From NCBI GenBank assembly GCA_919901855.1, contig CAKKQC010000022.1, positions 62,001 through 126,000 on the forward strand: a DNA stretch of 64,000 bases, written 5' to 3'. The translations under genes were made by a program, and so were the position numbers. This document shows positions 1-64,000 of this stretch, in pieces (within the stretch, counting starts at the first letter, position 1; every line of letters begins with the position of its first letter). Below the pieces are notes generated by a model that saw nothing but the letters and a program-made list of their open reading frames with translations, did no database searches and was not told the origin of the DNA. Origin of the DNA: a bacterium (GTDB taxonomy: Bacteria; Oederibacteriota; CAKKQC01).

Positions 1-87
1 CCGGTCAGGGACGCGCTGCGCCTGATACGTCATAATCGGTATGGCGCCTCGCTGGTGGGGGTGTACGCGCGGGAGGAGGAATCATGA
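1..87 (+). CDS. rsmD: C-terminal end of RsmD-type 16S rRNA methyltransferase (partial)
   Basis: Only the last 28 codons are present; the gene enters from the left edge in frame with base 1 and stops with TGA at 85-87. The visible tail contains NRYGASLVGVY, which resembles the C-terminal strand (R/K-YG-x-T, then a Y near the end) of RsmD, the methyltransferase that makes m2G966 in 16S rRNA. The stop overlaps the coaD start (ATGA), and rsmD-coaD is a very common bacterial gene order. That context is the main support, because the catalytic NPPY motif lies outside the window. An unrelated upstream gene cannot be excluded. Confidence 0.55.
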   Translation, partial: PVRDALRLIRHNRYGASLVGVYAREEES

Positions 88-566
88 GGACGGCGATCTA
101 TCCGGGCAGTTTCGACCCGATCACGTACGGGCATGTGGATATCATCAAGCGGAGCCTCGCGATCGCGGACCGCGTCATTGTCGGCGTCCTCGGGAACTCG
201 GCCAAGCGCCCCCTCTTCACCGCTTCCGAGCGCGTCGAGCAGGTCCGCCTCGCCGTCCGGGGCCTCCGCCGGGTCGAAGTGGAGTCGTTCGACGGTCTCC
301 TCGTCGACTTCCTCCGCCGCAAACACGGGAGCATGGTCATCCGCGGCCTGCGCGCCGTCTCGGACTTCGAGTACGAGTTCCAGCTCGCGCTCACGAACCG
401 GCGGCTCGAGCGGACAGCCGAGACCGTCTTCCTGATGCCCGCGGAACGGTACACGTTCCTGAGCTCGAGCGTCGTCAAGGAGATCGCGCGGCTGCGCGGC
501 AGCGTCCGCGGCCTCGTGCCGCCCCACGTGGCGAGCGCGCTCAAGGGCAAGCACCGTCTTGCCTGA
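84..566 (+). CDS. coaD: Phosphopantetheine adenylyltransferase
   Basis: This cytosolic enzyme transfers AMP from ATP to 4'-phosphopantetheine to give dephospho-CoA, the penultimate step of CoA synthesis. The 160-residue product has the family's usual length. It begins YPGSFDPITYGH, the nucleotidyltransferase T-x-G-H motif at residues 14-17, and carries FLSSSVVKE near residue 130, matching the ISST-x-VR-type motif. GGAGGAGG-like purines at 71-80 precede the ATG as a Shine-Dalgarno. The start overlaps the previous stop by four bases and the 3' end overlaps era by eight bases, so the three genes look co-transcribed. Confidence 0.95.
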   Translation: MRTAIYPGSFDPITYGHVDIIKRSLAIADRVIVGVLGNSAKRPLFTASERVEQVRLAVRGLRRVEVESFDGLLVDFLRRKHGSMVIRGLRAVSDFEYEFQLALTNRRLERTAETVFLMPAERYTFLSSSVVKEIARLRGSVRGLVPPHVASALKGKHRLA

Positions 567-1476
567 GCCAGCCTCCCAGGCTCCGGACGGCCACAAGTCC
601 GGATTCGTCGCGGTCCTCGGGCTGCCAAACACGGGCAAGTCCACGCTCGTGAACGTCCTCACGGGGTACAAGGTCGCGGGGGTGAGTTCCAAACCCCAGA
701 CCACGCGCCGCCGGATCCTGGGCATCCGCACCGAACCCGGGTGCCAGATGGTCTTCGTGGACACGCCCGGCCTCGCCAAGGCCGAAGGCTCCCTGGGCGA
801 CTTCATGGGCAAGACGGCCGTGACGGCCGCCCGGGACGCGGACGTCGTGCTCTACGTGGTGGATGCCCGCAGTCCGGAGGAGGACGCCCGGATCCGGCAG
901 GTCCTGACCGACCCCAAGATTCCGGTCATCCTCGTGCTCAACAAGATCGATCTCGTTCCCAAGGACGAGCTCCTGCCGGTCATGCAGAAGTACGGCGCCG
1001 ACGGGCGGTTCGCCGAGATCGTGCCCATCTCGGCGCGCGAGGGTGACGGGGTCGAGCTCGTGCGCAACCTCGTCCGGGACCGCCTGCCCCTCGGGCCGCT
1101 CTGGTTCGAGGCGCTGGCCGAGGGACCCAGAGTGCCGGAGCCGCCGCTCGTCCAGGAGATCGTGCAGGAGCACCTCTTCCGCCGGGTGCACCAGGAGGTG
1201 CCCTACGGCTGCGGCGTCCTGGTGGAATCCATCCAGCTCGACGGCGCGCTCGTCCGCATCCAGGCGGTCGTCCTGGTCGAGCGCGACAGCCACAAGGGCA
1301 TCGTAATCGGCGCCAAGGGCGCCATGCTCAAGGCCGTCGGGATGGAGTCCCGGCTCGAGCTCGAGCGGCTCTCCGGCTACCGCGTCTTCCTCGGGCTGCA
1401 GGTCAAGGTCGAGCCCGACTGGCGCAACCGCACCGCCGTCCTCGGCGACCTGGGGTACCGGTCCGAGGAAGGCTGA
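559..1476 (+). CDS. era: GTPase Era, 30S ribosome assembly factor
   Basis: Era binds the 3' end of 16S rRNA and couples GTP hydrolysis to 30S maturation. The 305-residue protein has a normal Era length. The GTPase domain shows G1 GLPNTGKST (about 21-29), G3 DTPGL and G4 NKID. The C-terminal KH RNA-binding domain contains SHKGIVIGAKGAMLK. The start chosen is TTG at 559, inside the end of coaD; it leaves about 14 residues before the first beta strand and no in-frame ATG lies nearby. The gene ends just before the convergent membrane protein at 1500. Confidence 0.95.
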   Translation: MPEPASQAPDGHKSGFVAVLGLPNTGKSTLVNVLTGYKVAGVSSKPQTTRRRILGIRTEPGCQMVFVDTPGLAKAEGSLGDFMGKTAVTAARDADVVLYVVDARSPEEDARIRQVLTDPKIPVILVLNKIDLVPKDELLPVMQKYGADGRFAEIVPISAREGDGVELVRNLVRDRLPLGPLWFEALAEGPRVPEPPLVQEIVQEHLFRRVHQEVPYGCGVLVESIQLDGALVRIQAVVLVERDSHKGIVIGAKGAMLKAVGMESRLELERLSGYRVFLGLQVKVEPDWRNRTAVLGDLGYRSEEG

Positions 1477-1499
1477 CGGCCCAAGGCTAAGGCGCTGGC

Positions 1500-4376
1500 C
1501 TAGCCCGTCTTCCGGGGGGTCGGCGGGCTGGTCGGTCGGGTGGTCTGCTCCTTCTGTCGGCGGACGAGATCCTCGATCTGGCCGAGGGCCCTTCGGACAT
1601 CCTGGCTGCCCTGGTTCAGGACGAGCGAGCGCCTGAGTGCGATCACGGAAGTCCCGAGGTCGCCGGCCGCCGCGCAGGCGTATCCGTACCACTGCCAGAA
1701 CTCCGGTTCGTTCGGGACGAGCTCACACGCGCGTTTCATGCACGCGACGGCGGCGGGGTAGTCGTGAAACGCGGTCACTGACAACCGCCCGAGAACGCTC
1801 AGCACGGCGTAGTTGTCGGGATCCTTCCTGAGGATGTCGCGGGCCATCCTGCGGGCGGCGACCAATTGGGTGTGCCGGGGGTCGAGCGTCGCGAGGAAGG
1901 CCGGGTAGGGGCGAAGCTTCATGCGGATTCGTCCCTGGCGGGCATACTCGTGCCGTTCATTGAGGCCGGTGGCCCGGTCGAACCGGACAAGCGCCTGGAG
2001 GTAGTCACCCGACAACTCGGCGAGTTGGCCCAGCGCGTACTCGAGGTCGTCGCTCTCGAATCCCAGGGCCCGCGATCGCTCGAAGAGTCTCTTCGCGCGG
2101 GGTGCGAGCGCGGCGTCGCGGCTGATGTTGTTGTAGCAGAGCGCTCCGTAGTCGTACGCGTATTGGGCGTTGAACGGGTCGAGGTCGATGGCCCGCTGGT
2201 AGAGAGCCATCCCGCGCACGGGGTCCGGTTGCCGCGGGTTCTTCCAGGCGTCCTCGGCGTGCTTGTATGTGAGGGTGCCCGTGAAGAGCTGGACGGACAG
2301 CACGCCGATGACCGCGACGGACCCGAGGCCGGCCGCCTCAAGGGCGGGGCGCCAGGCACCCCCGAAGGGCGGCAACGCGGCGACGGGCCCTGCCCGGCGC
2401 CGCGCGAGGACCCATTCCGACTGGTACGACGCGAGAAGCCCGGCCATCACCCACCACGTGGCCGCGGAGGACACGATGTGGAACGGGAAGTTCGGGACCA
2501 TGTAGATAAGGATGATGCCCAGGGAACCGGTAAGGCCGCAGATCGCGGCCCGGTCGCCCGCGTCGAGGCCGTGGTCGTCGCGGAGCCGCCGCAAGGCTCC
2601 GGCGAATATGGACGCCAGAAGCCAGATGAACATTCCCGTTCCGATCGCCCCGGTCTCGGCGAGCATCTGGAGCCAGTCGTCGTGGGTCCGGTTCTCCTGG
2701 GTGAAACTGCTTCCGAGTTTCTCGAAGGGAATCCCGCGTGGCAGGCGAACGGCCTGCTGGATGACGGGGTACCAGGACTTGTACCCGTTGATTCCGACCC
2801 CCGTCAGCGGGGCGTGCGGCGTGGTCAGCGGCATACCCCGCCACATCTCGAGTGCCAGCAGGCTCTTGAGGCCCCGCTCGTTCAGGGACTCGCCCTTGTA
2901 CCCGGTCGCGTAAAGCCCGGCGCCGACGGCCACGAGGATCGCCCCGCCGCCGAGGACGGTCGCCAGCGCGGCGCGCCCGATCCGGTCATGCCGGAGCCTC
3001 GTGGCCCCCCAGCCGAGCAGGCCGAGCAGTCCGGCGAGGGAGATGAAGAAGAGCGGGAGGATAAGATCCTTGGTCAACAGAAGGCATCCGCTGAAGACGA
3101 GGACGATCCCTCCGGTGATGGCGACGCGGATGCCGAGCGCGCGATGGCCAGTCTCGGGCAGGGGACCCGCCACCCATCCCAGGAGAGTGCCGAACACGGG
3201 CGCGAGAGCGACGAGCGCGTACCAGCCTCCCGCCGTCTCGGTGAGCCCCATATTCAGCGTGAGCAGGGCGGTGGCGCCGATCCAGAACCACCGGCGTCCG
3301 GGTGTGAGCACGGCGCAGGCGATCGTCAGGGGGATGAACTGCATCAGGAAGGGCATGAAGAAGTTGGGATTCCCGTAGATGCCGAGGATGCGGGGGAGCA
3401 CGAGATAGGACCTATTCGTCGAGGCGTCGAAGCGGTAGACGCCGATCGTGAAAGGGGCCACCGCATCCGCGAGGAAGCCCGATATCCAGGTGTCGTAGGG
3501 CTGGCGGGGGTCCCAGGCCCGGAGCGCCTCGATACCGTAGAACTGCATCAGCCCGATGGCGCAGGAAATGACGATCAGGACCACCAGCCCGCGGAGCATG
3601 GCGGCCCGGACCGTGACCGCCTCGATGAAGACCGCGAATCCGACGGCGCAGAGGAGGGTCGTACCCAGGCTCGCGAGGACTTGCGGCGTCGACCAGAGGC
3701 GGAAAGCTAGCTGCGTGCCGATGGCCGCGGGATCGGCGATCACCAGGCCGATCAGCAGCACGCCTCCCGCGAAAGCGACGCCGAGCCGCTGGCGGGTCGT
3801 CAGGGCGCTACCCGGCCTGAAGGCGGCAACCGCGAGCAGCAGGGCGCCGAGGCCGTACACTTGGACCTTCGAGGGTTGGGGCGGGGTGTGCAGGAAGCCG
3901 AGCGCGAGCCCCGCGAGAAGGCAGACGTAGGCCACGAAGCGGCGCCGGTCCCGGCCTGCCGGGTCCAGGGGTGCCGCCGCCACCGAGGCGATCGTGAGGA
4001 AGGCCATGAGATATGTCCCGATCTTGAGGAAGTCCTTGAGGCTGTCGCCGGGGTTCACGGTGTCGAACGACGAGTAGAAGCACGCGAGCGCGTAGCCGAG
4101 GGCGGGCAGGACCAGGGACAGCGGTAGACGCGCGCCACGTCGGACGAGGACGAAGGAGAGCGCGGCTCCCGCCGCGAGCAGGAAGGACATCCGCACGAGG
4201 TCGTCGTTATCCCGCGCCATCCGGAAGAAGGTGCCCCCCATGGCGCCGAGGTAGAGGTACCCGCTGAACAGCGCCAGCGCCCAGAATCCGACCGGCGGGA
4301 CGACGGATCCCGGGTTTCCCGGGCTTGCGCTCGGGGCAATGGCGGGCGGGCGAGGGGGGCGGGCGGCAGGGGACAT
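1500..4376 (-). CDS. O-antigen ligase-type polytopic membrane protein with C-terminal TPRs
   Basis: The product is about 958 residues. Residues 1 to about 600 hold a dozen or more hydrophobic segments with a large non-membrane stretch in the middle, the layout of Wzy_C/O-antigen ligase (WaaL-like) proteins that join or polymerise polysaccharide on a lipid carrier at the outer face of the inner membrane. The C-terminal third looks like TPR helices (for example DPFNAQYAYDYGALCYNN). The reading frame is open much further upstream, but the ATG at 4376 gives a sensible start and sits 6 bases after a TACAAT box. No glycan cluster surrounds it, so the substrate is unknown. Pilin glycosylation or cell-wall glycan ligation are alternatives. 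Confidence 0.75.
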   Translation of the reverse strand: MSPAARPPRPPAIAPSASPGNPGSVVPPVGFWALALFSGYLYLGAMGGTFFRMARDNDDLVRMSFLLAAGAALSFVLVRRGARLPLSLVLPALGYALACFYSSFDTVNPGDSLKDFLKIGTYLMAFLTIASVAAAPLDPAGRDRRRFVAYVCLLAGLALGFLHTPPQPSKVQVYGLGALLLAVAAFRPGSALTTRQRLGVAFAGGVLLIGLVIADPAAIGTQLAFRLWSTPQVLASLGTTLLCAVGFAVFIEAVTVRAAMLRGLVVLIVISCAIGLMQFYGIEALRAWDPRQPYDTWISGFLADAVAPFTIGVYRFDASTNRSYLVLPRILGIYGNPNFFMPFLMQFIPLTIACAVLTPGRRWFWIGATALLTLNMGLTETAGGWYALVALAPVFGTLLGWVAGPLPETGHRALGIRVAITGGIVLVFSGCLLLTKDLILPLFFISLAGLLGLLGWGATRLRHDRIGRAALATVLGGGAILVAVGAGLYATGYKGESLNERGLKSLLALEMWRGMPLTTPHAPLTGVGINGYKSWYPVIQQAVRLPRGIPFEKLGSSFTQENRTHDDWLQMLAETGAIGTGMFIWLLASIFAGALRRLRDDHGLDAGDRAAICGLTGSLGIILIYMVPNFPFHIVSSAATWWVMAGLLASYQSEWVLARRRAGPVAALPPFGGAWRPALEAAGLGSVAVIGVLSVQLFTGTLTYKHAEDAWKNPRQPDPVRGMALYQRAIDLDPFNAQYAYDYGALCYNNISRDAALAPRAKRLFERSRALGFESDDLEYALGQLAELSGDYLQALVRFDRATGLNERHEYARQGRIRMKLRPYPAFLATLDPRHTQLVAARRMARDILRKDPDNYAVLSVLGRLSVTAFHDYPAAVACMKRACELVPNEPEFWQWYGYACAAAGDLGTSVIALRRSLVLNQGSQDVRRALGQIEDLVRRQKEQTTRPTSPPTPRKTG

Positions 4377-4382
4377 GGCCGG

Positions 4383-4388
4383 ATTGTA
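4383..4388 (-). promoter_or_regulatory. Putative -10 box (TACAAT) of a leaderless promoter
   Basis: On the minus strand TACAAT ends 6 bases before the ATG at 4376, so transcription would start at or next to the start codon. No -35 match or Shine-Dalgarno is visible. The same arrangement recurs elsewhere in the window. Confidence 0.45.
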
Positions 4389-4492
4389 GCAATGAGGGAG
4401 CGGGGACGGCGCGAGCCCGAGTCTTCGTTCGCGACCATCACGCAGATCGTCGGGCGGGGCATCGGTCGGGTGGTAGACTCGGAGTATGACCT

Positions 4493-4564
4493 GCTGGCGT
4501 AGCTCAGGGGTAGAGCAAGCGCTTTGTAAGCGCTGGGTCGGGGGTTCGATTCCCTCCGCCAGCT
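4493..4564 (+). tRNA. tRNA-Thr (UGU)
   Basis: A 72-base cloverleaf. The acceptor arms are GCTGGCG and CGCCAGC, the anticodon stem AGCGC/GCGCT encloses the loop TTTGTAA (anticodon TGT), and the T arm reads GGGGGTTCGATTCCCTC. CCA is not encoded. A possible -10 (TAGACT, 4474-4479) lies just upstream. Confidence 0.95.
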
Positions 4565-4586
4565 CGGCTTTGTAGTTCTCTCCTGC

Positions 4587-5297
4587 ATGGAAGATCTCTC
4601 CTCCCGCCGCGAGGCTATCCGCGCCAACCTCGAAGCCATCAAGGAGCGCATGGCGGTCGCGGCCCGGAAGGCCGGCCGGGACCCCTCCTCCGTCACTCTC
4701 CTGGCGATCACGAAGACCGTCCCGGCCGAGGTCGTCCGGCTGGCTGTCGAGCTCGGGGTCACCGATCTGGGCGAGAACCGGGTGCAGGAGGCCAAGGACA
4801 AGATCCCGCTCGTGGGGCCGGGCCCGATCTGGCACTTCGTCGGCCGGCTCCAGACCAATAAGGCGAAAGAGGCGGCGGGACTGTGCCAGTTGGTCCATTC
4901 GATGGATCGGGCCGAACTGGCCCAGGCGCTGAACCGGGCGGGGGAGGCGGCGGGGGTGCCAGTTCGCGTGCTGGTGCAGGTGAACGTCACCGGGGCGCCC
5001 CAGCAGGGAGGGGTGGCCCTGGCCGACGTGGATGAATTCATTGAAATGTGCCTCCGCCTGCCGTATCTTCGTATGGACGGCGTGATGGCCATCGGGCCGC
5101 ACCCGGCCTCCGACGCGGAGCTCCGGGAGGCGTACAGGCAGGCCCGGGGCGTCGCGACGAAGTTGGAGCAGATGACCGGGAAGGGGCCGGCGGTGGTTTC
5201 GGCCGGCATGAGCGGGGACTTCGAGCCCGCGATCGAAGAGGGCAGTACGATGGTGAGAATCGGGACGGCATTGTTCGGAGACAGGAGGCAACCGTGA
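4587..5297 (+). CDS. PLP homeostasis protein, YggS/PROSC family
   Basis: A 236-residue single-domain alanine-racemase-fold protein that binds pyridoxal 5'-phosphate without known catalytic activity and helps balance PLP and amino-acid pools. It shows the family features: the PLP lysine in LLAITKT (Lys43), LGENRVQEAKDK, WHFVGRLQTNKAK and the C-terminal SAGMSGDFEPAI. Length matches the family. It lies 22 bases after tRNA-Thr and overlaps proC by four bases; the yggS-proC pair is conserved in many bacteria. Confidence 0.92.
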   Translation: MEDLSSRREAIRANLEAIKERMAVAARKAGRDPSSVTLLAITKTVPAEVVRLAVELGVTDLGENRVQEAKDKIPLVGPGPIWHFVGRLQTNKAKEAAGLCQLVHSMDRAELAQALNRAGEAAGVPVRVLVQVNVTGAPQQGGVALADVDEFIEMCLRLPYLRMDGVMAIGPHPASDAELREAYRQARGVATKLEQMTGKGPAVVSAGMSGDFEPAIEEGSTMVRIGTALFGDRRQP

Positions 5298-6103
5298 CGC
5301 GGCTCGGATTCATCGGCGGTGGCAATATGGCGGAGGCCCTGATCTCAGGGCTGCTCCGGGCGAAACTTCTCGCTCCGGACAAGATCCAGGTGAGCGACGT
5401 ACGCGAGGACCGGCTCGAGGCACTGTCCTCGAAGTACAAGGTCAAGACGGCGCGGGACAACCTCGACATCGTGCGGGAGAACGAGACCCTGATCCTGGCG
5501 GTCAAACCCCAGCAGATGAAGGAGTTGCTCGACGAGATCGCGAGCTCGGTGGAATCGCACCAGCTCGTCATCTCGATCGCGGCGGGCATCCCGATCCGCT
5601 ATCTCGAGGTCAAGTTCCCGCGCCCGGTGCCCATCATCCGCGTGATGCCCAACACGGCCGCCGGAGTGTCGGAAGTGGCGGCGGGTGTGTCCGCCGGCAG
5701 TCGCGCTTCGGCCGTCCACCGCGACCTCGTCGTCCGGCTCTTCAACGCCATCGGCGAGGCCGTCGAGGTGTCCGAGGACCAGATGGACGCGGTCACCGCG
5801 CTGTCGGGCAGCGGTCCGGCGTACGTGTTCCACCTCGTCGAAGCCCTCGTGGAAGCGGGGAAGGCGGAGGGCCTCTCCGACGATACGGCCCGGGCGCTTG
5901 CCGTCCAGACCGTCTACGGGGCCGCCAAGATGCTCAGCCAGTCCATCGAGGACCCCGGGGAGCTGCGCAAGAAGGTCACGTCGCCCGGCGGCACGACCGA
6001 GGCCGCGTTCAAGATCCTCGACGAGAAGGGCTGGGCGGCGATCCTCAAGGAAGCCGTGCACGCCGCGCGAGTTCGGGCCGGGGAACTCGCGGACTCGGCG
6101 TGA
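5294..6103 (+). CDS. proC: Pyrroline-5-carboxylate reductase
   Basis: This enzyme reduces pyrroline-5-carboxylate to proline with NAD(P)H, the last step of proline synthesis. The 269-residue product starts LGFIGGGNMAEALI, the N-terminal Rossmann G-x-G-G-N-M-A motif, and has the C-terminal signature ALSGSGPAYVFHLVEA and TSPGGTTEAAF. The start is the GTG at 5294, preceded by ACAGGAGGC and overlapping the yggS stop as GTGA. In-frame codons further upstream lie within yggS and are rejected because they would precede the conserved N-terminus. Confidence 0.95.
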   Translation: MTRLGFIGGGNMAEALISGLLRAKLLAPDKIQVSDVREDRLEALSSKYKVKTARDNLDIVRENETLILAVKPQQMKELLDEIASSVESHQLVISIAAGIPIRYLEVKFPRPVPIIRVMPNTAAGVSEVAAGVSAGSRASAVHRDLVVRLFNAIGEAVEVSEDQMDAVTALSGSGPAYVFHLVEALVEAGKAEGLSDDTARALAVQTVYGAAKMLSQSIEDPGELRKKVTSPGGTTEAAFKILDEKGWAAILKEAVHAARVRAGELADSA

Positions 6104-6122
6104 CGGGGAGCTTGGACCCCGC

Positions 6123-7421
6123 ATGATCCGGCGCTACACGCCCCCGGAGATGGGGGCGATCTGGGCGGAGGAGGCCAAGTTCGGCCGCTGGCTGGCGATC
6201 GAGCTGGCCGTCTGCCGGGAGCAGGCCCGGCGGGGGAAGATTCCGCGCAAGGACCTCCGGATCATCGAGAAGCGGGCGGGCTTCAGCATAGCCCGGATCG
6301 ATTGGCACGAGCGGAAGACCAACCACGACGTCCTCGCGTTCATCGCCGCCGTCGCCGAGCGCGTGGGCCCGTCGGCCCGGTTCATCCACATGGGGCTCAC
6401 GTCCTACGACGTCGTGGACACGGGGCTCGGGATCGCCATGCGGGACGCCACGGGCGTCCTCGAGACGAAGCTGGTGCGGTACGCGGTCATCCTCAGGAAG
6501 CTGGCGACGGCCCACCGGGAGACCGTGGCCACGGCGCGGACGCACGGCGTCCACGCGGAGCCCACGAGCCTCGGGCTCAAGTTCGCCCTCCACTACGCCG
6601 AGGCGCTCCGGAATCTCCACCGGCTGATTCGGGCCCGGAAGGCGGTCGCGGTCGGCAAGATCTCGGGCGCGGTCGGGAACTACGCCCACCTCGACCCGTC
6701 GGTCGAGACCACGGTCCTCAAGCGGCTGGGGTTGGAGCCGGCGCCCGTGTCCACGCAGGTCGTCCAGCGGGACCGGCATGCCGAGTACCTGACTACGCTC
6801 GCCATCCTGGCGGGGTCGTTGGAGAAGCTGGCGACCGAGATCCGGAATCTCCAGCGCACGGAGGTGCGCGAGCTGGAGGAATCGTTCGAGAAGGGTCAGA
6901 AGGGCTCCTCCGCGATGCCGCACAAGCGGAATCCGATCCTGTGCGAGCGGGTAGCGGGGCTCGCGCGGGTCATGCGCGGCTACGCCATGGTTGGCCTCGA
7001 GAACATGGCCCTGTGGCACGAGCGGGACCTCACGAATTCGTCGGCGGAGCGGATCGCGATCCCCGACGCGTCCATCCTCGCGGACTACATGCTCTCCCTC
7101 ATGCTCCGGGTCCTCGAACGGCTGACGGTGAACACCGACCAGATGCGCAAGAACCTCGACCTGACGGGTGGTCTCATCTATTCCCAGCGGGTTCTGCTGG
7201 CCCTCGTGGGGGCCGGGATGACGCGCGCGGATGCCTACGACCTCGTCCAGCGCCACGCGATGCGGGCCTGGGAGAAGGGGGAGGAGTTCAGGCGGCTGCT
7301 GGCGTCCGACCCCGCGGTGGCCCGGTGCCTGCCGGGGGGCGCGCTGGACGCGTGCTTCGATCCGCGGTACTATCTGCGGAACGTGAATACCGTATATCGC
7401 AGGCTGGGGATTCCACTATGA
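6123..7421 (+). CDS. purB: Adenylosuccinate lyase
   Basis: PurB eliminates fumarate from SAICAR and from adenylosuccinate in purine synthesis. The 432-residue product has the family length and the fumarase/aspartase superfamily signature [10 protein letters not shown] at about residues 262-271, with the catalytic serine in that mobile loop. Other hallmarks are TSYDVVDT and [10 protein letters not shown], plus a long helical core. The ATG at 6123 follows proC by 19 bases. The stop overlaps purS (ATGA), so two purine genes are coupled. Confidence 0.95.
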
Positions 7422-7687
7422 AGCGTGCCGGCGCCTGGCTCGCCCGGGTGAGCGTCGGTCTCAAGCCCGACATCCTCGATCCGCAGGGCAAGGTCGTGCG
7501 GGGGGCGCTGGGCGAACTCGGTTTCAGCGCGGTCCAGGAAGTCCGGGTCGGCAAGCACTTCTGGGTCCGCCTCAGGGGCTCGCTCTCGCGGCCGGCGGCG
7601 GAGCGCGAGGTGCGCCGGATGGCTGCCCGGGTCCTCATCAACCCCGTAATCGAGACGTTCACGTTCACCCTCTCCCGGGCCGGATGA
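7418..7687 (+). CDS. purS: PurS subunit of phosphoribosylformylglycinamidine synthase
   Basis: An 89-residue protein matching PurS, the small dimeric subunit that links PurL and PurQ in the three-part FGAM synthase. The pattern of PurS is visible: VSVGLKPDILDPQGKVVRGALGELGF, read here in pieces as LKPDILDPQGK and LGFSAVQEVRVGK, then RMAARVLINPVIETF. No purL or purQ lies in the window. It overlaps purB upstream and the pheA ATG downstream. Its presence implies that the organism uses the small-PurL system. Confidence 0.85.
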   Translation: MKRAGAWLARVSVGLKPDILDPQGKVVRGALGELGFSAVQEVRVGKHFWVRLRGSLSRPAAEREVRRMAARVLINPVIETFTFTLSRAG

Positions 7688-8784
7688 CCGAGCCCGCGCG
7701 GAACCTCCGCCGGCTCGCGAAGCTGAGGAGGGCGGTGGATGCGGAGGATCGCCGGCTCCTGGGCGTTCTGAACGCACGCCTGCGCCTCGTCGAGCGCATC
7801 GCCAGGGTCAAGCGCGACCTGGGGATGCCGGTCTACGCTCCCGACCGCGAGGAGCGCCTCCTGCGGGCCCTGGCGCAGGGAAACGCGGGGCCGCTCACCG
7901 ACTCCGGGCTCCGCGCGATCTACCGCGAGATCCTGTCCGCGTCGCGGGCCCACGAGGAGCCCGTACGGGTCGCGTTCTTTGGGCCGGAAGGCAGCTTCAC
8001 GCACCTGGCGGCCCGGACCCGGTTCGGCGCCCAGGAGTCCTACATCTCGGTGCCCACGATTCCCGACGTCTTCTACGAGGTGGAGCGGGGCAAGACCAAT
8101 TACGGCGTCGTGCCGGTCGAGAACTCGACCGAGGGCGTGATCAACCACACGCTCGACATGTTCATGGAATCGGACATCAAGATCTGCGCCGAGGTGCAGG
8201 TGCCCATCGAGATCATGCTCATGACCCGGGAGAAGTCGCTCGCCGGGGTGAAGGTCGTGTATTCGCATCCCCAGCCGCTGGCCCAGTGCCGGCATTGGCT
8301 CGACGAGAGGCTTCCGGGGGCGTCCCGGGTCGAGATGCGGAGCACGCCGGAGGCGGCGAAACGCGCCTCCGGCCAGCGGGGGGCGGCCGTCATCGGGCCG
8401 GCGCTCCTCGCGCACCTGCACGGGCTGCGCATCCTCGCGCGCAACCTCGAGGACCTGGCCGGGAACACGACGCGGTTCTTCGTGCTGGCGCGCGCGTGGA
8501 GCGCTCGGACGGGGCACGACAAGACCTCGATCATGTTCGCGGCCAAGGACCGCGTCGGCGTGCTCTACGACATGCTCCAGCCGTTCCGCCGGCACCGGAT
8601 CAATCTCACGTCCATCGAGTCGCGGCCCTCGCGCAAGCGCGCGTGGGAGTACTGCTTCTTCGCCGATCTCGACGGGCACGTCGAGGACCGGAACGTCGCG
8701 AGCGCCCTGCGCGGACTCGAGGCGCACTGCACGGTCGTCAAGCTGCTGGGTTCCTACCCGGCCGCCGCCCAACCCGCGCGATAG
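7684..8784 (+). CDS. pheA: Bifunctional chorismate mutase / prephenate dehydratase (P-protein)
   Basis: This enzyme converts chorismate to prephenate and then phenylpyruvate for phenylalanine synthesis. Three domains are seen in 366 residues. A helical AroQ-type chorismate mutase occupies 1 to about 90 (RLAKLRRAVDAEDRRLL). The prephenate dehydratase spans about 95-275 (AFFGPEGSFTHLAA, VPVENSTEGVINHTLD). A C-terminal ACT regulatory domain contains NLTSIESRP, the ESRP motif of phenylalanine-binding P-proteins. Feedback inhibition by phenylalanine is therefore likely. The ATG overlaps the purS stop by four bases. The downstream aminotransferase and DAHP synthase form a logical aromatic cluster. 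Confidence 0.95.
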   Translation: MTEPARNLRRLAKLRRAVDAEDRRLLGVLNARLRLVERIARVKRDLGMPVYAPDREERLLRALAQGNAGPLTDSGLRAIYREILSASRAHEEPVRVAFFGPEGSFTHLAARTRFGAQESYISVPTIPDVFYEVERGKTNYGVVPVENSTEGVINHTLDMFMESDIKICAEVQVPIEIMLMTREKSLAGVKVVYSHPQPLAQCRHWLDERLPGASRVEMRSTPEAAKRASGQRGAAVIGPALLAHLHGLRILARNLEDLAGNTTRFFVLARAWSARTGHDKTSIMFAAKDRVGVLYDMLQPFRRHRINLTSIESRPSRKRAWEYCFFADLDGHVEDRNVASALRGLEAHCTVVKLLGSYPAAAQPAR

Positions 8785-8820
8785 ACGGGTCCCCTCGGCG
8801 GGTGCCATAATGCATTCCTG

Positions 8821-9984
8821 ATGGGGAAGCCAAGGGGATTCATGGGTGCAGGCGCGGCGGGCGTGCGTGCGTTGGTGCGTCCCGAGGTCTACACCCTCGA
8901 GCCCTACGTCGGCGGCAAGTCCCTGGACGAGATGAAGCGCCGGTACGGGAGAGCGGACTTCATCAAGCTGGCCTCCAACGAGAACGCCTACGGCCCCACG
9001 CCCCGGGCGCGGGCGGCCATCGTGAGGGCGGCGGGGGAGGCCCACCGCTACCCGGAGGGGGGCTATCCGGCCCTGCGCGCGGAGCTTGCCCGCCGCAACC
9101 GGCTGAAGCCGGAATCCGTGATCCTCGGCAACGGGTCGAACGAGGTCCTGGTGCTGGCCGCGAGCGTTTTCCTGCGGCCGGGGGAAGAGGCCGTGATGGC
9201 GGCTCCCTCCTTCGTCGTCTACGAGCACGCGGTCCGGGCGGCGGGCGGGAGGCCCGTCGTGGTGCCGCTGCGGGATTTCCGTCACGATCTGCCGGCCATG
9301 GCGCGGGCGGTCACGCATAGGGCCCGGCTGGTATTCGTCTGCAATCCCAACAACCCCACGGGCACGATCGTGACGCGCGGGGAGGTCGAGGATTTCCTGC
9401 GCCGCCTGCCCGCGCACGTGGTCGTCGTCTTCGACGAGGCTTACAACGAGTTCGTGACCGACCGCGCCTTCCCGGACACGCTCCGGTTCGTGCGGCGCGG
9501 GTTGCGCGTGCTCGTCGTCCGGACGCTCGCGAAGGCCTGGGGGCTGGCCGGCCTCCGGGTCGGGTACGGGCTGGGGGCGCCGGACGTCGTTCGGCCGCTG
9601 GAACTGATCCGGCAACCGTTCAACGTGAACCTCATGGCGTACCGGGCTGCCTGCGCGGCTCTCGAGGACCGGGCGGGAGTCCGCCGGGCGGTCGCGGCCG
9701 TGGTCAGGGATCGGGAGCGGCTTACCCGCGCGCTCGCGTGCCGGGGCCTTCTCGTCGTGCCGAGTCAGGCCAACTTCGTCATGGTCAGGGCGGGCCTCGG
9801 TCCGCACGTGAACGGATCGGGGGCTTCGCTGACCCTCGCCCTGGAGCGGGAGGGCGTGATCGTCCGGCCCCTCCCGGGCCGCCTGCTGGAGCGGTGGGTC
9901 CGCATCACGGTGGGAACGCCGCCCGAGAATGCCCGGCTCCTGCGCTCCCTGGACCGCGTCCTGTACCGGCTGAGGCGGCGATGA
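8821..9984 (+). CDS. hisC: Histidinol-phosphate/aromatic aminotransferase (class I/II PLP)
   Basis: A 387-residue fold-type I aminotransferase of the HisC subfamily. Seen: LEPYVGGKSLDEM, IKLASNENAYGP, CNPNNPTGTIV, and the PLP-binding Lys238 in TLAKAWGLAGLRVGYG. Family members make histidinol phosphate or transaminate aromatic keto acids. Here the gene lies between pheA and a DAHP synthase with no other his gene, so conversion of phenylpyruvate or prephenate is a reasonable inference, though dual use is possible. The start is uncertain: ATG 8821 follows a CATAAT box (8806-8811) by 9 bases, and ATG 8842 is an alternative. Confidence 0.88.
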   Translation: MGKPRGFMGAGAAGVRALVRPEVYTLEPYVGGKSLDEMKRRYGRADFIKLASNENAYGPTPRARAAIVRAAGEAHRYPEGGYPALRAELARRNRLKPESVILGNGSNEVLVLAASVFLRPGEEAVMAAPSFVVYEHAVRAAGGRPVVVPLRDFRHDLPAMARAVTHRARLVFVCNPNNPTGTIVTRGEVEDFLRRLPAHVVVVFDEAYNEFVTDRAFPDTLRFVRRGLRVLVVRTLAKAWGLAGLRVGYGLGAPDVVRPLELIRQPFNVNLMAYRAACAALEDRAGVRRAVAAVVRDRERLTRALACRGLLVVPSQANFVMVRAGLGPHVNGSGASLTLALEREGVIVRPLPGRLLERWVRITVGTPPENARLLRSLDRVLYRLRRR

Positions 9985-10994
9985 TCATAGTCCTGCGTCC
10001 TTCCGCGACCGAGCGCGACATTCGCGTGCTCACGGCCAAGATCCGCTCGCTCGGGCTGTCGCCGCACGTGTCGCGCGGCAAGGAGCGCACGGTCATTCCC
10101 GTGATCGGCGACGAGCGCGTGCTCGCCACCGTGCCCCTGCTGAGCTACCGGTTCGTCGAGAAGGTCCTGCCCGTGCTCGCCCCGTTCAAGCTCGTGAGCC
10201 GGGAGTTCCATCCCAAGACGACGGTGGTGCGCGCCCGGGGCCTCGCGGTCGGCGGGAAGAAGGTGGCCCTCATCGCGGGGCCCTGCGCGGTCGAGAGCTC
10301 GGAGATGATCATCCGGATCGCGAAGGCGGTCAAACGCGCGGGAGCCACTGGGCTACGCGGCGGCGCCTTCAAGCCGCGGTCGTCCCCGTACAGCTTTCAG
10401 GGTCTCGGGGAGGAAGGGCTCCGGTACCTGGCCGCGGCGCGCGACGCCACGGGGCTCGCGGTCGTGACCGAGGTGCTGGATACCCGGCACGTCGCCCTGG
10501 TCGCCCGGTACGCGGACGTCCTCCAAGTCGGGGCCCGGAACATGCAGAACTTCGAGCTGCTGAAGGAAGCCGGGAGCTCGGGGAAACCCGTCCTGCTCAA
10601 GCGCGGGATGTCGGCGACACTGAAGGAGTTCCTGGAGGCCGCCGAATACGTGGTCTCGCGCGGCAACGACCAGGTCATGCTCTGCGAGCGCGGGATCAGG
10701 GCCGTCGAGGACTACACCCGGAACACGTTCGACCTCAACGCCATTCCCGTCCTGCGCGAGCTCACGCACCTGCCCCTCGTGGCTGATCCGAGCCACGCCA
10801 CGGGCAAGTGGAGCTACGTCCACCCGATGGCGCTCGCCGCGGTCGCGGCGGGGGCGGACGCGCTGGAGGTGGAGGTCCACGACCGGCCCGAGGACGCCCG
10901 GAGCGACGGCGAGCAGAGCATCCTGCCCGCGCGGTTCGCGTCTCTCGTAACCGCGGTCAAGCGGGTGGCGCGATCCGTGGGGCGGACGGCATGA
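9981..10994 (+). CDS. aroF: 3-deoxy-7-phosphoheptulonate (DAHP) synthase, type I-beta
   Basis: This enzyme condenses PEP and erythrose 4-phosphate, the first step of the shikimate pathway. The 337-residue product has an N-terminal ferredoxin-like regulatory domain of about 70 residues ([14 protein letters not shown]), typical of the AroG/Thermotoga-type beta subfamily. The TIM-barrel core carries [36 protein letters not shown] and [12 protein letters not shown]. The ATG overlaps the aminotransferase stop by four bases. Together with pheA it supplies both the entry and an exit of aromatic synthesis. Confidence 0.93.
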
Positions 10995-11037
10995 GCCGGA
11001 TTGCGCCGGGCCGCGGGAACCGGTAAAACAGGACACC

Positions 11038-12795
11038 ATGCCGGACGCCGAATCGCCGCGGGTCGCCTATTTCTCGATGGAGATCGCCCTCGATGCGGGC
11101 ATCCCGACCTATTCGGGCGGTCTGGGCATGCTCGCGGGAGACACCTTGCGGAGCGCCGCGGATCTCGCGGTGCCCATGGTCGCGGTAACCCTCCTCTACC
11201 GCCGGGGGTACTTCCACCAGCGGCTCGACGCGAGGGGACAGCAGACCGAGGAGCCCACCGTCTGGCGGGTGGAGGACCGGCTGGAGCCGCTGCGGGCGCG
11301 CGCGAGCGTCGAGATCGCGGGTAGGACCGTCCATCTTGGCGTCTGGCGGTACACGATCCAGGGAGCCGGGGGGGCCGCCCTGCCCGTCTATCTCCTGGAC
11401 GCCGACCGGCCGGAGAACGATCCGGATGACCGCGCCCTGACCGCCGAGCTCTACGGGGGCGATGCCCGCCACCGCCTCGCGCAGGAAATCATCCTCGGGA
11501 TCGGCGGCGTTCGGATGCTTCGGGCGCTCGGGCACGAGGGGCTCGGCACCTTCCACATGAACGAGGGCCATGCGGCCCTGATCGCGGTCGCCCTCCTCGA
11601 CGAGATGGAAGCCTCGGGTGGCGGCGAAGCGGCAACCGCGTCCGCGACGTTGAAGGCTGAGCTCCTCGCCGCCCTGCGCGAGCGCTGCGTCTTCACGACG
11701 CACACGCCGGTGCCGGCGGGGCACGACCGGTTCCCCGCGGATCTCGTGGAGCGCCTGCTGACGCCGGCCTGGAAGGCGCGGCTGGCCATGTGCGGCCAGG
11801 TCGACGGCCTGAACATGACCCAACTGGCGATCGCGGTCTCCCGGTTCGTCAACGGCGTCGCGCTCAAGCACGGCGAGGTGTCCCGGGCGATGTTCCCCGG
11901 GGTCGACGTCCGGAGCATCACGAACGGCGTGCACGCCGCGACGTGGGCTTCGCCGCCGTTTCAGCGGCTCTTCGACAAGTGGGCGCCCGGATGGCGCCTG
12001 GACAACGCCGCGCTCCGTAATATCATCGGGGCGCACGGCGACGAGGTCTGGACGGCCCACCTCGAGGCCAAGCAGTCGCTCGTCGAGTTCCTCGGGGAAC
12101 GCGGGCATGCGGGATTCGACCGGGACGCGCTGACGCTCGTCTGGGCGCGCCGGGCGACGGGCTACAAGCGTCCCCAGTTGATCTTCGAGTCGCTCGAGCG
12201 GCTCAAGTCGATGACGAGGTACATCGGGCCGCTCCAGATCATCTTCGCCGGGAAGGCGCATCCGCGCGACGAGGAGGGCAAGGGCCTGATCCGGAGCATC
12301 CACGAGGTCGCGGGCCAGCTCCGGGGGAAGGTGCCCGTGGCGTACATCGAGAACTACGACATGGCGGTTGCCCAGAAGCTGGTCGCGGGAGCGGACGTGT
12401 GGGTGAACACGCCGCGGCCGCCGATGGAAGCCTCGGGAACGAGCGGGATGAAGGCGGCGATGAACGGGGTGCCCAGCCTGTCGGTTCTCGACGGCTGGTG
12501 GATCGAGGGGCACATCGAGGGCGCGACCGGCTGGGCGGTGGGCGAGTACGTCGCGGACGACGAGAACCCCGAAAACGACCGGAAGGTCGCGCACGCGCTT
12601 TACGAGAAGCTGGCGAAGGTGGTCCTGCCCTGCTACTTCAAGGACCGGGAGGAGTTCATCGCCATCATGCGCCGCACCGTGGCGTTCTCCGGCTCGTTCT
12701 TCAACACGCACCGCATGGTCGAAGAATACCTCGTGAACGCGTATCGCCTGCAGGGCGGCTGGCGTCCCCGGTCGGAGCCCGCCAAACCGGAGTAG
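11038..12795 (+). CDS. glgP: Alpha-glucan phosphorylase, short GT35 form
   Basis: This enzyme phosphorolyses alpha-1,4-glucans to glucose 1-phosphate in the cytoplasm. At 585 residues it is the short bacterial/archaeal type (E. coli GlgP has about 800), starting YFSMEIALDAGIPTYSGGLGMLAGDTL. The PLP lysine lies in SGTSGMKAAMNG (Lys472), followed by GWWIEG; GKAHPRD and ENYDM are also typical. AGGA at 11029-11032 precedes the ATG. It is separated from aroF by 43 bases and converges on the ABC transporter genes. No glycogen synthase is present in the window. Confidence 0.92.
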   Translation: MPDAESPRVAYFSMEIALDAGIPTYSGGLGMLAGDTLRSAADLAVPMVAVTLLYRRGYFHQRLDARGQQTEEPTVWRVEDRLEPLRARASVEIAGRTVHLGVWRYTIQGAGGAALPVYLLDADRPENDPDDRALTAELYGGDARHRLAQEIILGIGGVRMLRALGHEGLGTFHMNEGHAALIAVALLDEMEASGGGEAATASATLKAELLAALRERCVFTTHTPVPAGHDRFPADLVERLLTPAWKARLAMCGQVDGLNMTQLAIAVSRFVNGVALKHGEVSRAMFPGVDVRSITNGVHAATWASPPFQRLFDKWAPGWRLDNAALRNIIGAHGDEVWTAHLEAKQSLVEFLGERGHAGFDRDALTLVWARRATGYKRPQLIFESLERLKSMTRYIGPLQIIFAGKAHPRDEEGKGLIRSIHEVAGQLRGKVPVAYIENYDMAVAQKLVAGADVWVNTPRPPMEASGTSGMKAAMNGVPSLSVLDGWWIEGHIEGATGWAVGEYVADDENPENDRKVAHALYEKLAKVVLPCYFKDREEFIAIMRRTVAFSGSFFNTHRMVEEYLVNAYRLQGGWRPRSEPAKPE

Positions 12796-12808
12796 GCCGC
12801 GCCCCGCG

Positions 12809-13735
12809 TCACTGCTTCTTGAGGTAGGCCTCCGCGTTGGCCACCGTCACGATCTCCATCGGCGTCTCGACGATCCGGGGAACCCGCCTGCCTTTCAGGG
12901 CCTTGAGAATCGTCTCGACGGCCATGGCGCCCATCCGCCTGGGGTAGACGCCGAGCGTGGCGGTCATCTCGCCCTTCCGGATCGCGTCGATCGCGTTCGG
13001 GTTTCCGTCGATGCCGAGGAAGAACATGCCCGGCCGGTGATGCGCCTTGGCGGCGGCAGCCGCTCCGAGCGCCATCTCGTCACTGCAGCCGAAGACGAGC
13101 GTCAGATCCGGCACCCGCTGGAGCGAGTTCTCCGTGACCGCCATCGCCTTGCTGCGTTCCCAGTCCGCGGGCTGGGACCCCACGACCACGATCCCGCGGT
13201 TGCGCTCGACATCGAGCCCCTCGCGGAACCCCGCGGTGCGCTCCCGGGTGTGGTAACCGGGGATGCCTTCGAGGATCAGCACCTTGCCCCGGCCCTTGAG
13301 GAGCCTGACCGCGTACTCGCCCATGAGGCGGGCGCCCTTGCGCTGGTTGTAGCCGATATAGGCCGTCACCTCTCCCGCGGGCAGTGGTTCGAGCGAGTTG
13401 TGGATGAAGAAGGGGATCCCGGCCTTGTTGGCCTTCTTCACCGCCGGCACGATCGCCTCGTTGCCGATGGCGCAGACGCTGATGGCGTCGACGTGCTGGG
13501 TGATCAGGTCCTCGACGATCCGGACCTGTTCGGCGAAGTCCGTCTCGCGCGGAGGCGCGGGATGCAGGAGGGTCAGCTTCAGGCGGGCGCATGCCGCCTG
13601 GGCGCCCTGGTCCACCTGGACGTGGAAGGGGCTGATGAGCCCGGGAGGCACCACCGCGATCCGGAGGTCCTTCGCGGACGCCCCGGCGGCGAGAAGCGCC
13701 GAAAGGACGGAGACGCGGACAAGATGCCTGCGCAT
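12809..13735 (-). CDS. Sugar ABC transporter substrate-binding protein (ribose/galactose type)
   Basis: About 308 residues. It starts MRRHLVRVSVLSALLAAGASA, a short Sec signal peptide, followed by a periplasmic-binding-protein type I domain (LRIAVVPPG, VDAISVCAIGNEAIVPAVKKA, GIDGNPNAIDAI). It should capture a monosaccharide and pass it to the permease encoded just upstream. GGAGG 8 bases before the ATG at 13735 supports this start over the one 15 bases upstream. It is the last gene of the minus-strand trio, 17 bases after the permease stop. The ligand cannot be read from sequence. Confidence 0.85.
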   Translation of the reverse strand: MRRHLVRVSVLSALLAAGASAKDLRIAVVPPGLISPFHVQVDQGAQAACARLKLTLLHPAPPRETDFAEQVRIVEDLITQHVDAISVCAIGNEAIVPAVKKANKAGIPFFIHNSLEPLPAGEVTAYIGYNQRKGARLMGEYAVRLLKGRGKVLILEGIPGYHTRERTAGFREGLDVERNRGIVVVGSQPADWERSKAMAVTENSLQRVPDLTLVFGCSDEMALGAAAAAKAHHRPGMFFLGIDGNPNAIDAIRKGEMTATLGVYPRRMGAMAVETILKALKGRRVPRIVETPMEIVTVANAEAYLKKQ

Positions 13736-13752
13736 GACGGAATCCTCCATGG

Positions 13753-14688
13753 TCAGGATTGGCGGCGGCGCCGCATGACGTCGAACAAAACGGCCGCGAG
13801 GATGATACCGCCTATGGCCACCTTCTGCCAATGAGACGAGACATTCAGGAGGTTGAGGCCGTTTCGGACCACGCCCATGATGAGGGCGCCGACCAGGGAG
13901 CCTCCGATGGTACCCACGCCGCCTGACAGGCTGGCGCCGCCCATGACCACGGCCGCGATGGCATCGAGTTCGTAGCCGTCGCCGGCTTGCGGCTCCGCCG
14001 AGTCGAGCCGGGCCGCGAGCAGGATGCCGGCGAGGCCAGCGGCGGCTCCACCGGCGACGTACAGGGACGCCTTGAGGCGCCGGACCGGAATGCCGGAGAG
14101 ACGGGCGGCTTCCTCGTTGCCGCCGAGGGCGTAGACGGCCCGCCCGAAGCGGGTACGGGCGAGGATGAGGCTCCCCAGGCCGAACACGGCGCCCATCACG
14201 ATCACCGGCGCAGGGATGCCGGCCAATCGCCCCTCGGACAGGAGCCGGAAGGAAGCCGGAAAGCTGAAGAGGGGCGCTCCGCCGAGATAGACGTACGTGC
14301 ACCCGCGCGCGATGCCCATCATGCCGAGGGTCGCGATGAACGGCGGGAGGCCGAGCCAGGCCACGAGGACGCCGTTGGCGGCGCCGAAGGCCGCGCCCGT
14401 GAGTACCCCGGCGGCGCAGGCGAGAGGGACCGGCCAGTCGGCCTTGAGGGCGCCGGCGGCGAGGGCCGCGGACACCGCCAGCAGGGAGCCGATCGAGAGA
14501 TCGATGCCGCCTCCGAAGATGACGAAGCTGGCCCCCGCGGCGAGGACGGCCGTGACACAGACCTGGGCCAGGATGTTGGTCAGGTTGCCGACGGAGAGGA
14601 AGTCGCCGCCTCCGAAGGCTCGGGTGGCAGCGCTCAGCAGAACCACCAACCCGAGCAGAGCCCAGGCGGCTCCGAGCTCGCGCCTCAA
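13753..14688 (-). CDS. Sugar ABC transporter permease, RbsC-like
   Basis: About 311 residues with around nine hydrophobic segments, of the BPD_transp_2 (RbsC/XylH/AraH) family: FLSVGNLTNILAQ, GGGIDLSIGSLLAVSAALAAG, GRAVYALGGNEEAARLSGI and a C-terminal NLLNVSSHWQKVAIGGIILAAV segment. It forms the inner-membrane channel of the importer. The frame is open far upstream inside the ATPase gene, but conserved sequence starts only near 14690. The TTG at 14688 overlapping the ATPase stop (TTGA) is therefore preferred, with CGGAG about 10 bases before it. Confidence 0.85.
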   Translation of the reverse strand: MRRELGAAWALLGLVVLLSAATRAFGGGDFLSVGNLTNILAQVCVTAVLAAGASFVIFGGGIDLSIGSLLAVSAALAAGALKADWPVPLACAAGVLTGAAFGAANGVLVAWLGLPPFIATLGMMGIARGCTYVYLGGAPLFSFPASFRLLSEGRLAGIPAPVIVMGAVFGLGSLILARTRFGRAVYALGGNEEAARLSGIPVRRLKASLYVAGGAAAGLAGILLAARLDSAEPQAGDGYELDAIAAVVMGGASLSGGVGTIGGSLVGALIMGVVRNGLNLLNVSSHWQKVAIGGIILAAVLFDVMRRRRQS

Positions 14689-16244
14689 GTCCGCGCGGCT
14701 CCGTCCGGAGCCGAACGCGAAGGTCCGTGTCCCTTTCGGACTCCTTCGCGCGTGAGCCCCATCGCGAGGCGCATGACCCGTTCCGGGTTCGCGGATTTGC
14801 GGGGGAGGATCGCCGCGATCCGCCCGCCGCGCATGACCGCCACCCGGTGGGAGAGCCCGAGGACCTCCAGCAGGTCCGACGAGACGAGCACGATGCCTAC
14901 GCCCTGCCGGGCCAGCGCCGTGATGAGCTTGTAGACCTCGAAGCGGGCGCCGACGTCGATGCCGCGGGTGGGCTCGTCGAAGATCAGGATGCGGGGCTCG
15001 ACCGCAAGCCATCGCGCGAGCACGACCTTCTGCTGGTTGCCCCCCGAGAGGTTGCGGACCAACTGCTCGAGGGACGGCGTCCTGATCCGCAGGCGGTCGA
15101 CCAGGCCCTGCACCTCCCGCCGTTCCGCCCCGAGGCGCAGGAAGCCGAACCGGGAGAGCCGCTCGAGCGACGCGAGGGAGACGTTCTGGACGACGGGCAG
15201 CCCGAGGACGAGCCCCTGGGCCTTCCGGTCTTCCGGGAGGAGGCAGAGCCCCGCCCGCCTGGCATCGCGGGGGGACGCGATGCGCACCGCGCGCCCCCCG
15301 ATCGCGATCGTGCCGGCGGTCCTCGGGTCGGCGCCGATCAGCGACCGCGCGAGTTCGGTCCGTCCCGATCCGATAAGCCCCGCCACGCCGAGGATCTCGC
15401 CCGGCGCGAGACTGAAAGACACCGGCCCGAAGACTCCCGCGCGCGCGAGCCCCTTGACGTCGAGCACGGCCCCGGGCCGGGGACGCCCGAGGGCGGGGAA
15501 GACCTGCGAGAGGGTCCGGCCGACCATCATGCGGACGAGGCGTTCGTTGGAGAGCGACCGGGCCGGCGCTCCGCCGACCCGGCGTCCGTCGCGCAGTACC
15601 GTCACCGTGTCGCCGACGAGGCGCGCCTCCTCGAGGCGGTGGGTGATGTAGATGACGGAGACGCCGGAGGCCTTGAGGCTCCTGATCAGGCGGAAGAGGG
15701 CCGTGGTTTCGCGCTCGGTGAGGGGCGAGGTCGGCTCGTCCATGACGATCACCTTGGAATCCAAGGACAGCGCCCGGCAGATCTCGACGAGCTGCTGCTG
15801 AGCCACGGGCAGGTCCTTCGCCAGCGCGTCCGGGGCGATGTCAGCCTGCATGCGCCGGAGGAGGCGCCTGGCGTCGCCTTCCATTCGCCGCCGCAGCACG
15901 AACCCCCCGCGGGAGGGCTCCCGCCCGAGGAAGATGTTCTCCGCAACGGTGAGGTTGGGCACCAGGTTCAACTCCTGGTAGATCATGCTGATGCCGAGGG
16001 TGCGGGCGTGGAAGGGCGAGCGAATCTCTATGGGGCGACCGTCGAGGAAGATATCCCCCTCGTCCTTCTGGCACGCTCCGGAGAGGATCTTCATGAGCGT
16101 GGACTTCCCGGCCCCGTTCTCGCCGAGGAGAAGGTGCACTTCGCCGCGCCTGACGGCGAGATCGACGCGGTCCAGGGCCAGGACGCCCGGGAAGCGTTTC
16201 GTTATCCCGTTCATCTCGAGGAGGGGGCCGGCGTGGCGCGCCAT
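14685..16244 (-). CDS. Sugar ABC transporter ATP-binding protein, RbsA-like
   Basis: A 519-residue tandem ABC ATPase energising the sugar importer. The N-terminal half has Walker A GENGAGKST (41-49), PVAQQQLVEICRALS as the signature region and VIVMDEPTSPLT as Walker B. The C-terminal half has the degenerate Walker A GLIGSGRTE typical of RbsA/MglA, then LSGGNQQKVVLARWL and ILIFDEPTRGIDVGA. It is the first gene of the minus-strand operon and overlaps the permease by four bases. No regulator, kinase or isomerase lies beside the operon, so the sugar is unidentified. Confidence 0.92.
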   Translation of the reverse strand: MARHAGPLLEMNGITKRFPGVLALDRVDLAVRRGEVHLLLGENGAGKSTLMKILSGACQKDEGDIFLDGRPIEIRSPFHARTLGISMIYQELNLVPNLTVAENIFLGREPSRGGFVLRRRMEGDARRLLRRMQADIAPDALAKDLPVAQQQLVEICRALSLDSKVIVMDEPTSPLTERETTALFRLIRSLKASGVSVIYITHRLEEARLVGDTVTVLRDGRRVGGAPARSLSNERLVRMMVGRTLSQVFPALGRPRPGAVLDVKGLARAGVFGPVSFSLAPGEILGVAGLIGSGRTELARSLIGADPRTAGTIAIGGRAVRIASPRDARRAGLCLLPEDRKAQGLVLGLPVVQNVSLASLERLSRFGFLRLGAERREVQGLVDRLRIRTPSLEQLVRNLSGGNQQKVVLARWLAVEPRILIFDEPTRGIDVGARFEVYKLITALARQGVGIVLVSSDLLEVLGLSHRVAVMRGGRIAAILPRKSANPERVMRLAMGLTREGVRKGHGPSRSAPDGAART

Positions 16245-16346
16245 GGGTCCCTAGTGTACCGAGAATCTCGTTAGCGCGGATGGACGCGCGCTTTGCGCGC
16301 GTACGCACATCCTAGCAATCTGGCCCCCTGCTTCCTGTGCGCGCGG

Positions 16347-16352
16347 TACAAT
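16347..16352 (+). promoter_or_regulatory. Putative -10 box upstream of the tRNA cluster
   Basis: TACAAT ends 9 bases before tRNA-Pro. The rest of 16245-16361 is a short spacer with alternating GC (CGCGCGCTTTGCGCGCG, a small hairpin). No convincing -35 is seen. Confidence 0.45.
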
Positions 16353-16361
16353 AGACGAGTG

Positions 16362-16433
16362 CGGGGCGTAGCGCAGTGGTAGCGCGCCTGCCTTGGGCGC
16401 AGGAGGTCCCCGGTTCGAACCCGGGCGCCCCGA
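16362..16433 (+). tRNA. tRNA-Pro (UGG)
   Basis: A 72-base cloverleaf. Acceptor CGGGGCG/CGCCCCG, anticodon stem CCTGC/GCAGG with loop CTTGGGC (anticodon TGG), T arm CCCGGTTCGAACCCGGG. No encoded CCA. Confidence 0.95.
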
Positions 16434-16448
16434 GTGTTCGGTTTCCTT

Positions 16449-16521
16449 GCGGCCGTAGCTCAACTGGAAGAGCTGCTGGTTTCTACCCAGCGGGTTGGGG
16501 GTTCGAACCCCTCCGGCCGCG
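16449..16521 (+). tRNA. tRNA-Arg (UCU)
   Basis: A 73-base cloverleaf. Acceptor GCGGCCG/CGGCCGC, anticodon stem GCTGG/CCAGC with loop TTTCTAC (anticodon TCT), T arm GGGGGTTCGAACCCCTC. It lies 15 bases after tRNA-Pro. Confidence 0.93.
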
Positions 16522-16539
16522 CGTTCTTGTTAGGATGGT

Positions 16540-16657
16540 ATCCGCTCCGTAGCTGCGCCCGAGGCGGAGTGGCAGTAGCGAAGGGCTTCTTGTCCTTGGA
16601 GCGTCGCGAAAGCGACGCGACGGCGGAGCCGAAGGCTACGCCTGAGGCGGAGCGGAT
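16540..16657 (+). other. Structured, repeat-rich spacer between tRNA-Arg and tRNA-His
   Basis: This 118-base spacer is closed by a perfect 10-bp inverted repeat, ATCCGCTCCG (16540-16549) and CGGAGCGGAT (16648-16657). In its centre is a perfect 7-bp hairpin with a GAAA tetraloop, GCGTCGC-GAAA-GCGACGC (16601-16618). The word GAGGCGGAG occurs at both flanks (about 16561 and 16644). It does not fold as a tRNA and has no terminator T-run or plausible reading frame. It could be a processing signal, a small RNA or a repetitive palindromic element. Confidence 0.5.
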
Positions 16658-16685
16658 GTGCATATCGTTACGGGCCTGAGTAAAT

Positions 16686-16759
16686 GGTGAGTGTAGCTCA
16701 ATGGTCAGAGCGCCTGGCTGTGGCCCAGGAGGCTGTGGGTTCAATTCCCATCACTCACC
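16686..16759 (+). tRNA. tRNA-His (GUG)
   Basis: Acceptor GTGAGTG/CACTCAC plus the tRNA-His-specific extra G-1 (16686) facing C73 (16759). The anticodon stem CCTGG/CCAGG carries loop CTGTGGC (anticodon GTG). The next coding region begins 13 bases later. Confidence 0.95.
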
Positions 16760-16772
16760 CGTCTTCATCATC

Positions 16773-17855
16773 ATGCGCGAACCCGTGAGCAAGCCGCGGC
16801 AGGCGGCGTTCATTCCCGGAGACGGCATCGGGCCGGAGGTGGCCTGGGCCGCGCGGCGCTGCGTGGAAGCCACGGGCGCGGCCCTGTCATGGGTCGAGGT
16901 GCCGTTCGGCACCGGGCGGATGACCGTCTCGGGGTCCGTGCTCACGCGGTCGGCGTCGCGGGAGCTGCTCGCGACGGGACTCGCCCTCAAGGGTCCGCTC
17001 GACGGCAGCGGGCCGTCGAGCGATCGCAACCCGAATACCGTATTGGATGAGCTCTTCGAGGTCTTCGCGTCGGTCCGTCATTGCCGGTCGTTCGGGGCGG
17101 GCCCGTCGACGACCGCGCTCGATCTGGTCGTCATCGCGGAGCAACCGGCCAGCGGGGGAGCGGTGATGGAGCGGGATCCACAGAGCGACGACTGGACCGA
17201 CCTCAGGCCGTTCCTGGGGGAGGGTGCGACCGCGGCCATGATCCGCGAGTTCGACCCGGCAGCGGCCCGGGCGTTCTTTGAGTTCGCCTTTTCTCATGCG
17301 GTCGGGACCGGCCGGCGCAAGGTCACGCTCGTGCACCGGGCGAACGTCCACCGGAAGACCGACGGCGCCTGGCGGAAGATCGGCGAGGAAGTGGCGCGAC
17401 GGTACCCCGGGGTTGCGTGCGAGGACCTTCTGGCCGATCACGTCGCGATGCAGCTCGCGCGCCTCCCGGAGCGGTTCGACGTCCTGGTCGTGTCCCCCCT
17501 CTACGGCGAGATCGTCGGGGATTTCGCCGTGGGGCTGGCCGGGGGGGTCGAATTCGTCCCCGAGATCCTCGTGGGCCGGCGGGGGATGCTCTTCACGACC
17601 GTGCACGGAACCGCTCCCCGTTTCGCCGGGCTGCGCCAGGCGAATCCCACCGCCATGATCCTCTCCGGGGCGGAACTCCTCAGGGCGGCCGGGGCCCCGG
17701 AAGCTGCCCAGATCATCGAATTGAGCGTGACAGAGACCCTGAATCGCGTCCGGCCGGGCGGTATCCCCGCGGCGGGGGGGCTGGCGGATGCGGTCATCGA
17801 GCGTATCCGGCTGGCGCACGTGCCCGGCGCCTCCGCCGCCATCGGGGGGGCCTAG
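16773..17855 (+). CDS. Isocitrate/isopropylmalate dehydrogenase family protein (divergent)
   Basis: About 360 residues. N-terminal FIPGDGIGPEVAWAA and C-terminal TVHGTAPRFAGLRQANPTAMILSGAELL are hallmarks of the beta-decarboxylating dehydrogenases (IDH, IPMDH, tartrate dehydrogenase). The central SPLYGEIVGDFAVGLAGG matches the L-x-GD-x-x-SD metal-binding segment but with E-I-V-G-D, and the lysine region reads VHRANVHRKTDGAW instead of the usual VHK-x-N. Substrate class cannot be decided; NAD-linked isocitrate or a related hydroxy-acid is possible. It starts 13 bases after tRNA-His with no Shine-Dalgarno, so it may be expressed by read-through from the tRNA cluster. Confidence 0.72.
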   Translation: MREPVSKPRQAAFIPGDGIGPEVAWAARRCVEATGAALSWVEVPFGTGRMTVSGSVLTRSASRELLATGLALKGPLDGSGPSSDRNPNTVLDELFEVFASVRHCRSFGAGPSTTALDLVVIAEQPASGGAVMERDPQSDDWTDLRPFLGEGATAAMIREFDPAAARAFFEFAFSHAVGTGRRKVTLVHRANVHRKTDGAWRKIGEEVARRYPGVACEDLLADHVAMQLARLPERFDVLVVSPLYGEIVGDFAVGLAGGVEFVPEILVGRRGMLFTTVHGTAPRFAGLRQANPTAMILSGAELLRAAGAPEAAQIIELSVTETLNRVRPGGIPAAGGLADAVIERIRLAHVPGASAAIGGA

Positions 17856-17865
17856 AGGCGGGGGC

Positions 17866-17895
17866 TTGACACGCCTCCCGGGTTCCTGCTACAAT
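17866..17895 (+). promoter_or_regulatory. rRNA operon promoter
   Basis: A near-consensus sigma-70-type promoter: TTGACA (17866-17871), an 18-base spacer and TACAAT (17890-17895), about 95 bases upstream of 16S. The -35 sits in the loop of a short inverted repeat GAGGCG/CGCCTC. Confidence 0.8.
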
Positions 17896-17941
17896 ATATC
17901 AGCTAAGTATTCACGGTCAGGACCTCTCTCGAGGTTCCCTG

Positions 17942-17985
17942 TGGTTCTTTGAAAACCAAGCAGCACACACCCCAAGAGTAGTTTC
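17942..17985 (+). promoter_or_regulatory. rrn leader with boxA-like antiterminator and 5' strand of the 16S processing stem
   Basis: GGTTCTTTGAAAACC (from 17943) resembles boxA/antitermination leaders. The following AAAACCAAGCAGCA is complementary to TGCTGCTTGGTTTT downstream of 16S (about 19594-19607), with further complementarity (GAGTAGTTTC against GAAACTCTT). The two flanks can pair around 16S as an RNase III type processing stem. Confidence 0.65.
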
Positions 17986-17989
17986 AAGA

Positions 17990-19545
<1,556 letters not shown>

Positions 19546-19632
19546 CTAAGGACAATTGCAGTGTAGTATCGAAACTCTTTTGGGTGAGTAGTGTTGCTGC
19601 TTGGTTTTGAGCGAATCACTGGAGGAGTCGTT

Positions 19633-19706
<74 letters not shown>

Positions 19707-19726
19707 GTGACTCGGAAGGCCGATTC

Positions 19727-19799
19727 GGGGATGTAGCTCAATTGGTAGAGCGCCTGCTTTGCAAGCAGGAGGTCGCCGGTTCGACTCCGGCCATCTCCA
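19727..19799 (+). tRNA. tRNA-Ala (UGC) in the 16S-23S spacer
   Basis: A 73-base cloverleaf. Acceptor GGGGATG/CATCTCC with one G-U pair, anticodon stem CCTGC/GCAGG with loop TTTGCAA (anticodon TGC). It follows tRNA-Ile by 20 bases. Confidence 0.96.
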
Positions 19800-19833
19800 C
19801 GCCGTCTCCTCTTCAACTGGGAACGCGCGTGAC

Positions 19834-19860
19834 AGTTCTTTGACAATGACAGAGTTTTGT
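19834..19860 (+). promoter_or_regulatory. Second boxA-like element and 5' strand of the 23S processing stem
   Basis: AGTTCTTTGACAATG resembles the boxA element found before 23S in many operons. The adjacent TGACAGAGTTTTGT (19847-19860) is complementary to ACAAAGCTCTGTCA (22921-22934) just after 23S, and GGGGGTAGCCAAG pairs with CTTGGTTGCCCCC, giving a long stem enclosing 23S. Confidence 0.65.
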
Positions 19861-19866
19861 TGGGGG

Positions 19867-22915
<3,049 letters not shown>

Positions 22916-22944
22916 CCCCTACAAAGCTCTGTCATAAAACAACC

Positions 22945-22987
22945 CTGGAGTCCCGCGGAAGCCACGCATTGGCGAGCGGGACTCCAG
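22945..22987 (+). repeat. 12-bp inverted repeat in the 23S-5S spacer
   Basis: CTGGAGTCCCGC (22945-22956) and GCGGGACTCCAG (22976-22987) are perfect complements around a 19-base loop. The hairpin has no T-tract and lies 16 bases before 5S, so it is more likely a processing structure than a terminator. Confidence 0.6.
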
Positions 22988-23003
22988 AGGCTTGGTAGAA
23001 AGT

Positions 23004-23123
<120 letters not shown>

Positions 23124-23143
23124 TTTTCTGCTGTCTGGAGGGT

Positions 23144-23176
23144 GTGTTCCCAAAATGGGAACACTTCTGCTATACT
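23144..23176 (+). promoter_or_regulatory. higBA operator palindrome and -10 box
   Basis: A perfect 9-bp inverted repeat, GTGTTCCCA-AAA-TGGGAACAC (23144-23164), lies 6 bases before TATACT (23171-23176). It covers the -35 region and spacer, where an XRE antitoxin usually binds its own promoter. TATACT ends 6 bases before the toxin GTG. As RNA, the palindrome could also act as a weak terminator for the upstream rRNA operon, but its T-run is poor (TTCTGCT). Confidence 0.6.
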
Positions 23177-23182
23177 GCGGGT

Positions 23183-23482
23183 GTGAGGGTGATCGCCAGA
23201 AGCACGCTGAGGAGTTTCTGGGAGAGGAGCGGCTACCGGGACTCCGAACAGCCGTTGCGGGCATGGTTCGCGGAGGCCAGGAAGGCGGATTGGAAGACGC
23301 CCCAGCAGGTGAAGGCCCAGTACCGCACCGCGAGCGTGATCGGCAACAGCCGGGTCGTCTTCAACATCGACGGGAACAAGTACCGGCTGGTGGTGGCCGT
23401 GCGTTATGACCTTGGCATCGTGTTCATTCGTTTCGTGGGTACGCACTCGCAGTACGACCGGATCAGGGTCGAGGAGGTCTAG
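23183..23482 (+). CDS. higB: HigB-family mRNA interferase toxin
   Basis: About 99 residues matching the HigB-2/HigB_toxin family (RelE fold), ribosome-dependent endoribonucleases that cut mRNA. Family sequence is recognisable: VRVIARSTLRSFWE, EQPLRAWFAEA, ADWKTPQQVKAQY, NSRVVFNIDGNKYRLVV and FIRFVGTHSQYDRI. The start is the GTG at 23183, because homologues begin M-R-V-I-A; the open frame upstream runs through the operator. No Shine-Dalgarno is present and the -10 box ends 6 bases before the GTG, so the transcript may be leaderless. The antitoxin begins 2 bases after the stop. Confidence 0.88.
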   Translation: MRVIARSTLRSFWERSGYRDSEQPLRAWFAEARKADWKTPQQVKAQYRTASVIGNSRVVFNIDGNKYRLVVAVRYDLGIVFIRFVGTHSQYDRIRVEEV

Positions 23483-23484
23483 CG

Positions 23485-23838
23485 ATGACGATCAAGGTGA
23501 TCAAGACCGAGCGGGAGCATCGGGTGGCGCTGAAGGCGATCGAGGCTCTCTGGAAGGCCCGCCCGGGCACGCCGCAGGCGGACACGCTGGAACTACTGAC
23601 GACCCTGGTGGAAGCCTACGAGGAGAAGCGGCATGGCATCCTGCCTCCGGATCCCGTCGAGGCCATCAAGTTCAGGATGGAGCAGGAAGGCCTGGACAAT
23701 GCCGATCTGGCCCGGATCGTCGGGGGTCGGAGCCGAGCGTCGGAGATCCTGCACCGGAAGCGGGGCCTCAGCCTCGCCATGATCCGGAACCTTCACCGGA
23801 AACTCCACATCCCGGCGGAATCCCTGCTCGCCGCCTGA
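23485..23838 (+). CDS. higA: HigA-family antitoxin, XRE DNA-binding
   Basis: About 117 residues. The N-terminal helical part (KVIKTEREHRVALKAIEALW) and C-terminal helix-turn-helix (MEQEGLDNADLARIVGGRSRASEILHRKR read in pieces, followed by LSLAMIRNLHRKLHIPAESLL) match HigA antitoxins, which neutralise HigB and repress their own promoter. The toxin-first order is typical of higBA. The palindrome at 23144-23164 is its likely operator. Confidence 0.88.
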   Translation: MTIKVIKTEREHRVALKAIEALWKARPGTPQADTLELLTTLVEAYEEKRHGILPPDPVEAIKFRMEQEGLDNADLARIVGGRSRASEILHRKRGLSLAMIRNLHRKLHIPAESLLAA

Positions 23839-23892
23839 CCTTGCGCCTCCCCCCGGTTGGGGGGGATGCTGGAGCCGGAAGATGATCGGCCG

Positions 23893-24870
23893 ATGACTCC
23901 CAAAGAACGGATGGCAGCAGTCCTCGCGGGCGGGTCGGTGCCCGATGCGGTGCCGATCTGGGATCTCGGGTTCTACTGCATCGACGCCGCGACCGGACGG
24001 CACCTCGTCTGCGGCCGCGAGTTCGAGGCGCTGTCGCCGGCGCAACGCGACCGGGCGCTCCACGAGAATGCCGCGACGATCGCGCTGGCCGCGGAGAAGT
24101 ACGACTTCGCGGCCGTGAGCGTCCTCAGCGACTACTGGGAGATCGCGCCGGGAGAGCCTGCGTACTACTGGCTGCCGCCGGACGCCCGGCTGGCGCAGGC
24201 GGTGCTCATCCGGAATCTCATCGGCAAGACCCGGATGCTGGTCGGGAGCAGTGGCGGGGTGATGGCCATGCCCGGCGCGCAGGAGTTCGAGGACTTCTGT
24301 GTCCGCCTGCTGGAGGCGCCGGACGAGATCGAGGAGCGGGCCAAGCGAACTCTCGCGGGCGGGCTGGAGACCGTGGCCAAACTCCGGGATGCCGGGTGCG
24401 ATATCGTCTACACCGCTTCCGACGTCGCGGACAACCGCGGACCGTTCTTTCGCCCCGCCCAGATGGACCGGTTCATCCTGCCGTATCTCCGGAAGTGGGC
24501 GGCCGAGGTAAGGCGGATGGGTCTCTGGGGGATCCTGCATACGGACGGCGACGTGCACCCGATCATGGACCAGCTCGCGGACTCCGGGATCCACGCGCTC
24601 CAGGCCATCGACCCCGTCGCCGGCATGGACATGAAGCGGGCGATGGTCCAGGCACGCGGGCGCATCGCGCTATGCGGCAACCTCGACTGCGGCCTGCTTC
24701 TCAGGGGCCCCGCGGACAAGGTCTACGATGCGACGGCCTCGCTCCTCGATACGTGCAAGTCTGGCGGCCGGCTCATCCTCGGGGCCTCCAACACGCTCTT
24801 CCGCGAGACGCCCGTGGCCCACTACGACGCCATGCACCGGGCGTGGAGGGATCACGGCCAGTGCTACTGA
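23893..24870 (+). CDS. Uroporphyrinogen decarboxylase-fold protein (UroD/MtaA/CmuA family)
   Basis: About 325 residues with the TIM-barrel URO-D fold: N-terminal MTPKERMAAVLAGG-x-x-D-x-x-P, ASDVADNRGPFF, and the C-terminal GILHTDGDVHPIMDQLADSGIHALQAIDP that aligns with the late barrel strands. It lacks the arginine-rich N-terminal substrate loop of true HemE, and no haem genes are near. Methyltransferase-type members move methyl groups from methylated compounds to a corrinoid or coenzyme, but no corrinoid protein is adjacent. Function is open. The ATG at 23893 follows GGAAG; upstream ATG/TTG codons are possible. A C6/G7 hairpin (23849-23865) precedes it. Confidence 0.7.
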   Translation: MTPKERMAAVLAGGSVPDAVPIWDLGFYCIDAATGRHLVCGREFEALSPAQRDRALHENAATIALAAEKYDFAAVSVLSDYWEIAPGEPAYYWLPPDARLAQAVLIRNLIGKTRMLVGSSGGVMAMPGAQEFEDFCVRLLEAPDEIEERAKRTLAGGLETVAKLRDAGCDIVYTASDVADNRGPFFRPAQMDRFILPYLRKWAAEVRRMGLWGILHTDGDVHPIMDQLADSGIHALQAIDPVAGMDMKRAMVQARGRIALCGNLDCGLLLRGPADKVYDATASLLDTCKSGGRLILGASNTLFRETPVAHYDAMHRAWRDHGQCY

Positions 24871-24955
24871 TACTTGGCGTTGAGGGCGCTCCCGAGCCGG
24901 GGCAATCCGCGTCGCCGCGGGATGGGGTGGGCAGGGAGCAGGCGCTCGGCCGGGA

Positions 24956-24984
24956 TTGACCCCGGCACAGCATGCTGTCATCAT
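24956..24984 (+). promoter_or_regulatory. Possible promoter of the VapBC-type pair
   Basis: TTGACC (24956-24961), a 17-base spacer and CATCAT (24979-24984), ending 6 bases before the ATG at 24991. The match is moderate. If real, the mRNA is leaderless. Confidence 0.4.
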
Positions 24985-24990
24985 GGATTC

Positions 24991-25281
24991 ATGAAGCGGA
25001 CTCAGCTCCAATTGACCGAGCCCGTCTACGAAGCATTGCGGCGGCGGGCGCATGGCCGGAGGACGTCGGTGGCCGGAGTTGTGCGGGAAGCCATCCAGCT
25101 GTACCTGGCAGTCCGCCCGAATCAGGGACCGGCCGCAGGGAATGGCAAACTACCGCCCGGTTTCTCCTGGGTGGGCATTGGGGCGTCCCGGGCGGAGCCA
25201 GGCCGGCCGGTGTCGGTGCATCACGACGAGTATCTGGCAAGGGCTTTGGCTCGGGAGTTGCGCGGGCGCGTTCGCCCATGA
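24991..25281 (+). CDS. Ribbon-helix-helix antitoxin of a VapBC-type pair
   Basis: About 96 residues. The N-terminus MKRTQLQLTEPVYEALRRR-A, followed by TSVAGVVREAIQLYL, is a ribbon-helix-helix (CopG/Arc) DNA-binding domain. The C-terminus (SVHHDEYLARALARELRG) is a short helix that would bind the toxin. It overlaps nothing; the PIN toxin starts 13 bases after its stop. It should repress the pair's promoter alone or with the toxin. The start ATG has no Shine-Dalgarno. Confidence 0.8.
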   Translation: MKRTQLQLTEPVYEALRRRAHGRRTSVAGVVREAIQLYLAVRPNQGPAAGNGKLPPGFSWVGIGASRAEPGRPVSVHHDEYLARALARELRGRVRP

Positions 25282-25294
25282 GCCCGCACGAAGG

Positions 25295-25714
25295 ATGATC
25301 CTGCTCGATACTTCCGCGATCTATGCGCTCGCCGATCGGAACGATAGATACCATGCGGATGCGAAACGTATTCTTGCGGGCTTGGCCGGGGCGGGAGAGG
25401 AATTCATCCTGCATTCCTACGTGATGGGCGAGTCTGCCGCGCTCCTTCAGGCGCGCCTGGGGAGGCATGCCGCCCTGACGTTTCTCGGGGAGGCCGGTGC
25501 GAGCAGGCTCGAGTGGATCGGGCCTGATCTGCACGATGAGGCCGTGTCCGTGCTGCGCAAGTTGAAGGGCGAGGGTGTGGGGCTGGTGGATTGCGTCAGC
25601 TTCGCCGTGATGCGACACCACGGCATCCGGAAGGCCTTCTCGTTCGACCGGCACTTCGTCGACCAGGGTTTCGAGTTGGCGACCGGAAGGTCAGCCAAAG
25701 ATACTGAGGACTGA
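25295..25714 (+). CDS. vapC: PIN-domain ribonuclease toxin, VapC-like
   Basis: About 139 residues with the PIN-domain acidic set: Asp5 in MILLDTSAIYAL, Glu in VMGESAALL, Asp in LVDCVSFAVM and Asp in AFSFDRHF, followed by GFE near the C-terminus. VapC toxins are Mg-dependent RNases that cut tRNA or rRNA. The ATG at 25295 with GAAGG upstream is preferred because the catalytic strand begins at residue 2. It pairs with the RHH gene just before it. Confidence 0.85.
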   Translation: MILLDTSAIYALADRNDRYHADAKRILAGLAGAGEEFILHSYVMGESAALLQARLGRHAALTFLGEAGASRLEWIGPDLHDEAVSVLRKLKGEGVGLVDCVSFAVMRHHGIRKAFSFDRHFVDQGFELATGRSAKDTED

Positions 25715-25725
25715 CCGCTCAGCCT

Positions 25726-25863
25726 TTAGGCGCGGGAGCGCTGGAGCGGGCCGCAGTCGGCGCAGGCGGGGTCGAAGGCGAGCGCGACCTTGTGGAACGA
25801 GGCCGTGGCGCCGTCGTAGACGAGGAGCTGGCCGCGCAGGGGCGCGCCCAGACCGGGGCCCGC
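25726..25863 (-). pseudogene. Duplicated 3' fragment of the thiF/moeB-like gene
   Basis: Read on the minus strand, this piece encodes GLGAPLRGQLLVYDG, then ASFHKVALAFDPACADC and a TAA stop. It closely parallels the C-terminus of the intact thiF/moeB-like gene (EPLRGQLLVYDG, FDPACPDCG). It has no start and no 5' part. It directly follows the stop of the 110-residue gene upstream. This is a decayed partial copy, separated from the intact copy by the DUF5674 cassette. Confidence 0.8.
25749..25851 (-). repeat. Direct repeat, copy 1 (thiF tail)
   Basis: 103 bases aligning without gaps to 26581-26683, with about 11 mismatches by eye (about 90 percent identity). The two copies are in the same orientation, 832 bases apart, and bracket the two small genes between them. 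Confidence 0.85.
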
Positions 25864-26195
25864 TATGAATCCCGCCGGGCCGCCCGGGCAAAGGCTCCGA
25901 AATAGCCCTTCCAGAAGGCGTCATCGGTGCCGTAGGCGTTCCCGCCGGCGAGATTGTCCGCCAGGGCCTCGCGGGCCCGCGCCAACTCGCCGACCCGTCC
26001 CAGATTCCGTTCGTCGGCAATGGTCAGGTCCAGCAGTTCAACGGCGCGCTCGAAGGCGAGTCCGCAACTCGCGGTTTCCCCGGCCGCACGCCGCGTGAAG
26101 GCACGCTCCACTTCACTCCCGACATTCGCCATCTGGAGCATGAAGGGCATCGTCTTCCAGCGCCCGGCGGCCAGCCCGGCGTGGCGCGCGCTCAT
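25863..26195 (-). CDS. Conserved hypothetical protein, partner of DUF5674
   Basis: 110 residues, all helical in appearance, no membrane segment. It begins MSARHAGLAAGRWKTMPF, then MLQMANVGSEVERAF, AFERAVELLDLTIAD and AYGTDDAFWKGYFGAFARAAR. I recall similar small proteins next to DUF5674 genes in other bacteria but no function. The ATG overlaps the stop of the DUF5674 gene (ATGA), so the two are translationally coupled. The coupling and small size resemble a two-component module such as a toxin-antitoxin pair, but no known toxin or antitoxin fold is visible. Confidence 0.7.
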   Translation of the reverse strand: MSARHAGLAAGRWKTMPFMLQMANVGSEVERAFTRRAAGETASCGLAFERAVELLDLTIADERNLGRVGELARAREALADNLAGGNAYGTDDAFWKGYFGAFARAARRDS

Positions 26196-26533
26196 CGTCC
26201 CACCAGCTTCGCCACCAGATCGGCGATGCCCTGCCTGGCCTTCACGTCTTCCACGCCACGGCTGCGATTCCCCGCCGAGGGCCGTATGTTGATCAGCGAG
26301 TCGTACTCGATGAAGTCGCCGGCGCGCTTCTCGGGATACAGGTTGATCCCCCAGAGACGGCCCTGCTTCGACCCATCCTGGAGCAGGAGCGCCTCAAGGT
26401 CGGCATGCAGTTCCGCATCCACCGCCATGACTCCACGGTCGAGATCGATGACGGCCTTGACCATGTCCCCGAACATGGCGGCCGCCATCCCCTCGAGTTC
26501 CTCATTGCCGATTCCGTCCCTGACGATCTTCAT
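26192..26533 (-). CDS. DUF5674 family protein
   Basis: 113 residues: MKIVRDGIGNEELEGMAAAMFGDMVKAVIDLDRG read in pieces, then AELHADLEALLLQDGSKQ, WGINLYPEK, FIEYDSLINIRPSAGNRSRGVED. The strongly conserved SKQ-x-x-x-WGINLYPE and NRSRGVED blocks with acidic residues (DLDRG, ELHAD) suggest an enzyme-like core, but the family has no assigned role that I know. It is the first gene of the minus-strand pair. A TACAAT box (26554-26559, within the last codons of the thiF-like gene) is a plausible -10 giving a short leader. Confidence 0.8.
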   Translation of the reverse strand: MKIVRDGIGNEELEGMAAAMFGDMVKAVIDLDRGVMAVDAELHADLEALLLQDGSKQGRLWGINLYPEKRAGDFIEYDSLINIRPSAGNRSRGVEDVKARQGIADLVAKLVGR

Positions 26534-26551
26534 GGTTTCACGTCGACGCGA

Positions 26552-27307
26552 TCATTGTAGGGGATTCGTCGCGATTGGAAGGCCGCAGTCGGGGCAGGCG
26601 GGGTCGAAGGCGAGTGTGACCTGGTGGAATGAGGCCGCGGCGCCGTCGTAAACCAGGAGCTGGCCGCGGAGGGGCTCGCCCAGCCCCGTCAGGAGCTTGA
26701 GGGCCTCCGCCGCCTGGAGGACGCCGATCACGCCGGGGGTGGTGCCCACCACGGGGAAGACGCCGGGCTGGGGGCCCTCGGGAAAGAGGCACCGCAGGCA
26801 CGGCGTGACGCCCGGGTCGATCACGGTCAGCCGTCCCTCGAACCCGGTCACGGCGGCGTGGATGAGGGGACGCTTGGTGCGGATCGCGCACCGGTTGAGG
26901 ACGTACCGGGTCGGGAAGTTGTCGAGGCAGTCGAGAAGCACGCCGGCGCCATCACTGAGCTTGTCGATGTTGGCGTCAGTCACCTCCTCGGCCAGCGCGA
27001 CCACGCGCACGCCGGGGTTGAGCGCGGAAAGCGCGGTGGCGGCTGATGCCGCTTTCGGGGTGCCAAGGCCCGCCGTCGTGTGCAGGATCTGGCGGTTGAG
27101 GTTCGAAAGCTCGATCCGGTCGAGGTCGGCAATCACGATCCGGCCGACTCCCGCGGCAGCGAGGTAGAGCGCGGCGGGGGAACCCAATCCGCCCGCGCCG
27201 AGGATGAACACGGTCGAGTTCGCCAGCCGCTGTTGGGTCTCTTCGCCCCACCCCTTGATCAGCATCTGCCGCGCGTACCGCGTGCGATCGTCCGTCGTCA
27301 GTCCCAC
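26552..27307 (-). CDS. E1-like adenylyltransferase, ThiF/MoeB/HesA family
   Basis: About 251 residues. The ATP-binding Rossmann core is intact: GAGGLGSPAALYLAAAGVG, DLDRIELSNLNRQILH, LLDCLDNFPTRY. The zinc cysteines are CLRC and CPDCG. Family members adenylate the C-terminal glycine of ubiquitin-like sulfur carriers (ThiS, MoaD). The crossover region reads GVFPVVGTTPGVIG and lacks the cysteine found in E. coli ThiF/MoeB, as in many HesA-type homologues. The GTG at 27307 is chosen: it precedes LTTDDRTRYARQ, the usual N-terminus, and lies 6 bases after a TACCAT box. No carrier protein is adjacent. Its 3' end is duplicated at 25726-25863. Confidence 0.85.
   Translation of the reverse strand: MGLTTDDRTRYARQMLIKGWGEETQQRLANSTVFILGAGGLGSPAALYLAAAGVGRIVIADLDRIELSNLNRQILHTTAGLGTPKAASAATALSALNPGVRVVALAEEVTDANIDKLSDGAGVLLDCLDNFPTRYVLNRCAIRTKRPLIHAAVTGFEGRLTVIDPGVTPCLRCLFPEGPQPGVFPVVGTTPGVIGVLQAAEALKLLTGLGEPLRGQLLVYDGAAASFHQVTLAFDPACPDCGLPIATNPLQ
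26581..26683 (-). repeat. Direct repeat, copy 2 (within the intact thiF/moeB-like gene)
   Basis: Gap-free partner of 25749-25851. This copy is in frame within the intact gene, so it is probably the resident copy. Confidence 0.85.
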
Positions 27308-27402
27308 CCGACCATGGTATCTCCTGCCCGGACATTGCGCATATCCCGCGCATTCCCGAGGGACATTTGACTCGGGTTTCGCCGCGCGGGGAAGATATTG
27401 GC

Positions 27403-28770
27403 GTGCGCGTGCTGCTCGTGAACCCCCGTCCGACCGTATGGAATCCGCCCCGGGTGCCTCCACTCGGGATCGGGTACCTGGCGTCCGCACTCGAGGCCGC
27501 GGGTCATCGGGTCGGGATCTGGGACGCGGTCGTCGACCGCCGGACGCCGGACCTGGCCGACTGGCAGGTTGTCGGGGCGACCGCGGTCACGCCCCAGGTG
27601 CGGGAGGCGTGGCGCGTGCTGGAGCGGGCGAAGGCAGCGGGAGCGATCACCGTCATCGGAGGCCCGCATCCGACCTGCCTGCCGGACGAGTCCATCACGC
27701 ATCCGTTCGTGGACTACGTGGTCCGCAAGGAGGGGGAGGAGACCCTCCCCGCGCTCCTGCGCCGGGTCGACCACCGGGAGACGCCCGAGGGCGTGGCCGG
27801 CGTCACCTGGAAGCGCCCGGACGGGCGGATCGTGCACGAGCCCGACGCGCCGCCGATCGACGCGCTCGACGCCATCCGGTTTCCCGCATATCACCTCCTC
27901 CCCCCGCTCGACCGCTACACTAACGCCCAGCCTCTGCTCAGCCGGCGCGCCCCGTGCCTGCCGATCCTGACCTCGCGCGGCTGTCCGTACGGCTGCGCGT
28001 TCTGCTACAAGGGCACTTTCGGCCGGAGCTTCCGCTCGCGCAGCCCCGAGAGCGTGGCTACGGAGTGGGAGTGGCTCGTGCGGGAGCACAAGGCGAGGGA
28101 GATCGCGGTCCAGGACGACGTCTTCAACCTCGACATCCCCCGCGCGACCGCGATCTGCCGCGAGATCGTGCGGCGCGGCGTGGTCGTGCCCTGGTCGACG
28201 CCCAACGGGCTGCGGGCCGACCGGGTCACGCCGGAGCTCCTGGACGCGATGCGCGAGTCCGGCTGCGAGCGCGTGGCCTTCGGCGTCGAGACCGGGGACC
28301 AGGGTCTCCTGGACGCGCTAGGGAAGAACGAGACGCTGGACCAGATTCGCGAGGCGTTCTCCCTGGCCCGCCGGGCGAGGCTGCGGACCATGGCGTTCTT
28401 CGTCATCGGCCAGGAGGGCGAGACGGAAGCCACTATCGAATCCAGCATCCGGTTCGCGATCGAGCTCAAGCCGACCTGGGCGCAGTTCACGATGGCGACG
28501 CCGTACCCGGGCACGCGGTTTCGGGACGACGCCATGCGGGATGGGCGCCTGCTCATCGAGGATTGGGACGCCTACGGGCACTACACCTCGACGCCGTTCG
28601 TGCGCCCCCGGGAGCTCGCCCCGGAGGCGGTCGAGCGCGGCATGCGCCGGGCGTACCGGCGGTTCTACCTTCGCGTCCCGTTCCTGGCTTCCTTCGCCCT
28701 GCGCGCCGGCTCCTGGCGGAACCTCGGCGCGGCGATCCGCGGGGCGTGGCACCTGATGGGGAGGGCCTGA
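27403..28770 (+). CDS. B12-binding-domain radical SAM protein
   Basis: About 455 residues. The N-terminal 130 residues form a cobalamin-binding-like Rossmann domain (VLLVNPRPTVWNPPRVPPLGIGYLASAL in pieces, then VIGGPHPTCLPDE). The radical SAM core carries C194-x3-C198-x2-C201 (GCPYGCAFCYKG), the [4Fe-4S]/SAM ligand, and FGVETGDQGLLDALGKNETLDQI. Such enzymes often methylate or rearrange lipids, antibiotics or cofactors; the substrate here is unknown. The GTG at 27403 follows GGGGAAG by 8 bases; TTG 27367 is an in-frame alternative. The glycosyltransferase starts 2 bases after the stop, so the pair may act on one product. Confidence 0.85.
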   Translation: MRVLLVNPRPTVWNPPRVPPLGIGYLASALEAAGHRVGIWDAVVDRRTPDLADWQVVGATAVTPQVREAWRVLERAKAAGAITVIGGPHPTCLPDESITHPFVDYVVRKEGEETLPALLRRVDHRETPEGVAGVTWKRPDGRIVHEPDAPPIDALDAIRFPAYHLLPPLDRYTNAQPLLSRRAPCLPILTSRGCPYGCAFCYKGTFGRSFRSRSPESVATEWEWLVREHKAREIAVQDDVFNLDIPRATAICREIVRRGVVVPWSTPNGLRADRVTPELLDAMRESGCERVAFGVETGDQGLLDALGKNETLDQIREAFSLARRARLRTMAFFVIGQEGETEATIESSIRFAIELKPTWAQFTMATPYPGTRFRDDAMRDGRLLIEDWDAYGHYTSTPFVRPRELAPEAVERGMRRAYRRFYLRVPFLASFALRAGSWRNLGAAIRGAWHLMGRA

Positions 28771-28772
28771 GG

Positions 28773-29807
28773 ATGGCACCGGCCGGGACGGAACTCGACG
28801 TGTCCGTGATCATCCCGGTCGCGCCAGGCGCGAATCCTTCGCGGGCGCTCGCGGCGCTGCGCCGGGGGATTCCCCGGGGGATGAAGGTCGAGGTGCTGAC
28901 CGTGGCCGGAACGCACCCGTCGCGGCAGCGGAACCTGGCGGCGAACCGGGCGCGGGGACGGACGCTGTGGTTCATCGATCATGACGCCCTGGCGACCCCG
29001 AGGACGCTGGGGCGGCTTCTCGGCGCCATGCGGCGGTTCGGAGCGGGAATCGCCGGGGGACCCAACCTGGCATCCCTGCCGCAGGGCCGGGCGGAGGCGG
29101 TGGCGGCGGCCGTGATCGGATCCACGGTCGGATCCCCGCTCGTTGCCGCGCGATACGGGGGCCGGTCGTCCACGGGTCCGGCGGGGGAGCGCGACCTGAT
29201 CCTGTGCAATCTCGCGATCGACCGGGAGGAGTTCCTGGCGGCGGGCGGATTCGACCCGCGGTTGTATCCCAACGAGGAGAACGCGCTGATCAACGGGCTC
29301 GTCCGCCGGGGCGTCCGGGCGATCCACGTGCACGATGCGCCGGTCCGGAAGCCGCGGCCGGCGACACTCCGGCGGTTCCTCGTCGAGAGTTTCCGGTACG
29401 GGCGAGGAAGGATGGAGCAGATCTGGGTCGCGGCGGCGGCGGGCGACGCGGTCTTCGTCCTCGCGTTCGCAGCGGCGATCGCGGGACTGGTACTCGCGGC
29501 GGTTCATCCGTGGCTCTTTGCGGTCGCCGCCTCGGCCTACGGGACGGCGGGGTGGCGGGCGGCCCGGTCGGTCGGGGCGGAGCCGGGAGGGCGGCCGACG
29601 GCGGCGGCCTGCGCGGGCTGGCTGGCCGCCCGGCATGCGGCCTATGCGGCGGGCATGTGCTGGGGGCTGGTGGCCGGCTGGCGGCAGCGGCGATTGCGCT
29701 GGCGACCCATGCAGGCCACGCTGCGGCGGCACTGGCCCGGCCCGGTCGCCATGCGGCTGGTCGACACGGTATCATGCAGGATCGGATCGATAGCCAAGGA
29801 GGCCTGA
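28773..29807 (+). CDS. Glycosyltransferase family 2-like membrane protein
   Basis: About 344 residues. The GT-A fold is visible: DVSVIIPVAPGAN at the N-terminus, RQRNLAANRARGRTLWFIDHDALATP (H-D-D-like H-D motif) and FDPRLYPNEENALINGLVRRG (E-E in place of E-D). The C-terminal third has two hydrophobic segments around 230-265 and an Ala-rich tail, which would anchor it in the inner membrane. It is coupled to the radical SAM gene upstream, which suggests glycosylation of the same lipid, glycan or peptide product. Confidence 0.78.
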   Translation: MAPAGTELDVSVIIPVAPGANPSRALAALRRGIPRGMKVEVLTVAGTHPSRQRNLAANRARGRTLWFIDHDALATPRTLGRLLGAMRRFGAGIAGGPNLASLPQGRAEAVAAAVIGSTVGSPLVAARYGGRSSTGPAGERDLILCNLAIDREEFLAAGGFDPRLYPNEENALINGLVRRGVRAIHVHDAPVRKPRPATLRRFLVESFRYGRGRMEQIWVAAAAGDAVFVLAFAAAIAGLVLAAVHPWLFAVAASAYGTAGWRAARSVGAEPGGRPTAAACAGWLAARHAAYAAGMCWGLVAGWRQRRLRWRPMQATLRRHWPGPVAMRLVDTVSCRIGSIAKEA

Positions 29808-29811
29808 CCGG

Positions 29812-30375
29812 ATGCTTGATGTAAGCGCAACGACGATTCGCCCGGGGAACCACATCTCCATGGACCGGGGGATCTGGGAAGTCACGAACTACGAGCACGT
29901 GAAGCCGGGCAAGGGCGGGGCTTTCGTCCGGATCAAGCTCAAGAACGTCCAGACCGGGGCCGCGCTCGAGAGGACGTTCGACGCGGACGCCAAGGTATCG
30001 GAAGTCGAGATGGAGGGGCACGCGGCGCAGTTCCAGTTCCGTTCCGGCGACATCTGCACGTTCATGAACATGGACACGTACGACCAGGTCGAGGTGCCCG
30101 TGAGCGTGTTCGCGTCGCAGGCGGGCTTCCTGAAGGGGGACATCGAGGTCAAGCTGCTCGAGTGCGAGGGCAAGGTCCTGGGCGTGCAGTTCCCGGTCAC
30201 GGTCGAACTGAAGGTCGTCGAAACGCCTCCCGGGGTCAAGGGCGATACGGTGTCGCGCGGGACGAAGCAGGCGACCTTCGAAACGGGGCACGTGTGCAAC
30301 GTGCCGCTCTTCATCAGCGTCGGTGACGTGCTCCGCCTGGACACGCGCACCGGCGGGTATGTCGAGCGCGTCTGA
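29812..30375 (+). CDS. efp: Elongation factor P
   Basis: A 187-residue three-domain EF-P that binds stalled ribosomes between the P and E sites and helps form peptide bonds at proline stretches. The modification loop reads [10 protein letters not shown] with Lys34 at the tip, the residue beta-lysylated in E. coli or 5-aminopentanolated in Bacillus. No epmA/epmB or ymfI is in the window. It begins 4 bases after the glycosyltransferase stop and precedes accB, a common order (efp-accB-accC). Confidence 0.96.
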
Positions 30376-30395
30376 TCATGGGAAGGGGGGCCAAG

Positions 30396-30992
<597 letters not shown>

Positions 30993-31029
30993 GACCGGCT
31001 CGGCGTTCTCCGGGGAACACCCGGGCCTG

Positions 31030-32379
<1,350 letters not shown>

Positions 32380-32396
32380 CGCCGGAGCCCGACGGC

Positions 32397-32825
32397 ATGC
32401 CGTCCACGCGCCGCCTCGACCAGGGTCTCCTGCGCATGCTCGACGCCAACCTCAACCGGGCCTCCGAGGGGCTTCGCGCCGCCGAAGACGTGCTCCGGTT
32501 CGTCCGGCTCGACGCGAAGCGGAGCGGGGAAGCGCGGGCCCTGCGACACCTCGTCCGCCGCACGGTCCTCGGGGTCATCCCGGCCGGCCATCTGCTGGAG
32601 GCCCGCGACAGCGCGCACGATCCGGGGCGCGGCCGCTGGCAGGCGGCCCGCCGGTCGACGCGGGAGCTCCTGGCCGCTAATCTGCGCCGGGCGCAGGAAA
32701 GCGCCCGGGTATTGGAGGAGGGTCTGCGCCTTGCGGGGCGTCCGGCGGCCGTGCGCGCCATGCAGGCGGTCCGATACCGGCTCTACCGCCTCGAATCGGC
32801 GGCCGCGTCCGTCCCCCGGCGGTGA
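32397..32825 (+). CDS. ThiD2-like HMP-P kinase domain protein (stand-alone)
   Basis: A 142-residue helical protein with RMLDANLNRASEGLRAAEDVLRF, then LLEARDSAHDPG and LLAANLRRAQESARVLEEGLRLAG. This matches the domain (ThiD2) usually fused to the N-terminus of ThiE, reported to be a strictly monofunctional hydroxymethylpyrimidine phosphate kinase. Here it is a separate gene that overlaps thiE by four bases (GTGA), which supports the assignment. It would phosphorylate HMP-P to HMP-PP for ThiE. The assignment rests on my memory of the motif and the thiE linkage, not on a search. Confidence 0.75.
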   Translation: MPSTRRLDQGLLRMLDANLNRASEGLRAAEDVLRFVRLDAKRSGEARALRHLVRRTVLGVIPAGHLLEARDSAHDPGRGRWQAARRSTRELLAANLRRAQESARVLEEGLRLAGRPAAVRAMQAVRYRLYRLESAAASVPRR

Positions 32826-33490
32826 CGCCTCGCCGGGCAGCCACTCGCCGGCTGGCGGCGACGGGTGTCTACGCGATCCTCGGGGGTCTTCCCCCGCGCG
32901 GGCTGGTGTCGGTGGCGAGGCGGCTGCGCCGCGGGGGTATTCGCGTCTTCCAGCTCCGGCTCAAACACGCTCGGGACCGCGACATCCTCCGGATTGCGGG
33001 GGACCTGCGGCGGGCTCTGGGCGGCTGCACCCTGGTGCTGAACGACCGGTGCGACTTGGCGGGGGCCGCGGGCGTCGACGGAGTCCATCTCGGGCAGGAC
33101 GACCTGCCGCTTTACGAGGCCCGTCGTCTGCTGGGCCCCGGGGTCTGGATCGGGCTCTCGGCGGGCACGCCCGCGGAGGTCGCCCAGGCGGTGGAGGAGC
33201 ATCCGGACTACATCAGTCTAGGCCCGGCCTATGCGACGCGCACGAAACGGGACGCGGGGCCGGCGCTGGGCGGCAGGGGGTTCCGGCGGCTGGCGGGCCT
33301 GGCCGGCCGGGATCGACCGCTACTTGCAGTCGGGGGTGTCCGCCCCGATAATGTGGGAGACCTGATTGGGAACGGCGCGACGGCGGTCGCCGCGGCCTCG
33401 TGGCTGACGAGGGCGGCGGACCCCGAAGGCGCGGCCCGGCGGTTGATGGAAGCGGTGTCGGCTGCTCGCAGGAGCCGGCGCGGCGTCTAA
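32822..33490 (+). CDS. thiE: Thiamine-phosphate synthase
   Basis: A 222-residue TIM-barrel enzyme joining HMP-PP and thiazole phosphate into thiamine phosphate. Seen: GIRVFQLRLKHARD, VLNDRCDLAGAAGVDGVHLGQDDL, ISLGPAYATRTKRDA (phosphate-binding region) and LLAVGGVRPDNVGDLIGNGATAVAA. The R-x-K pair of the active site corresponds to QLRLKHA. It starts with GTG overlapping the ThiD2-like stop. The two genes together make the pyrimidine side and the joining step of thiamine synthesis. Confidence 0.9.
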   Translation: MTPRRAATRRLAATGVYAILGGLPPRGLVSVARRLRRGGIRVFQLRLKHARDRDILRIAGDLRRALGGCTLVLNDRCDLAGAAGVDGVHLGQDDLPLYEARRLLGPGVWIGLSAGTPAEVAQAVEEHPDYISLGPAYATRTKRDAGPALGGRGFRRLAGLAGRDRPLLAVGGVRPDNVGDLIGNGATAVAAASWLTRAADPEGAARRLMEAVSAARRSRRGV

Positions 33491-33511
33491 CAGGAGAAAC
33501 GGAGGCAGCGA

Positions 33512-33712
33512 ATGGAAATCGTCAACTCGATTCTGATCTCCGCGATGGTCATCCTGCTCGTGCTCGCGATCGGGCAGTTGCTCAAGGAGACGCAGAAGCT
33601 CAAGGAGAACGCGGGGACCCTGGCGGGCCTCGTGATCTGGCTCCTCGTGGTCGTGGCCATCGGATTTCAGGAACTGCCCTGGCTCAGGAAGCTCATCGAA
33701 AAGAAACCCTGA
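33512..33712 (+). CDS. Small two-segment membrane protein
   Basis: 66 residues. Two hydrophobic segments (ILISAMVILLVLAIG and LAGLVIWLLVVVAIG) flank a charged stretch (LLKETQKLKENAG). GGAGAAACGGAGG precedes the ATG. I do not recognise the family. It sits between thiE and the Flp pilin, 11 bases before the pilin GTG, and may belong to the pilus locus. Confidence 0.55.
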   Translation: MEIVNSILISAMVILLVLAIGQLLKETQKLKENAGTLAGLVIWLLVVVAIGFQELPWLRKLIEKKP

Positions 33713-33723
33713 AGGAGGAGCCC

Positions 33724-33945
33724 GTGCGCACGAACCGGTCCGCCCTGCTTTCGCGTCGCGGTCAGCATGGTCAGCGAGCCCAATATGGGCAAAGCCTCAC
33801 GGAGTACGCGCTCATCGTCGTCCTGGTGGCGATCGTCGCGCTCGCGGCCGTGAAGCTGTTCGGCAAGCAGATCAAGGGACTCTTCGAGGGTGCCTCAAAG
33901 GAGATCTCGCAGGGCACGAAGGACACGCCGGTCAAGGTGCCCTGA
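33724..33945 (+). CDS. flp: Flp/Fap-type pilin precursor
   Basis: A 73-residue precursor. A basic leader ends before GQSLTEYALIVVLVAIVALAAVKLF, read here as GQSLTEYAL followed by a hydrophobic helix; this is the Flp motif (G/Q-x-x-x-x-E-Y) with cleavage before or within GQSLTEY. The mature pilin is short, as in the Flp family. The start is GTG 33724, preceded by AAGGAGGAG. The prepilin peptidase and TadE/TadG-like genes follow, so it is the major pilin of a Tad system. Confidence 0.85.
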   Translation: MRTNRSALLSRRGQHGQRAQYGQSLTEYALIVVLVAIVALAAVKLFGKQIKGLFEGASKEISQGTKDTPVKVP

Positions 33946-34001
33946 CGCCGAGGTGGGACGAGCGTCCCGCCCGCGACGTCGAGCGCCCAGACCCCAGCCC
34001 C

Positions 34002-34535
34002 TTGCCGCACAGCCTCGAGGCTCTCCGCCACGCGCTCTTCCTCGCGCTGCTCCTTGCCAGCGCGATCACGGATATGTACGAGCGCCGCATCTACAACGCC
34101 TTCACCTACCCGGCCATCAGTGCCGGACTCCTGCTGGCCCTGCTTGCGGGGGGGCACGCCTTTCTGGAGTCGGCCGGGGGCGCGTGCCTCGCCGCGGCCC
34201 TGCTCTATCCGCTGTGCCGCGCGGGGGGCATGGGGCTCGGCGACCTCAAGCTCCTGGCCGCCGTCGGCGCGCTGGAGGGAGTGGAGACGGGGTCGGCGGC
34301 TCTCCTGGCGAGCGCCGTCGTGGGCGGCATGATCGCGATCGTGCTCGCGGTCCGGCGCGGGGTCTTCCTTGCCACGCTCGCCCGGTCCTTCCGGGTGCCC
34401 GCGGCGATCGCCCGCTCGTTCGCGGGGCGGCGGATCCGGACGCTCAACCCGGCGCATCCCGGGGACGCCATTCCGTACGGGGTCGCCGTCGCGGTGGGGT
34501 CGATCGTGGCCTGGCGGTGGCACTGGCCGTGGTGA
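34002..34535 (+). CDS. Prepilin peptidase, TadV/CpaA type (A24)
   Basis: A 177-residue membrane aspartic protease that cleaves Flp prepilins. It lacks the N-terminal methylase part of GspO, as TadV does. The two catalytic aspartates are Asp24 (SAITDMYERRIYN) and Asp81 (GMGLGDLKL, the family GxGD motif). The start is TTG 34002; there is no in-frame ATG before the first membrane helix, so the start is tentative. It overlaps the next gene. Confidence 0.85.
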   Translation: MPHSLEALRHALFLALLLASAITDMYERRIYNAFTYPAISAGLLLALLAGGHAFLESAGGACLAAALLYPLCRAGGMGLGDLKLLAAVGALEGVETGSAALLASAVVGGMIAIVLAVRRGVFLATLARSFRVPAAIARSFAGRRIRTLNPAHPGDAIPYGVAVAVGSIVAWRWHWPW

Positions 34536-34933
34536 GGCGCCGCGAATCCGGGCAGGTCCTCGCGGAAGTCGCCGTCGTCCTGCCCGCCCTTACCCTCCTT
34601 ATCCTCGGGAGCCTGCAGGCTGGTCTGTTGGGGTACGCGGCTATCGTCGCGCGCGAGGCGGCCTTCCGCGGCCTGCGCGCGGCGGCCGTTGCCGCGCCCG
34701 CCAAACGCGACCAGGTGGCCAAGTTCGAGGCCGCCGTGGCGGTCGCGACGGCGCCGGGATTGTCGCTGGCGGGCGTGGTCGTGCGCGAGTCCGTGGCCAG
34801 GTTCCCGCGCGCGGCGGCCAACGTCCGGCGGCTGGAGCTCGTGGTCCGGGTGGGTGCGCCGCGGCTGGTCCCCGCGCGCATCGCGTGGGTGGCCGAGGGA
34901 CGCGCGATCCTTCCGATGGAGCCGTCCTGGTAG
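34532..34933 (+). CDS. TadE-like minor pilin
   Basis: About 133 residues. The N-terminus RRRESGQVLAEVAVVLPALTLLILGSLQ (shown in part) is the TadE pattern: a short basic leader, a G-Q-x-x-x-E processing site and one hydrophobic helix. TadE-type pseudopilins are cleaved by the same peptidase and help pilus assembly. It starts with GTG overlapping the peptidase stop (GTGA; the GTG three bases upstream is equally possible) and overlaps the next gene (TAGTG). Confidence 0.72.
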   Translation: MRRRESGQVLAEVAVVLPALTLLILGSLQAGLLGYAAIVAREAAFRGLRAAAVAAPAKRDQVAKFEAAVAVATAPGLSLAGVVVRESVARFPRAAANVRRLELVVRVGAPRLVPARIAWVAEGRAILPMEPSW

Positions 34934-36084
34934 TGGCGCGGCGTCGCGATCCGGAGGCTGGTCAGGTTCTGCCCTGGGCAGCCGGCGGGCTCGTGGTCGC
35001 CGCCCTGGTCGCGCTCCTGGTCGTCCGGGTGGCGCACGACCGGTGGGAACGCGTGCGGTGGCAGACGGCGGCCGACGCGACGGCGCTGTCGACCGCGACG
35101 TCGTACGCGCGGGGACTCAACCTCGCTGCCGCGTCGAACCAGGTCCTGCTAGCCGCCGCGATCACGGACCTGGCGCTCAAGGCCCTGGGGGTGGGGGCGG
35201 TCCAGAAGGCGGTGGGGAAGACGGCTGGGGCGATGGGCCTGAAGGGGCCCACTAGCTTCACCGACGTGGTCACCCAGCTTCAGGATCTCTGGGCGGGCAC
35301 GTGGCTCCGGGTGCCGCCCGGGGGCGTGCCGGCCGCGCCCGCCGGATTCGCGCCCCTGATGATGGAAGCCACGGCCGTCGCCGTCGGGCGCGCGAACGGA
35401 CTGTTGGTCGTGCCGCTGTGGAACGGGCGCCGCGGGCCGGGGGCGGCCGTGCCCGACCTCAATCTGCGCCGGGCGACGGCGGCCGATGTGATGGCGGAGC
35501 TGGGCCGGACGACGACGACGGTCGAATCCGGCACCAGGAAGGAGACCCGGTACTCGTACCAACCGGAGTCAGGCGGGAGACGCGTGGAGGTGCCTCCCCA
35601 GGAAGTCGAGCGGATCAGGTACCGGGACGAGCGGGGGCGCTGGGTGGAGAGATCGAGGATCAGGGGGCGCGAGGGCAACCTGGCGGGCAAGTTCCTGCAC
35701 GTCGAGAAGGTGGCGACGAAGGCGCTCAAGGCCCTCGACTTCCCGCTGCCCCTGGTCGAGCGGGAGCCGGCCCACCGGGTCGTGATCGTCGGCCGGCCCT
35801 GCGCCACGAACCAGCCGGGCGCGCGAAGGGTAGTAGTGGCGGCGGCGGAGGTCGGCGGCGGCGCGGTCTTCAACGCCGCCTTCGGGGACCCCTCCTACGA
35901 CGTTCGGCTGGCGGAACCCCCGGGCGGACTCGCGGCCGACGCGGACGTCCTGCGCCTCCTCGCTTCGCCGGGCCTCCTCCGCGCGTGGATCGTCCGGTCC
36001 GCCGCGACGATGGTCTCGGACTACTTCCGGGCCGGAGTTTGCGACAAGTTGACTGCCGGGTTGCCGGGCCTGGGATCGCGGTAG
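34933..36084 (+). CDS. TadG/Tad-like pilus assembly protein
   Basis: About 383 residues. It begins RRRDPEAGQVLPWAAGGLVVAALVALLVV (shown in part), a TadE/G-type processing-like segment followed by a membrane helix, then WQTAADATALSTATSYARGLNLAA, typical of Tad-like N-terminal domains (QxxADAAALA). The remainder is a predicted extracytoplasmic domain with no von Willebrand MIDAS that I can see. It begins at GTG 34933 overlapping the previous stop. The locus has no TadA ATPase or TadB/C platform, so these must be elsewhere. Confidence 0.65.
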   Translation: MARRRDPEAGQVLPWAAGGLVVAALVALLVVRVAHDRWERVRWQTAADATALSTATSYARGLNLAAASNQVLLAAAITDLALKALGVGAVQKAVGKTAGAMGLKGPTSFTDVVTQLQDLWAGTWLRVPPGGVPAAPAGFAPLMMEATAVAVGRANGLLVVPLWNGRRGPGAAVPDLNLRRATAADVMAELGRTTTTVESGTRKETRYSYQPESGGRRVEVPPQEVERIRYRDERGRWVERSRIRGREGNLAGKFLHVEKVATKALKALDFPLPLVEREPAHRVVIVGRPCATNQPGARRVVVAAAEVGGGAVFNAAFGDPSYDVRLAEPPGGLAADADVLRLLASPGLLRAWIVRSAATMVSDYFRAGVCDKLTAGLPGLGSR

Positions 36085-36092
36085 AGGATCCG

Positions 36093-38180
36093 ATGGCGTC
36101 CTGCCTGCTCTTCCTCGTCACGTGGTGTGTGTGCGTGCTGACCTGCTGTCCCACGGTCTCGTACGACGACACGGGGGAGTTCTGCGTCGCCGCGCTCCAG
36201 CTCGGCGTGCCGCATCCGCCCGGCTATCCCTTGTACGTCCAGCTCATGGCGCTGGGGCGCCATCTCCCCGTGGGGTCCTTCGCTTTCCGCCTCAACCTGA
36301 TGGGTGGGCTCTGGGCCGCGTTCGCCGCGGTCGCGCTACTCTCCTTATGGAAGCGATTGGGCCGGGGGCCCGCGATCGCGGGCGCGGCGGCGTCGCTCGC
36401 GGCGGTCTTCGCCGCCGGGCCGTGGAGCCAGGCCACCACCGCGAAGGGGGGCGTGTATCTGCTCAACGCCGCGCTCGCCGCCGGGGTGCTCATGCCGGCG
36501 CGCGCCGAGTTCGGCGCGGCGGGACGGGCGGCGGCGGCGGGACTGCTCGTGGGCGTGGCGTTTGCGAACCACTGGATGACCGCGGCCGCGCTGCTGCCCG
36601 CCCTCGCGATTCAGCTCTCGACGCCGGTCGCCGTCCCGGGGGGGCGCCGCGCCGGGCTCGCGGCGGTCGCCTTCGCGCTGGGCGTCTCGGTCTACGTCAC
36701 CCTCCCCCTGCTCGCGAGCCGCCAGCCCTTCCTGAACTGGAGCTCGACCGAACGGGCGGGCGGGTTCGCGTTCTCCGTGGGGCGGCGCCAGTACCAGGGC
36801 GCGGCGGCGGGCGAGACGGCGGCCCCCATCGGGGACCGGATCGCGGCGATCGGAGGGGCGCTGGCCGGCGCGGGGCCCGTCGCGCTCCTGCTGCCCCTCG
36901 CGGCGGCCGGCGTCGCCGCTCTGGCCGTGGCCGGGCCGCGGGAAGCGCTTTCTGTGGGGGGCGTGCTCCTGTCGTTGTATGCCGGCCTCCTTGCCTACGG
37001 TCCCCTGCGCGCCGGGGCGCCCTGGTACTTCGAGATCTTCTCCGTGACGGGCACCGCGCTCGTGACCTGGCTCGCCTTCGCCGGCCTCGCCGCCCTCGCC
37101 GGATGGACAGCCGGCCGGGCAGCACGGGGGCGAGCCGGGCCGGCAGCCGCGAGCGCGGTGGCGGCCGTCGCGGTCGCGTTCGCCCTGCTCGCGGTGAGGG
37201 CCGGCCCGGCGCGCTGGCGCGCGTGCGACCGGTCGCACGAGTACGCGACCTGGGATCTCGCCGTGAACCTCGACGCGCAGACCGCCGGGCGGGGGCTCCT
37301 CTTCGCGAACAGCGACGTGGTCGTCTTCGGCAACTGGTACCACTGGCTCGTCGAGGGGCGCCGGCGCGGGGCGGTCGTGGTGCCCGCTCCGCTTCTGCCC
37401 ATGCCGTGGGTGCCGCGGGGGTTCACCTCCGCGATCGCCGGCCTCAGGGCCCCCTTGCCGCTTCCGACGGCCGGGGCCGAGGCGATCCCGGCGCTCATGC
37501 GCGCGTGGGAGCAGGGCAACCGGTCGCGGTTCTCTACCTACACGTTCACGACCGACGTCTCGCGGGCCACCTGGCCCGAGGGGAAGGCGCGACCTGGGGA
37601 GGGGATCGTTCGCCTGGTAGAGCACGGGTGGGTGTACCGTGTCCTGCGCGGAGAGGCCGCCAGGAAGGAGGTGCCCGCGGTTAGCGCAGTACGTGCGCTC
37701 CGCCTGCGCGGCATGTACGACGGGGAGATCGCGCGCGAACCGCGGAAGTTCGCCACGTTCCAGCCCATCGGCTTCAGCGGTCTGCTCACGATGGGCTCAG
37801 TTGCGGACGCAGCTGTCGGGGTTTCGGGTCCGAAGGGCCCCTCAACCCCGCGGCGCGGGACGCGGTGGGCGTTGGAGCGGGCGCGGGGGATGGCCCGATC
37901 AGATGACGATTTGTCACGGGTGGAGTCCGGTTTGGCCGCGCTCGCGGCGCAGGAAGGGCGGTACGCGGACGCGGTCGTGCGGTTCGAGCGCGCGGAAAGC
38001 CTGTCGCCATCGCCATCGATTCTCATGAACCTCGTCATGCTCCGCCTTCGTCTGGGTCAGGACCGCGAAGCGGCGGCTGCGGCGAAAAGGCTGATGCACG
38101 AGGCGCCGAACAGCGAAGAGGGCCGGTCAGCCGCGCTCCTGCTCCAGCGGCTTGAGCGGCGGGGGCGCGCTGCGCGATAA
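36093..38180 (+). CDS. DUF2723 family polytopic membrane protein with C-terminal repeats
   Basis: About 695 residues. The N-terminal signature DTGEFCVAALQLGVPHPPGYPLY is that of DUF2723 (TMEM260-like, GT-C fold; human TMEM260 is a protein O-mannosyltransferase). About ten hydrophobic segments follow to residue 380, then a soluble part, and a C-terminal TPR-like helical tail (EGRYADAVVRFERAESLSPSPS). It may glycosylate exported proteins; the neighbouring pilin locus offers a possible substrate, which is inference. The ATG at 36093 lies 8 bases after the TadG-like stop. Confidence 0.8.
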   Translation: MASCLLFLVTWCVCVLTCCPTVSYDDTGEFCVAALQLGVPHPPGYPLYVQLMALGRHLPVGSFAFRLNLMGGLWAAFAAVALLSLWKRLGRGPAIAGAAASLAAVFAAGPWSQATTAKGGVYLLNAALAAGVLMPARAEFGAAGRAAAAGLLVGVAFANHWMTAAALLPALAIQLSTPVAVPGGRRAGLAAVAFALGVSVYVTLPLLASRQPFLNWSSTERAGGFAFSVGRRQYQGAAAGETAAPIGDRIAAIGGALAGAGPVALLLPLAAAGVAALAVAGPREALSVGGVLLSLYAGLLAYGPLRAGAPWYFEIFSVTGTALVTWLAFAGLAALAGWTAGRAARGRAGPAAASAVAAVAVAFALLAVRAGPARWRACDRSHEYATWDLAVNLDAQTAGRGLLFANSDVVVFGNWYHWLVEGRRRGAVVVPAPLLPMPWVPRGFTSAIAGLRAPLPLPTAGAEAIPALMRAWEQGNRSRFSTYTFTTDVSRATWPEGKARPGEGIVRLVEHGWVYRVLRGEAARKEVPAVSAVRALRLRGMYDGEIAREPRKFATFQPIGFSGLLTMGSVADAAVGVSGPKGPSTPRRGTRWALERARGMARSDDDLSRVESGLAALAAQEGRYADAVVRFERAESLSPSPSILMNLVMLRLRLGQDREAAAAAKRLMHEAPNSEEGRSAALLLQRLERRGRAAR

Positions 38181-38255
38181 TATCGCGGTCCGTATGCGGT
38201 CGAGAAGCCTATCGCGAGGTCTCGCGGGACCCGCGCAACAAGTGGAGGGGAAATC

Positions 38256-39278
<1,023 letters not shown>

Positions 39279-39290
39279 GGCCGGACTCCG

Positions 39291-40493
39291 ATGCCCGGCT
39301 CGCTGGACAAGCTCAGCGTCGAGGATCTCAAGGTCGAAGGCAGGCGCGTGTTGCTGCGGGTGGACTTCAACGTCCCGCTCGATGAGAAGGGGGCCGTCAC
39401 CGACGACACCCGGATCAGGGAGTCCCTGCCGACGATCAAGTTCCTGGTGGAGCACAAGGCGCGGTTGATCGTGGTGGCCCACATGGGCCGGCCCAAGGGG
39501 AAACCCTCGGAGAAGCTCCGGCTCGACCCCGCGGCGAAGAAGCTCGGGGACCTGCTGGGGATGCCGGTCAGGAAGATCAACGTGGTCGTCGGCCCCGAGG
39601 CGACGGCGGCGGCGCAGGCCCTCAAGGACGGCGAGATCCTGATGCTCGAGAATGTCCGGTTCGAGCCGGGCGAGGAGAAGAACGACGAGGCGCTGTCGAA
39701 GTCGCTGGCGGCGCTCGCGGAGTTGTACGTGAACGACGCGTTCGGGACCGCGCACCGCGCGCATTCGTCCACGGTGGGGGTGGCGAAGTTCCTGCCGCAG
39801 GCCGCCGCGGGATACCTCATGCAGAAGGAGCTCAAGTACCTGGGAGCGGCCCTCGAGAATCCCGAGCGGCCGTTCACGGCGGTGCTGGGCGGCGCCAAGG
39901 TGTCTTCCAAGCTCTCGGTCATCTCCAAGCTGGCCGAGAAGGTGGACAACCTCCTGATCGGCGGCGGGATGGCGTACACGTTCCTCCGGGCCATGCACAT
40001 GAACGTGGGGAAGTCCCTGGTGGAAGAGGATCGCATCAAGGACGCGAAGGAGATCCTCAAGCTCCTGATCGACCGGGACGTCAAGTGGCTGCTCCCGTTC
40101 GACCACGTGATCACGGACAAGCTCGCGGCGGACGGGATCCCGCAGATCGTCACGCGCGAGGGCATTCCGCCGGACATGATGGCCGTGGACATCGGGCCGA
40201 GCACGATCGAGATGTTCGAGAACGTGCTCCGGCAGTCGAAGACGATCCTGTGGAACGGCCCCATGGGCGTCTTCGAGATCATGCAGTTTTCGACGGGCAC
40301 CTACCGGATGGCGCTGGCGATATCCGGATGCAAGGGGACGTCGATCGTGGGCGGCGGCGATTCCGTCGCGGCCATCAACAATCTCGGGATCGCGGGCAAG
40401 TTCTCGCACGTCAGCACCGGCGGGGGCGCTTCGCTCGAGTTCCTGGAAGGCATCGAGCTGCCGGGCCTCGCGGCGCTCACGAACCGGAGGTAA
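39291..40493 (+). CDS. pgk: Phosphoglycerate kinase
   Basis: 400 residues. It transfers phosphate from 1,3-bisphosphoglycerate to ADP. Family hallmarks: [16 protein letters not shown] near residue 20, [46 protein letters not shown] and the C-terminal GGGDSVAAI. It lies 12 bases after gap and 9 bases before tpiA. Confidence 0.97.
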
Positions 40494-40502
40494 CGACCAC
40501 AA

Positions 40503-41270
40503 ATGAGCCGTCAACGCATCGCGGCCGCGAACTGGAAAATGTACAAGACCCGCTCGCAGGCGAAGACCTTCATGGACGCATTCGCGAAGACGGGGCCCTG
40601 GACGGGCGCGGCGAAAGTCGTCGTCTGCCCGCCGTTCACGTCGCTCGATGTGGTGGGGGCGGGGCTGGGCGCTTCCGGCGTCGCGCTGGGGGCCCAGGAC
40701 TGCCACTGGGAAACCGAAGGCGCGTTCACCGGCGAGGTGGCGACGGCCATGCTCAAGGACGCGGGGTGCACGTATGTGATCGTCGGGCACTCGGAGCGCC
40801 GCAAGCTCTTCGGGGAGACCGATGAGACGGTCAACAAGAAGCTGCAGGCCGCGGTCAAGGCGGGGTTGATCCCCATCCTGTGCGTCGGCGAAACGCTCCA
40901 GGAGCGCGACGCGGGGAAGACGGAGTCCGTGGTCCGCACGCAGGTCACGGGGGGACTCGCGGGGTTCGATGCGGCTACGGTCAAGGGATTCGTGATCGCG
41001 TACGAGCCCGTCTGGGCCATCGGCACCGGCAAGGTGGCGACGCCCCAGCAGGCGCAGGAGGTGCACGCCGTCATCCGGAAACTGCTTGCGGACAGAGGCC
41101 CCGAAGTCGCGGCCGCGGTGCCCGTACTCTATGGCGGCTCCGTGAAGGCGGACAACATCGCGGCGTTGATGGCGGGGCCCGATCTTGACGGTGGTCTCGT
41201 CGGCGGGGCGGCCCTCGACCCCGTCAGCTTCGCGGCAATCGCCAAGGGCATTCAGGAGGCGCAACGATAA
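40503..41270 (+). CDS. tpiA: Triose-phosphate isomerase
   Basis: 255 residues, TIM barrel. Starts [12 protein letters not shown] with the substrate lysine; catalytic His96 in [13 protein letters not shown] and Glu168 in [21 protein letters not shown] near the C-terminus. Its TAA stop overlaps the secG ATG (TAATG). It interconverts the two triose phosphates alongside gap and pgk. Confidence 0.97.
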
Positions 41271-41578
41271 TGATGACCCTCATGACCATCCTCTACGTGT
41301 TCGTCTGCCTGTTGCTCATCGTGGCCGTGCTCATCCAGCAGGGCAAGGGCTCAGGGATGGGTGCGCTTACGGGAGCGGGACAGACGTGGTTCGGCCCGGC
41401 CGGGAGCAAGACCCTCTTGATGAAGATCACGCTCGGACTGGCGGGAGTCTTCCTCGTGATGGCCGTGATCATGACGCTGGCGGCCACGCGCCGCCCGATG
41501 GCGCCTCCGCCTCAGGAAGCGCCTGCGGCCCAGGCGCCGGCCCCGGCATCAACGCCGGCGCCCGCTCCGGCCAAATAG
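41270..41578 (+). CDS. secG: Protein-export membrane protein SecG
   Basis: A 102-residue SecYEG subunit. Two hydrophobic segments (ILYVFVCLLLIVAVLIQQGKGSGMG in part, and KITLGLAGVFLVMAVIMTLAA in part) flank the conserved QQGKGSGMGA...FG region. The C-terminal tail is Ala/Pro-rich. It overlaps tpiA; tpiA-secG linkage is common in bacteria. Confidence 0.93.
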   Translation: MMTLMTILYVFVCLLLIVAVLIQQGKGSGMGALTGAGQTWFGPAGSKTLLMKITLGLAGVFLVMAVIMTLAATRRPMAPPPQEAPAAQAPAPASTPAPAPAK

Positions 41579-41591
41579 CCAAGGGATCCCC

Positions 41592-42002
41592 ATGCCGACC
41601 TACGACTACGTGTGCGCGTCCTGCGGCACATTCGAAATGTACCAGGGCATCAAGGAGACGCCGGTGGCCGCCTGCCCGACCTGCGGCGGCCCGGTCCGCC
41701 GCAAGATCGGGACGGGCGGCGGTCTGCTCTTCAAGGGGAGCGGGTTCTACGTGACCGACTACCGGTCGAATGCCTACCAGCAGAAGGCGAAGGACGATCA
41801 TCCGGCCGCGTCGGCTTCGAGTGACGCCAAGGCCGCCCCGCCCGCCTCGGGGTCCCCGGCCGCACCGGGGGCCGCTCCTGCGACGGGCGGCACGGGCGGG
41901 GCCCCTGCGTCCCCGGCCACGGGATCGTCCGCATCGTCAGGCCCCGCCGCGACTCCGCCGTCGCCGACCGGGTCCTCCCCGGGGGGAGAGAAGACTTCCT
42001 GA
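41592..42002 (+). CDS. FmdB-family zinc-ribbon protein
   Basis: 136 residues. The N-terminal 55 residues form a zinc ribbon: PTYDYVCASCGTFE with the first C-x2-C and VAACPTCGGPVRRKI with the second, then LLFKGSGFYVTDY, the FmdB/YhfH signature. The C-terminal half is low-complexity Ala/Pro/Ser/Gly. Proposed to be a transcription or regulatory factor; function is unproven. It follows secG by 13 bases. Confidence 0.85.
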   Translation: MPTYDYVCASCGTFEMYQGIKETPVAACPTCGGPVRRKIGTGGGLLFKGSGFYVTDYRSNAYQQKAKDDHPAASASSDAKAAPPASGSPAAPGAAPATGGTGGAPASPATGSSASSGPAATPPSPTGSSPGGEKTS

Positions 42003-43282
42003 GCGCCTCCCGGCTTCGCGCGGCGTTCCTGTTCCTCGTGATCGCCGCTCCCGTGCGTGCCGACCTCTGGTCCAGTGGGAATCTTCTGACTCCCGCCGAG
42101 CGCCGGGAGGAAATCCGGCTGAAGGAGGCCCGGCTCGAGGCGCTCATGGTCGCGCGCGGGCTTGACGGTATCCTGCTCACGAAGGCGCGCAACCACGCAT
42201 GGCTGCTTGCGGGGTCGCGCACCTGGATCGTGGGCGCGCAGGCCGAGAGTCCCGTCTGGCTCCTCCTTGCGCGCGGCTCAACGGGAACCGTTGCGGTCCC
42301 CTCCGGGTCCGCCCAGGCCGGGAAGCGCTACCTCGTCGCCAGCAACATGGAGGGGCCGCGCCTCATGGCCGAGGAAGGGTTGCGGGGGCTGGGATGGACG
42401 GAGCGCCGGTATCCGTGGTTCGGGGGCGCGGGCGGCACCCAGGACCCGCGCCGCCGGATCGTGGACGACGTCATGCCGCGCGCGAAGCTCGGGTGCGACG
42501 GTCCGGTCGCGGGCACCGAGGACATTGGCGCCGACCTGTCGCGGATCCGGTTCCCCCTTACAGCCACGGAGATGCGGCGCATGCGGTGGCTGGGAGGCCG
42601 TTCGGGGGCCGCGGTGGCCGCCGTCTGCCGCGAGATCGCGCCCGGGATGCGCGAGACCGAGATCGGGAACCTGCTCGCGGCGAAGCTCGCGCGGGAGGGC
42701 CTCTCGCCGACCGTGATCCTGGTCGGAGTCGACGGGCGACTTGAGTCTTTCCGGCATCTCGTGCCGACGGACGAGAAACTCAAACGGCTGGCGCTCGTGA
42801 ACCTGTGCGCGGAGAAGTGGGGGCTCGTGGTGGCGGTCAGCCGGCTGGTCCATTTCGGCCCCCTGCCCGCCGACCTGGCGGCCCGGATGCAGGCCTGCGC
42901 GACCGTCGACGCGACGTACCTCCGGGGCGCCCGCCCGGGCTCGACCTTCGGCGGGATCCTGGCCGAGGGCGCGGAGGCCTACGCGGCGATGGGATGGGCG
43001 GAGGAGTGGCGGAATCACCACCAGGGCGGGTCCATCGGGTACCTCGAGCGCGAGTCCCTGCTGGTCCCCGATAGCGCCGAGACGGTGGTGGAGGGGATGG
43101 CGCTCGCCTTCAATCCGACGCTCCCGGGCGTAAAGATCGAGGACACGATTCTCGTAGGCCCTCATGGGCCGGAGATCATGACCCGCGTCGAGGGATGGCC
43201 GGTTCGCCGGGTGGTCCTGGACGGGGCGATCTGGGAGCTTCCGGACATCCTGGTGCGGCCGGCCGGGGCGGGCTCCCGATGA
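41999..43282 (+). CDS. Exported M24 (pita-bread) fold protein with altered metal ligands
   Basis: About 427 residues from a proposed CTG start, or 414 from GTG 42038. The CTG at 41999 overlaps the fmdB stop (CTGA), follows GGGGGGAG by about 11 bases and completes a signal peptide (SRLRAAFLFLVIAAPVRA); GTG 42038 would cut it in half. Residues from about 190 resemble creatinase/Xaa-Pro aminopeptidase M24 domains. However, the D-x-G and D-x-x-R ligand positions read LVNLCAEKWG and AVSRLVHFG, and the first glutamate is replaced (AFNPTLPG). HHQGGSIG and KIEDT remain. It is likely non-peptidase or a different metal enzyme. Confidence 0.65.
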   Translation: MSASRLRAAFLFLVIAAPVRADLWSSGNLLTPAERREEIRLKEARLEALMVARGLDGILLTKARNHAWLLAGSRTWIVGAQAESPVWLLLARGSTGTVAVPSGSAQAGKRYLVASNMEGPRLMAEEGLRGLGWTERRYPWFGGAGGTQDPRRRIVDDVMPRAKLGCDGPVAGTEDIGADLSRIRFPLTATEMRRMRWLGGRSGAAVAAVCREIAPGMRETEIGNLLAAKLAREGLSPTVILVGVDGRLESFRHLVPTDEKLKRLALVNLCAEKWGLVVAVSRLVHFGPLPADLAARMQACATVDATYLRGARPGSTFGGILAEGAEAYAAMGWAEEWRNHHQGGSIGYLERESLLVPDSAETVVEGMALAFNPTLPGVKIEDTILVGPHGPEIMTRVEGWPVRRVVLDGAIWELPDILVRPAGAGSR

Positions 43283-43323
43283 CCGCGCGCGGTCCGGCAG
43301 CCCGGTATTTCGGCCTTCCCGGG

Positions 43324-43345
43324 GGTTCCCGGGCCTCCGGGAACC
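43324..43345 (+). other. Perfect 9-bp hairpin in the intergenic gap
   Basis: GGTTCCCGG-GCCT-CCGGGAACC with a 4-base loop, lying between the M24-fold gene and the lipoprotein gene. No T-run follows, so it may be a factor-dependent terminator or a binding site. Confidence 0.45.
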
Positions 43346-43383
43346 ACCTGACCCGGGGCGGCCGTGCATGCTATGGTAAAAGG

Positions 43384-45261
43384 GTGATCCAGCCTTGCCG
43401 CAGGGCCGCAATTCCTGACCCACGCCCCCGACTGTCGGGTCTGCGGGCGCTGCCGGCCTGCCTCCTCGTTCTTGCCCTGGCGATCACGGGATGTGACCGG
43501 GTGGCGGGGCTGATCGGCTTCGGTGGGACGGATCTGTCCGCGACCGCGAAGGCGGCCTCCGAGATTTCATACCGGTCCCTCGTGGAGTCCCTGGCTCCCG
43601 TCTCGACCGGAGGGGGAGCGTCCGCCTCAACCATGCGCATCGACCTCACGCTCAAGATACGGACCGCGGCGGCGGGGACGGATGGATCGAGCCTGGTGGA
43701 AGCCGAGGTCGCCGACGGGAGCCAGGAAGTGGACGGCCGGCCGCGGCCCGGATCGCTCGCCGGCCAGAAGGCCACGTTCCGGATCAATGCGTTGCGCAAG
43801 TTCGACGCCTGGCAGGGGATCTCGTTTCCGTGCGGCGCGGAGTTGTTCGAACTCGCGCTGCCCTCGGGCCGGCTCCGCAAAGGCGTGCACTGGAAGGCGG
43901 AAGGCCGGCGCGCCCTGCTTCGCCTTCAGGACGAGGTTTCCGTCGAGCGCGCGTTCGTGTTCGAGGGAGACGGCAAGCTCGGTGGCGAAGACGCCTGGCG
44001 GATCACGTTCACGATCGCGTCCGTGAAACGGGACCTCTCCGCGGGCGGACAGCTCGAGATGGGAGGAACCGGCGAGGTCTGGCTCGCAAAGAAGGATCTC
44101 CGTCTGCTCAGGGGGACGGAGGTGCTGACCGGCCAGCTCACGAACAAGACCATCTCGAATGAGCCTGGCAAGTTCGCCCAGGCGATGACGCTCATGGACG
44201 CGACGCTCGCGCCGCCGCGGATCGCGTCCGCGATCGAGACGCCGTCCCCGGATTCCGGAACGGCGGCGAAGGCGGGAGGGCCGGCGCCCGTCTCCGCACC
44301 GGCCAACCCGGTGCCGGCCGGGTCGTCCAAGGGGGCGGGCGCGGCGGTGGCGGCTCCATCCGCCACGGGCGCGCCGGCGGAGCGGCTGGTTTTCGTGAGC
44401 CATGCGACCGGCAAGCGCGAGGTCTGGTCGGTCGCGCCCGACGGAACGGGCAAGCACTGCCTGTCCGGGTTCACGAACGAGCATTGGTCGCCGTCGCTGG
44501 ACGCCGAGGGGCGGACCCTTGCGTGCGCCTCCTCGAACGCGAAGGGGGTCAATGTCTGGATGATCGGACTGCTGGCGGGAGAACGGACGGCGCTCACCGA
44601 ATTCGGGGAGACCGACGACATCGAGGTGGCCTGGTGCCACAACGGCCAGCGCCTGGTCTTCCTGCGTGACGGCAAGCTGTGGTCGGTGCATCGCGACGGG
44701 TACAACATGCAGAGTTTCGGCGTGGGGGGGCGCGCCGTGTCGATGGCGGCGACGAACGCGACTTCCCAGGTCGCCGTCGTCACGAACGAGCTGAACCAGA
44801 ACAAGATCGTCGTCGTGGACGTCCTCAGCGGGGCCGTGCGGGAGCTGTTCGAGGGCGAGGATCCCGCGTGGTCCCCGGACGGCACCCAGATCGCGTACCA
44901 CGGAACGGATTCGATCACGCTGGCCAACGCGGACGGGTCCAGCCCCCGCCAGCTCCTCAAGGGCGCTTTCGCGGACGGGGCGGTCATCTGGGAGCCGACG
45001 GGCAAGCGGGTCGCGGTGAGCCGGATCGAGGGCACCCAGCCCGACGTCTACCTCGTGGAAGCCGCGGCGGGCGGGAAGGTGACGCGCGTGACGTTCCGGG
45101 GCGGCGTGGCGTGCGCGATCTCTCCCGCGGCGGACCGGGTCGCATACCTCCTGGACAACGATCTCTGGGTGGCGTCATCGGACGGCAACACGCAGGTCAG
45201 GATCACGGCGGACGGGGCGACCGAGCTGCCGGTCTGGTGGGGTAAGCACTATGTGCCGTAA
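43384..45261 (+). CDS. Lipoprotein with C-terminal TolB-like beta-propeller
   Basis: About 625 residues. A signal peptide ends in the lipobox LAITGC (around residue 38). Residues 40-290 are an uncharacterised beta-rich domain, followed by an Ala/Pro linker (about 285-330). The C-terminal 300 residues contain PD40/WD40-like propeller repeats (FVSHATGKREVWSVAPDGTG in part, DPAWSPDGTQIAYHG). It should be anchored in a membrane facing the periplasm. The GTG at 43384 lies 6 bases after TATGGT (43372-43377), without Shine-Dalgarno. It overlaps the next propeller lipoprotein by 11 bases. Confidence 0.75.
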   Translation: MIQPCRRAAIPDPRPRLSGLRALPACLLVLALAITGCDRVAGLIGFGGTDLSATAKAASEISYRSLVESLAPVSTGGGASASTMRIDLTLKIRTAAAGTDGSSLVEAEVADGSQEVDGRPRPGSLAGQKATFRINALRKFDAWQGISFPCGAELFELALPSGRLRKGVHWKAEGRRALLRLQDEVSVERAFVFEGDGKLGGEDAWRITFTIASVKRDLSAGGQLEMGGTGEVWLAKKDLRLLRGTEVLTGQLTNKTISNEPGKFAQAMTLMDATLAPPRIASAIETPSPDSGTAAKAGGPAPVSAPANPVPAGSSKGAGAAVAAPSATGAPAERLVFVSHATGKREVWSVAPDGTGKHCLSGFTNEHWSPSLDAEGRTLACASSNAKGVNVWMIGLLAGERTALTEFGETDDIEVAWCHNGQRLVFLRDGKLWSVHRDGYNMQSFGVGGRAVSMAATNATSQVAVVTNELNQNKIVVVDVLSGAVRELFEGEDPAWSPDGTQIAYHGTDSITLANADGSSPRQLLKGAFADGAVIWEPTGKRVAVSRIEGTQPDVYLVEAAAGGKVTRVTFRGGVACAISPAADRVAYLLDNDLWVASSDGNTQVRITADGATELPVWWGKHYVP

Positions 45262-46198
45262 TCGTGCATGGTTCCTGTGCCTGGTCGCGGCGTGCCTCGC
45301 CGGGCCCGTCCTCGGGCTGCAAGGTTGCGGGAAGAAGGCGCCCCCCCCGGTGGCGCAGAAGGTCGAGAAGAAGGGGCCGCCCTTGCCTCCCGGGCTCCTG
45401 GTCTACTCCTGCGGCGGCTCGATCTGGAAGCTGCCGAAAGGCCAGCCCGCGGAGAAGATCGTGGGTGGAAGCGTTTGGTTCCCCGCGCTCAAGGGGGACG
45501 AGACGCTGGTCGCCTACTGGGAGGATCTCGGGGACCGGATGGCCATGAACATCCTGAACCTCTCCTCGAAGGCCGTGACCCGGGTGGGGGCGTGGCACAC
45601 GTTGGGGGCCCTGGGCCGGAATCTGAACCTGCGCAACGCCCCGGTCTGGTCGGACGCGAAGAACGTGCTCCTGTTCGCGGACGGCCGGCAGATCTGGCAG
45701 GTCGAGGCGGACGGCACCAACCTCCAGACGATCTACGAACACGCCGAGGGAGGGTGCTACAGCGTTTCGCCGTCTCCCGACGGCACGCGGATCGCGTTCG
45801 TGGGCGTGGGCGAGAAGGACCAGAACCTCTGGACCTACTCGACGCTCACGCACAAGGCCCAGCCCGTGACGGAGTACACGAACAAGGACGGAGCCGTGGG
45901 CTCGCCGTCCTGGTCCCCGAAGGGCGATCCGATCGTGTTCGTGCTCTACAAGTCCGAGGACGCGAACATCTGGCGCGTGCTTTCGGAGGGGGGCGTCTCC
46001 ATGCAGATCACGCGGGAGGGGCGGACCAACTCCCCGGTATGGGATCCCACGGGCGCGAAGATCGCGGCCGCTTCGGGCACCCAGAACCCGCTGCTCTGGC
46101 AGATTCACCTCATCAGCGCCACGGACGGCAAGTTCCTCGAGCAGCTCACGACCACGTCCCCCGGAGGCTTCTCGCCCTCGATTGCCGGCGCCTGGTAG
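45251..46198 (+). CDS. TolB-like beta-propeller lipoprotein
   Basis: 315 residues. A signal peptide with lipobox GLQGC (Cys about residue 26), a short Lys/Pro linker, then PD40-type propeller blades (SPSPDGTRIAFVGVG, SPSWSPKGDPIVFVLY, NSPVWDPTGAKIAAA). It is overlapped by the preceding propeller lipoprotein, so the two are made together and may bind the same partner. Without pal, tolA or tolQ nearby it should not be called TolB. Confidence 0.75.
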   Translation: MCRNRAWFLCLVAACLAGPVLGLQGCGKKAPPPVAQKVEKKGPPLPPGLLVYSCGGSIWKLPKGQPAEKIVGGSVWFPALKGDETLVAYWEDLGDRMAMNILNLSSKAVTRVGAWHTLGALGRNLNLRNAPVWSDAKNVLLFADGRQIWQVEADGTNLQTIYEHAEGGCYSVSPSPDGTRIAFVGVGEKDQNLWTYSTLTHKAQPVTEYTNKDGAVGSPSWSPKGDPIVFVLYKSEDANIWRVLSEGGVSMQITREGRTNSPVWDPTGAKIAAASGTQNPLLWQIHLISATDGKFLEQLTTTSPGGFSPSIAGAW

Positions 46199-46250
46199 GT
46201 TCCTCCGCAGGGGGAATCCCGCCAGCCGCGGCCCTATTTCTCCGCGATGT

Positions 46251-46256
46251 TACAAT
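46251..46256 (+). promoter_or_regulatory. Putative -10 box (TACAAT) of a leaderless promoter
   Basis: Ends 7 bases before the ATG at 46264; no Shine-Dalgarno between. The promoter now serves a truncated gene. Confidence 0.4.
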
Positions 46257-46263
46257 ACGTCCA

Positions 46264-46602
46264 ATGCACCTGCTGATTCTTCTGGCCGTGATGTGGCTGG
46301 ACGCGTCTCCGCGTGCCGCTACCGTCCCCGTGCTGACTCACCGTTACACCTACCATGCCGCCTCGAGTTCTGACCAGGGCGTAGGCATCGCGATGGGGAG
46401 TGACGGGGATATCTTCGTCACGGGTCGCGTCGGGAATGGCTGTGGAGGGACCGGGGACATCTACGTGGCCCGCCTTGATGCCTCTCTGAACAAGAAGTGG
46501 GAGGTCGTGCTCGATGTGGGGGGCTGCAAGGACAACTATCCAACCGGGATCGCCGTGTACGACACCCGGTCTGAGAAAGGCATTCGGAATAGCGCGTCTT
46601 AA
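46264..46602 (+). pseudogene. Truncated SBBP-type beta-propeller protein
   Basis: 112 codons. A signal peptide (MHLLILLAVMWLDASPRAA) is followed by one recognisable propeller blade (GVGIAMGSDGDIFVTGR, DIYVARLDASLNKKWE, PTGIAV). Such proteins normally have many blades and several hundred residues. After GIAV the sequence turns into unrelated residues and stops. It is a 5' remnant joined to unrelated sequence near 46556. Confidence 0.6.
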
Positions 46603-46891
46603 GTCCAAGGACAATTTCCGGGGGACGCGCAAGGGGCTGGTCTACGTGCCCAAGGGTAAGACCAAAATGTTCGCGCGCAAGGAGGAGACCGTCGACGTTG
46701 CCACCGGCCAACCGGTGGAAATCGATCTCTTTGACGACAAGGGCAAGCGAACGTATCACTTGGCGGTCAAGAAGCTGGGCGTCCACAATGGCGTCGCGGT
46801 TGCGGAAGACACCGAGACGGAAACGGAGGGCCCGGTGGGTACGGTAAGGCAGCGTACCGTTGCGACAAAGGTGGAGGTGGAGACGGAATGA
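46559..46891 (+). pseudogene. 3' remnant of an unidentified gene
   Basis: In a different frame from the preceding remnant, this encodes a hydrophilic stretch (FGIARLKSKDNFRGTRKG, VPKGKTKMFARKEETVDV, IDLFDDKGKRTYHLAVKKLG) ending ETE and TGA. No start codon fits. Base composition falls here compared with the flanks. It is best read as the tail of a gene whose front was lost when it was joined to the propeller fragment. A real gene with an unusual start is possible. Confidence 0.4.
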
Positions 46892-46907
46892 GTAAGGTGA
46901 GGTTAAC

Positions 46908-48101
46908 GTGAGGACCATGATCGTAGCGGGCGCGTTTGCGGCAGTGCTGGCCGTGGGGCTAGGGCGGGCGCAAGCCTCGAAGCTGAAGGCGCCAGAGCCT
47001 TCGATGTCCCAAGCTGCGGCGAGCGCGACGCAGTCCGTGCAGGCCGGTCTCGCACCGACGCGCACGGCAACTGGCCGTCCTGCCGATCTCGATCCGCGCA
47101 TTCCATGGCTCGAGGATCTGGGCATTCCCCAGAGCGGAGGTCCGGAGCCACTGGTGAAGGTGGCAAGCTGCGCTCAGCCGCTGCCCGGCGCTGTCGTGGA
47201 CCTCTTCGATCTAGATGGTGACTTGGTTATGCAGGTGAATGGGGTGGATCGAGTGGTGTTGAAGGCCAGCTGTGAAGGGAAGGTTCTCTGGTCACATCTT
47301 CTGCGTGAGGGCGTGGGCTGGAGAGTTGTTACCGATGGGAGAAGAATCTACTGCGTGCCCTTGACCATTCCCGAAGACACGAATGTTAGGGAGCCGATTC
47401 TTGCGTACGACGGGGATGGCAAGCTGGCGGGAAGGATCGAGTGGCCCATTCCGCGAGGAGAAGGCGCGGGCGCCATCGTGCTGAAGGATGGCTGCATCAT
47501 TGGCGAGGCGATGAGCGGTCGCCGAATCCATGTACGCACAGACCCGACGAGCACGGTTGACCCCGAGGTCATAGTGACGGTGAGGGATGTGATGGCGGGC
47601 GGTGAGGGCGTATCGAAGGAGGAGCATCATCGGCTTTGGAGAGAAGGCAAGGTGGCCTTGGGGATTCGGAAGAAGGAGGTGCCTGGTGATCCGGTGAAAG
47701 CTCGGGGCATTTCCAACCGTCGGCTACGTGCCGCGAAGCCTTGGGTGGGTAGGATTCTGCGTGTTCGCGATCTCCCCGGATTCGACTCGAAAGACCGTAG
47801 TGCGGGGGACTGGTGGAAACCGGGATTCGCGATCGGGTCCGTCGTGCGCTTGGAGAAGGACGGCAATGTGTGGATTATGGCATCTCTGCTGAACCCGCAC
47901 CATCTGTCGGCTTCGGAGATGCTTAGGAAAGATCGACCAGTTGAAAAGGATAGAAACGTGCTGGCTTGCTTCGATGTGCAAGGAAAGCTACGCGGTTACG
48001 TGATCGAACCGCGGGAGAATATGGGCTTCTTCTCTGTGGATGAGGCTCTTTATCTTTGGTTGGGGGATCGGCTTGAGCGATGGGAATGCCGGGGGCGTTA
48101 A
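46908..48101 (+). CDS. Hypothetical exported protein
   Basis: About 397 residues from GTG 46908 (GAGGTTAAC just upstream). The N-terminus MIVAGAFAAVLAVGLGRAQA is a signal peptide. The mature part includes a repeated-looking beta pattern (VDLFDLDGDLVMQVNG, ILAYDGDGKLAGRIEWP, VLACFDVQGKLRGYVIEP), suggesting a degenerate propeller of the kind that reports strings or parameters. No family is recognised. G+C is clearly lower than in the surrounding housekeeping genes. Confidence 0.6.
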   Translation: MRTMIVAGAFAAVLAVGLGRAQASKLKAPEPSMSQAAASATQSVQAGLAPTRTATGRPADLDPRIPWLEDLGIPQSGGPEPLVKVASCAQPLPGAVVDLFDLDGDLVMQVNGVDRVVLKASCEGKVLWSHLLREGVGWRVVTDGRRIYCVPLTIPEDTNVREPILAYDGDGKLAGRIEWPIPRGEGAGAIVLKDGCIIGEAMSGRRIHVRTDPTSTVDPEVIVTVRDVMAGGEGVSKEEHHRLWREGKVALGIRKKEVPGDPVKARGISNRRLRAAKPWVGRILRVRDLPGFDSKDRSAGDWWKPGFAIGSVVRLEKDGNVWIMASLLNPHHLSASEMLRKDRPVEKDRNVLACFDVQGKLRGYVIEPRENMGFFSVDEALYLWLGDRLERWECRGR

Positions 48102-48111
48102 CTCCTTGAGG

Positions 48112-48765
48112 ATGACCCAAAGCCGCCGAACGCGTGTGCTATTGGCGTTGGCGGTTCTGTTTGTTCCAGCTGTCCTGATGGGCATGGAAGCGCCGGATTT
48201 CGCAACGAGCTCTTCCGGTGGACAGTTGCGGACCATTTCGGGCGCGCAACTCCCTCTGCCGTCCGAGGTTGTGCTCAAGCCATTTCGAGCCTACGATGCG
48301 TCACTGGGAGAATTCCGCGAGGTAGGCGAGAAGGTGCTCTTTCAGGGCCAAGTCCGGGTACCTATTCGGGTCTACCTTGCAGCCGTGGTGTTGGGCGAGA
48401 TTGACCGTGCCCGCGAGCTTGACCTGGATGATGCAGGGAAGTCCGTGTGGACATCGGACAGGGCGCTGTCCGGCGGTCCGGGACAATCAGCAGGCTGGCA
48501 TGAGCTGACGTGGGATGGCCGTGCTGCGGGCGGCCTCTGCGTGGCCTCCGGGAAGTACACGGCGGTCTTTGTCGCGGGGGATCAGGCGGAGCGGGAACGC
48601 AAAGTCGTGCACCTCAACGTCCTCGAGTCCGATGGGGGGCTCGGGGGCGGGGCGTACAGTATCGCGGGTCGAGCCGGGGGTTCTCCTGGTGGCAACTCGG
48701 GCAAGGGTGGTGGTGCACCGGGTGCCGGCGGGAGCGGAGGGAGTTTAGCAGCTTCAGGCGCTTGA
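48112..48765 (+). CDS. Hypothetical exported protein with FlgD-like Ig segment and glycine-rich tail
   Basis: About 217 residues to the first stop. Signal peptide RTRVLLALAVLFVPAVLMG, then a beta-rich region ending HELTWDGRAAGGLCVASGKYTAVFVAGD, which resembles the FlgD/CHU-type Ig fold (W-D-G-x, SG-x-Y). The C-terminus is Gly/Ser-rich. GAGG precedes the ATG at 48112. The frame stays open for 52 further codons after the TGA (see 48766-48921). The neighbour upstream is another exported protein of unknown role. Confidence 0.6.
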   Translation: MTQSRRTRVLLALAVLFVPAVLMGMEAPDFATSSSGGQLRTISGAQLPLPSEVVLKPFRAYDASLGEFREVGEKVLFQGQVRVPIRVYLAAVVLGEIDRARELDLDDAGKSVWTSDRALSGGPGQSAGWHELTWDGRAAGGLCVASGKYTAVFVAGDQAERERKVVHLNVLESDGGLGGGAYSIAGRAGGSPGGNSGKGGGAPGAGGSGGSLAASGA

Positions 48766-48921
48766 TCGGCTGTCTCGACAGGGAATCCATCTGCCCCAAT
48801 TGCCGGTCCTACGAGCACGGAGGCACCTCACGACAACGGATGGCACGATGGCAACAACCCGAACGGGTTCACCATCGACCACCCCGACACGAGCAACGGG
48901 CAGGGCAACAACCATCATTGA
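48766..48921 (+). other. In-frame continuation after the TGA of the preceding gene
   Basis: Directly after TGA 48763-48765 the same frame runs 51 sense codons to TGA 48919-48921. It encodes a Ser/Pro/Gly then Asn/His-rich tail (APHDNGWHDGNNPNG, SNGQGNNHH) that continues the low-complexity style of the gene. It may be a C-terminal extension lost by a nonsense mutation or reached by UGA read-through. Confidence 0.45.
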
Positions 48922-48993
48922 CCTATCCGGGGAATCGCGAGGAAACGCACTGTCTGGCTTGAGGAAACGGGGATAGCCGCACCGCACTCCTTC

Positions 48994-49024
48994 TTGCGAG
49001 GCCGAGGATGACTTGGGATAGAAT
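48994..49024 (+). promoter_or_regulatory. Possible tkt promoter
   Basis: TTGCGA (48994-48999) and TAGAAT (49019-49024) with a 19-base spacer, giving a leader of about 35 bases that holds a strong AAGGAGG (49055-49061). The spacer is long, so the -35 is uncertain. Confidence 0.4.
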
Positions 49025-49066
49025 GAATGCTCTCTCATAGACAGAAGCAGACCCAAGGAGGCATGC

Positions 49067-50887
49067 ATGGCGCCGACGATTGACCAGCTCGCGAAGATGG
49101 GCCAGAAGCTCCGCAGGCACAGTATCCTGATGACGACCGAGGCGGGAAGCGGCCATCCCACGACGTGCATGTCCGCCGCCGACATCATGTCCGTCCTCTT
49201 CTTCTCCGAGATGAAGTTCAACCCCGCGAATCCCGCTCAGCGCGACGCCGATCTCTTCGTCCTCTCCAAGGGCCATGCGGCCCCGATCTGGTATGCGGCA
49301 CTGCGCGAGACGGGCGCGATCGACGACGACCTCCTGACCCTGCGCAAGTTCACGAGCCGCCTCGAAGGCCACCCGATGCCCCGGCTGCCGTGGACGAAGG
49401 TCGCGACAGGGTCGCTCGGCCAGGGCCTCTCGGCCGCGGCCGGTATGGCGGTGGCCAAGCGCATGGACGGGTACCCCTCGCGCGTGTACTGCCTGCTCGG
49501 CGACGGCGAGACGGCCGAGGGGTCGGTGTGGGAGGCCGCGCAGTTCGCGTCCTTCAACAAGCTCGACAACCTCTGCGCGATCGTGGACATGAACGCGCTG
49601 GGGCAGAGCGGTCCGACCATGCACCGGCACGACGCGGCGGCGCTGGCCGCCAAGTGGACGGCGTTCGGCTGGCAGGCGGTCGTGGCCGACGGCCACAACG
49701 TCCAGGCGCTGCTTGACGCGTTCGCGAAAGCCCGGGCCGGCTCGGGGAAGCCGACGGCGATCGTGGCCGTGACCGAGAAGGGCAAGGGCGTGTCGTTCAC
49801 CGAGGGCAAGGAAGCCTGGCACGGCAAGGCGATGAAGAAGGACGAGGCCGCCAAGGCCGTGGCCGAGCTGGGCGACACGGAGATCACGCTAAAGCCACAG
49901 GCCGTGAGCTGGGCGGCGAACGCGGCCCCCGCGGACGCCCCCCAGCCCTGGGTTCCGCCGTACAAGATCGGGGACGAGGCCGCGACGCGCGAAGCGTACG
50001 GCACCGCGCTCGTGAAGCTGGGGGAGACCGGCAAGGACGTCGTCGTCACGGACGGCGAGGTCAAGAACTCGACGTACGCGGATAAATTCAAGAAGGCCTA
50101 TCCCGACAGGTTCGTCGAGGGATTCATTGCCGAACAGAACATGGTCGGCGTCGCGCTGGGGATGGCCACCGAGGGCAAGATCGCGTTCGCGTCCTCGTTC
50201 GCCTGCTTCCTCTCGCGCGCCTACGACTTCATCCGGATGGCCGGCTTCTCGCACCCCAAACACCTGATCCTGTGCGGAAGCCACGCGGGCGTCTCGATCG
50301 GCGAGGACGGACCCTCGCAGATGGCGCTCGAGGACCTGGCCATGATGCGACCGCTGTTCAACACGACCGTCCTCTATCCGAGCGACGCCGTCTGTGCCGA
50401 GCGGCTGGTCTACGAAGCCGCGAAGACCGACGGGATCGTGTATATCCGGACGAGCCGGCCGAAAACCAAGGTCCTGTATGACGCCAATGAGACCTTCCCG
50501 GTCGGGGGTTCCAAGGTCCTGCGCGCCTCGGGGTCGGACCAGGCCACGGTCGTGGCCGCGGGCGTGACCGTCTACGAGGCGCTCATCGCGTGGGAAAAGC
50601 TCAAGACCGAGGGGATCGCGATCCGGGTCGTCGACGCCTACTCGATCAAGCCGATCGACACGGCGACACTCCAGCGGGCGGCCCTCGAGACGAAGAAGAT
50701 GGTCACGGTCGAGGACCACTCGCCCAACGGCGGGCTGGGCGAGGCCGTCTGCCAGGCGGTCGCGGGGAAGGCCCCGGTGACCCTCCTGGGAGTGCGCAAG
50801 GTCCCGCAGTCCGGGACGCCTACGGAACTGCTGGCGGCCTACGGCATCGACGCGGCAGCGATCGTCGCGGCAGTGAAGTCGGCCTGA
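49067..50887 (+). CDS. tkt: Transketolase (single-chain)
   Basis: 606 residues. The TPP-dependent enzyme moves two-carbon units between sugar phosphates in the non-oxidative pentose phosphate pathway. N-terminal half: TTEAGSGHPTTCMSAADIM, LSKGHAAPIWYAAL, TGSLGQGLSAAAGMAVA and the TPP motif GDGETAEGSVWEAA. C-terminal half: FIAEQNMVGVALGMA, GSHAGVSIGEDGPSQMALEDLAMMR in part. At about 606 residues it is of the shorter transketolase type and contains both halves. It starts at ATG 49067 after AAGGAGG. It supplies erythrose 4-phosphate used by the DAHP synthase at 9981. Confidence 0.94.
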   Translation: MAPTIDQLAKMGQKLRRHSILMTTEAGSGHPTTCMSAADIMSVLFFSEMKFNPANPAQRDADLFVLSKGHAAPIWYAALRETGAIDDDLLTLRKFTSRLEGHPMPRLPWTKVATGSLGQGLSAAAGMAVAKRMDGYPSRVYCLLGDGETAEGSVWEAAQFASFNKLDNLCAIVDMNALGQSGPTMHRHDAAALAAKWTAFGWQAVVADGHNVQALLDAFAKARAGSGKPTAIVAVTEKGKGVSFTEGKEAWHGKAMKKDEAAKAVAELGDTEITLKPQAVSWAANAAPADAPQPWVPPYKIGDEAATREAYGTALVKLGETGKDVVVTDGEVKNSTYADKFKKAYPDRFVEGFIAEQNMVGVALGMATEGKIAFASSFACFLSRAYDFIRMAGFSHPKHLILCGSHAGVSIGEDGPSQMALEDLAMMRPLFNTTVLYPSDAVCAERLVYEAAKTDGIVYIRTSRPKTKVLYDANETFPVGGSKVLRASGSDQATVVAAGVTVYEALIAWEKLKTEGIAIRVVDAYSIKPIDTATLQRAALETKKMVTVEDHSPNGGLGEAVCQAVAGKAPVTLLGVRKVPQSGTPTELLAAYGIDAAAIVAAVKSA

Positions 50888-50898
50888 GCCCCCACGTC

Positions 50899-53067
50899 AT
50901 GGCCGACCGCATCCTGAACCAGGCAGTCGACGTCAGCGAGGAGTTCCGGAACGCGGCCAACGACTTCTTCCTGCCCATGCGGCTGGAAGGATGGGATGCC
51001 CGGAAGGGACAGGGCCGGCTCCGGTGGGAGCGGCAGCGGCTCGAGCCGGGTGTGGAATTCGCCAACGCCGGCCGCGCGTTCGCGCGCAACGATGCCCACT
51101 CTTTCCGGGGCGGCCTCTACGGTGACGAGCTCTGCCCGTTCTCGGTCTCGTTCGTCACGCCGAGGACCATCCGCATCCGGATGGCGACCGCGCGCGCCTT
51201 CCGCAAGACCGAGTCCTCGCTCATGCTGGCACGACGGGTCCCCACGGACCGCTCCTGGCGCGCTTCGGGGACGTCCGGAACGACCGTCTATCGCAGTGCC
51301 TGCGCGACGGTCATCGTCCAGTCCGATCCCTGGCGCGTCTCGATCGCGGACGCCGCGGGAGGTGAGCTGACGCACACCCTCCACGTCGCGGACACCGCCT
51401 GCTTCCTGAACTACGACCCCATGCCCTTCTCGTTCGTCCGCCGGCCGGGAGACATGCGCCGCCAGCTCGTGTCGTCCTTCTCGCTCGCGCACGACGAGAA
51501 GATATTCGGATGCGGGGAGTCGTTCACGCGGCTCGACAAGCGCGGCCAGCGGGTCGTGCTCTGGACCTCGGACGCGCAGGGCGTCCAGAACGACCGGATG
51601 TACAAGCCGATCCCGTTCTTCATGAGCTCCGCCGGGTACGGGATGTTCGTCCACGGGACCACCCCCATGGCATTCGACTTCGGGAAGACCTACGACGCCA
51701 CGACCGCGCTCTTCACCGGCGACGACGAGCTGGACCTGTTCATCTTCACGGGGACGCCCAAGGAGATCCTGTCGGAATACACGGCGCTCACGGGCCGGTC
51801 GCCGGTGCCGCCGACCTGGTCGTTCGGGCTCTGGATGAGCCGGATCTCGTACTTCAGCCAGAAGGAGGCCATGGACGCGGCGCGGGGACTCCGGAAGCGC
51901 CGGATCCCGTGCGACGTCCTCCACCTCGACACCGGGTGGTTCGAGAGGGACTGGGAATGCGACTACGAGTTCGCGCCGAAACGATTCCCGAACCCGAAGG
52001 GGATGATCCGCGACCTGGGGAAGAAGGGCCTCCGCGTCTGCCTCTGGCAGTTGCCATATTTCATCAGGGGCAACAAGCTCTACGACGAAATCGTCCGCAA
52101 GGGCCTCGCGATCCGTGACGCCGAGGGAGGGCCGGAGGTCCAGGAGGCCGTCCTCGACTTCAGCAACGCGAGGACCGTCCGGTGGTATCAGGACAAGCTG
52201 GGGCGGCTCCTCCGCATGGGCGTCGCCGCGATCAAGGTGGACTTCGGTGAGGGCGGGCCGCTCGAAGGGCGCTACGCGTCCGGCCGGAGCGGCTGGTACG
52301 AGCACAACCACCTCCCGCTCCGGTACAACCGGGCCGCCGCCGGGATCACGAAGCGGGTACGCGGCAACGGGTTCATCTGGGCGCGGTCGGCCTGGGCCGG
52401 GAGCCAGCGGTACCCCTTGCACTGGGGCGGCGACGCCGAGAACACGGATTCGGCCATGGCCGCGACCCTGCGGGCCGGGCTCTCGTTCGGGCTCTCGGGG
52501 TTCTCGTTCTGGAGTCACGACATCGGGGGATTCGTGAAGCGTTCTCCCGAGGACCTCTACGCCCGGTGGATGCCCTTCGGGATGCTGACCTCGCACAGCC
52601 GGTGCCACGGCGCCCCGCCGAAGGAGCCTTGGGCCTACGGCCCCGCGTTCACGGACCTCTTCCGCCGGTGCGTGGAACTCAGGTACCGGCTCATGCCCTA
52701 CATCCTCGAGCAGGCGCGTGAGTCGTCGAAGAACGGCTGGCCGATGCTCCGCGCCCTGTTCTTCGAGTACCCGGAGGACCCCGGGTCATGGCTGGTCGAC
52801 GACGAGTACCTGTTCGGCCGGGATCTCCTCGTGGGGCCGCTCTTCGATGCGTCCCGTCAGCGGCGCATGTACCTGCCGCCGGGCCGCTGGATCGACTACC
52901 AGACCCGGCGCGCCTACGAAGGCCCGGGCTGGCACACGATTCCGGTGGGGCCGATCCCGGCCGTGATCCTGGCGCGTCGCGGTGCCGCGATCCCGCACAT
53001 CGCGCTGGCCCAGTCCACGGACGCCATGGACTGGCGCACGGTCCGGCCCGTCACCTTCGGGGGCTGA
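50899..53067 (+). CDS. GH31 glycosidase, alpha-xylosidase (YicI)-like
   Basis: About 722 residues. Catalytic nucleophile Asp448 in AAIKVDFGE (YicI has the same K-x-DFGE) and acid/base Asp512 in WGGDAENTD; also GFSFWSHDIGGF and the substrate-aromatic FGLWMSRISYFSQKE. GH31 enzymes release alpha-linked glucose or xylose; the KTDFGE-like nucleophile context favours alpha-xylosidase. No signal peptide, so it is intracellular and needs an imported oligosaccharide. It starts 11 bases after tkt, and released xylose could feed pentose metabolism. No xylose isomerase is in the window. Confidence 0.85.
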   Translation: MADRILNQAVDVSEEFRNAANDFFLPMRLEGWDARKGQGRLRWERQRLEPGVEFANAGRAFARNDAHSFRGGLYGDELCPFSVSFVTPRTIRIRMATARAFRKTESSLMLARRVPTDRSWRASGTSGTTVYRSACATVIVQSDPWRVSIADAAGGELTHTLHVADTACFLNYDPMPFSFVRRPGDMRRQLVSSFSLAHDEKIFGCGESFTRLDKRGQRVVLWTSDAQGVQNDRMYKPIPFFMSSAGYGMFVHGTTPMAFDFGKTYDATTALFTGDDELDLFIFTGTPKEILSEYTALTGRSPVPPTWSFGLWMSRISYFSQKEAMDAARGLRKRRIPCDVLHLDTGWFERDWECDYEFAPKRFPNPKGMIRDLGKKGLRVCLWQLPYFIRGNKLYDEIVRKGLAIRDAEGGPEVQEAVLDFSNARTVRWYQDKLGRLLRMGVAAIKVDFGEGGPLEGRYASGRSGWYEHNHLPLRYNRAAAGITKRVRGNGFIWARSAWAGSQRYPLHWGGDAENTDSAMAATLRAGLSFGLSGFSFWSHDIGGFVKRSPEDLYARWMPFGMLTSHSRCHGAPPKEPWAYGPAFTDLFRRCVELRYRLMPYILEQARESSKNGWPMLRALFFEYPEDPGSWLVDDEYLFGRDLLVGPLFDASRQRRMYLPPGRWIDYQTRRAYEGPGWHTIPVGPIPAVILARRGAAIPHIALAQSTDAMDWRTVRPVTFGG

Positions 53068-53075
53068 CGGGGGGA

Positions 53076-53081
53076 TATAAT
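53076..53081 (+). promoter_or_regulatory. Putative -10 box (TATAAT) of a leaderless promoter
   Basis: A perfect TATAAT ending 7 bases before the ATG at 53089, with no Shine-Dalgarno in between. The clearest example of the leaderless pattern in the window. Confidence 0.55.
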
Positions 53082-53088
53082 CCTCCCC

Positions 53089-54678
53089 ATGAACAACATC
53101 GGGTCCACGATTGCCAGGGTCGTCGGTGGATTCCTCGCCTTCGGGCTGCTCTTCGCGATGTCGTGCTCCGCCAGCACGCTGGTCTGGGGCGTGCCGCCCG
53201 CGTGGGGCCTGGTCGCGCTCTTCGTGCTCTCGCTGGGTCTTCTGGCCGGGTTCGGCCGGTTGGCGGGATGGCTCCCGAATGCGGAAGCGACGCCCCGCCA
53301 CGTCGTCCCGCTCCTCTGGCTCTGGCTGGCGACGGTCATCGTGCTGGTCGCAGTCGCCCAGTTCTGGAACGCGAGGATTGGCCGCCTCGAGGCCGCGCTC
53401 AAAGCCGAGGGGCTCCCCGCGTCCCTCGCCGAGTACGCCGAGGACGTGCCTGCCGCCAGGAACGGCGCGGCCGCGCTCGAGGCGTGGACGGCGACCTTCA
53501 CCCGGACCCGGGCGGGGGATCCCCGGGACTTCAATCCCGTCACCGACCTCTCGAAGGTGCTGGACGACGTCGACGGCGACTGGCAGGCGGAGGCGCCGGG
53601 CGACACCACGGGAGCGTGGGGCCCCGCGGCGGCCGCCGCGTTCACCGCGATCGAGCGGCGGTACGCGCGGTACATGGGCGGCGTGGACCGGGATCTCACC
53701 GCGATACTGGCCCGGTATCCCCGGCGGGTCGCCGTCGATTACCACGTGGTCGCGAAGGATCCGATGGGGCAGGATGCGCTCAGGGGACTCGGCGCGTTCG
53801 TGAGCGCGGAGCGCGGGTACCGCGTGCTGGCGGAGCATAGGGCGATGCAGGGGGACATGGCCGGCGCCTGGAAGGCGGTCCGCTCCCAGCTCCAGCTCAA
53901 CCGTCTGATCCTCCAGGATCACACCCTGATCGGGAGGATGATCGTGGTGGCGAACTCCGGGATCATCGCGAGAACCGCGACCACGATCATGCAGAACCGC
54001 CGCGACACCGTCCTGCCGCCCGATCTGGCAAAGGGCCTGGCCGCGATCATCGCGGAGCCGTGGGTGGCCGGCGGATTTGCGGGCGAGATCGCGTGGGGTC
54101 TCGACGTCCGGCGGCATTCGCGCTCGAAGTGGCTCGGCGGCAGCCTCCTGGGCAACCGCCGCCTCGGGTATCTCGTCGAGCGCAAGATGACGTTTCTCGG
54201 GTTCGCCGACGCCGCCCAGTACCACCAGATCACGCAGGTGCTGGAGCCGGCGGCGCGGGTGCGCGGCTGGACGCCCGACCTCCGGGGCGGCGAACTGGAC
54301 CGGTACGCGGTCAGTCGCGGGTGGGCGGCCGCGTGGGTGCCCTGGATCGACCTGCCGCGCTACCTCCAGCTCCTCCAGAAGGAGTACGAGGCGAAGACCC
54401 GGGTGCAGTTCGCACTCGTGGTTTCGGCGCTTCACCAGTACCGCGCGAAGACCGGGAAGTACCCGCCGGGACTCGCGCTGCTGGCGCCGCGGTATCTCGA
54501 CGCCGCGACCCTCGCGGACGTCTTCTCCGGGCGGGAGCTCGGCTATCAGCCCGGCGCCAAGGGCGCCGGGTATGAGCTATCGAGTGTCGGGCCGCTGGGC
54601 AACCGGAGCGACTCGCGGGCACGCATCCTGGCTGTGAAGGAACCGCTCGGCGTCAAGACGCCCGTCACAAAACCCTAG
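53089..54678 (+). CDS. Hypothetical membrane protein with GspG-like C-terminal segment
   Basis: 529 residues. Two or three hydrophobic segments near the N-terminus (GGFLAFGLLFAMSCSAS, LVALFVLSLGLLAGFG, LLWLWLATVIVLVAVAQF) are followed by a large helical extracytoplasmic domain. Residues about 440-520 (ALHQYRAKTGKYPPGLALLAP, DVFSGRELGYQPGAKG) resemble the C-terminal part of type II secretion pseudopilins (Y-x-x-x-G-x-YP, then DP/F-S-G-x-x-L-x-Y). No processing site is seen, so it is not a pilin. No family is recognised. It converges on, and overlaps by four bases, the large minus-strand gene. Confidence 0.65.
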   Translation: MNNIGSTIARVVGGFLAFGLLFAMSCSASTLVWGVPPAWGLVALFVLSLGLLAGFGRLAGWLPNAEATPRHVVPLLWLWLATVIVLVAVAQFWNARIGRLEAALKAEGLPASLAEYAEDVPAARNGAAALEAWTATFTRTRAGDPRDFNPVTDLSKVLDDVDGDWQAEAPGDTTGAWGPAAAAAFTAIERRYARYMGGVDRDLTAILARYPRRVAVDYHVVAKDPMGQDALRGLGAFVSAERGYRVLAEHRAMQGDMAGAWKAVRSQLQLNRLILQDHTLIGRMIVVANSGIIARTATTIMQNRRDTVLPPDLAKGLAAIIAEPWVAGGFAGEIAWGLDVRRHSRSKWLGGSLLGNRRLGYLVERKMTFLGFADAAQYHQITQVLEPAARVRGWTPDLRGGELDRYAVSRGWAAAWVPWIDLPRYLQLLQKEYEAKTRVQFALVVSALHQYRAKTGKYPPGLALLAPRYLDAATLADVFSGRELGYQPGAKGAGYELSSVGPLGNRSDSRARILAVKEPLGVKTPVTKP

Positions 54679-57600
54679 TTAATCCGGACGCGGAAGCAGG
54701 CGCACCCCGTGGTCTGGACGCCAGCCATCGGCATCGTCCACTTCAGCCACCGGGTGCCCGCCACGGGGTTGGCCGTCGTCCACGCGGTGGGCGGCGCCGC
54801 CTGGGCGAGGGTGGAGTAGGAGACGTTCATGGCCACGCCGTCCGTGCTCCCGCAGGCGAGCCCGGCCGAGGTCGCCTCGGGGATGAACGTGGTCCCCATG
54901 GGGATTGCATCGGTGACCACGAAGGTGAACGCGCTCGCCGAGGAGTAGTTGCTCCAGCAGACCTTGAACGTTACGGTATCCCCCGACGCCGCGATGGTGA
55001 AGCGGGGTTCCTTGAAGAGTTTGACGTCCGCCCCGACCACGTTCACCGTCGTCAGTCCGACGATCGAGCCGTCGAAGGCGTCCGAGGCCACGATGGTCTG
55101 GTTGCCCAGTTTCGTGAGGCTGACGTTGATGAAGAGGTGGACGCCGTTGTCCCAGGGGCTGGTGCCGCAGCTCGGCGGCCCGCTGGATTCCCAGACGTAG
55201 TTCCACCCGTCCATGGGGTTGCTCTCGATCTTGGCGGTCGCGTCCGTCGAGGTGAACGACGTGGTCCCGCAGTAGTCCGTCTTCGTGCCGCCGCCGTTGT
55301 CGATGACCGCGATCGTGATCCAGAAGGACTGCCCAGTGAAGACGGTCGGGGGCGCCATGATGACGTAGTGGACCCCGGTTCGGACGAACGGAGCGGTGAA
55401 GAACTTTTCCGTGACCTTGCCCTGGAGGTACTGGACCACGAGGTCGCCCTGGGCGCCGGCCGCCGCGAGCGTCATGCGGTAGTTGGTGCGGGTGCCGCCG
55501 GCCGGAACCGACAGAGCCGTGACGACGATGACCTGGTCCACGCCGTCCGTCGTGTACCGGGCCGACATCGTGCCGCCGCCCTGGGTGGCGCCGTTGATCT
55601 GCACCGCCATCCCGGTCTTGGGGGCGAAGACGTTGATATACAGCGTGTCGTCGTTCTTCCCGCCGGTCGCGTGGTGGAACCAGAAGTCGTCGCCCGCCTG
55701 CTGGCCGTCGGCCGAGTGGAGATTGGAAGCCCCGGCCCACTGGCTGTAGAGCTGGCCGCCGCTGTTCACCTGGATCGGCCCGCCAACGAACAGCTCGATC
55801 TTCCACGCGGTAGCGTAGGTCGAGGAGTTCATCGTCGCGTCGTATCCGCCGCCGTACACGTGCGCGTTTCCGTCAAAGAGCGGGAGGCCGGGGGCCAGTC
55901 CGGCGTTCACGCGGTCGACGGCCTTCGGCAACCAGATGCCCCTCGAGCCGGCCATCGTCGTCGGCCATGCATTGCTCGGCACCTTCGTGCTGATCGGCTG
56001 GTACTTGTAGATCCGGTAGGTGGCCGGAGACGCCACGGTCGTGTTGCCTACTATGCAGTTGGGGCTGAGCGTCGGGGCACAGATCGGGTAGAAGGTGCCG
56101 ACGTTGACCGGGGAGACCAGGTTCCCGTTGTCCCGGTTCGGAACCATGCCGCCGTGGTTGTCGAACGCCCCGCCGATGCCGGGCGCCCCAAAGGTGTGGT
56201 AGCCCTGGTAGATAATCATCTGGGTGTCCGAGGAGATGATCCGGAAGTGGAAAAGGTCGTCGATGGTGGCCGCGTAGGTGCCCTCGAGCGGCATCCAGAT
56301 GCTCTCCCCGGCGATGTTGCCGGTCTTCACGTAGTCCCAGCCGAGCATCGCGGGGTTCCACCTGAACAGGTGGACGGTCGTGTCCTGCGCGGCGTCGAAG
56401 ACGCCCATCGACGTGATGCTCGTGTTGACGATTGCGAGCCGGTCGCCGTGGCCGATGGTATTCAGCGCGATCTGGTCGGGCCGCATGCTCGTGTAGTGCA
56501 TGAACCCGCAGTAGTTCAGGCTGGTCGAGGGCAGATACGTGAACGAATCGTCGTTGGAGTCCGATCCTTCGGCCATGGTCAGCCAAAGGATGGGGGAGTT
56601 GGAAGTGACCTTGTAGAGGAAGTCGAACGGATAGGTTTCGCAGACCCCGAATCCGTCGTCCCAGATGCCGGGCCAGTAGACGGCCGGGGTCCGCTCGATC
56701 TTGCATCCCGCGTTCGAAAGCCCGCCGTCCGCGGCGAATCCGCCCACGCACGATCCCGCCAGGACGTTGATGGACGCGCTCTTGCCGCCCGTGAGCGCGA
56801 CGCCCGTGCCGTTGTACTCGAGCTTCCGGAACTCGAAGTTGGTGCTCATGTTCAGGGGGAAGAAGCTGATGAAGAACCCGGGACATGCCTTGTCGTCCGA
56901 GTTGCCGGCGTAGCTCGTGTACGAGAAGTACATGGTCCGGAGCACGATCATGGCCAGGTGCGTGAAGTTCGCGGGCTTGATCGACGGCCCCGTCCCGTCG
57001 GCTATCCCCGTCCGCCCCTGCTCGAGGAGGGAAATGCGGTTGATGCAGGTAGATCCCGCGGGGATCGTCGAGATGACCTTGGTCCGGTACCGGAGGGACA
57101 ACGTGAACCCGGGCGCCATGTCGAGCTTCCACGTCAGGATCGTCTTCCCCCCTCCGGTGATCACCTTGCCCGCCGCCGCGGCCGCGCACCCCGAGGGCGT
57201 CATCGTCCAGCCCGTGCAGGGGTCGTCGAGACCGTACCCCTGGCTCCAGATGTCGAGCTGGTCGGGAACCGTGTCCCAGATGCTCACGGCCCACCATGTC
57301 TTCTTGGTCGAGACGTTCTTGAGGAAGATCTCGTAGGTCATCTCGTCGTCGGGGACGCCGTATCCGCTGGCGAAAAGGATGTCGTTGCTCCCGACCTTCC
57401 AGAACAGGAACCGGGCGACGACGGTGTCGGTCGGCTCGCTGATCATGTTCGGGTTGCACGACGCATTGATGAAGACGGCCTGCGCGACGTTGTTGAGCCG
57501 CGAGTTCTCGATCGCGGCCGTGTCGCCGGACCCCGGCTCGAAGCTCTCGCCGTTGCCCCAGTCCACGGTGAGCTGGAACGTGACGGAACCGGTGGGGCCG

Positions 57601-58433
57601 CCCGTGGGCAGACCGCCCGGGACGGACCACCGCAGGTGCATGGGCGGGCCGGGATCGGGGTCCCAGCCCGGGTCCAGTGGCGGCGCCGCGCTGCCGAACA
57701 CATAGTGCGTGAAAGGCGGCATCGAGTCGAAGACCTGGATGCCCGTGATGTTGGTCGTGCCCGGCCGCCCGTAATAGACCGTGTACGTGAGCGTATCCCC
57801 GGGCGCGGCCCGGTCGAGGTTTCCCTCCTTGATCACGTACCGGATCATCTTCGAGGTCGAGTCGGTCGTTACGCCCCATGGCAGCGTGCCCCAGCAGTTG
57901 TCGGTCAGCCCGCCCTCGCCCAGGTCGCTGTAGGAGGGGCCGAGCTCGACCGTCGCGCCGTCCGTGGGACATGACGAGATGTCCGTGTAGAGGAACAGGG
58001 ACGGCCCACACAGGCACGCGGTGCAGGGATCCTGCGTGTAGGCGTAGCTGCCTGCCCAGGTCCAGGCGGGGAAGTTGTCCACGCCCACGGTCCATATGCC
58101 GGCGAACGTCATGGTGATGAGACCCGAGTTCGAGGAGCCGCACACCATCTGCCAGTAGAGGGCCTTGACGTCCCCCAGCGGGCCCCCGCTGGCCGTCCCG
58201 TAGTTGAAGATCGTGAGGCCGGTCATCGAGGCGGACGGGCACCACGAGCACGAGGTGTCGTCGCACTCGACGATCATGAACGAGGACTGGGGGACCTTGG
58301 TCCAGTTGGGGAAGATGTAGCTGTAGCTGCTGAAGGGCGCGACCGGGTTCGCGAGGATGTCATACTTGTAGTCGGCGACGGCGGGACCCGTAGCCCCCGC
58401 CAGGACCACGGCCGTGGCAAGAAGAAAGTTCAT
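54675..58433 (-). CDS. Very large secreted protein with DUF11-like modules
   Basis: About 1252 residues from ATG 58433, which begins a signal peptide (MNFLLATAVVLAGATGPAVA). At least three beta-sandwich modules look like DUF11 repeats (AAPGDTLTYTVYYGRPGTTN, DDEMTYEIFLKNVSTKKTWW, SGDTVTFKVCWSNYSSAS), each followed by a D-x-x-P-x-x-x-x-x motif (VFDSMPPFTHY, TDAIPMGTTF). The middle (about 420-1000) is of unknown fold and cysteine pairs suggest disulfides. Probably a surface or matrix protein; no anchor is seen at the C-terminus. The frame is open to TTG 58517 but the signal peptide favours 58433. Confidence 0.7.
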   Translation of the reverse strand: MNFLLATAVVLAGATGPAVADYKYDILANPVAPFSSYSYIFPNWTKVPQSSFMIVECDDTSCSWCPSASMTGLTIFNYGTASGGPLGDVKALYWQMVCGSSNSGLITMTFAGIWTVGVDNFPAWTWAGSYAYTQDPCTACLCGPSLFLYTDISSCPTDGATVELGPSYSDLGEGGLTDNCWGTLPWGVTTDSTSKMIRYVIKEGNLDRAAPGDTLTYTVYYGRPGTTNITGIQVFDSMPPFTHYVFGSAAPPLDPGWDPDPGPPMHLRWSVPGGLPTGGPTGSVTFQLTVDWGNGESFEPGSGDTAAIENSRLNNVAQAVFINASCNPNMISEPTDTVVARFLFWKVGSNDILFASGYGVPDDEMTYEIFLKNVSTKKTWWAVSIWDTVPDQLDIWSQGYGLDDPCTGWTMTPSGCAAAAAGKVITGGGKTILTWKLDMAPGFTLSLRYRTKVISTIPAGSTCINRISLLEQGRTGIADGTGPSIKPANFTHLAMIVLRTMYFSYTSYAGNSDDKACPGFFISFFPLNMSTNFEFRKLEYNGTGVALTGGKSASINVLAGSCVGGFAADGGLSNAGCKIERTPAVYWPGIWDDGFGVCETYPFDFLYKVTSNSPILWLTMAEGSDSNDDSFTYLPSTSLNYCGFMHYTSMRPDQIALNTIGHGDRLAIVNTSITSMGVFDAAQDTTVHLFRWNPAMLGWDYVKTGNIAGESIWMPLEGTYAATIDDLFHFRIISSDTQMIIYQGYHTFGAPGIGGAFDNHGGMVPNRDNGNLVSPVNVGTFYPICAPTLSPNCIVGNTTVASPATYRIYKYQPISTKVPSNAWPTTMAGSRGIWLPKAVDRVNAGLAPGLPLFDGNAHVYGGGYDATMNSSTYATAWKIELFVGGPIQVNSGGQLYSQWAGASNLHSADGQQAGDDFWFHHATGGKNDDTLYINVFAPKTGMAVQINGATQGGGTMSARYTTDGVDQVIVVTALSVPAGGTRTNYRMTLAAAGAQGDLVVQYLQGKVTEKFFTAPFVRTGVHYVIMAPPTVFTGQSFWITIAVIDNGGGTKTDYCGTTSFTSTDATAKIESNPMDGWNYVWESSGPPSCGTSPWDNGVHLFINVSLTKLGNQTIVASDAFDGSIVGLTTVNVVGADVKLFKEPRFTIAASGDTVTFKVCWSNYSSASAFTFVVTDAIPMGTTFIPEATSAGLACGSTDGVAMNVSYSTLAQAAPPTAWTTANPVAGTRWLKWTMPMAGVQTTGCACFRVRIN

Positions 58434-58516
58434 CCTTGCCGCAGGCGCGGTGCGACCTTCGGTTCTCACGACATCACCCAAGACTGGTCCGCCTTCTCCC
58501 CCCTCAGCTTGAGTCA

Positions 58517-58522
58517 ATCATA
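58517..58522 (-). promoter_or_regulatory. Possible -10 box for the large secreted protein
   Basis: Minus-strand TATGAT with no good -35. It lies back-to-back with the pyr promoter (TTGACA at 58541), so both divergent units start from one short region. Confidence 0.3.
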
Positions 58523-58540
58523 CCAGCGACCACCCGGGGG

Positions 58541-58569
58541 TTGACAGTGGGGTCGCCATGGTGTTGAAT
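58541..58569 (+). promoter_or_regulatory. Promoter of the pyrimidine operon
   Basis: A perfect TTGACA (58541-58546), a 17-base spacer and TTGAAT (58564-58569). Transcription would begin near 58576, giving a leader of about 125 bases before pyrR. Confidence 0.65.
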
Positions 58570-58600
58570 TCATCAGGCATCGAATCATGGGTCCTTTAAG

Positions 58601-58618
58601 CCGGACCGGCGAGTCCGG
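58601..58618 (+). promoter_or_regulatory. Leader hairpin upstream of the pyr attenuator
   Basis: CCGGAC-CGGCGA-GTCCGG, a 6-bp stem with a 6-base loop. Its GAGTCCGGCAAGGAG region is loosely like a PyrR-binding loop (UCC-x-G-x-GAGG) and overlaps the Shine-Dalgarno of the leader ORF. Its GTCCG could pair with CGGAC in the terminator's 5' flank (58661-58665). Confidence 0.4.
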
Positions 58619-58632
58619 CAAGGAGCAACGCG

Positions 58633-58704
58633 ATGAAGGCAGGACAACCCGAAATGCAGGCGGACCGCGGGCCGGGATGGCTCCGCGGTTTTTTTGCGGG
58701 CTGA
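58633..58704 (+). CDS. Leader peptide overlapping the pyr attenuator
   Basis: A 23-codon ORF starting ATG 58633, 7 bases after AAGGAG (58620-58625), and ending TGA 58702-58704. It reads MKAGQPEMQADRG then PGWLRGFFAG. Its codons span both arms of the intrinsic terminator and its T-run (Gly-Phe-Phe). Its stop overlaps the pyrR ATG (TGATG). This is the arrangement of the E. coli pyrBI leader, where close-following ribosomes block terminator formation when UTP is low. Whether it is translated is inferred from the Shine-Dalgarno and the coupled stop. Confidence 0.6.
   Translation: MKAGQPEMQADRGPGWLRGFFAG
58664..58695 (+). terminator. Intrinsic terminator/attenuator before pyrR
   Basis: Stem ACCGCGG (58664-58670) with CCGCGGT (58683-58689), extended inside by GCC/GGC around GGGAT with one bulged T, followed by an uninterrupted run of seven T (58689-58695). 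It lies between promoter and pyrR, so it can only serve as an attenuator for the operon. Confidence 0.8.
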
Positions 58705-59249
58705 TGGGCCCCCAAGGAGCCACCCAGAGCCTGGACGCCGCCGGAATCGACCGGGCGATGGTCCGGATCGCGCACGAGATCCACGAGAAGAACCCCGGCC
58801 GGCTGGCGGATCTGGTCCTCATCGGGATCCCGAAGCGGGGCGACACCCTCGCCCGCCGGATCGCGGCCGTCCTCGCCCGCGACCACGCGGTCGTCGCCCC
58901 CGTCGGCGTCCTGGACATCACCATGTACCGGGACGACATCGGGTCGCGCGCCAGCCTCCCCAAACCCTCGGACCTGCCCGGGAGCATCGACGGGAAGACG
59001 ATCGTGCTCGTGGATGACGTCCTCTACACGGGCCGCAGCGTCCGCGCCGCCATGGATGCCCTGATCGACTTCGGCCGGCCCAAGGCCATCCAGCTTGCCG
59101 TTCTCGTGGACCGCGGCCACCGGGAGCTCCCGATCCGCGCGGATTACGTCGGAAAGAACATCCCGACGGCCCCCGGCGCGAACGTGAAGGTCGAGTTGAA
59201 AGAGGACGACGGAGCCGAGCAGGTTCTCGTCGAGGAGGGGAACGGATGA
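58704..59249 (+). CDS. pyrR: PyrR bifunctional regulator / uracil phosphoribosyltransferase
   Basis: About 181 residues. The PRPP-binding loop is [37 protein letters not shown] and [22 protein letters not shown] in part are typical PyrR sequence. In Gram-positives PyrR binds pyr leader RNA when UMP is high and promotes termination. The ATG at 58704 is chosen because family sequence begins a few residues later and it overlaps the leader-peptide stop; the frame is open further upstream through the terminator. It has no Shine-Dalgarno of its own, which fits translational coupling. Confidence 0.92.
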
Positions 59250-60208
59250 CGACCGTGGATTCGCTCTCCGCCAAGGACCTCCTCGGAATCGAGCCGCTGT
59301 CGCGGGACGAGATCCAGCTCATCCTCGACACCGCCCGGACGCTCTCGGACGTCGCGAAGCATCCGATCAAGAAGGTGCCGGCCCTCCGGGGCCGCACGAT
59401 GGTCAACCTCTTCTACGAGGCGAGTACGCGCACGCGGACCTCGTTCGAGCTGGCCGCCGTCCGCCTTTCCGCCGACGTCGTCAACATCAACGTGCAGGCG
59501 AGCAGTGTCGTCAAGGGGGAGACCCTGCTCGATACCGCCCGGACGCTCGAGGCCATGACCGTGGACTTCATCGTCATGCGGCACGGCAGTTCGGGGGCGC
59601 CGCACATGCTCGCCAGGAACCTGAAGGCCTCGGTCATCAACGCCGGCGACGGCCAGCACGAGCATCCCACGCAGGCGCTCCTGGACCTCTACACGGTCCG
59701 GGAGAAGCTCGGGAGCATCGAGGGCAAGACGATCACGCTGATCGGGGACATCCAGCACAGCCGCGTGGCGCGGTCGGACCTGATCGCGTTCACGAAGATG
59801 GGGGCGAAGGTCAGGTTCTGCGGCCCGCCGACGCTCCTCTCCGCCGACTTCGGCGCGCTTGGCGCGGAGGTCCATCACGACCTCAAGAGCGCGCTGACCG
59901 GCGCGGACGTGGTCTACGTCCTGCGGCTCCAGTTCGAACGGCACCGGATGGGGCTGATGCCGTCGGTCAAGGCCTACACCCAGCAGTACGCGATCACGTC
60001 CGAGCGGGTGAAATGGGCGAAACCCGGCGCGCTGGTCATGCACCCGGGGCCCATGAACCGGGGGGTCGAGATCGCGCCCGAGGTGGCGGACGGCCCGACG
60101 TCCGTGATCGTGGACCAGGTCGCCAACGGAATCGCGGTGCGGATGGCGGTCCTGTACCTGCTTGAGGCCGGACGAACGAAGCGGGCCGCCGCCGGAGGTG
60201 TGTCGTGA
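59246..60208 (+). CDS. pyrB: Aspartate carbamoyltransferase catalytic subunit
   Basis: 320 residues. It makes carbamoyl-aspartate from carbamoyl phosphate and aspartate. Carbamoyl-phosphate site [45 protein letters not shown], and the aspartate loop [10 protein letters not shown] with [11 protein letters not shown]. No pyrI regulatory subunit is adjacent, as expected for a PyrR-controlled operon. The ATG overlaps pyrR by four bases. Confidence 0.96.
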
Positions 60209-61524
60209 CGAGTCGCGACGGCCGCACAACTGCACCGGGCAGCCTCCTGATTCGGGGCGGCCGCGTGATCGACCCGGCCACGGGGACCGACGGCGTCATG
60301 GACGTCCTGCTGTCGGACGGCAAGGTCGCGAAGACCGGGCCCGGACTCGACGCGGGCGGCGGGACGATCATCGAAGCCAAGGGTTTGGTCGTGGCCCCGG
60401 GATTCGTCGACGTACACGTCCACCTGCGCGAACCGGGGGAGGAGGGCAAGGAGACGATCGCGACTGGCACGCGCGCGGCCGCGATGGGCGGTGTGACGAC
60501 CGTGGTCGCGATGCCCAACACCGTCCCACCCATCGACACGCCCGCGATGATCGCGTACGTGCTCAGCCGGGCGGCGCAGGACGGCGTCGTGCGCGTCCGT
60601 CCGGCCGGATGCATCAGCCACGAGCGCAAGGGCGAAGTCATGGCGGACCTCGCGGGGCTCAAGGAGGCCGGGGCCGTCGCCTTCTCCGACGACGGGAACA
60701 GCGTCATGAACGCTCTCCTGGCCCGGCGGGCCATGATCAACACGCGGATCCTGAACGTGCCATACGTCGAGCACGCGGAGGACGCCTCGCTCGTCGACGC
60801 CGGCGTCATGCACGAGGGGCGGGTCTCGCTCCGGCTGGGCCTGGCGGGCCGCTCTCCGCTCGCGGAGGATCTCATCGTCGCCCGGGACCTCCTGCTGGCC
60901 GAAGCGACGGGGGCGCACCTGCACGTGGCGCACGTCAGTTCCCGGCGGAGCCTGGAGATGATCCGGGAGGCGAAGGCCAGGGGGGTCCCGGTGACCTGCG
61001 AAGCCACCCCGCATCACCTGGTCCTTACGGACGAGGCGGTGGGCGAGTTCGACACGTCGGCCAAGGTCCTGCCGCCCCTGCGCAGCGAGGAACACCGGCT
61101 GGCCCTGATCGCGGCGGTCAAGGACGGGACCGTGGACGTGATCGCCTCCGACCATGCGCCGCACGGGCCGCTCGAGAAGGAGGTCGAGTTCGCGCAGGCC
61201 GCCTCCGGGATGGTCGGGCTCGAAACCATGCTCCCGCTCGCCCTCGAGGTCCTCGTCCGGTCGGGCGCGATGGACCTTCCAGGGCTCGTCCGCCTGCTCT
61301 CATCGGCGCCGGCCCGGCTGTTCCATCTCGCCGGCGGCACGCTGGCGGCGGGATCGCCGGCGGACGTCACGGTATTCGATCCCGAGCTCGCGTGGACCGT
61401 GGACCCCCGGGCATTCTCGTCCAAGGGCAGGAACACGCCGTTCGCGGGCCGGAAGGTGCGGGGCCGGGCCGTGGACGTCATCGTGGGCGGACGCATCGTC
61501 GTCCGCGACGGCGGGCTGGTGTGA
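60205..61524 (+). CDS. pyrC: Dihydroorotase
   Basis: 439 residues, class I (long) dihydroorotase of the amidohydrolase superfamily. Zinc ligands: [11 protein letters not shown] (H-x-H), [10 protein letters not shown] and ASDHAPH with the catalytic aspartate. PNTVPPID and SSRRSLEMI also fit. It cyclises carbamoyl-aspartate to dihydroorotate. GTG start overlaps pyrB by four bases. Confidence 0.95.
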
Positions 61525-62719
61525 AGCCGGCCGCGCGCCGTCCCGCCACCCTGGCGCTCGAGGACGGATCGGTCTTCGGCGGGTTCGCGTTCGGCGCCGC
61601 GCGCGACACGTTCGGGGAGGTCGTATTCAACACGAGCCTCTCGGGCTACCAGGAGATCCTGACCGACCCCTCCTACAAGGGGCAGATGGTGGCCATGACC
61701 GTCTCCCACGTCGGCAACTACGGGATCAACCCCGAGGACGGCGAGTCGGCCGGGATCCACGTCGACGGGTTCATCGTGCGGGAGGCGTGCGCGGACCCCA
61801 GCAACTGGCGGAGCCGCGAGAGCCTGCACGCGTACCTCGCGCGGCACGGGGTCACGGGCATCGAGGGGGTCGATACCCGCGCGCTCGTCATCCTGCTCCG
61901 GACGAAGGGCGCCCTGCGCGGCGTGATCGGCACGGGGAAGACCTCGCCGACGGCTCTCGTCAAGCGGGCGAAGGCCTCGCCCCGGATCGAGGACCGGGAC
62001 CTCGTGCAGGAAGTGTCGTGCGGCAAGCCGTACGAATGGACGGAACCCTTTGCCGATCCGGTCGCCCCCGATCCGTGGACCCCGCCCGGTCATGACGCCC
62101 TCCACGCCGTCGTCGTGGACTGCGGCGTGAAGCGCAACATCCTCCGCTCCCTCGTGAGCCGGGGCTGTCGCGTCACCGTCGTGCCCGCGTTCACGCCCGC
62201 GGCCGGGATCCTCGCGCTCCAGCCCGACGGCGTCGTCTTCTCGAACGGCCCCGGCGACCCCGACCGCCTGCCGCAGATGGTTCAGGTCGTGCGTGACTGC
62301 ATCGGCAAGGTGCCGGTATTCGGAATCTGTCTCGGCCACCAGCTCGTCGGCAAGGCGCTCGGGGGAAGGATCTTCAAGTTGAGGTTCGGTCACCACGGAG
62401 GCAATCACCCGGTCCGGCACGAGCGGACGGGGAAGGTGGCGATCACGGCCCAGAACCACAACTTCGCGGTGGATCCCAAGAACCTGGTCCCCGAGGCCGA
62501 GGTCACCCATCTCAACCTCAACGACAGGACGGTCGAGGGTCTGCGTCATCGCACCTTGCCGGTCTTCTCCGTCCAGTACCACCCCGAAGCGGCGCCCGGG
62601 CCGCACGATTCCCGGTCGCTCTTCAAGGACTTCGTGACGATGATGCAGGGCCTCCGGAGGTCCCGGAGTTCCGGCTTCCGCCGTAACTCCGACGGCCTCC
62701 CGCAGCGGGAGGCTCCCTG

Positions 62720-62720
<1 letters not shown>
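61521..62720 (+). CDS. carA: Carbamoyl-phosphate synthase small chain
   Basis: About 399 residues. N-terminal small-subunit domain ([43 protein letters not shown]) and C-terminal class I glutamine amidotransferase with nucleophile Cys270 in [16 protein letters not shown] and the catalytic His in [14 protein letters not shown]. It supplies ammonia from glutamine to CarB. The GTG at 61521 overlaps the pyrC stop. The stop overlaps the carB ATG (TGATG). Confidence 0.96.

Positions 62721-64000
<1,280 letters not shown>

Follow-up and report, generated by a model that had tools for sequence, protein, structure and literature searches.

The window, i.e., the whole 64,000-nt stretch of DNA that was analyzed, ends in a pyr operon on the plus strand with the gene order pyrR-pyrB-pyrC-carA-carB, in which neighboring genes overlap by one to four bases each. 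The first gene, pyrR (58704-59249, 181 aa), matches model NF003549 with 214.1 bits (cut-off 138), four sister PyrR models staying below their cut-offs, and the best natural match of its product among solved structures is 1ufr, a pyr mRNA-binding attenuation protein. It is followed by pyrB for aspartate carbamoyltransferase (59246-60208; NF002032, 402.1 bits, cut-off 263), pyrC for dihydroorotase (60205-61524; TIGR00857, 428.5 bits, cut-off 279.05), carA for the small chain of carbamoyl-phosphate synthase (61521-62720; PF00988 and PF00117), of which the GTG start overlaps the pyrC stop, and carB for the large chain of the same enzyme (62720-64000; NF003671, 763 bits, cut-off 599), which continues beyond the window end. 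A script search of the window found no Shine-Dalgarno sequence for pyrR; a further in-frame pyrR ATG lies 27 nt upstream, within the terminator described below. Elsewhere in the window, an rRNA operon (16S, two tRNAs, 23S, 5S) occupies 17990-23123, more tRNAs are located at 4493 and 16362-16759, and a divergent frame of 1280 residues with one DUF11 match (PF01345) runs on the minus strand at 54675-58517, its start adjoining the pyr promoter.

The leader upstream of pyrR was reread letter by letter, and the elements that a first-pass annotation had listed there, i.e., a TTGACA-17-TTGAAT promoter, an AAGGAG, a 23-codon open reading frame (ORF), a GC-rich hairpin with seven T inside that ORF, and a TGA/ATG overlap, are all in place on the plus strand. 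The promoter consists of TTGACA (58541-58546), a 17-nt spacer, and TTGAAT (58564-58569), and the pyr transcript is predicted to start around position 58576. A promoter scanner listed none at the pyr leader; it demands an A at the second position of the -10 element, which TTGAAT does not have. What had been noted as a 6-bp hairpin is a hairpin indeed, but a larger one, with a 5-bp lower stem (TCCTT, 58592-58596, paired with AAGGA, 58620-58624), a TAA bulge, and a 7-bp upper stem (GCCGGAC, 58600-58606, paired with GTCCGGC, 58613-58619) that is closed by the hexaloop CGGCGA (58607-58612). PyrR loops have the consensus hexaloop CNGNGA, which the loop in the window fits. A weak resemblance to such a loop had been placed at 58609-58625; the predicted PyrR-binding hairpin is complete and spans 58592-58624 instead. 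The Shine-Dalgarno sequence of the leader ORF, AAGGAG (58620-58625), lies inside the 3' strand of this hairpin, and the 23 codons of the ORF (MKAGQPEMQADRGPGWLRGFFAG) run from the ATG at 58633 to 58704. Its TGA (58702-58704) shares one base with the ATG of pyrR (58704-58706), which gives TGATG. The intrinsic terminator inside the ORF (58664-58695) is made up of a 7-bp stem (ACCGCGG, 58664-58670, paired with CCGCGGT, 58683-58689) and seven T (58689-58695); a terminator scan found one terminator here in a slightly shifted register (58669-58683), where 0.6 was expected.

Four lines of evidence underlie the prediction of a PyrR-binding hairpin, namely, the fold, covariation, a single exact match in the genome, and an Rfam alignment that stays below the gathering score. 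The leader aligns end to end, including the terminator, with the Rfam PyrR family RF00515 at 31.4 bits (E 0.017, in 501 bases), for a gathering score of 54, and it was listed neither in a gathering-threshold scan of the window nor in a whole-genome search with E up to 0.001. Across the phylum of the window, 1 of 40 genomes passes the RF00515 cut-off and 25 of 40 reach E 0.001, and in 34 of the same 40 the hairpin can be read upstream of pyrR; a broader model would help annotation. The loop pattern has one exact match in the 4.68-Mb genome, at the pyr leader. When two mismatches were allowed, 7 further matches appeared versus 13 for a reversed control, so this pattern search of the 4.68 Mb found no other PyrR sites above chance. 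The folding energy of the leader (z -2.0, with 6 of 200 shuffles as good) is by itself modest evidence for structure; the real evidence is conservation in relatives.

This conservation was assessed in 45 genomes of the window's phylum, 39 of which contain a PyrR match. From 38 genomes, 39 pyrR upstream regions were collected, two of them from G001, with G020 (partial matches) left out; L040 duplicates L001, and the leader of G031 ends at a contig edge. The PyrR hairpin is present in all 38 readable pyrR leaders. Upper-stem pairs are standard in 239 of 266 cells (38 leaders) versus 132 and 123 when the partners were slid by one base, and versus a mean of 189 and a maximum of 205 in 500 shuffles of the partners among sequences. 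The four lower-stem pairs around the Shine-Dalgarno sequence are standard in 38 of 38 leaders, with T-A in place of C-G at one pair in two of them; in the row of G002, the script had read GAGG as AAGG for this count, the true one lying 3 nt further on. Alignment with relatives, as envisaged in the first-pass annotation, thus bore out hairpin covariation and also the terminator (a stem with a T run was found by script in 33 of 37 phylum leaders), whereas the conserved leader codons that had been envisaged along with them were not seen. Of the 38 phylum leaders, 37 have a TTGAC box no more than 75 nt ahead of the loop, compared with 5 when the opposite strand of these stretches is read, which makes a transcription start shortly upstream of the loop the most likely one. 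A main transcript that starts downstream of 58695, which had been named as an observation that would count against leader-based control, is therefore unlikely.

Leader ORFs were counted in 37 phylum leaders, with L039 set apart and read singly. An ATG follows 5-16 nt past the AAGG of the hairpin in 25 of the 37, and in one of these, L002, that ATG is the pyrR start itself. The frames so opened end within -15 to +20 nt of the pyrR start in 18 of 25 cases versus 2.2 expected from dinucleotide shuffles, a count that could have been favored toward the leader-ORF reading, since pyrR starts in the phylum were hand-picked from in-frame candidates after the stop distances had already been seen, and that is inflated by kinship among leaders, as are the Deinococcota counts given below. 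The terminator is passed by 21 of 25 frames (10.7 expected from shuffles of the phylum leaders), and 7 of 25, L002 among them, end outside the interval. In L039, from G001 (the family of the window, another genus), a 23-codon ORF with an internal terminator and a TGATG overlap recurs with an unrelated peptide. Both in the window and in L039, the terminator leaves hardly any space for a pyrR Shine-Dalgarno sequence, and none is seen in either.

Retention of the terminator with loss of the leader ATG, which had also been named beforehand as counter-evidence, was found in 12 of the 37 phylum leaders (two each in families f4 and f5, one each in f12 and f13, and three each in f15 and f16), the ATG being kept in the other 25. 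In those of the 12 that belong to f12, f13, f15, and f16, a longer helix of 7-10 bp that resembles an antiterminator is present instead. In G011 and G012 (f4) and in G014 and G017 (f5), the loop and the terminator are present, no ATG occurs 5-16 nt after the loop, and the helix measures only 4-7 bp. G014 has an ATG 20 nt past the AAGG, just beyond the 5-16 nt limit. In L016 (G016) and L035 (G014), the frame behind the loop crosses the terminator and enters pyrR in frame without a stop, so pyrR might also carry an N-terminal extension there. L002 (G001, the family of the window) has the loop directly ahead of a 505-residue PyrR-PyrB fusion (from about position 1489) and no terminator, and its owner is uncertain because the genome bin has 6% contamination.

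A second sample, reached via a named Thermus locus, comprised 101 Deinococcota genomes, 93 of which have a match. Seventy loci were read, and with L154 and L168 dropped for their short upstream regions, 68 leaders remained: 57 with a separate leader ORF, 7 in which the loop abuts the pyrR start, and 4 without a recognized loop. In the latter (L177, L182, L183, and L191), no loop was recognized in the 330 nt upstream of pyrR, and these genes may be operon-internal or have diverged loops. The pyrR start was assigned here by a fixed rule (best Shine-Dalgarno sequence) and the interval was preset from the phylum count; six Deinococcota leaders were known beforehand from the named loci, and some of them recur among the 70. 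The leader ORF ends within -15 to +20 in 47 of 57 leaders (8.8 in shuffles; the two alternative frames give 8 and 7) and outside in 10, and after removal of near-identical leaders the interval holds 33 of 39 (5.7 in shuffles; 3 and 6 in the other frames). The commonest stops are at +11 (20 leaders) and at +4 (19 leaders), and as many of the +11 stops fall in an inherited stretch of pyrR, such rows are not independent.

Of 80 named loci, 47 show the loop pattern; a suitably spaced start codon follows it in 22 of them and is lacking in 25, which are mostly Bacillota. Seven of the 22 leader ORFs end in the interval, namely, those of four Thermaceae (Thermus altitudinis, Meiothermus rufus, Meiothermus taiwanensis, and a MAG), two Dehalococcoidia MAGs, and one Omnitrophota MAG. 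In T. altitudinis, Thermus tenuipuniceus, M. rufus, and M. taiwanensis, the leader ORF crosses the terminator, and in three of these four it ends in the interval; T. tenuipuniceus (+25) is a near miss, as are a Truepera (-17) and a Roseiflexaceae (+22) locus. One of four Omnitrophota leader ORFs ends in the interval, the other three at -41, -61, and -139, and all 8 Bacillota ORFs with a suitably spaced start codon end outside it.

The leader peptide behaves differently from the frame that encodes it. The peptides of the window and L039 have 23 codons each and different residues, and the second codon encodes Lys in 29 of 89 ORFs. In 8 close pairs of leaders, codon changes number 21, 16, and 15 at positions 1, 2, and 3, and 10 of 52 are synonymous; these pairs have no third-position bias and hence do not show the signature that coding sequence normally leaves. 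The ideas of a peptide product and of control codons were therefore rejected, as an unconserved peptide and an even spread of changes over codon positions argue against both a functional peptide and amino-acid sensing. Many relatives do keep the start codon, a frame that stays open across the terminator, and the stop position at pyrR. The simplest reading is that the act of translation is the signal and that the sequence of the peptide is immaterial.

The locus is probably a PyrR-controlled transcription attenuator of pyrR-pyrB-pyrC-carA-carB that is coupled to leader translation, of the kind proposed for Thermus. Sequence and comparison establish the leader anatomy, the covariation of the hairpin, and the conserved start, frame, and stop position; beyond these, we infer that PyrR binds in a UMP-dependent manner, that transcription terminates in the leader unless a ribosome brings about read-through, that translation restarts, and that no antiterminator exists. 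When UMP/UTP are plentiful, PyrR-UMP would bind and lock the hairpin at 58592-58624 and the AAGGAG in its 3' strand would be hidden, leaving the 23-codon leader untranslated, upon which the terminator at 58664-58695 would form and the operon would be off. When pyrimidines are short, PyrR would depart, and a ribosome would open the hairpin and translate the leader, covering the 5' arm of the terminator and allowing RNA polymerase to read through. The same ribosome would stop at the TGA, one base into the ATG of pyrR, and would then restart there. As pyrR has no evident Shine-Dalgarno sequence, leader translation should govern both its transcription and its translation. The earlier claim that the leader must be translated for the terminator to be passed and also for pyrR to be started is thus probably correct, start, frame, and stop position being kept in many relatives. 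According to folding, the hairpin of the window alone hides the Shine-Dalgarno sequence (P free 0.18), so PyrR need not add much, and for two leader-type loci of f10, in G024 and G029, folding predicts no hairpin at all (P 0.00). The general idea that a ribosome can restart when a leader stop lies close to the next start codon has been published (PMC4833913). Among the matches listed in the literature, titles and abstract openings contain no description of a PyrR leader ORF, and one may nevertheless exist in print.

The layout itself is not first seen here, as a proposal for Thermus ZO5 precedes it. Van de Casteele et al. reportedly found pyrR first in the cluster of that strain in 1997 and are said to have proposed that a translating ribosome, not an antiterminator, prevents the terminator from forming. 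The Thermus leaders read here (ZO5 itself not among them) resemble that of the window in having the loop, a Shine-Dalgarno sequence in the 3' strand of the loop, and an ORF that runs through the terminator to or near the pyrR start. In the window, the stop overlaps pyrR by one base and pyrR has no evident Shine-Dalgarno sequence, whereas most Thermus-like ORFs stop 11 nt into a pyrR that has its own; the lack of an evident pyrR Shine-Dalgarno sequence is a minor difference. The leader would be best explained by a single sensor, PyrR, that acts through leader translation in an arrangement common to Thermus and Meiothermus.

Attenuation of the Bacillus type, in which PyrR would stabilize an anti-antiterminator, the antiterminator would pair the 3' strand of the hairpin with the 5' side of the terminator, and the leader ORF would be incidental, is considered unlikely for the window. 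The pyr attenuators of Bacillus subtilis (RF00515) share with the window a PyrR-binding hairpin with a CNGNGA hexaloop and a terminator, along with the full-length alignment; the window departs from them in its leader ORF, in a score below gathering, and in an antiterminator that folding, a weak test, does not favor. An antiterminator helix is possible in all 11 leaders of f12, f13, f15, and f16 (dG -13.8 to -19.8, longest uninterrupted helix 7-10 bp), 8 of which have no leader ATG, and a duplex of -18.0 is possible in the window as well. However, the latter is no better than in shuffled sequence (z -0.2), in tests that discriminate poorly, z in the 11 leaders ranging from 1.5 to -2.2. The longest uninterrupted helix in the window has 5 bp, yet three leader-type loci of f3 reach 7, 8, and 11 bp. 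Likewise, the hairpin of the window keeps P 0.93 in a transcript that ends before the 3' arm of the terminator, but P is at least 0.72 in 7 of the 11 f12/f13/f15/f16 leaders too. Neither the duplex z, nor the transcript-cut fold, nor the helix length separates the regulatory modes cleanly, and these tests weakly disfavor an antiterminator in the window; the conserved leader ORF, moreover, would go unexplained by it.

Purely translational control, in which PyrR hides a Shine-Dalgarno sequence and the hairpin further on does not act as a terminator, is very unlikely here. Fields and Switzer reportedly described PyrR-dependent translational repression in Mycobacterium smegmatis in 2007, where the occluded Shine-Dalgarno sequence is said to be that of the first structural gene. 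As in the window, the 3' strand of the M. smegmatis loop reportedly contains a Shine-Dalgarno sequence that PyrR would hide, and a loop placed directly at the pyrR start with no leader ORF does occur in L002 (the bin with 6% contamination) and in the 7 of 68 Deinococcota leaders mentioned above. The hidden Shine-Dalgarno sequence of the window, in contrast, belongs to the leader ORF and not to pyrR, and it is followed by a terminator, i.e., the GC-rich stem with seven T between the loop and pyrR, of which most phylum leaders have a counterpart.

The first-pass annotation had also regarded the leader as a possible hybrid with the E. coli pyrBI system, in which coupling of the ribosome is set by UTP-sensitive pausing within a U-rich stretch and a ribosome on the leader ORF blocks the terminator. 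Sensing by UTP-limited pausing of RNA polymerase, with or without PyrR, would fit a leader ORF that, as in pyrBI, crosses the terminator and stops where the first gene begins, with a ribosome that keeps the terminator from forming, but it is hardly credible in the window, where a search of the leader found no U-rich pause tract ahead of the terminator (58626-58665 has only 2 U, both within ATG codons), a full PyrR hairpin covers the leader Shine-Dalgarno sequence instead, the gene order differs, and PyrR is encoded in the operon. The U fraction of other leader-type leaders ranges from 0.03 to 0.39, so that the U-poor argument against pausing is valid for the window only. One half of the hybrid idea hence stands: comparison supports leader translation, whereas the pyrBI-style half fails for want of a pause tract and a conserved peptide, the evident sensor being PyrR, encoded by the adjacent gene.

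It is reasonably likely that leader translation gated by PyrR is a third general output of the PyrR loop and not an oddity of Thermus, being kept across Deinococcota and the phylum of the window as well as in single Chloroflexota and Omnitrophota genomes. It would form a double gate of read-through and pyrR restart, and lineages may swap an antiterminator, a leader ORF, or direct occlusion on one conserved RNA-protein sensor. Within the phylum of the window, there are loci of all three output kinds: besides leader ORFs, a Bacillus-like antiterminator seems to operate in some families and direct occlusion of pyrR in one locus, the one in the bin with 6% contamination. With leaders from two phyla, the comparison backs a mechanism that reportedly rested on the 1997 proposal, and it suggests that one RNA-protein sensor has been wired to different outputs in related bacteria.
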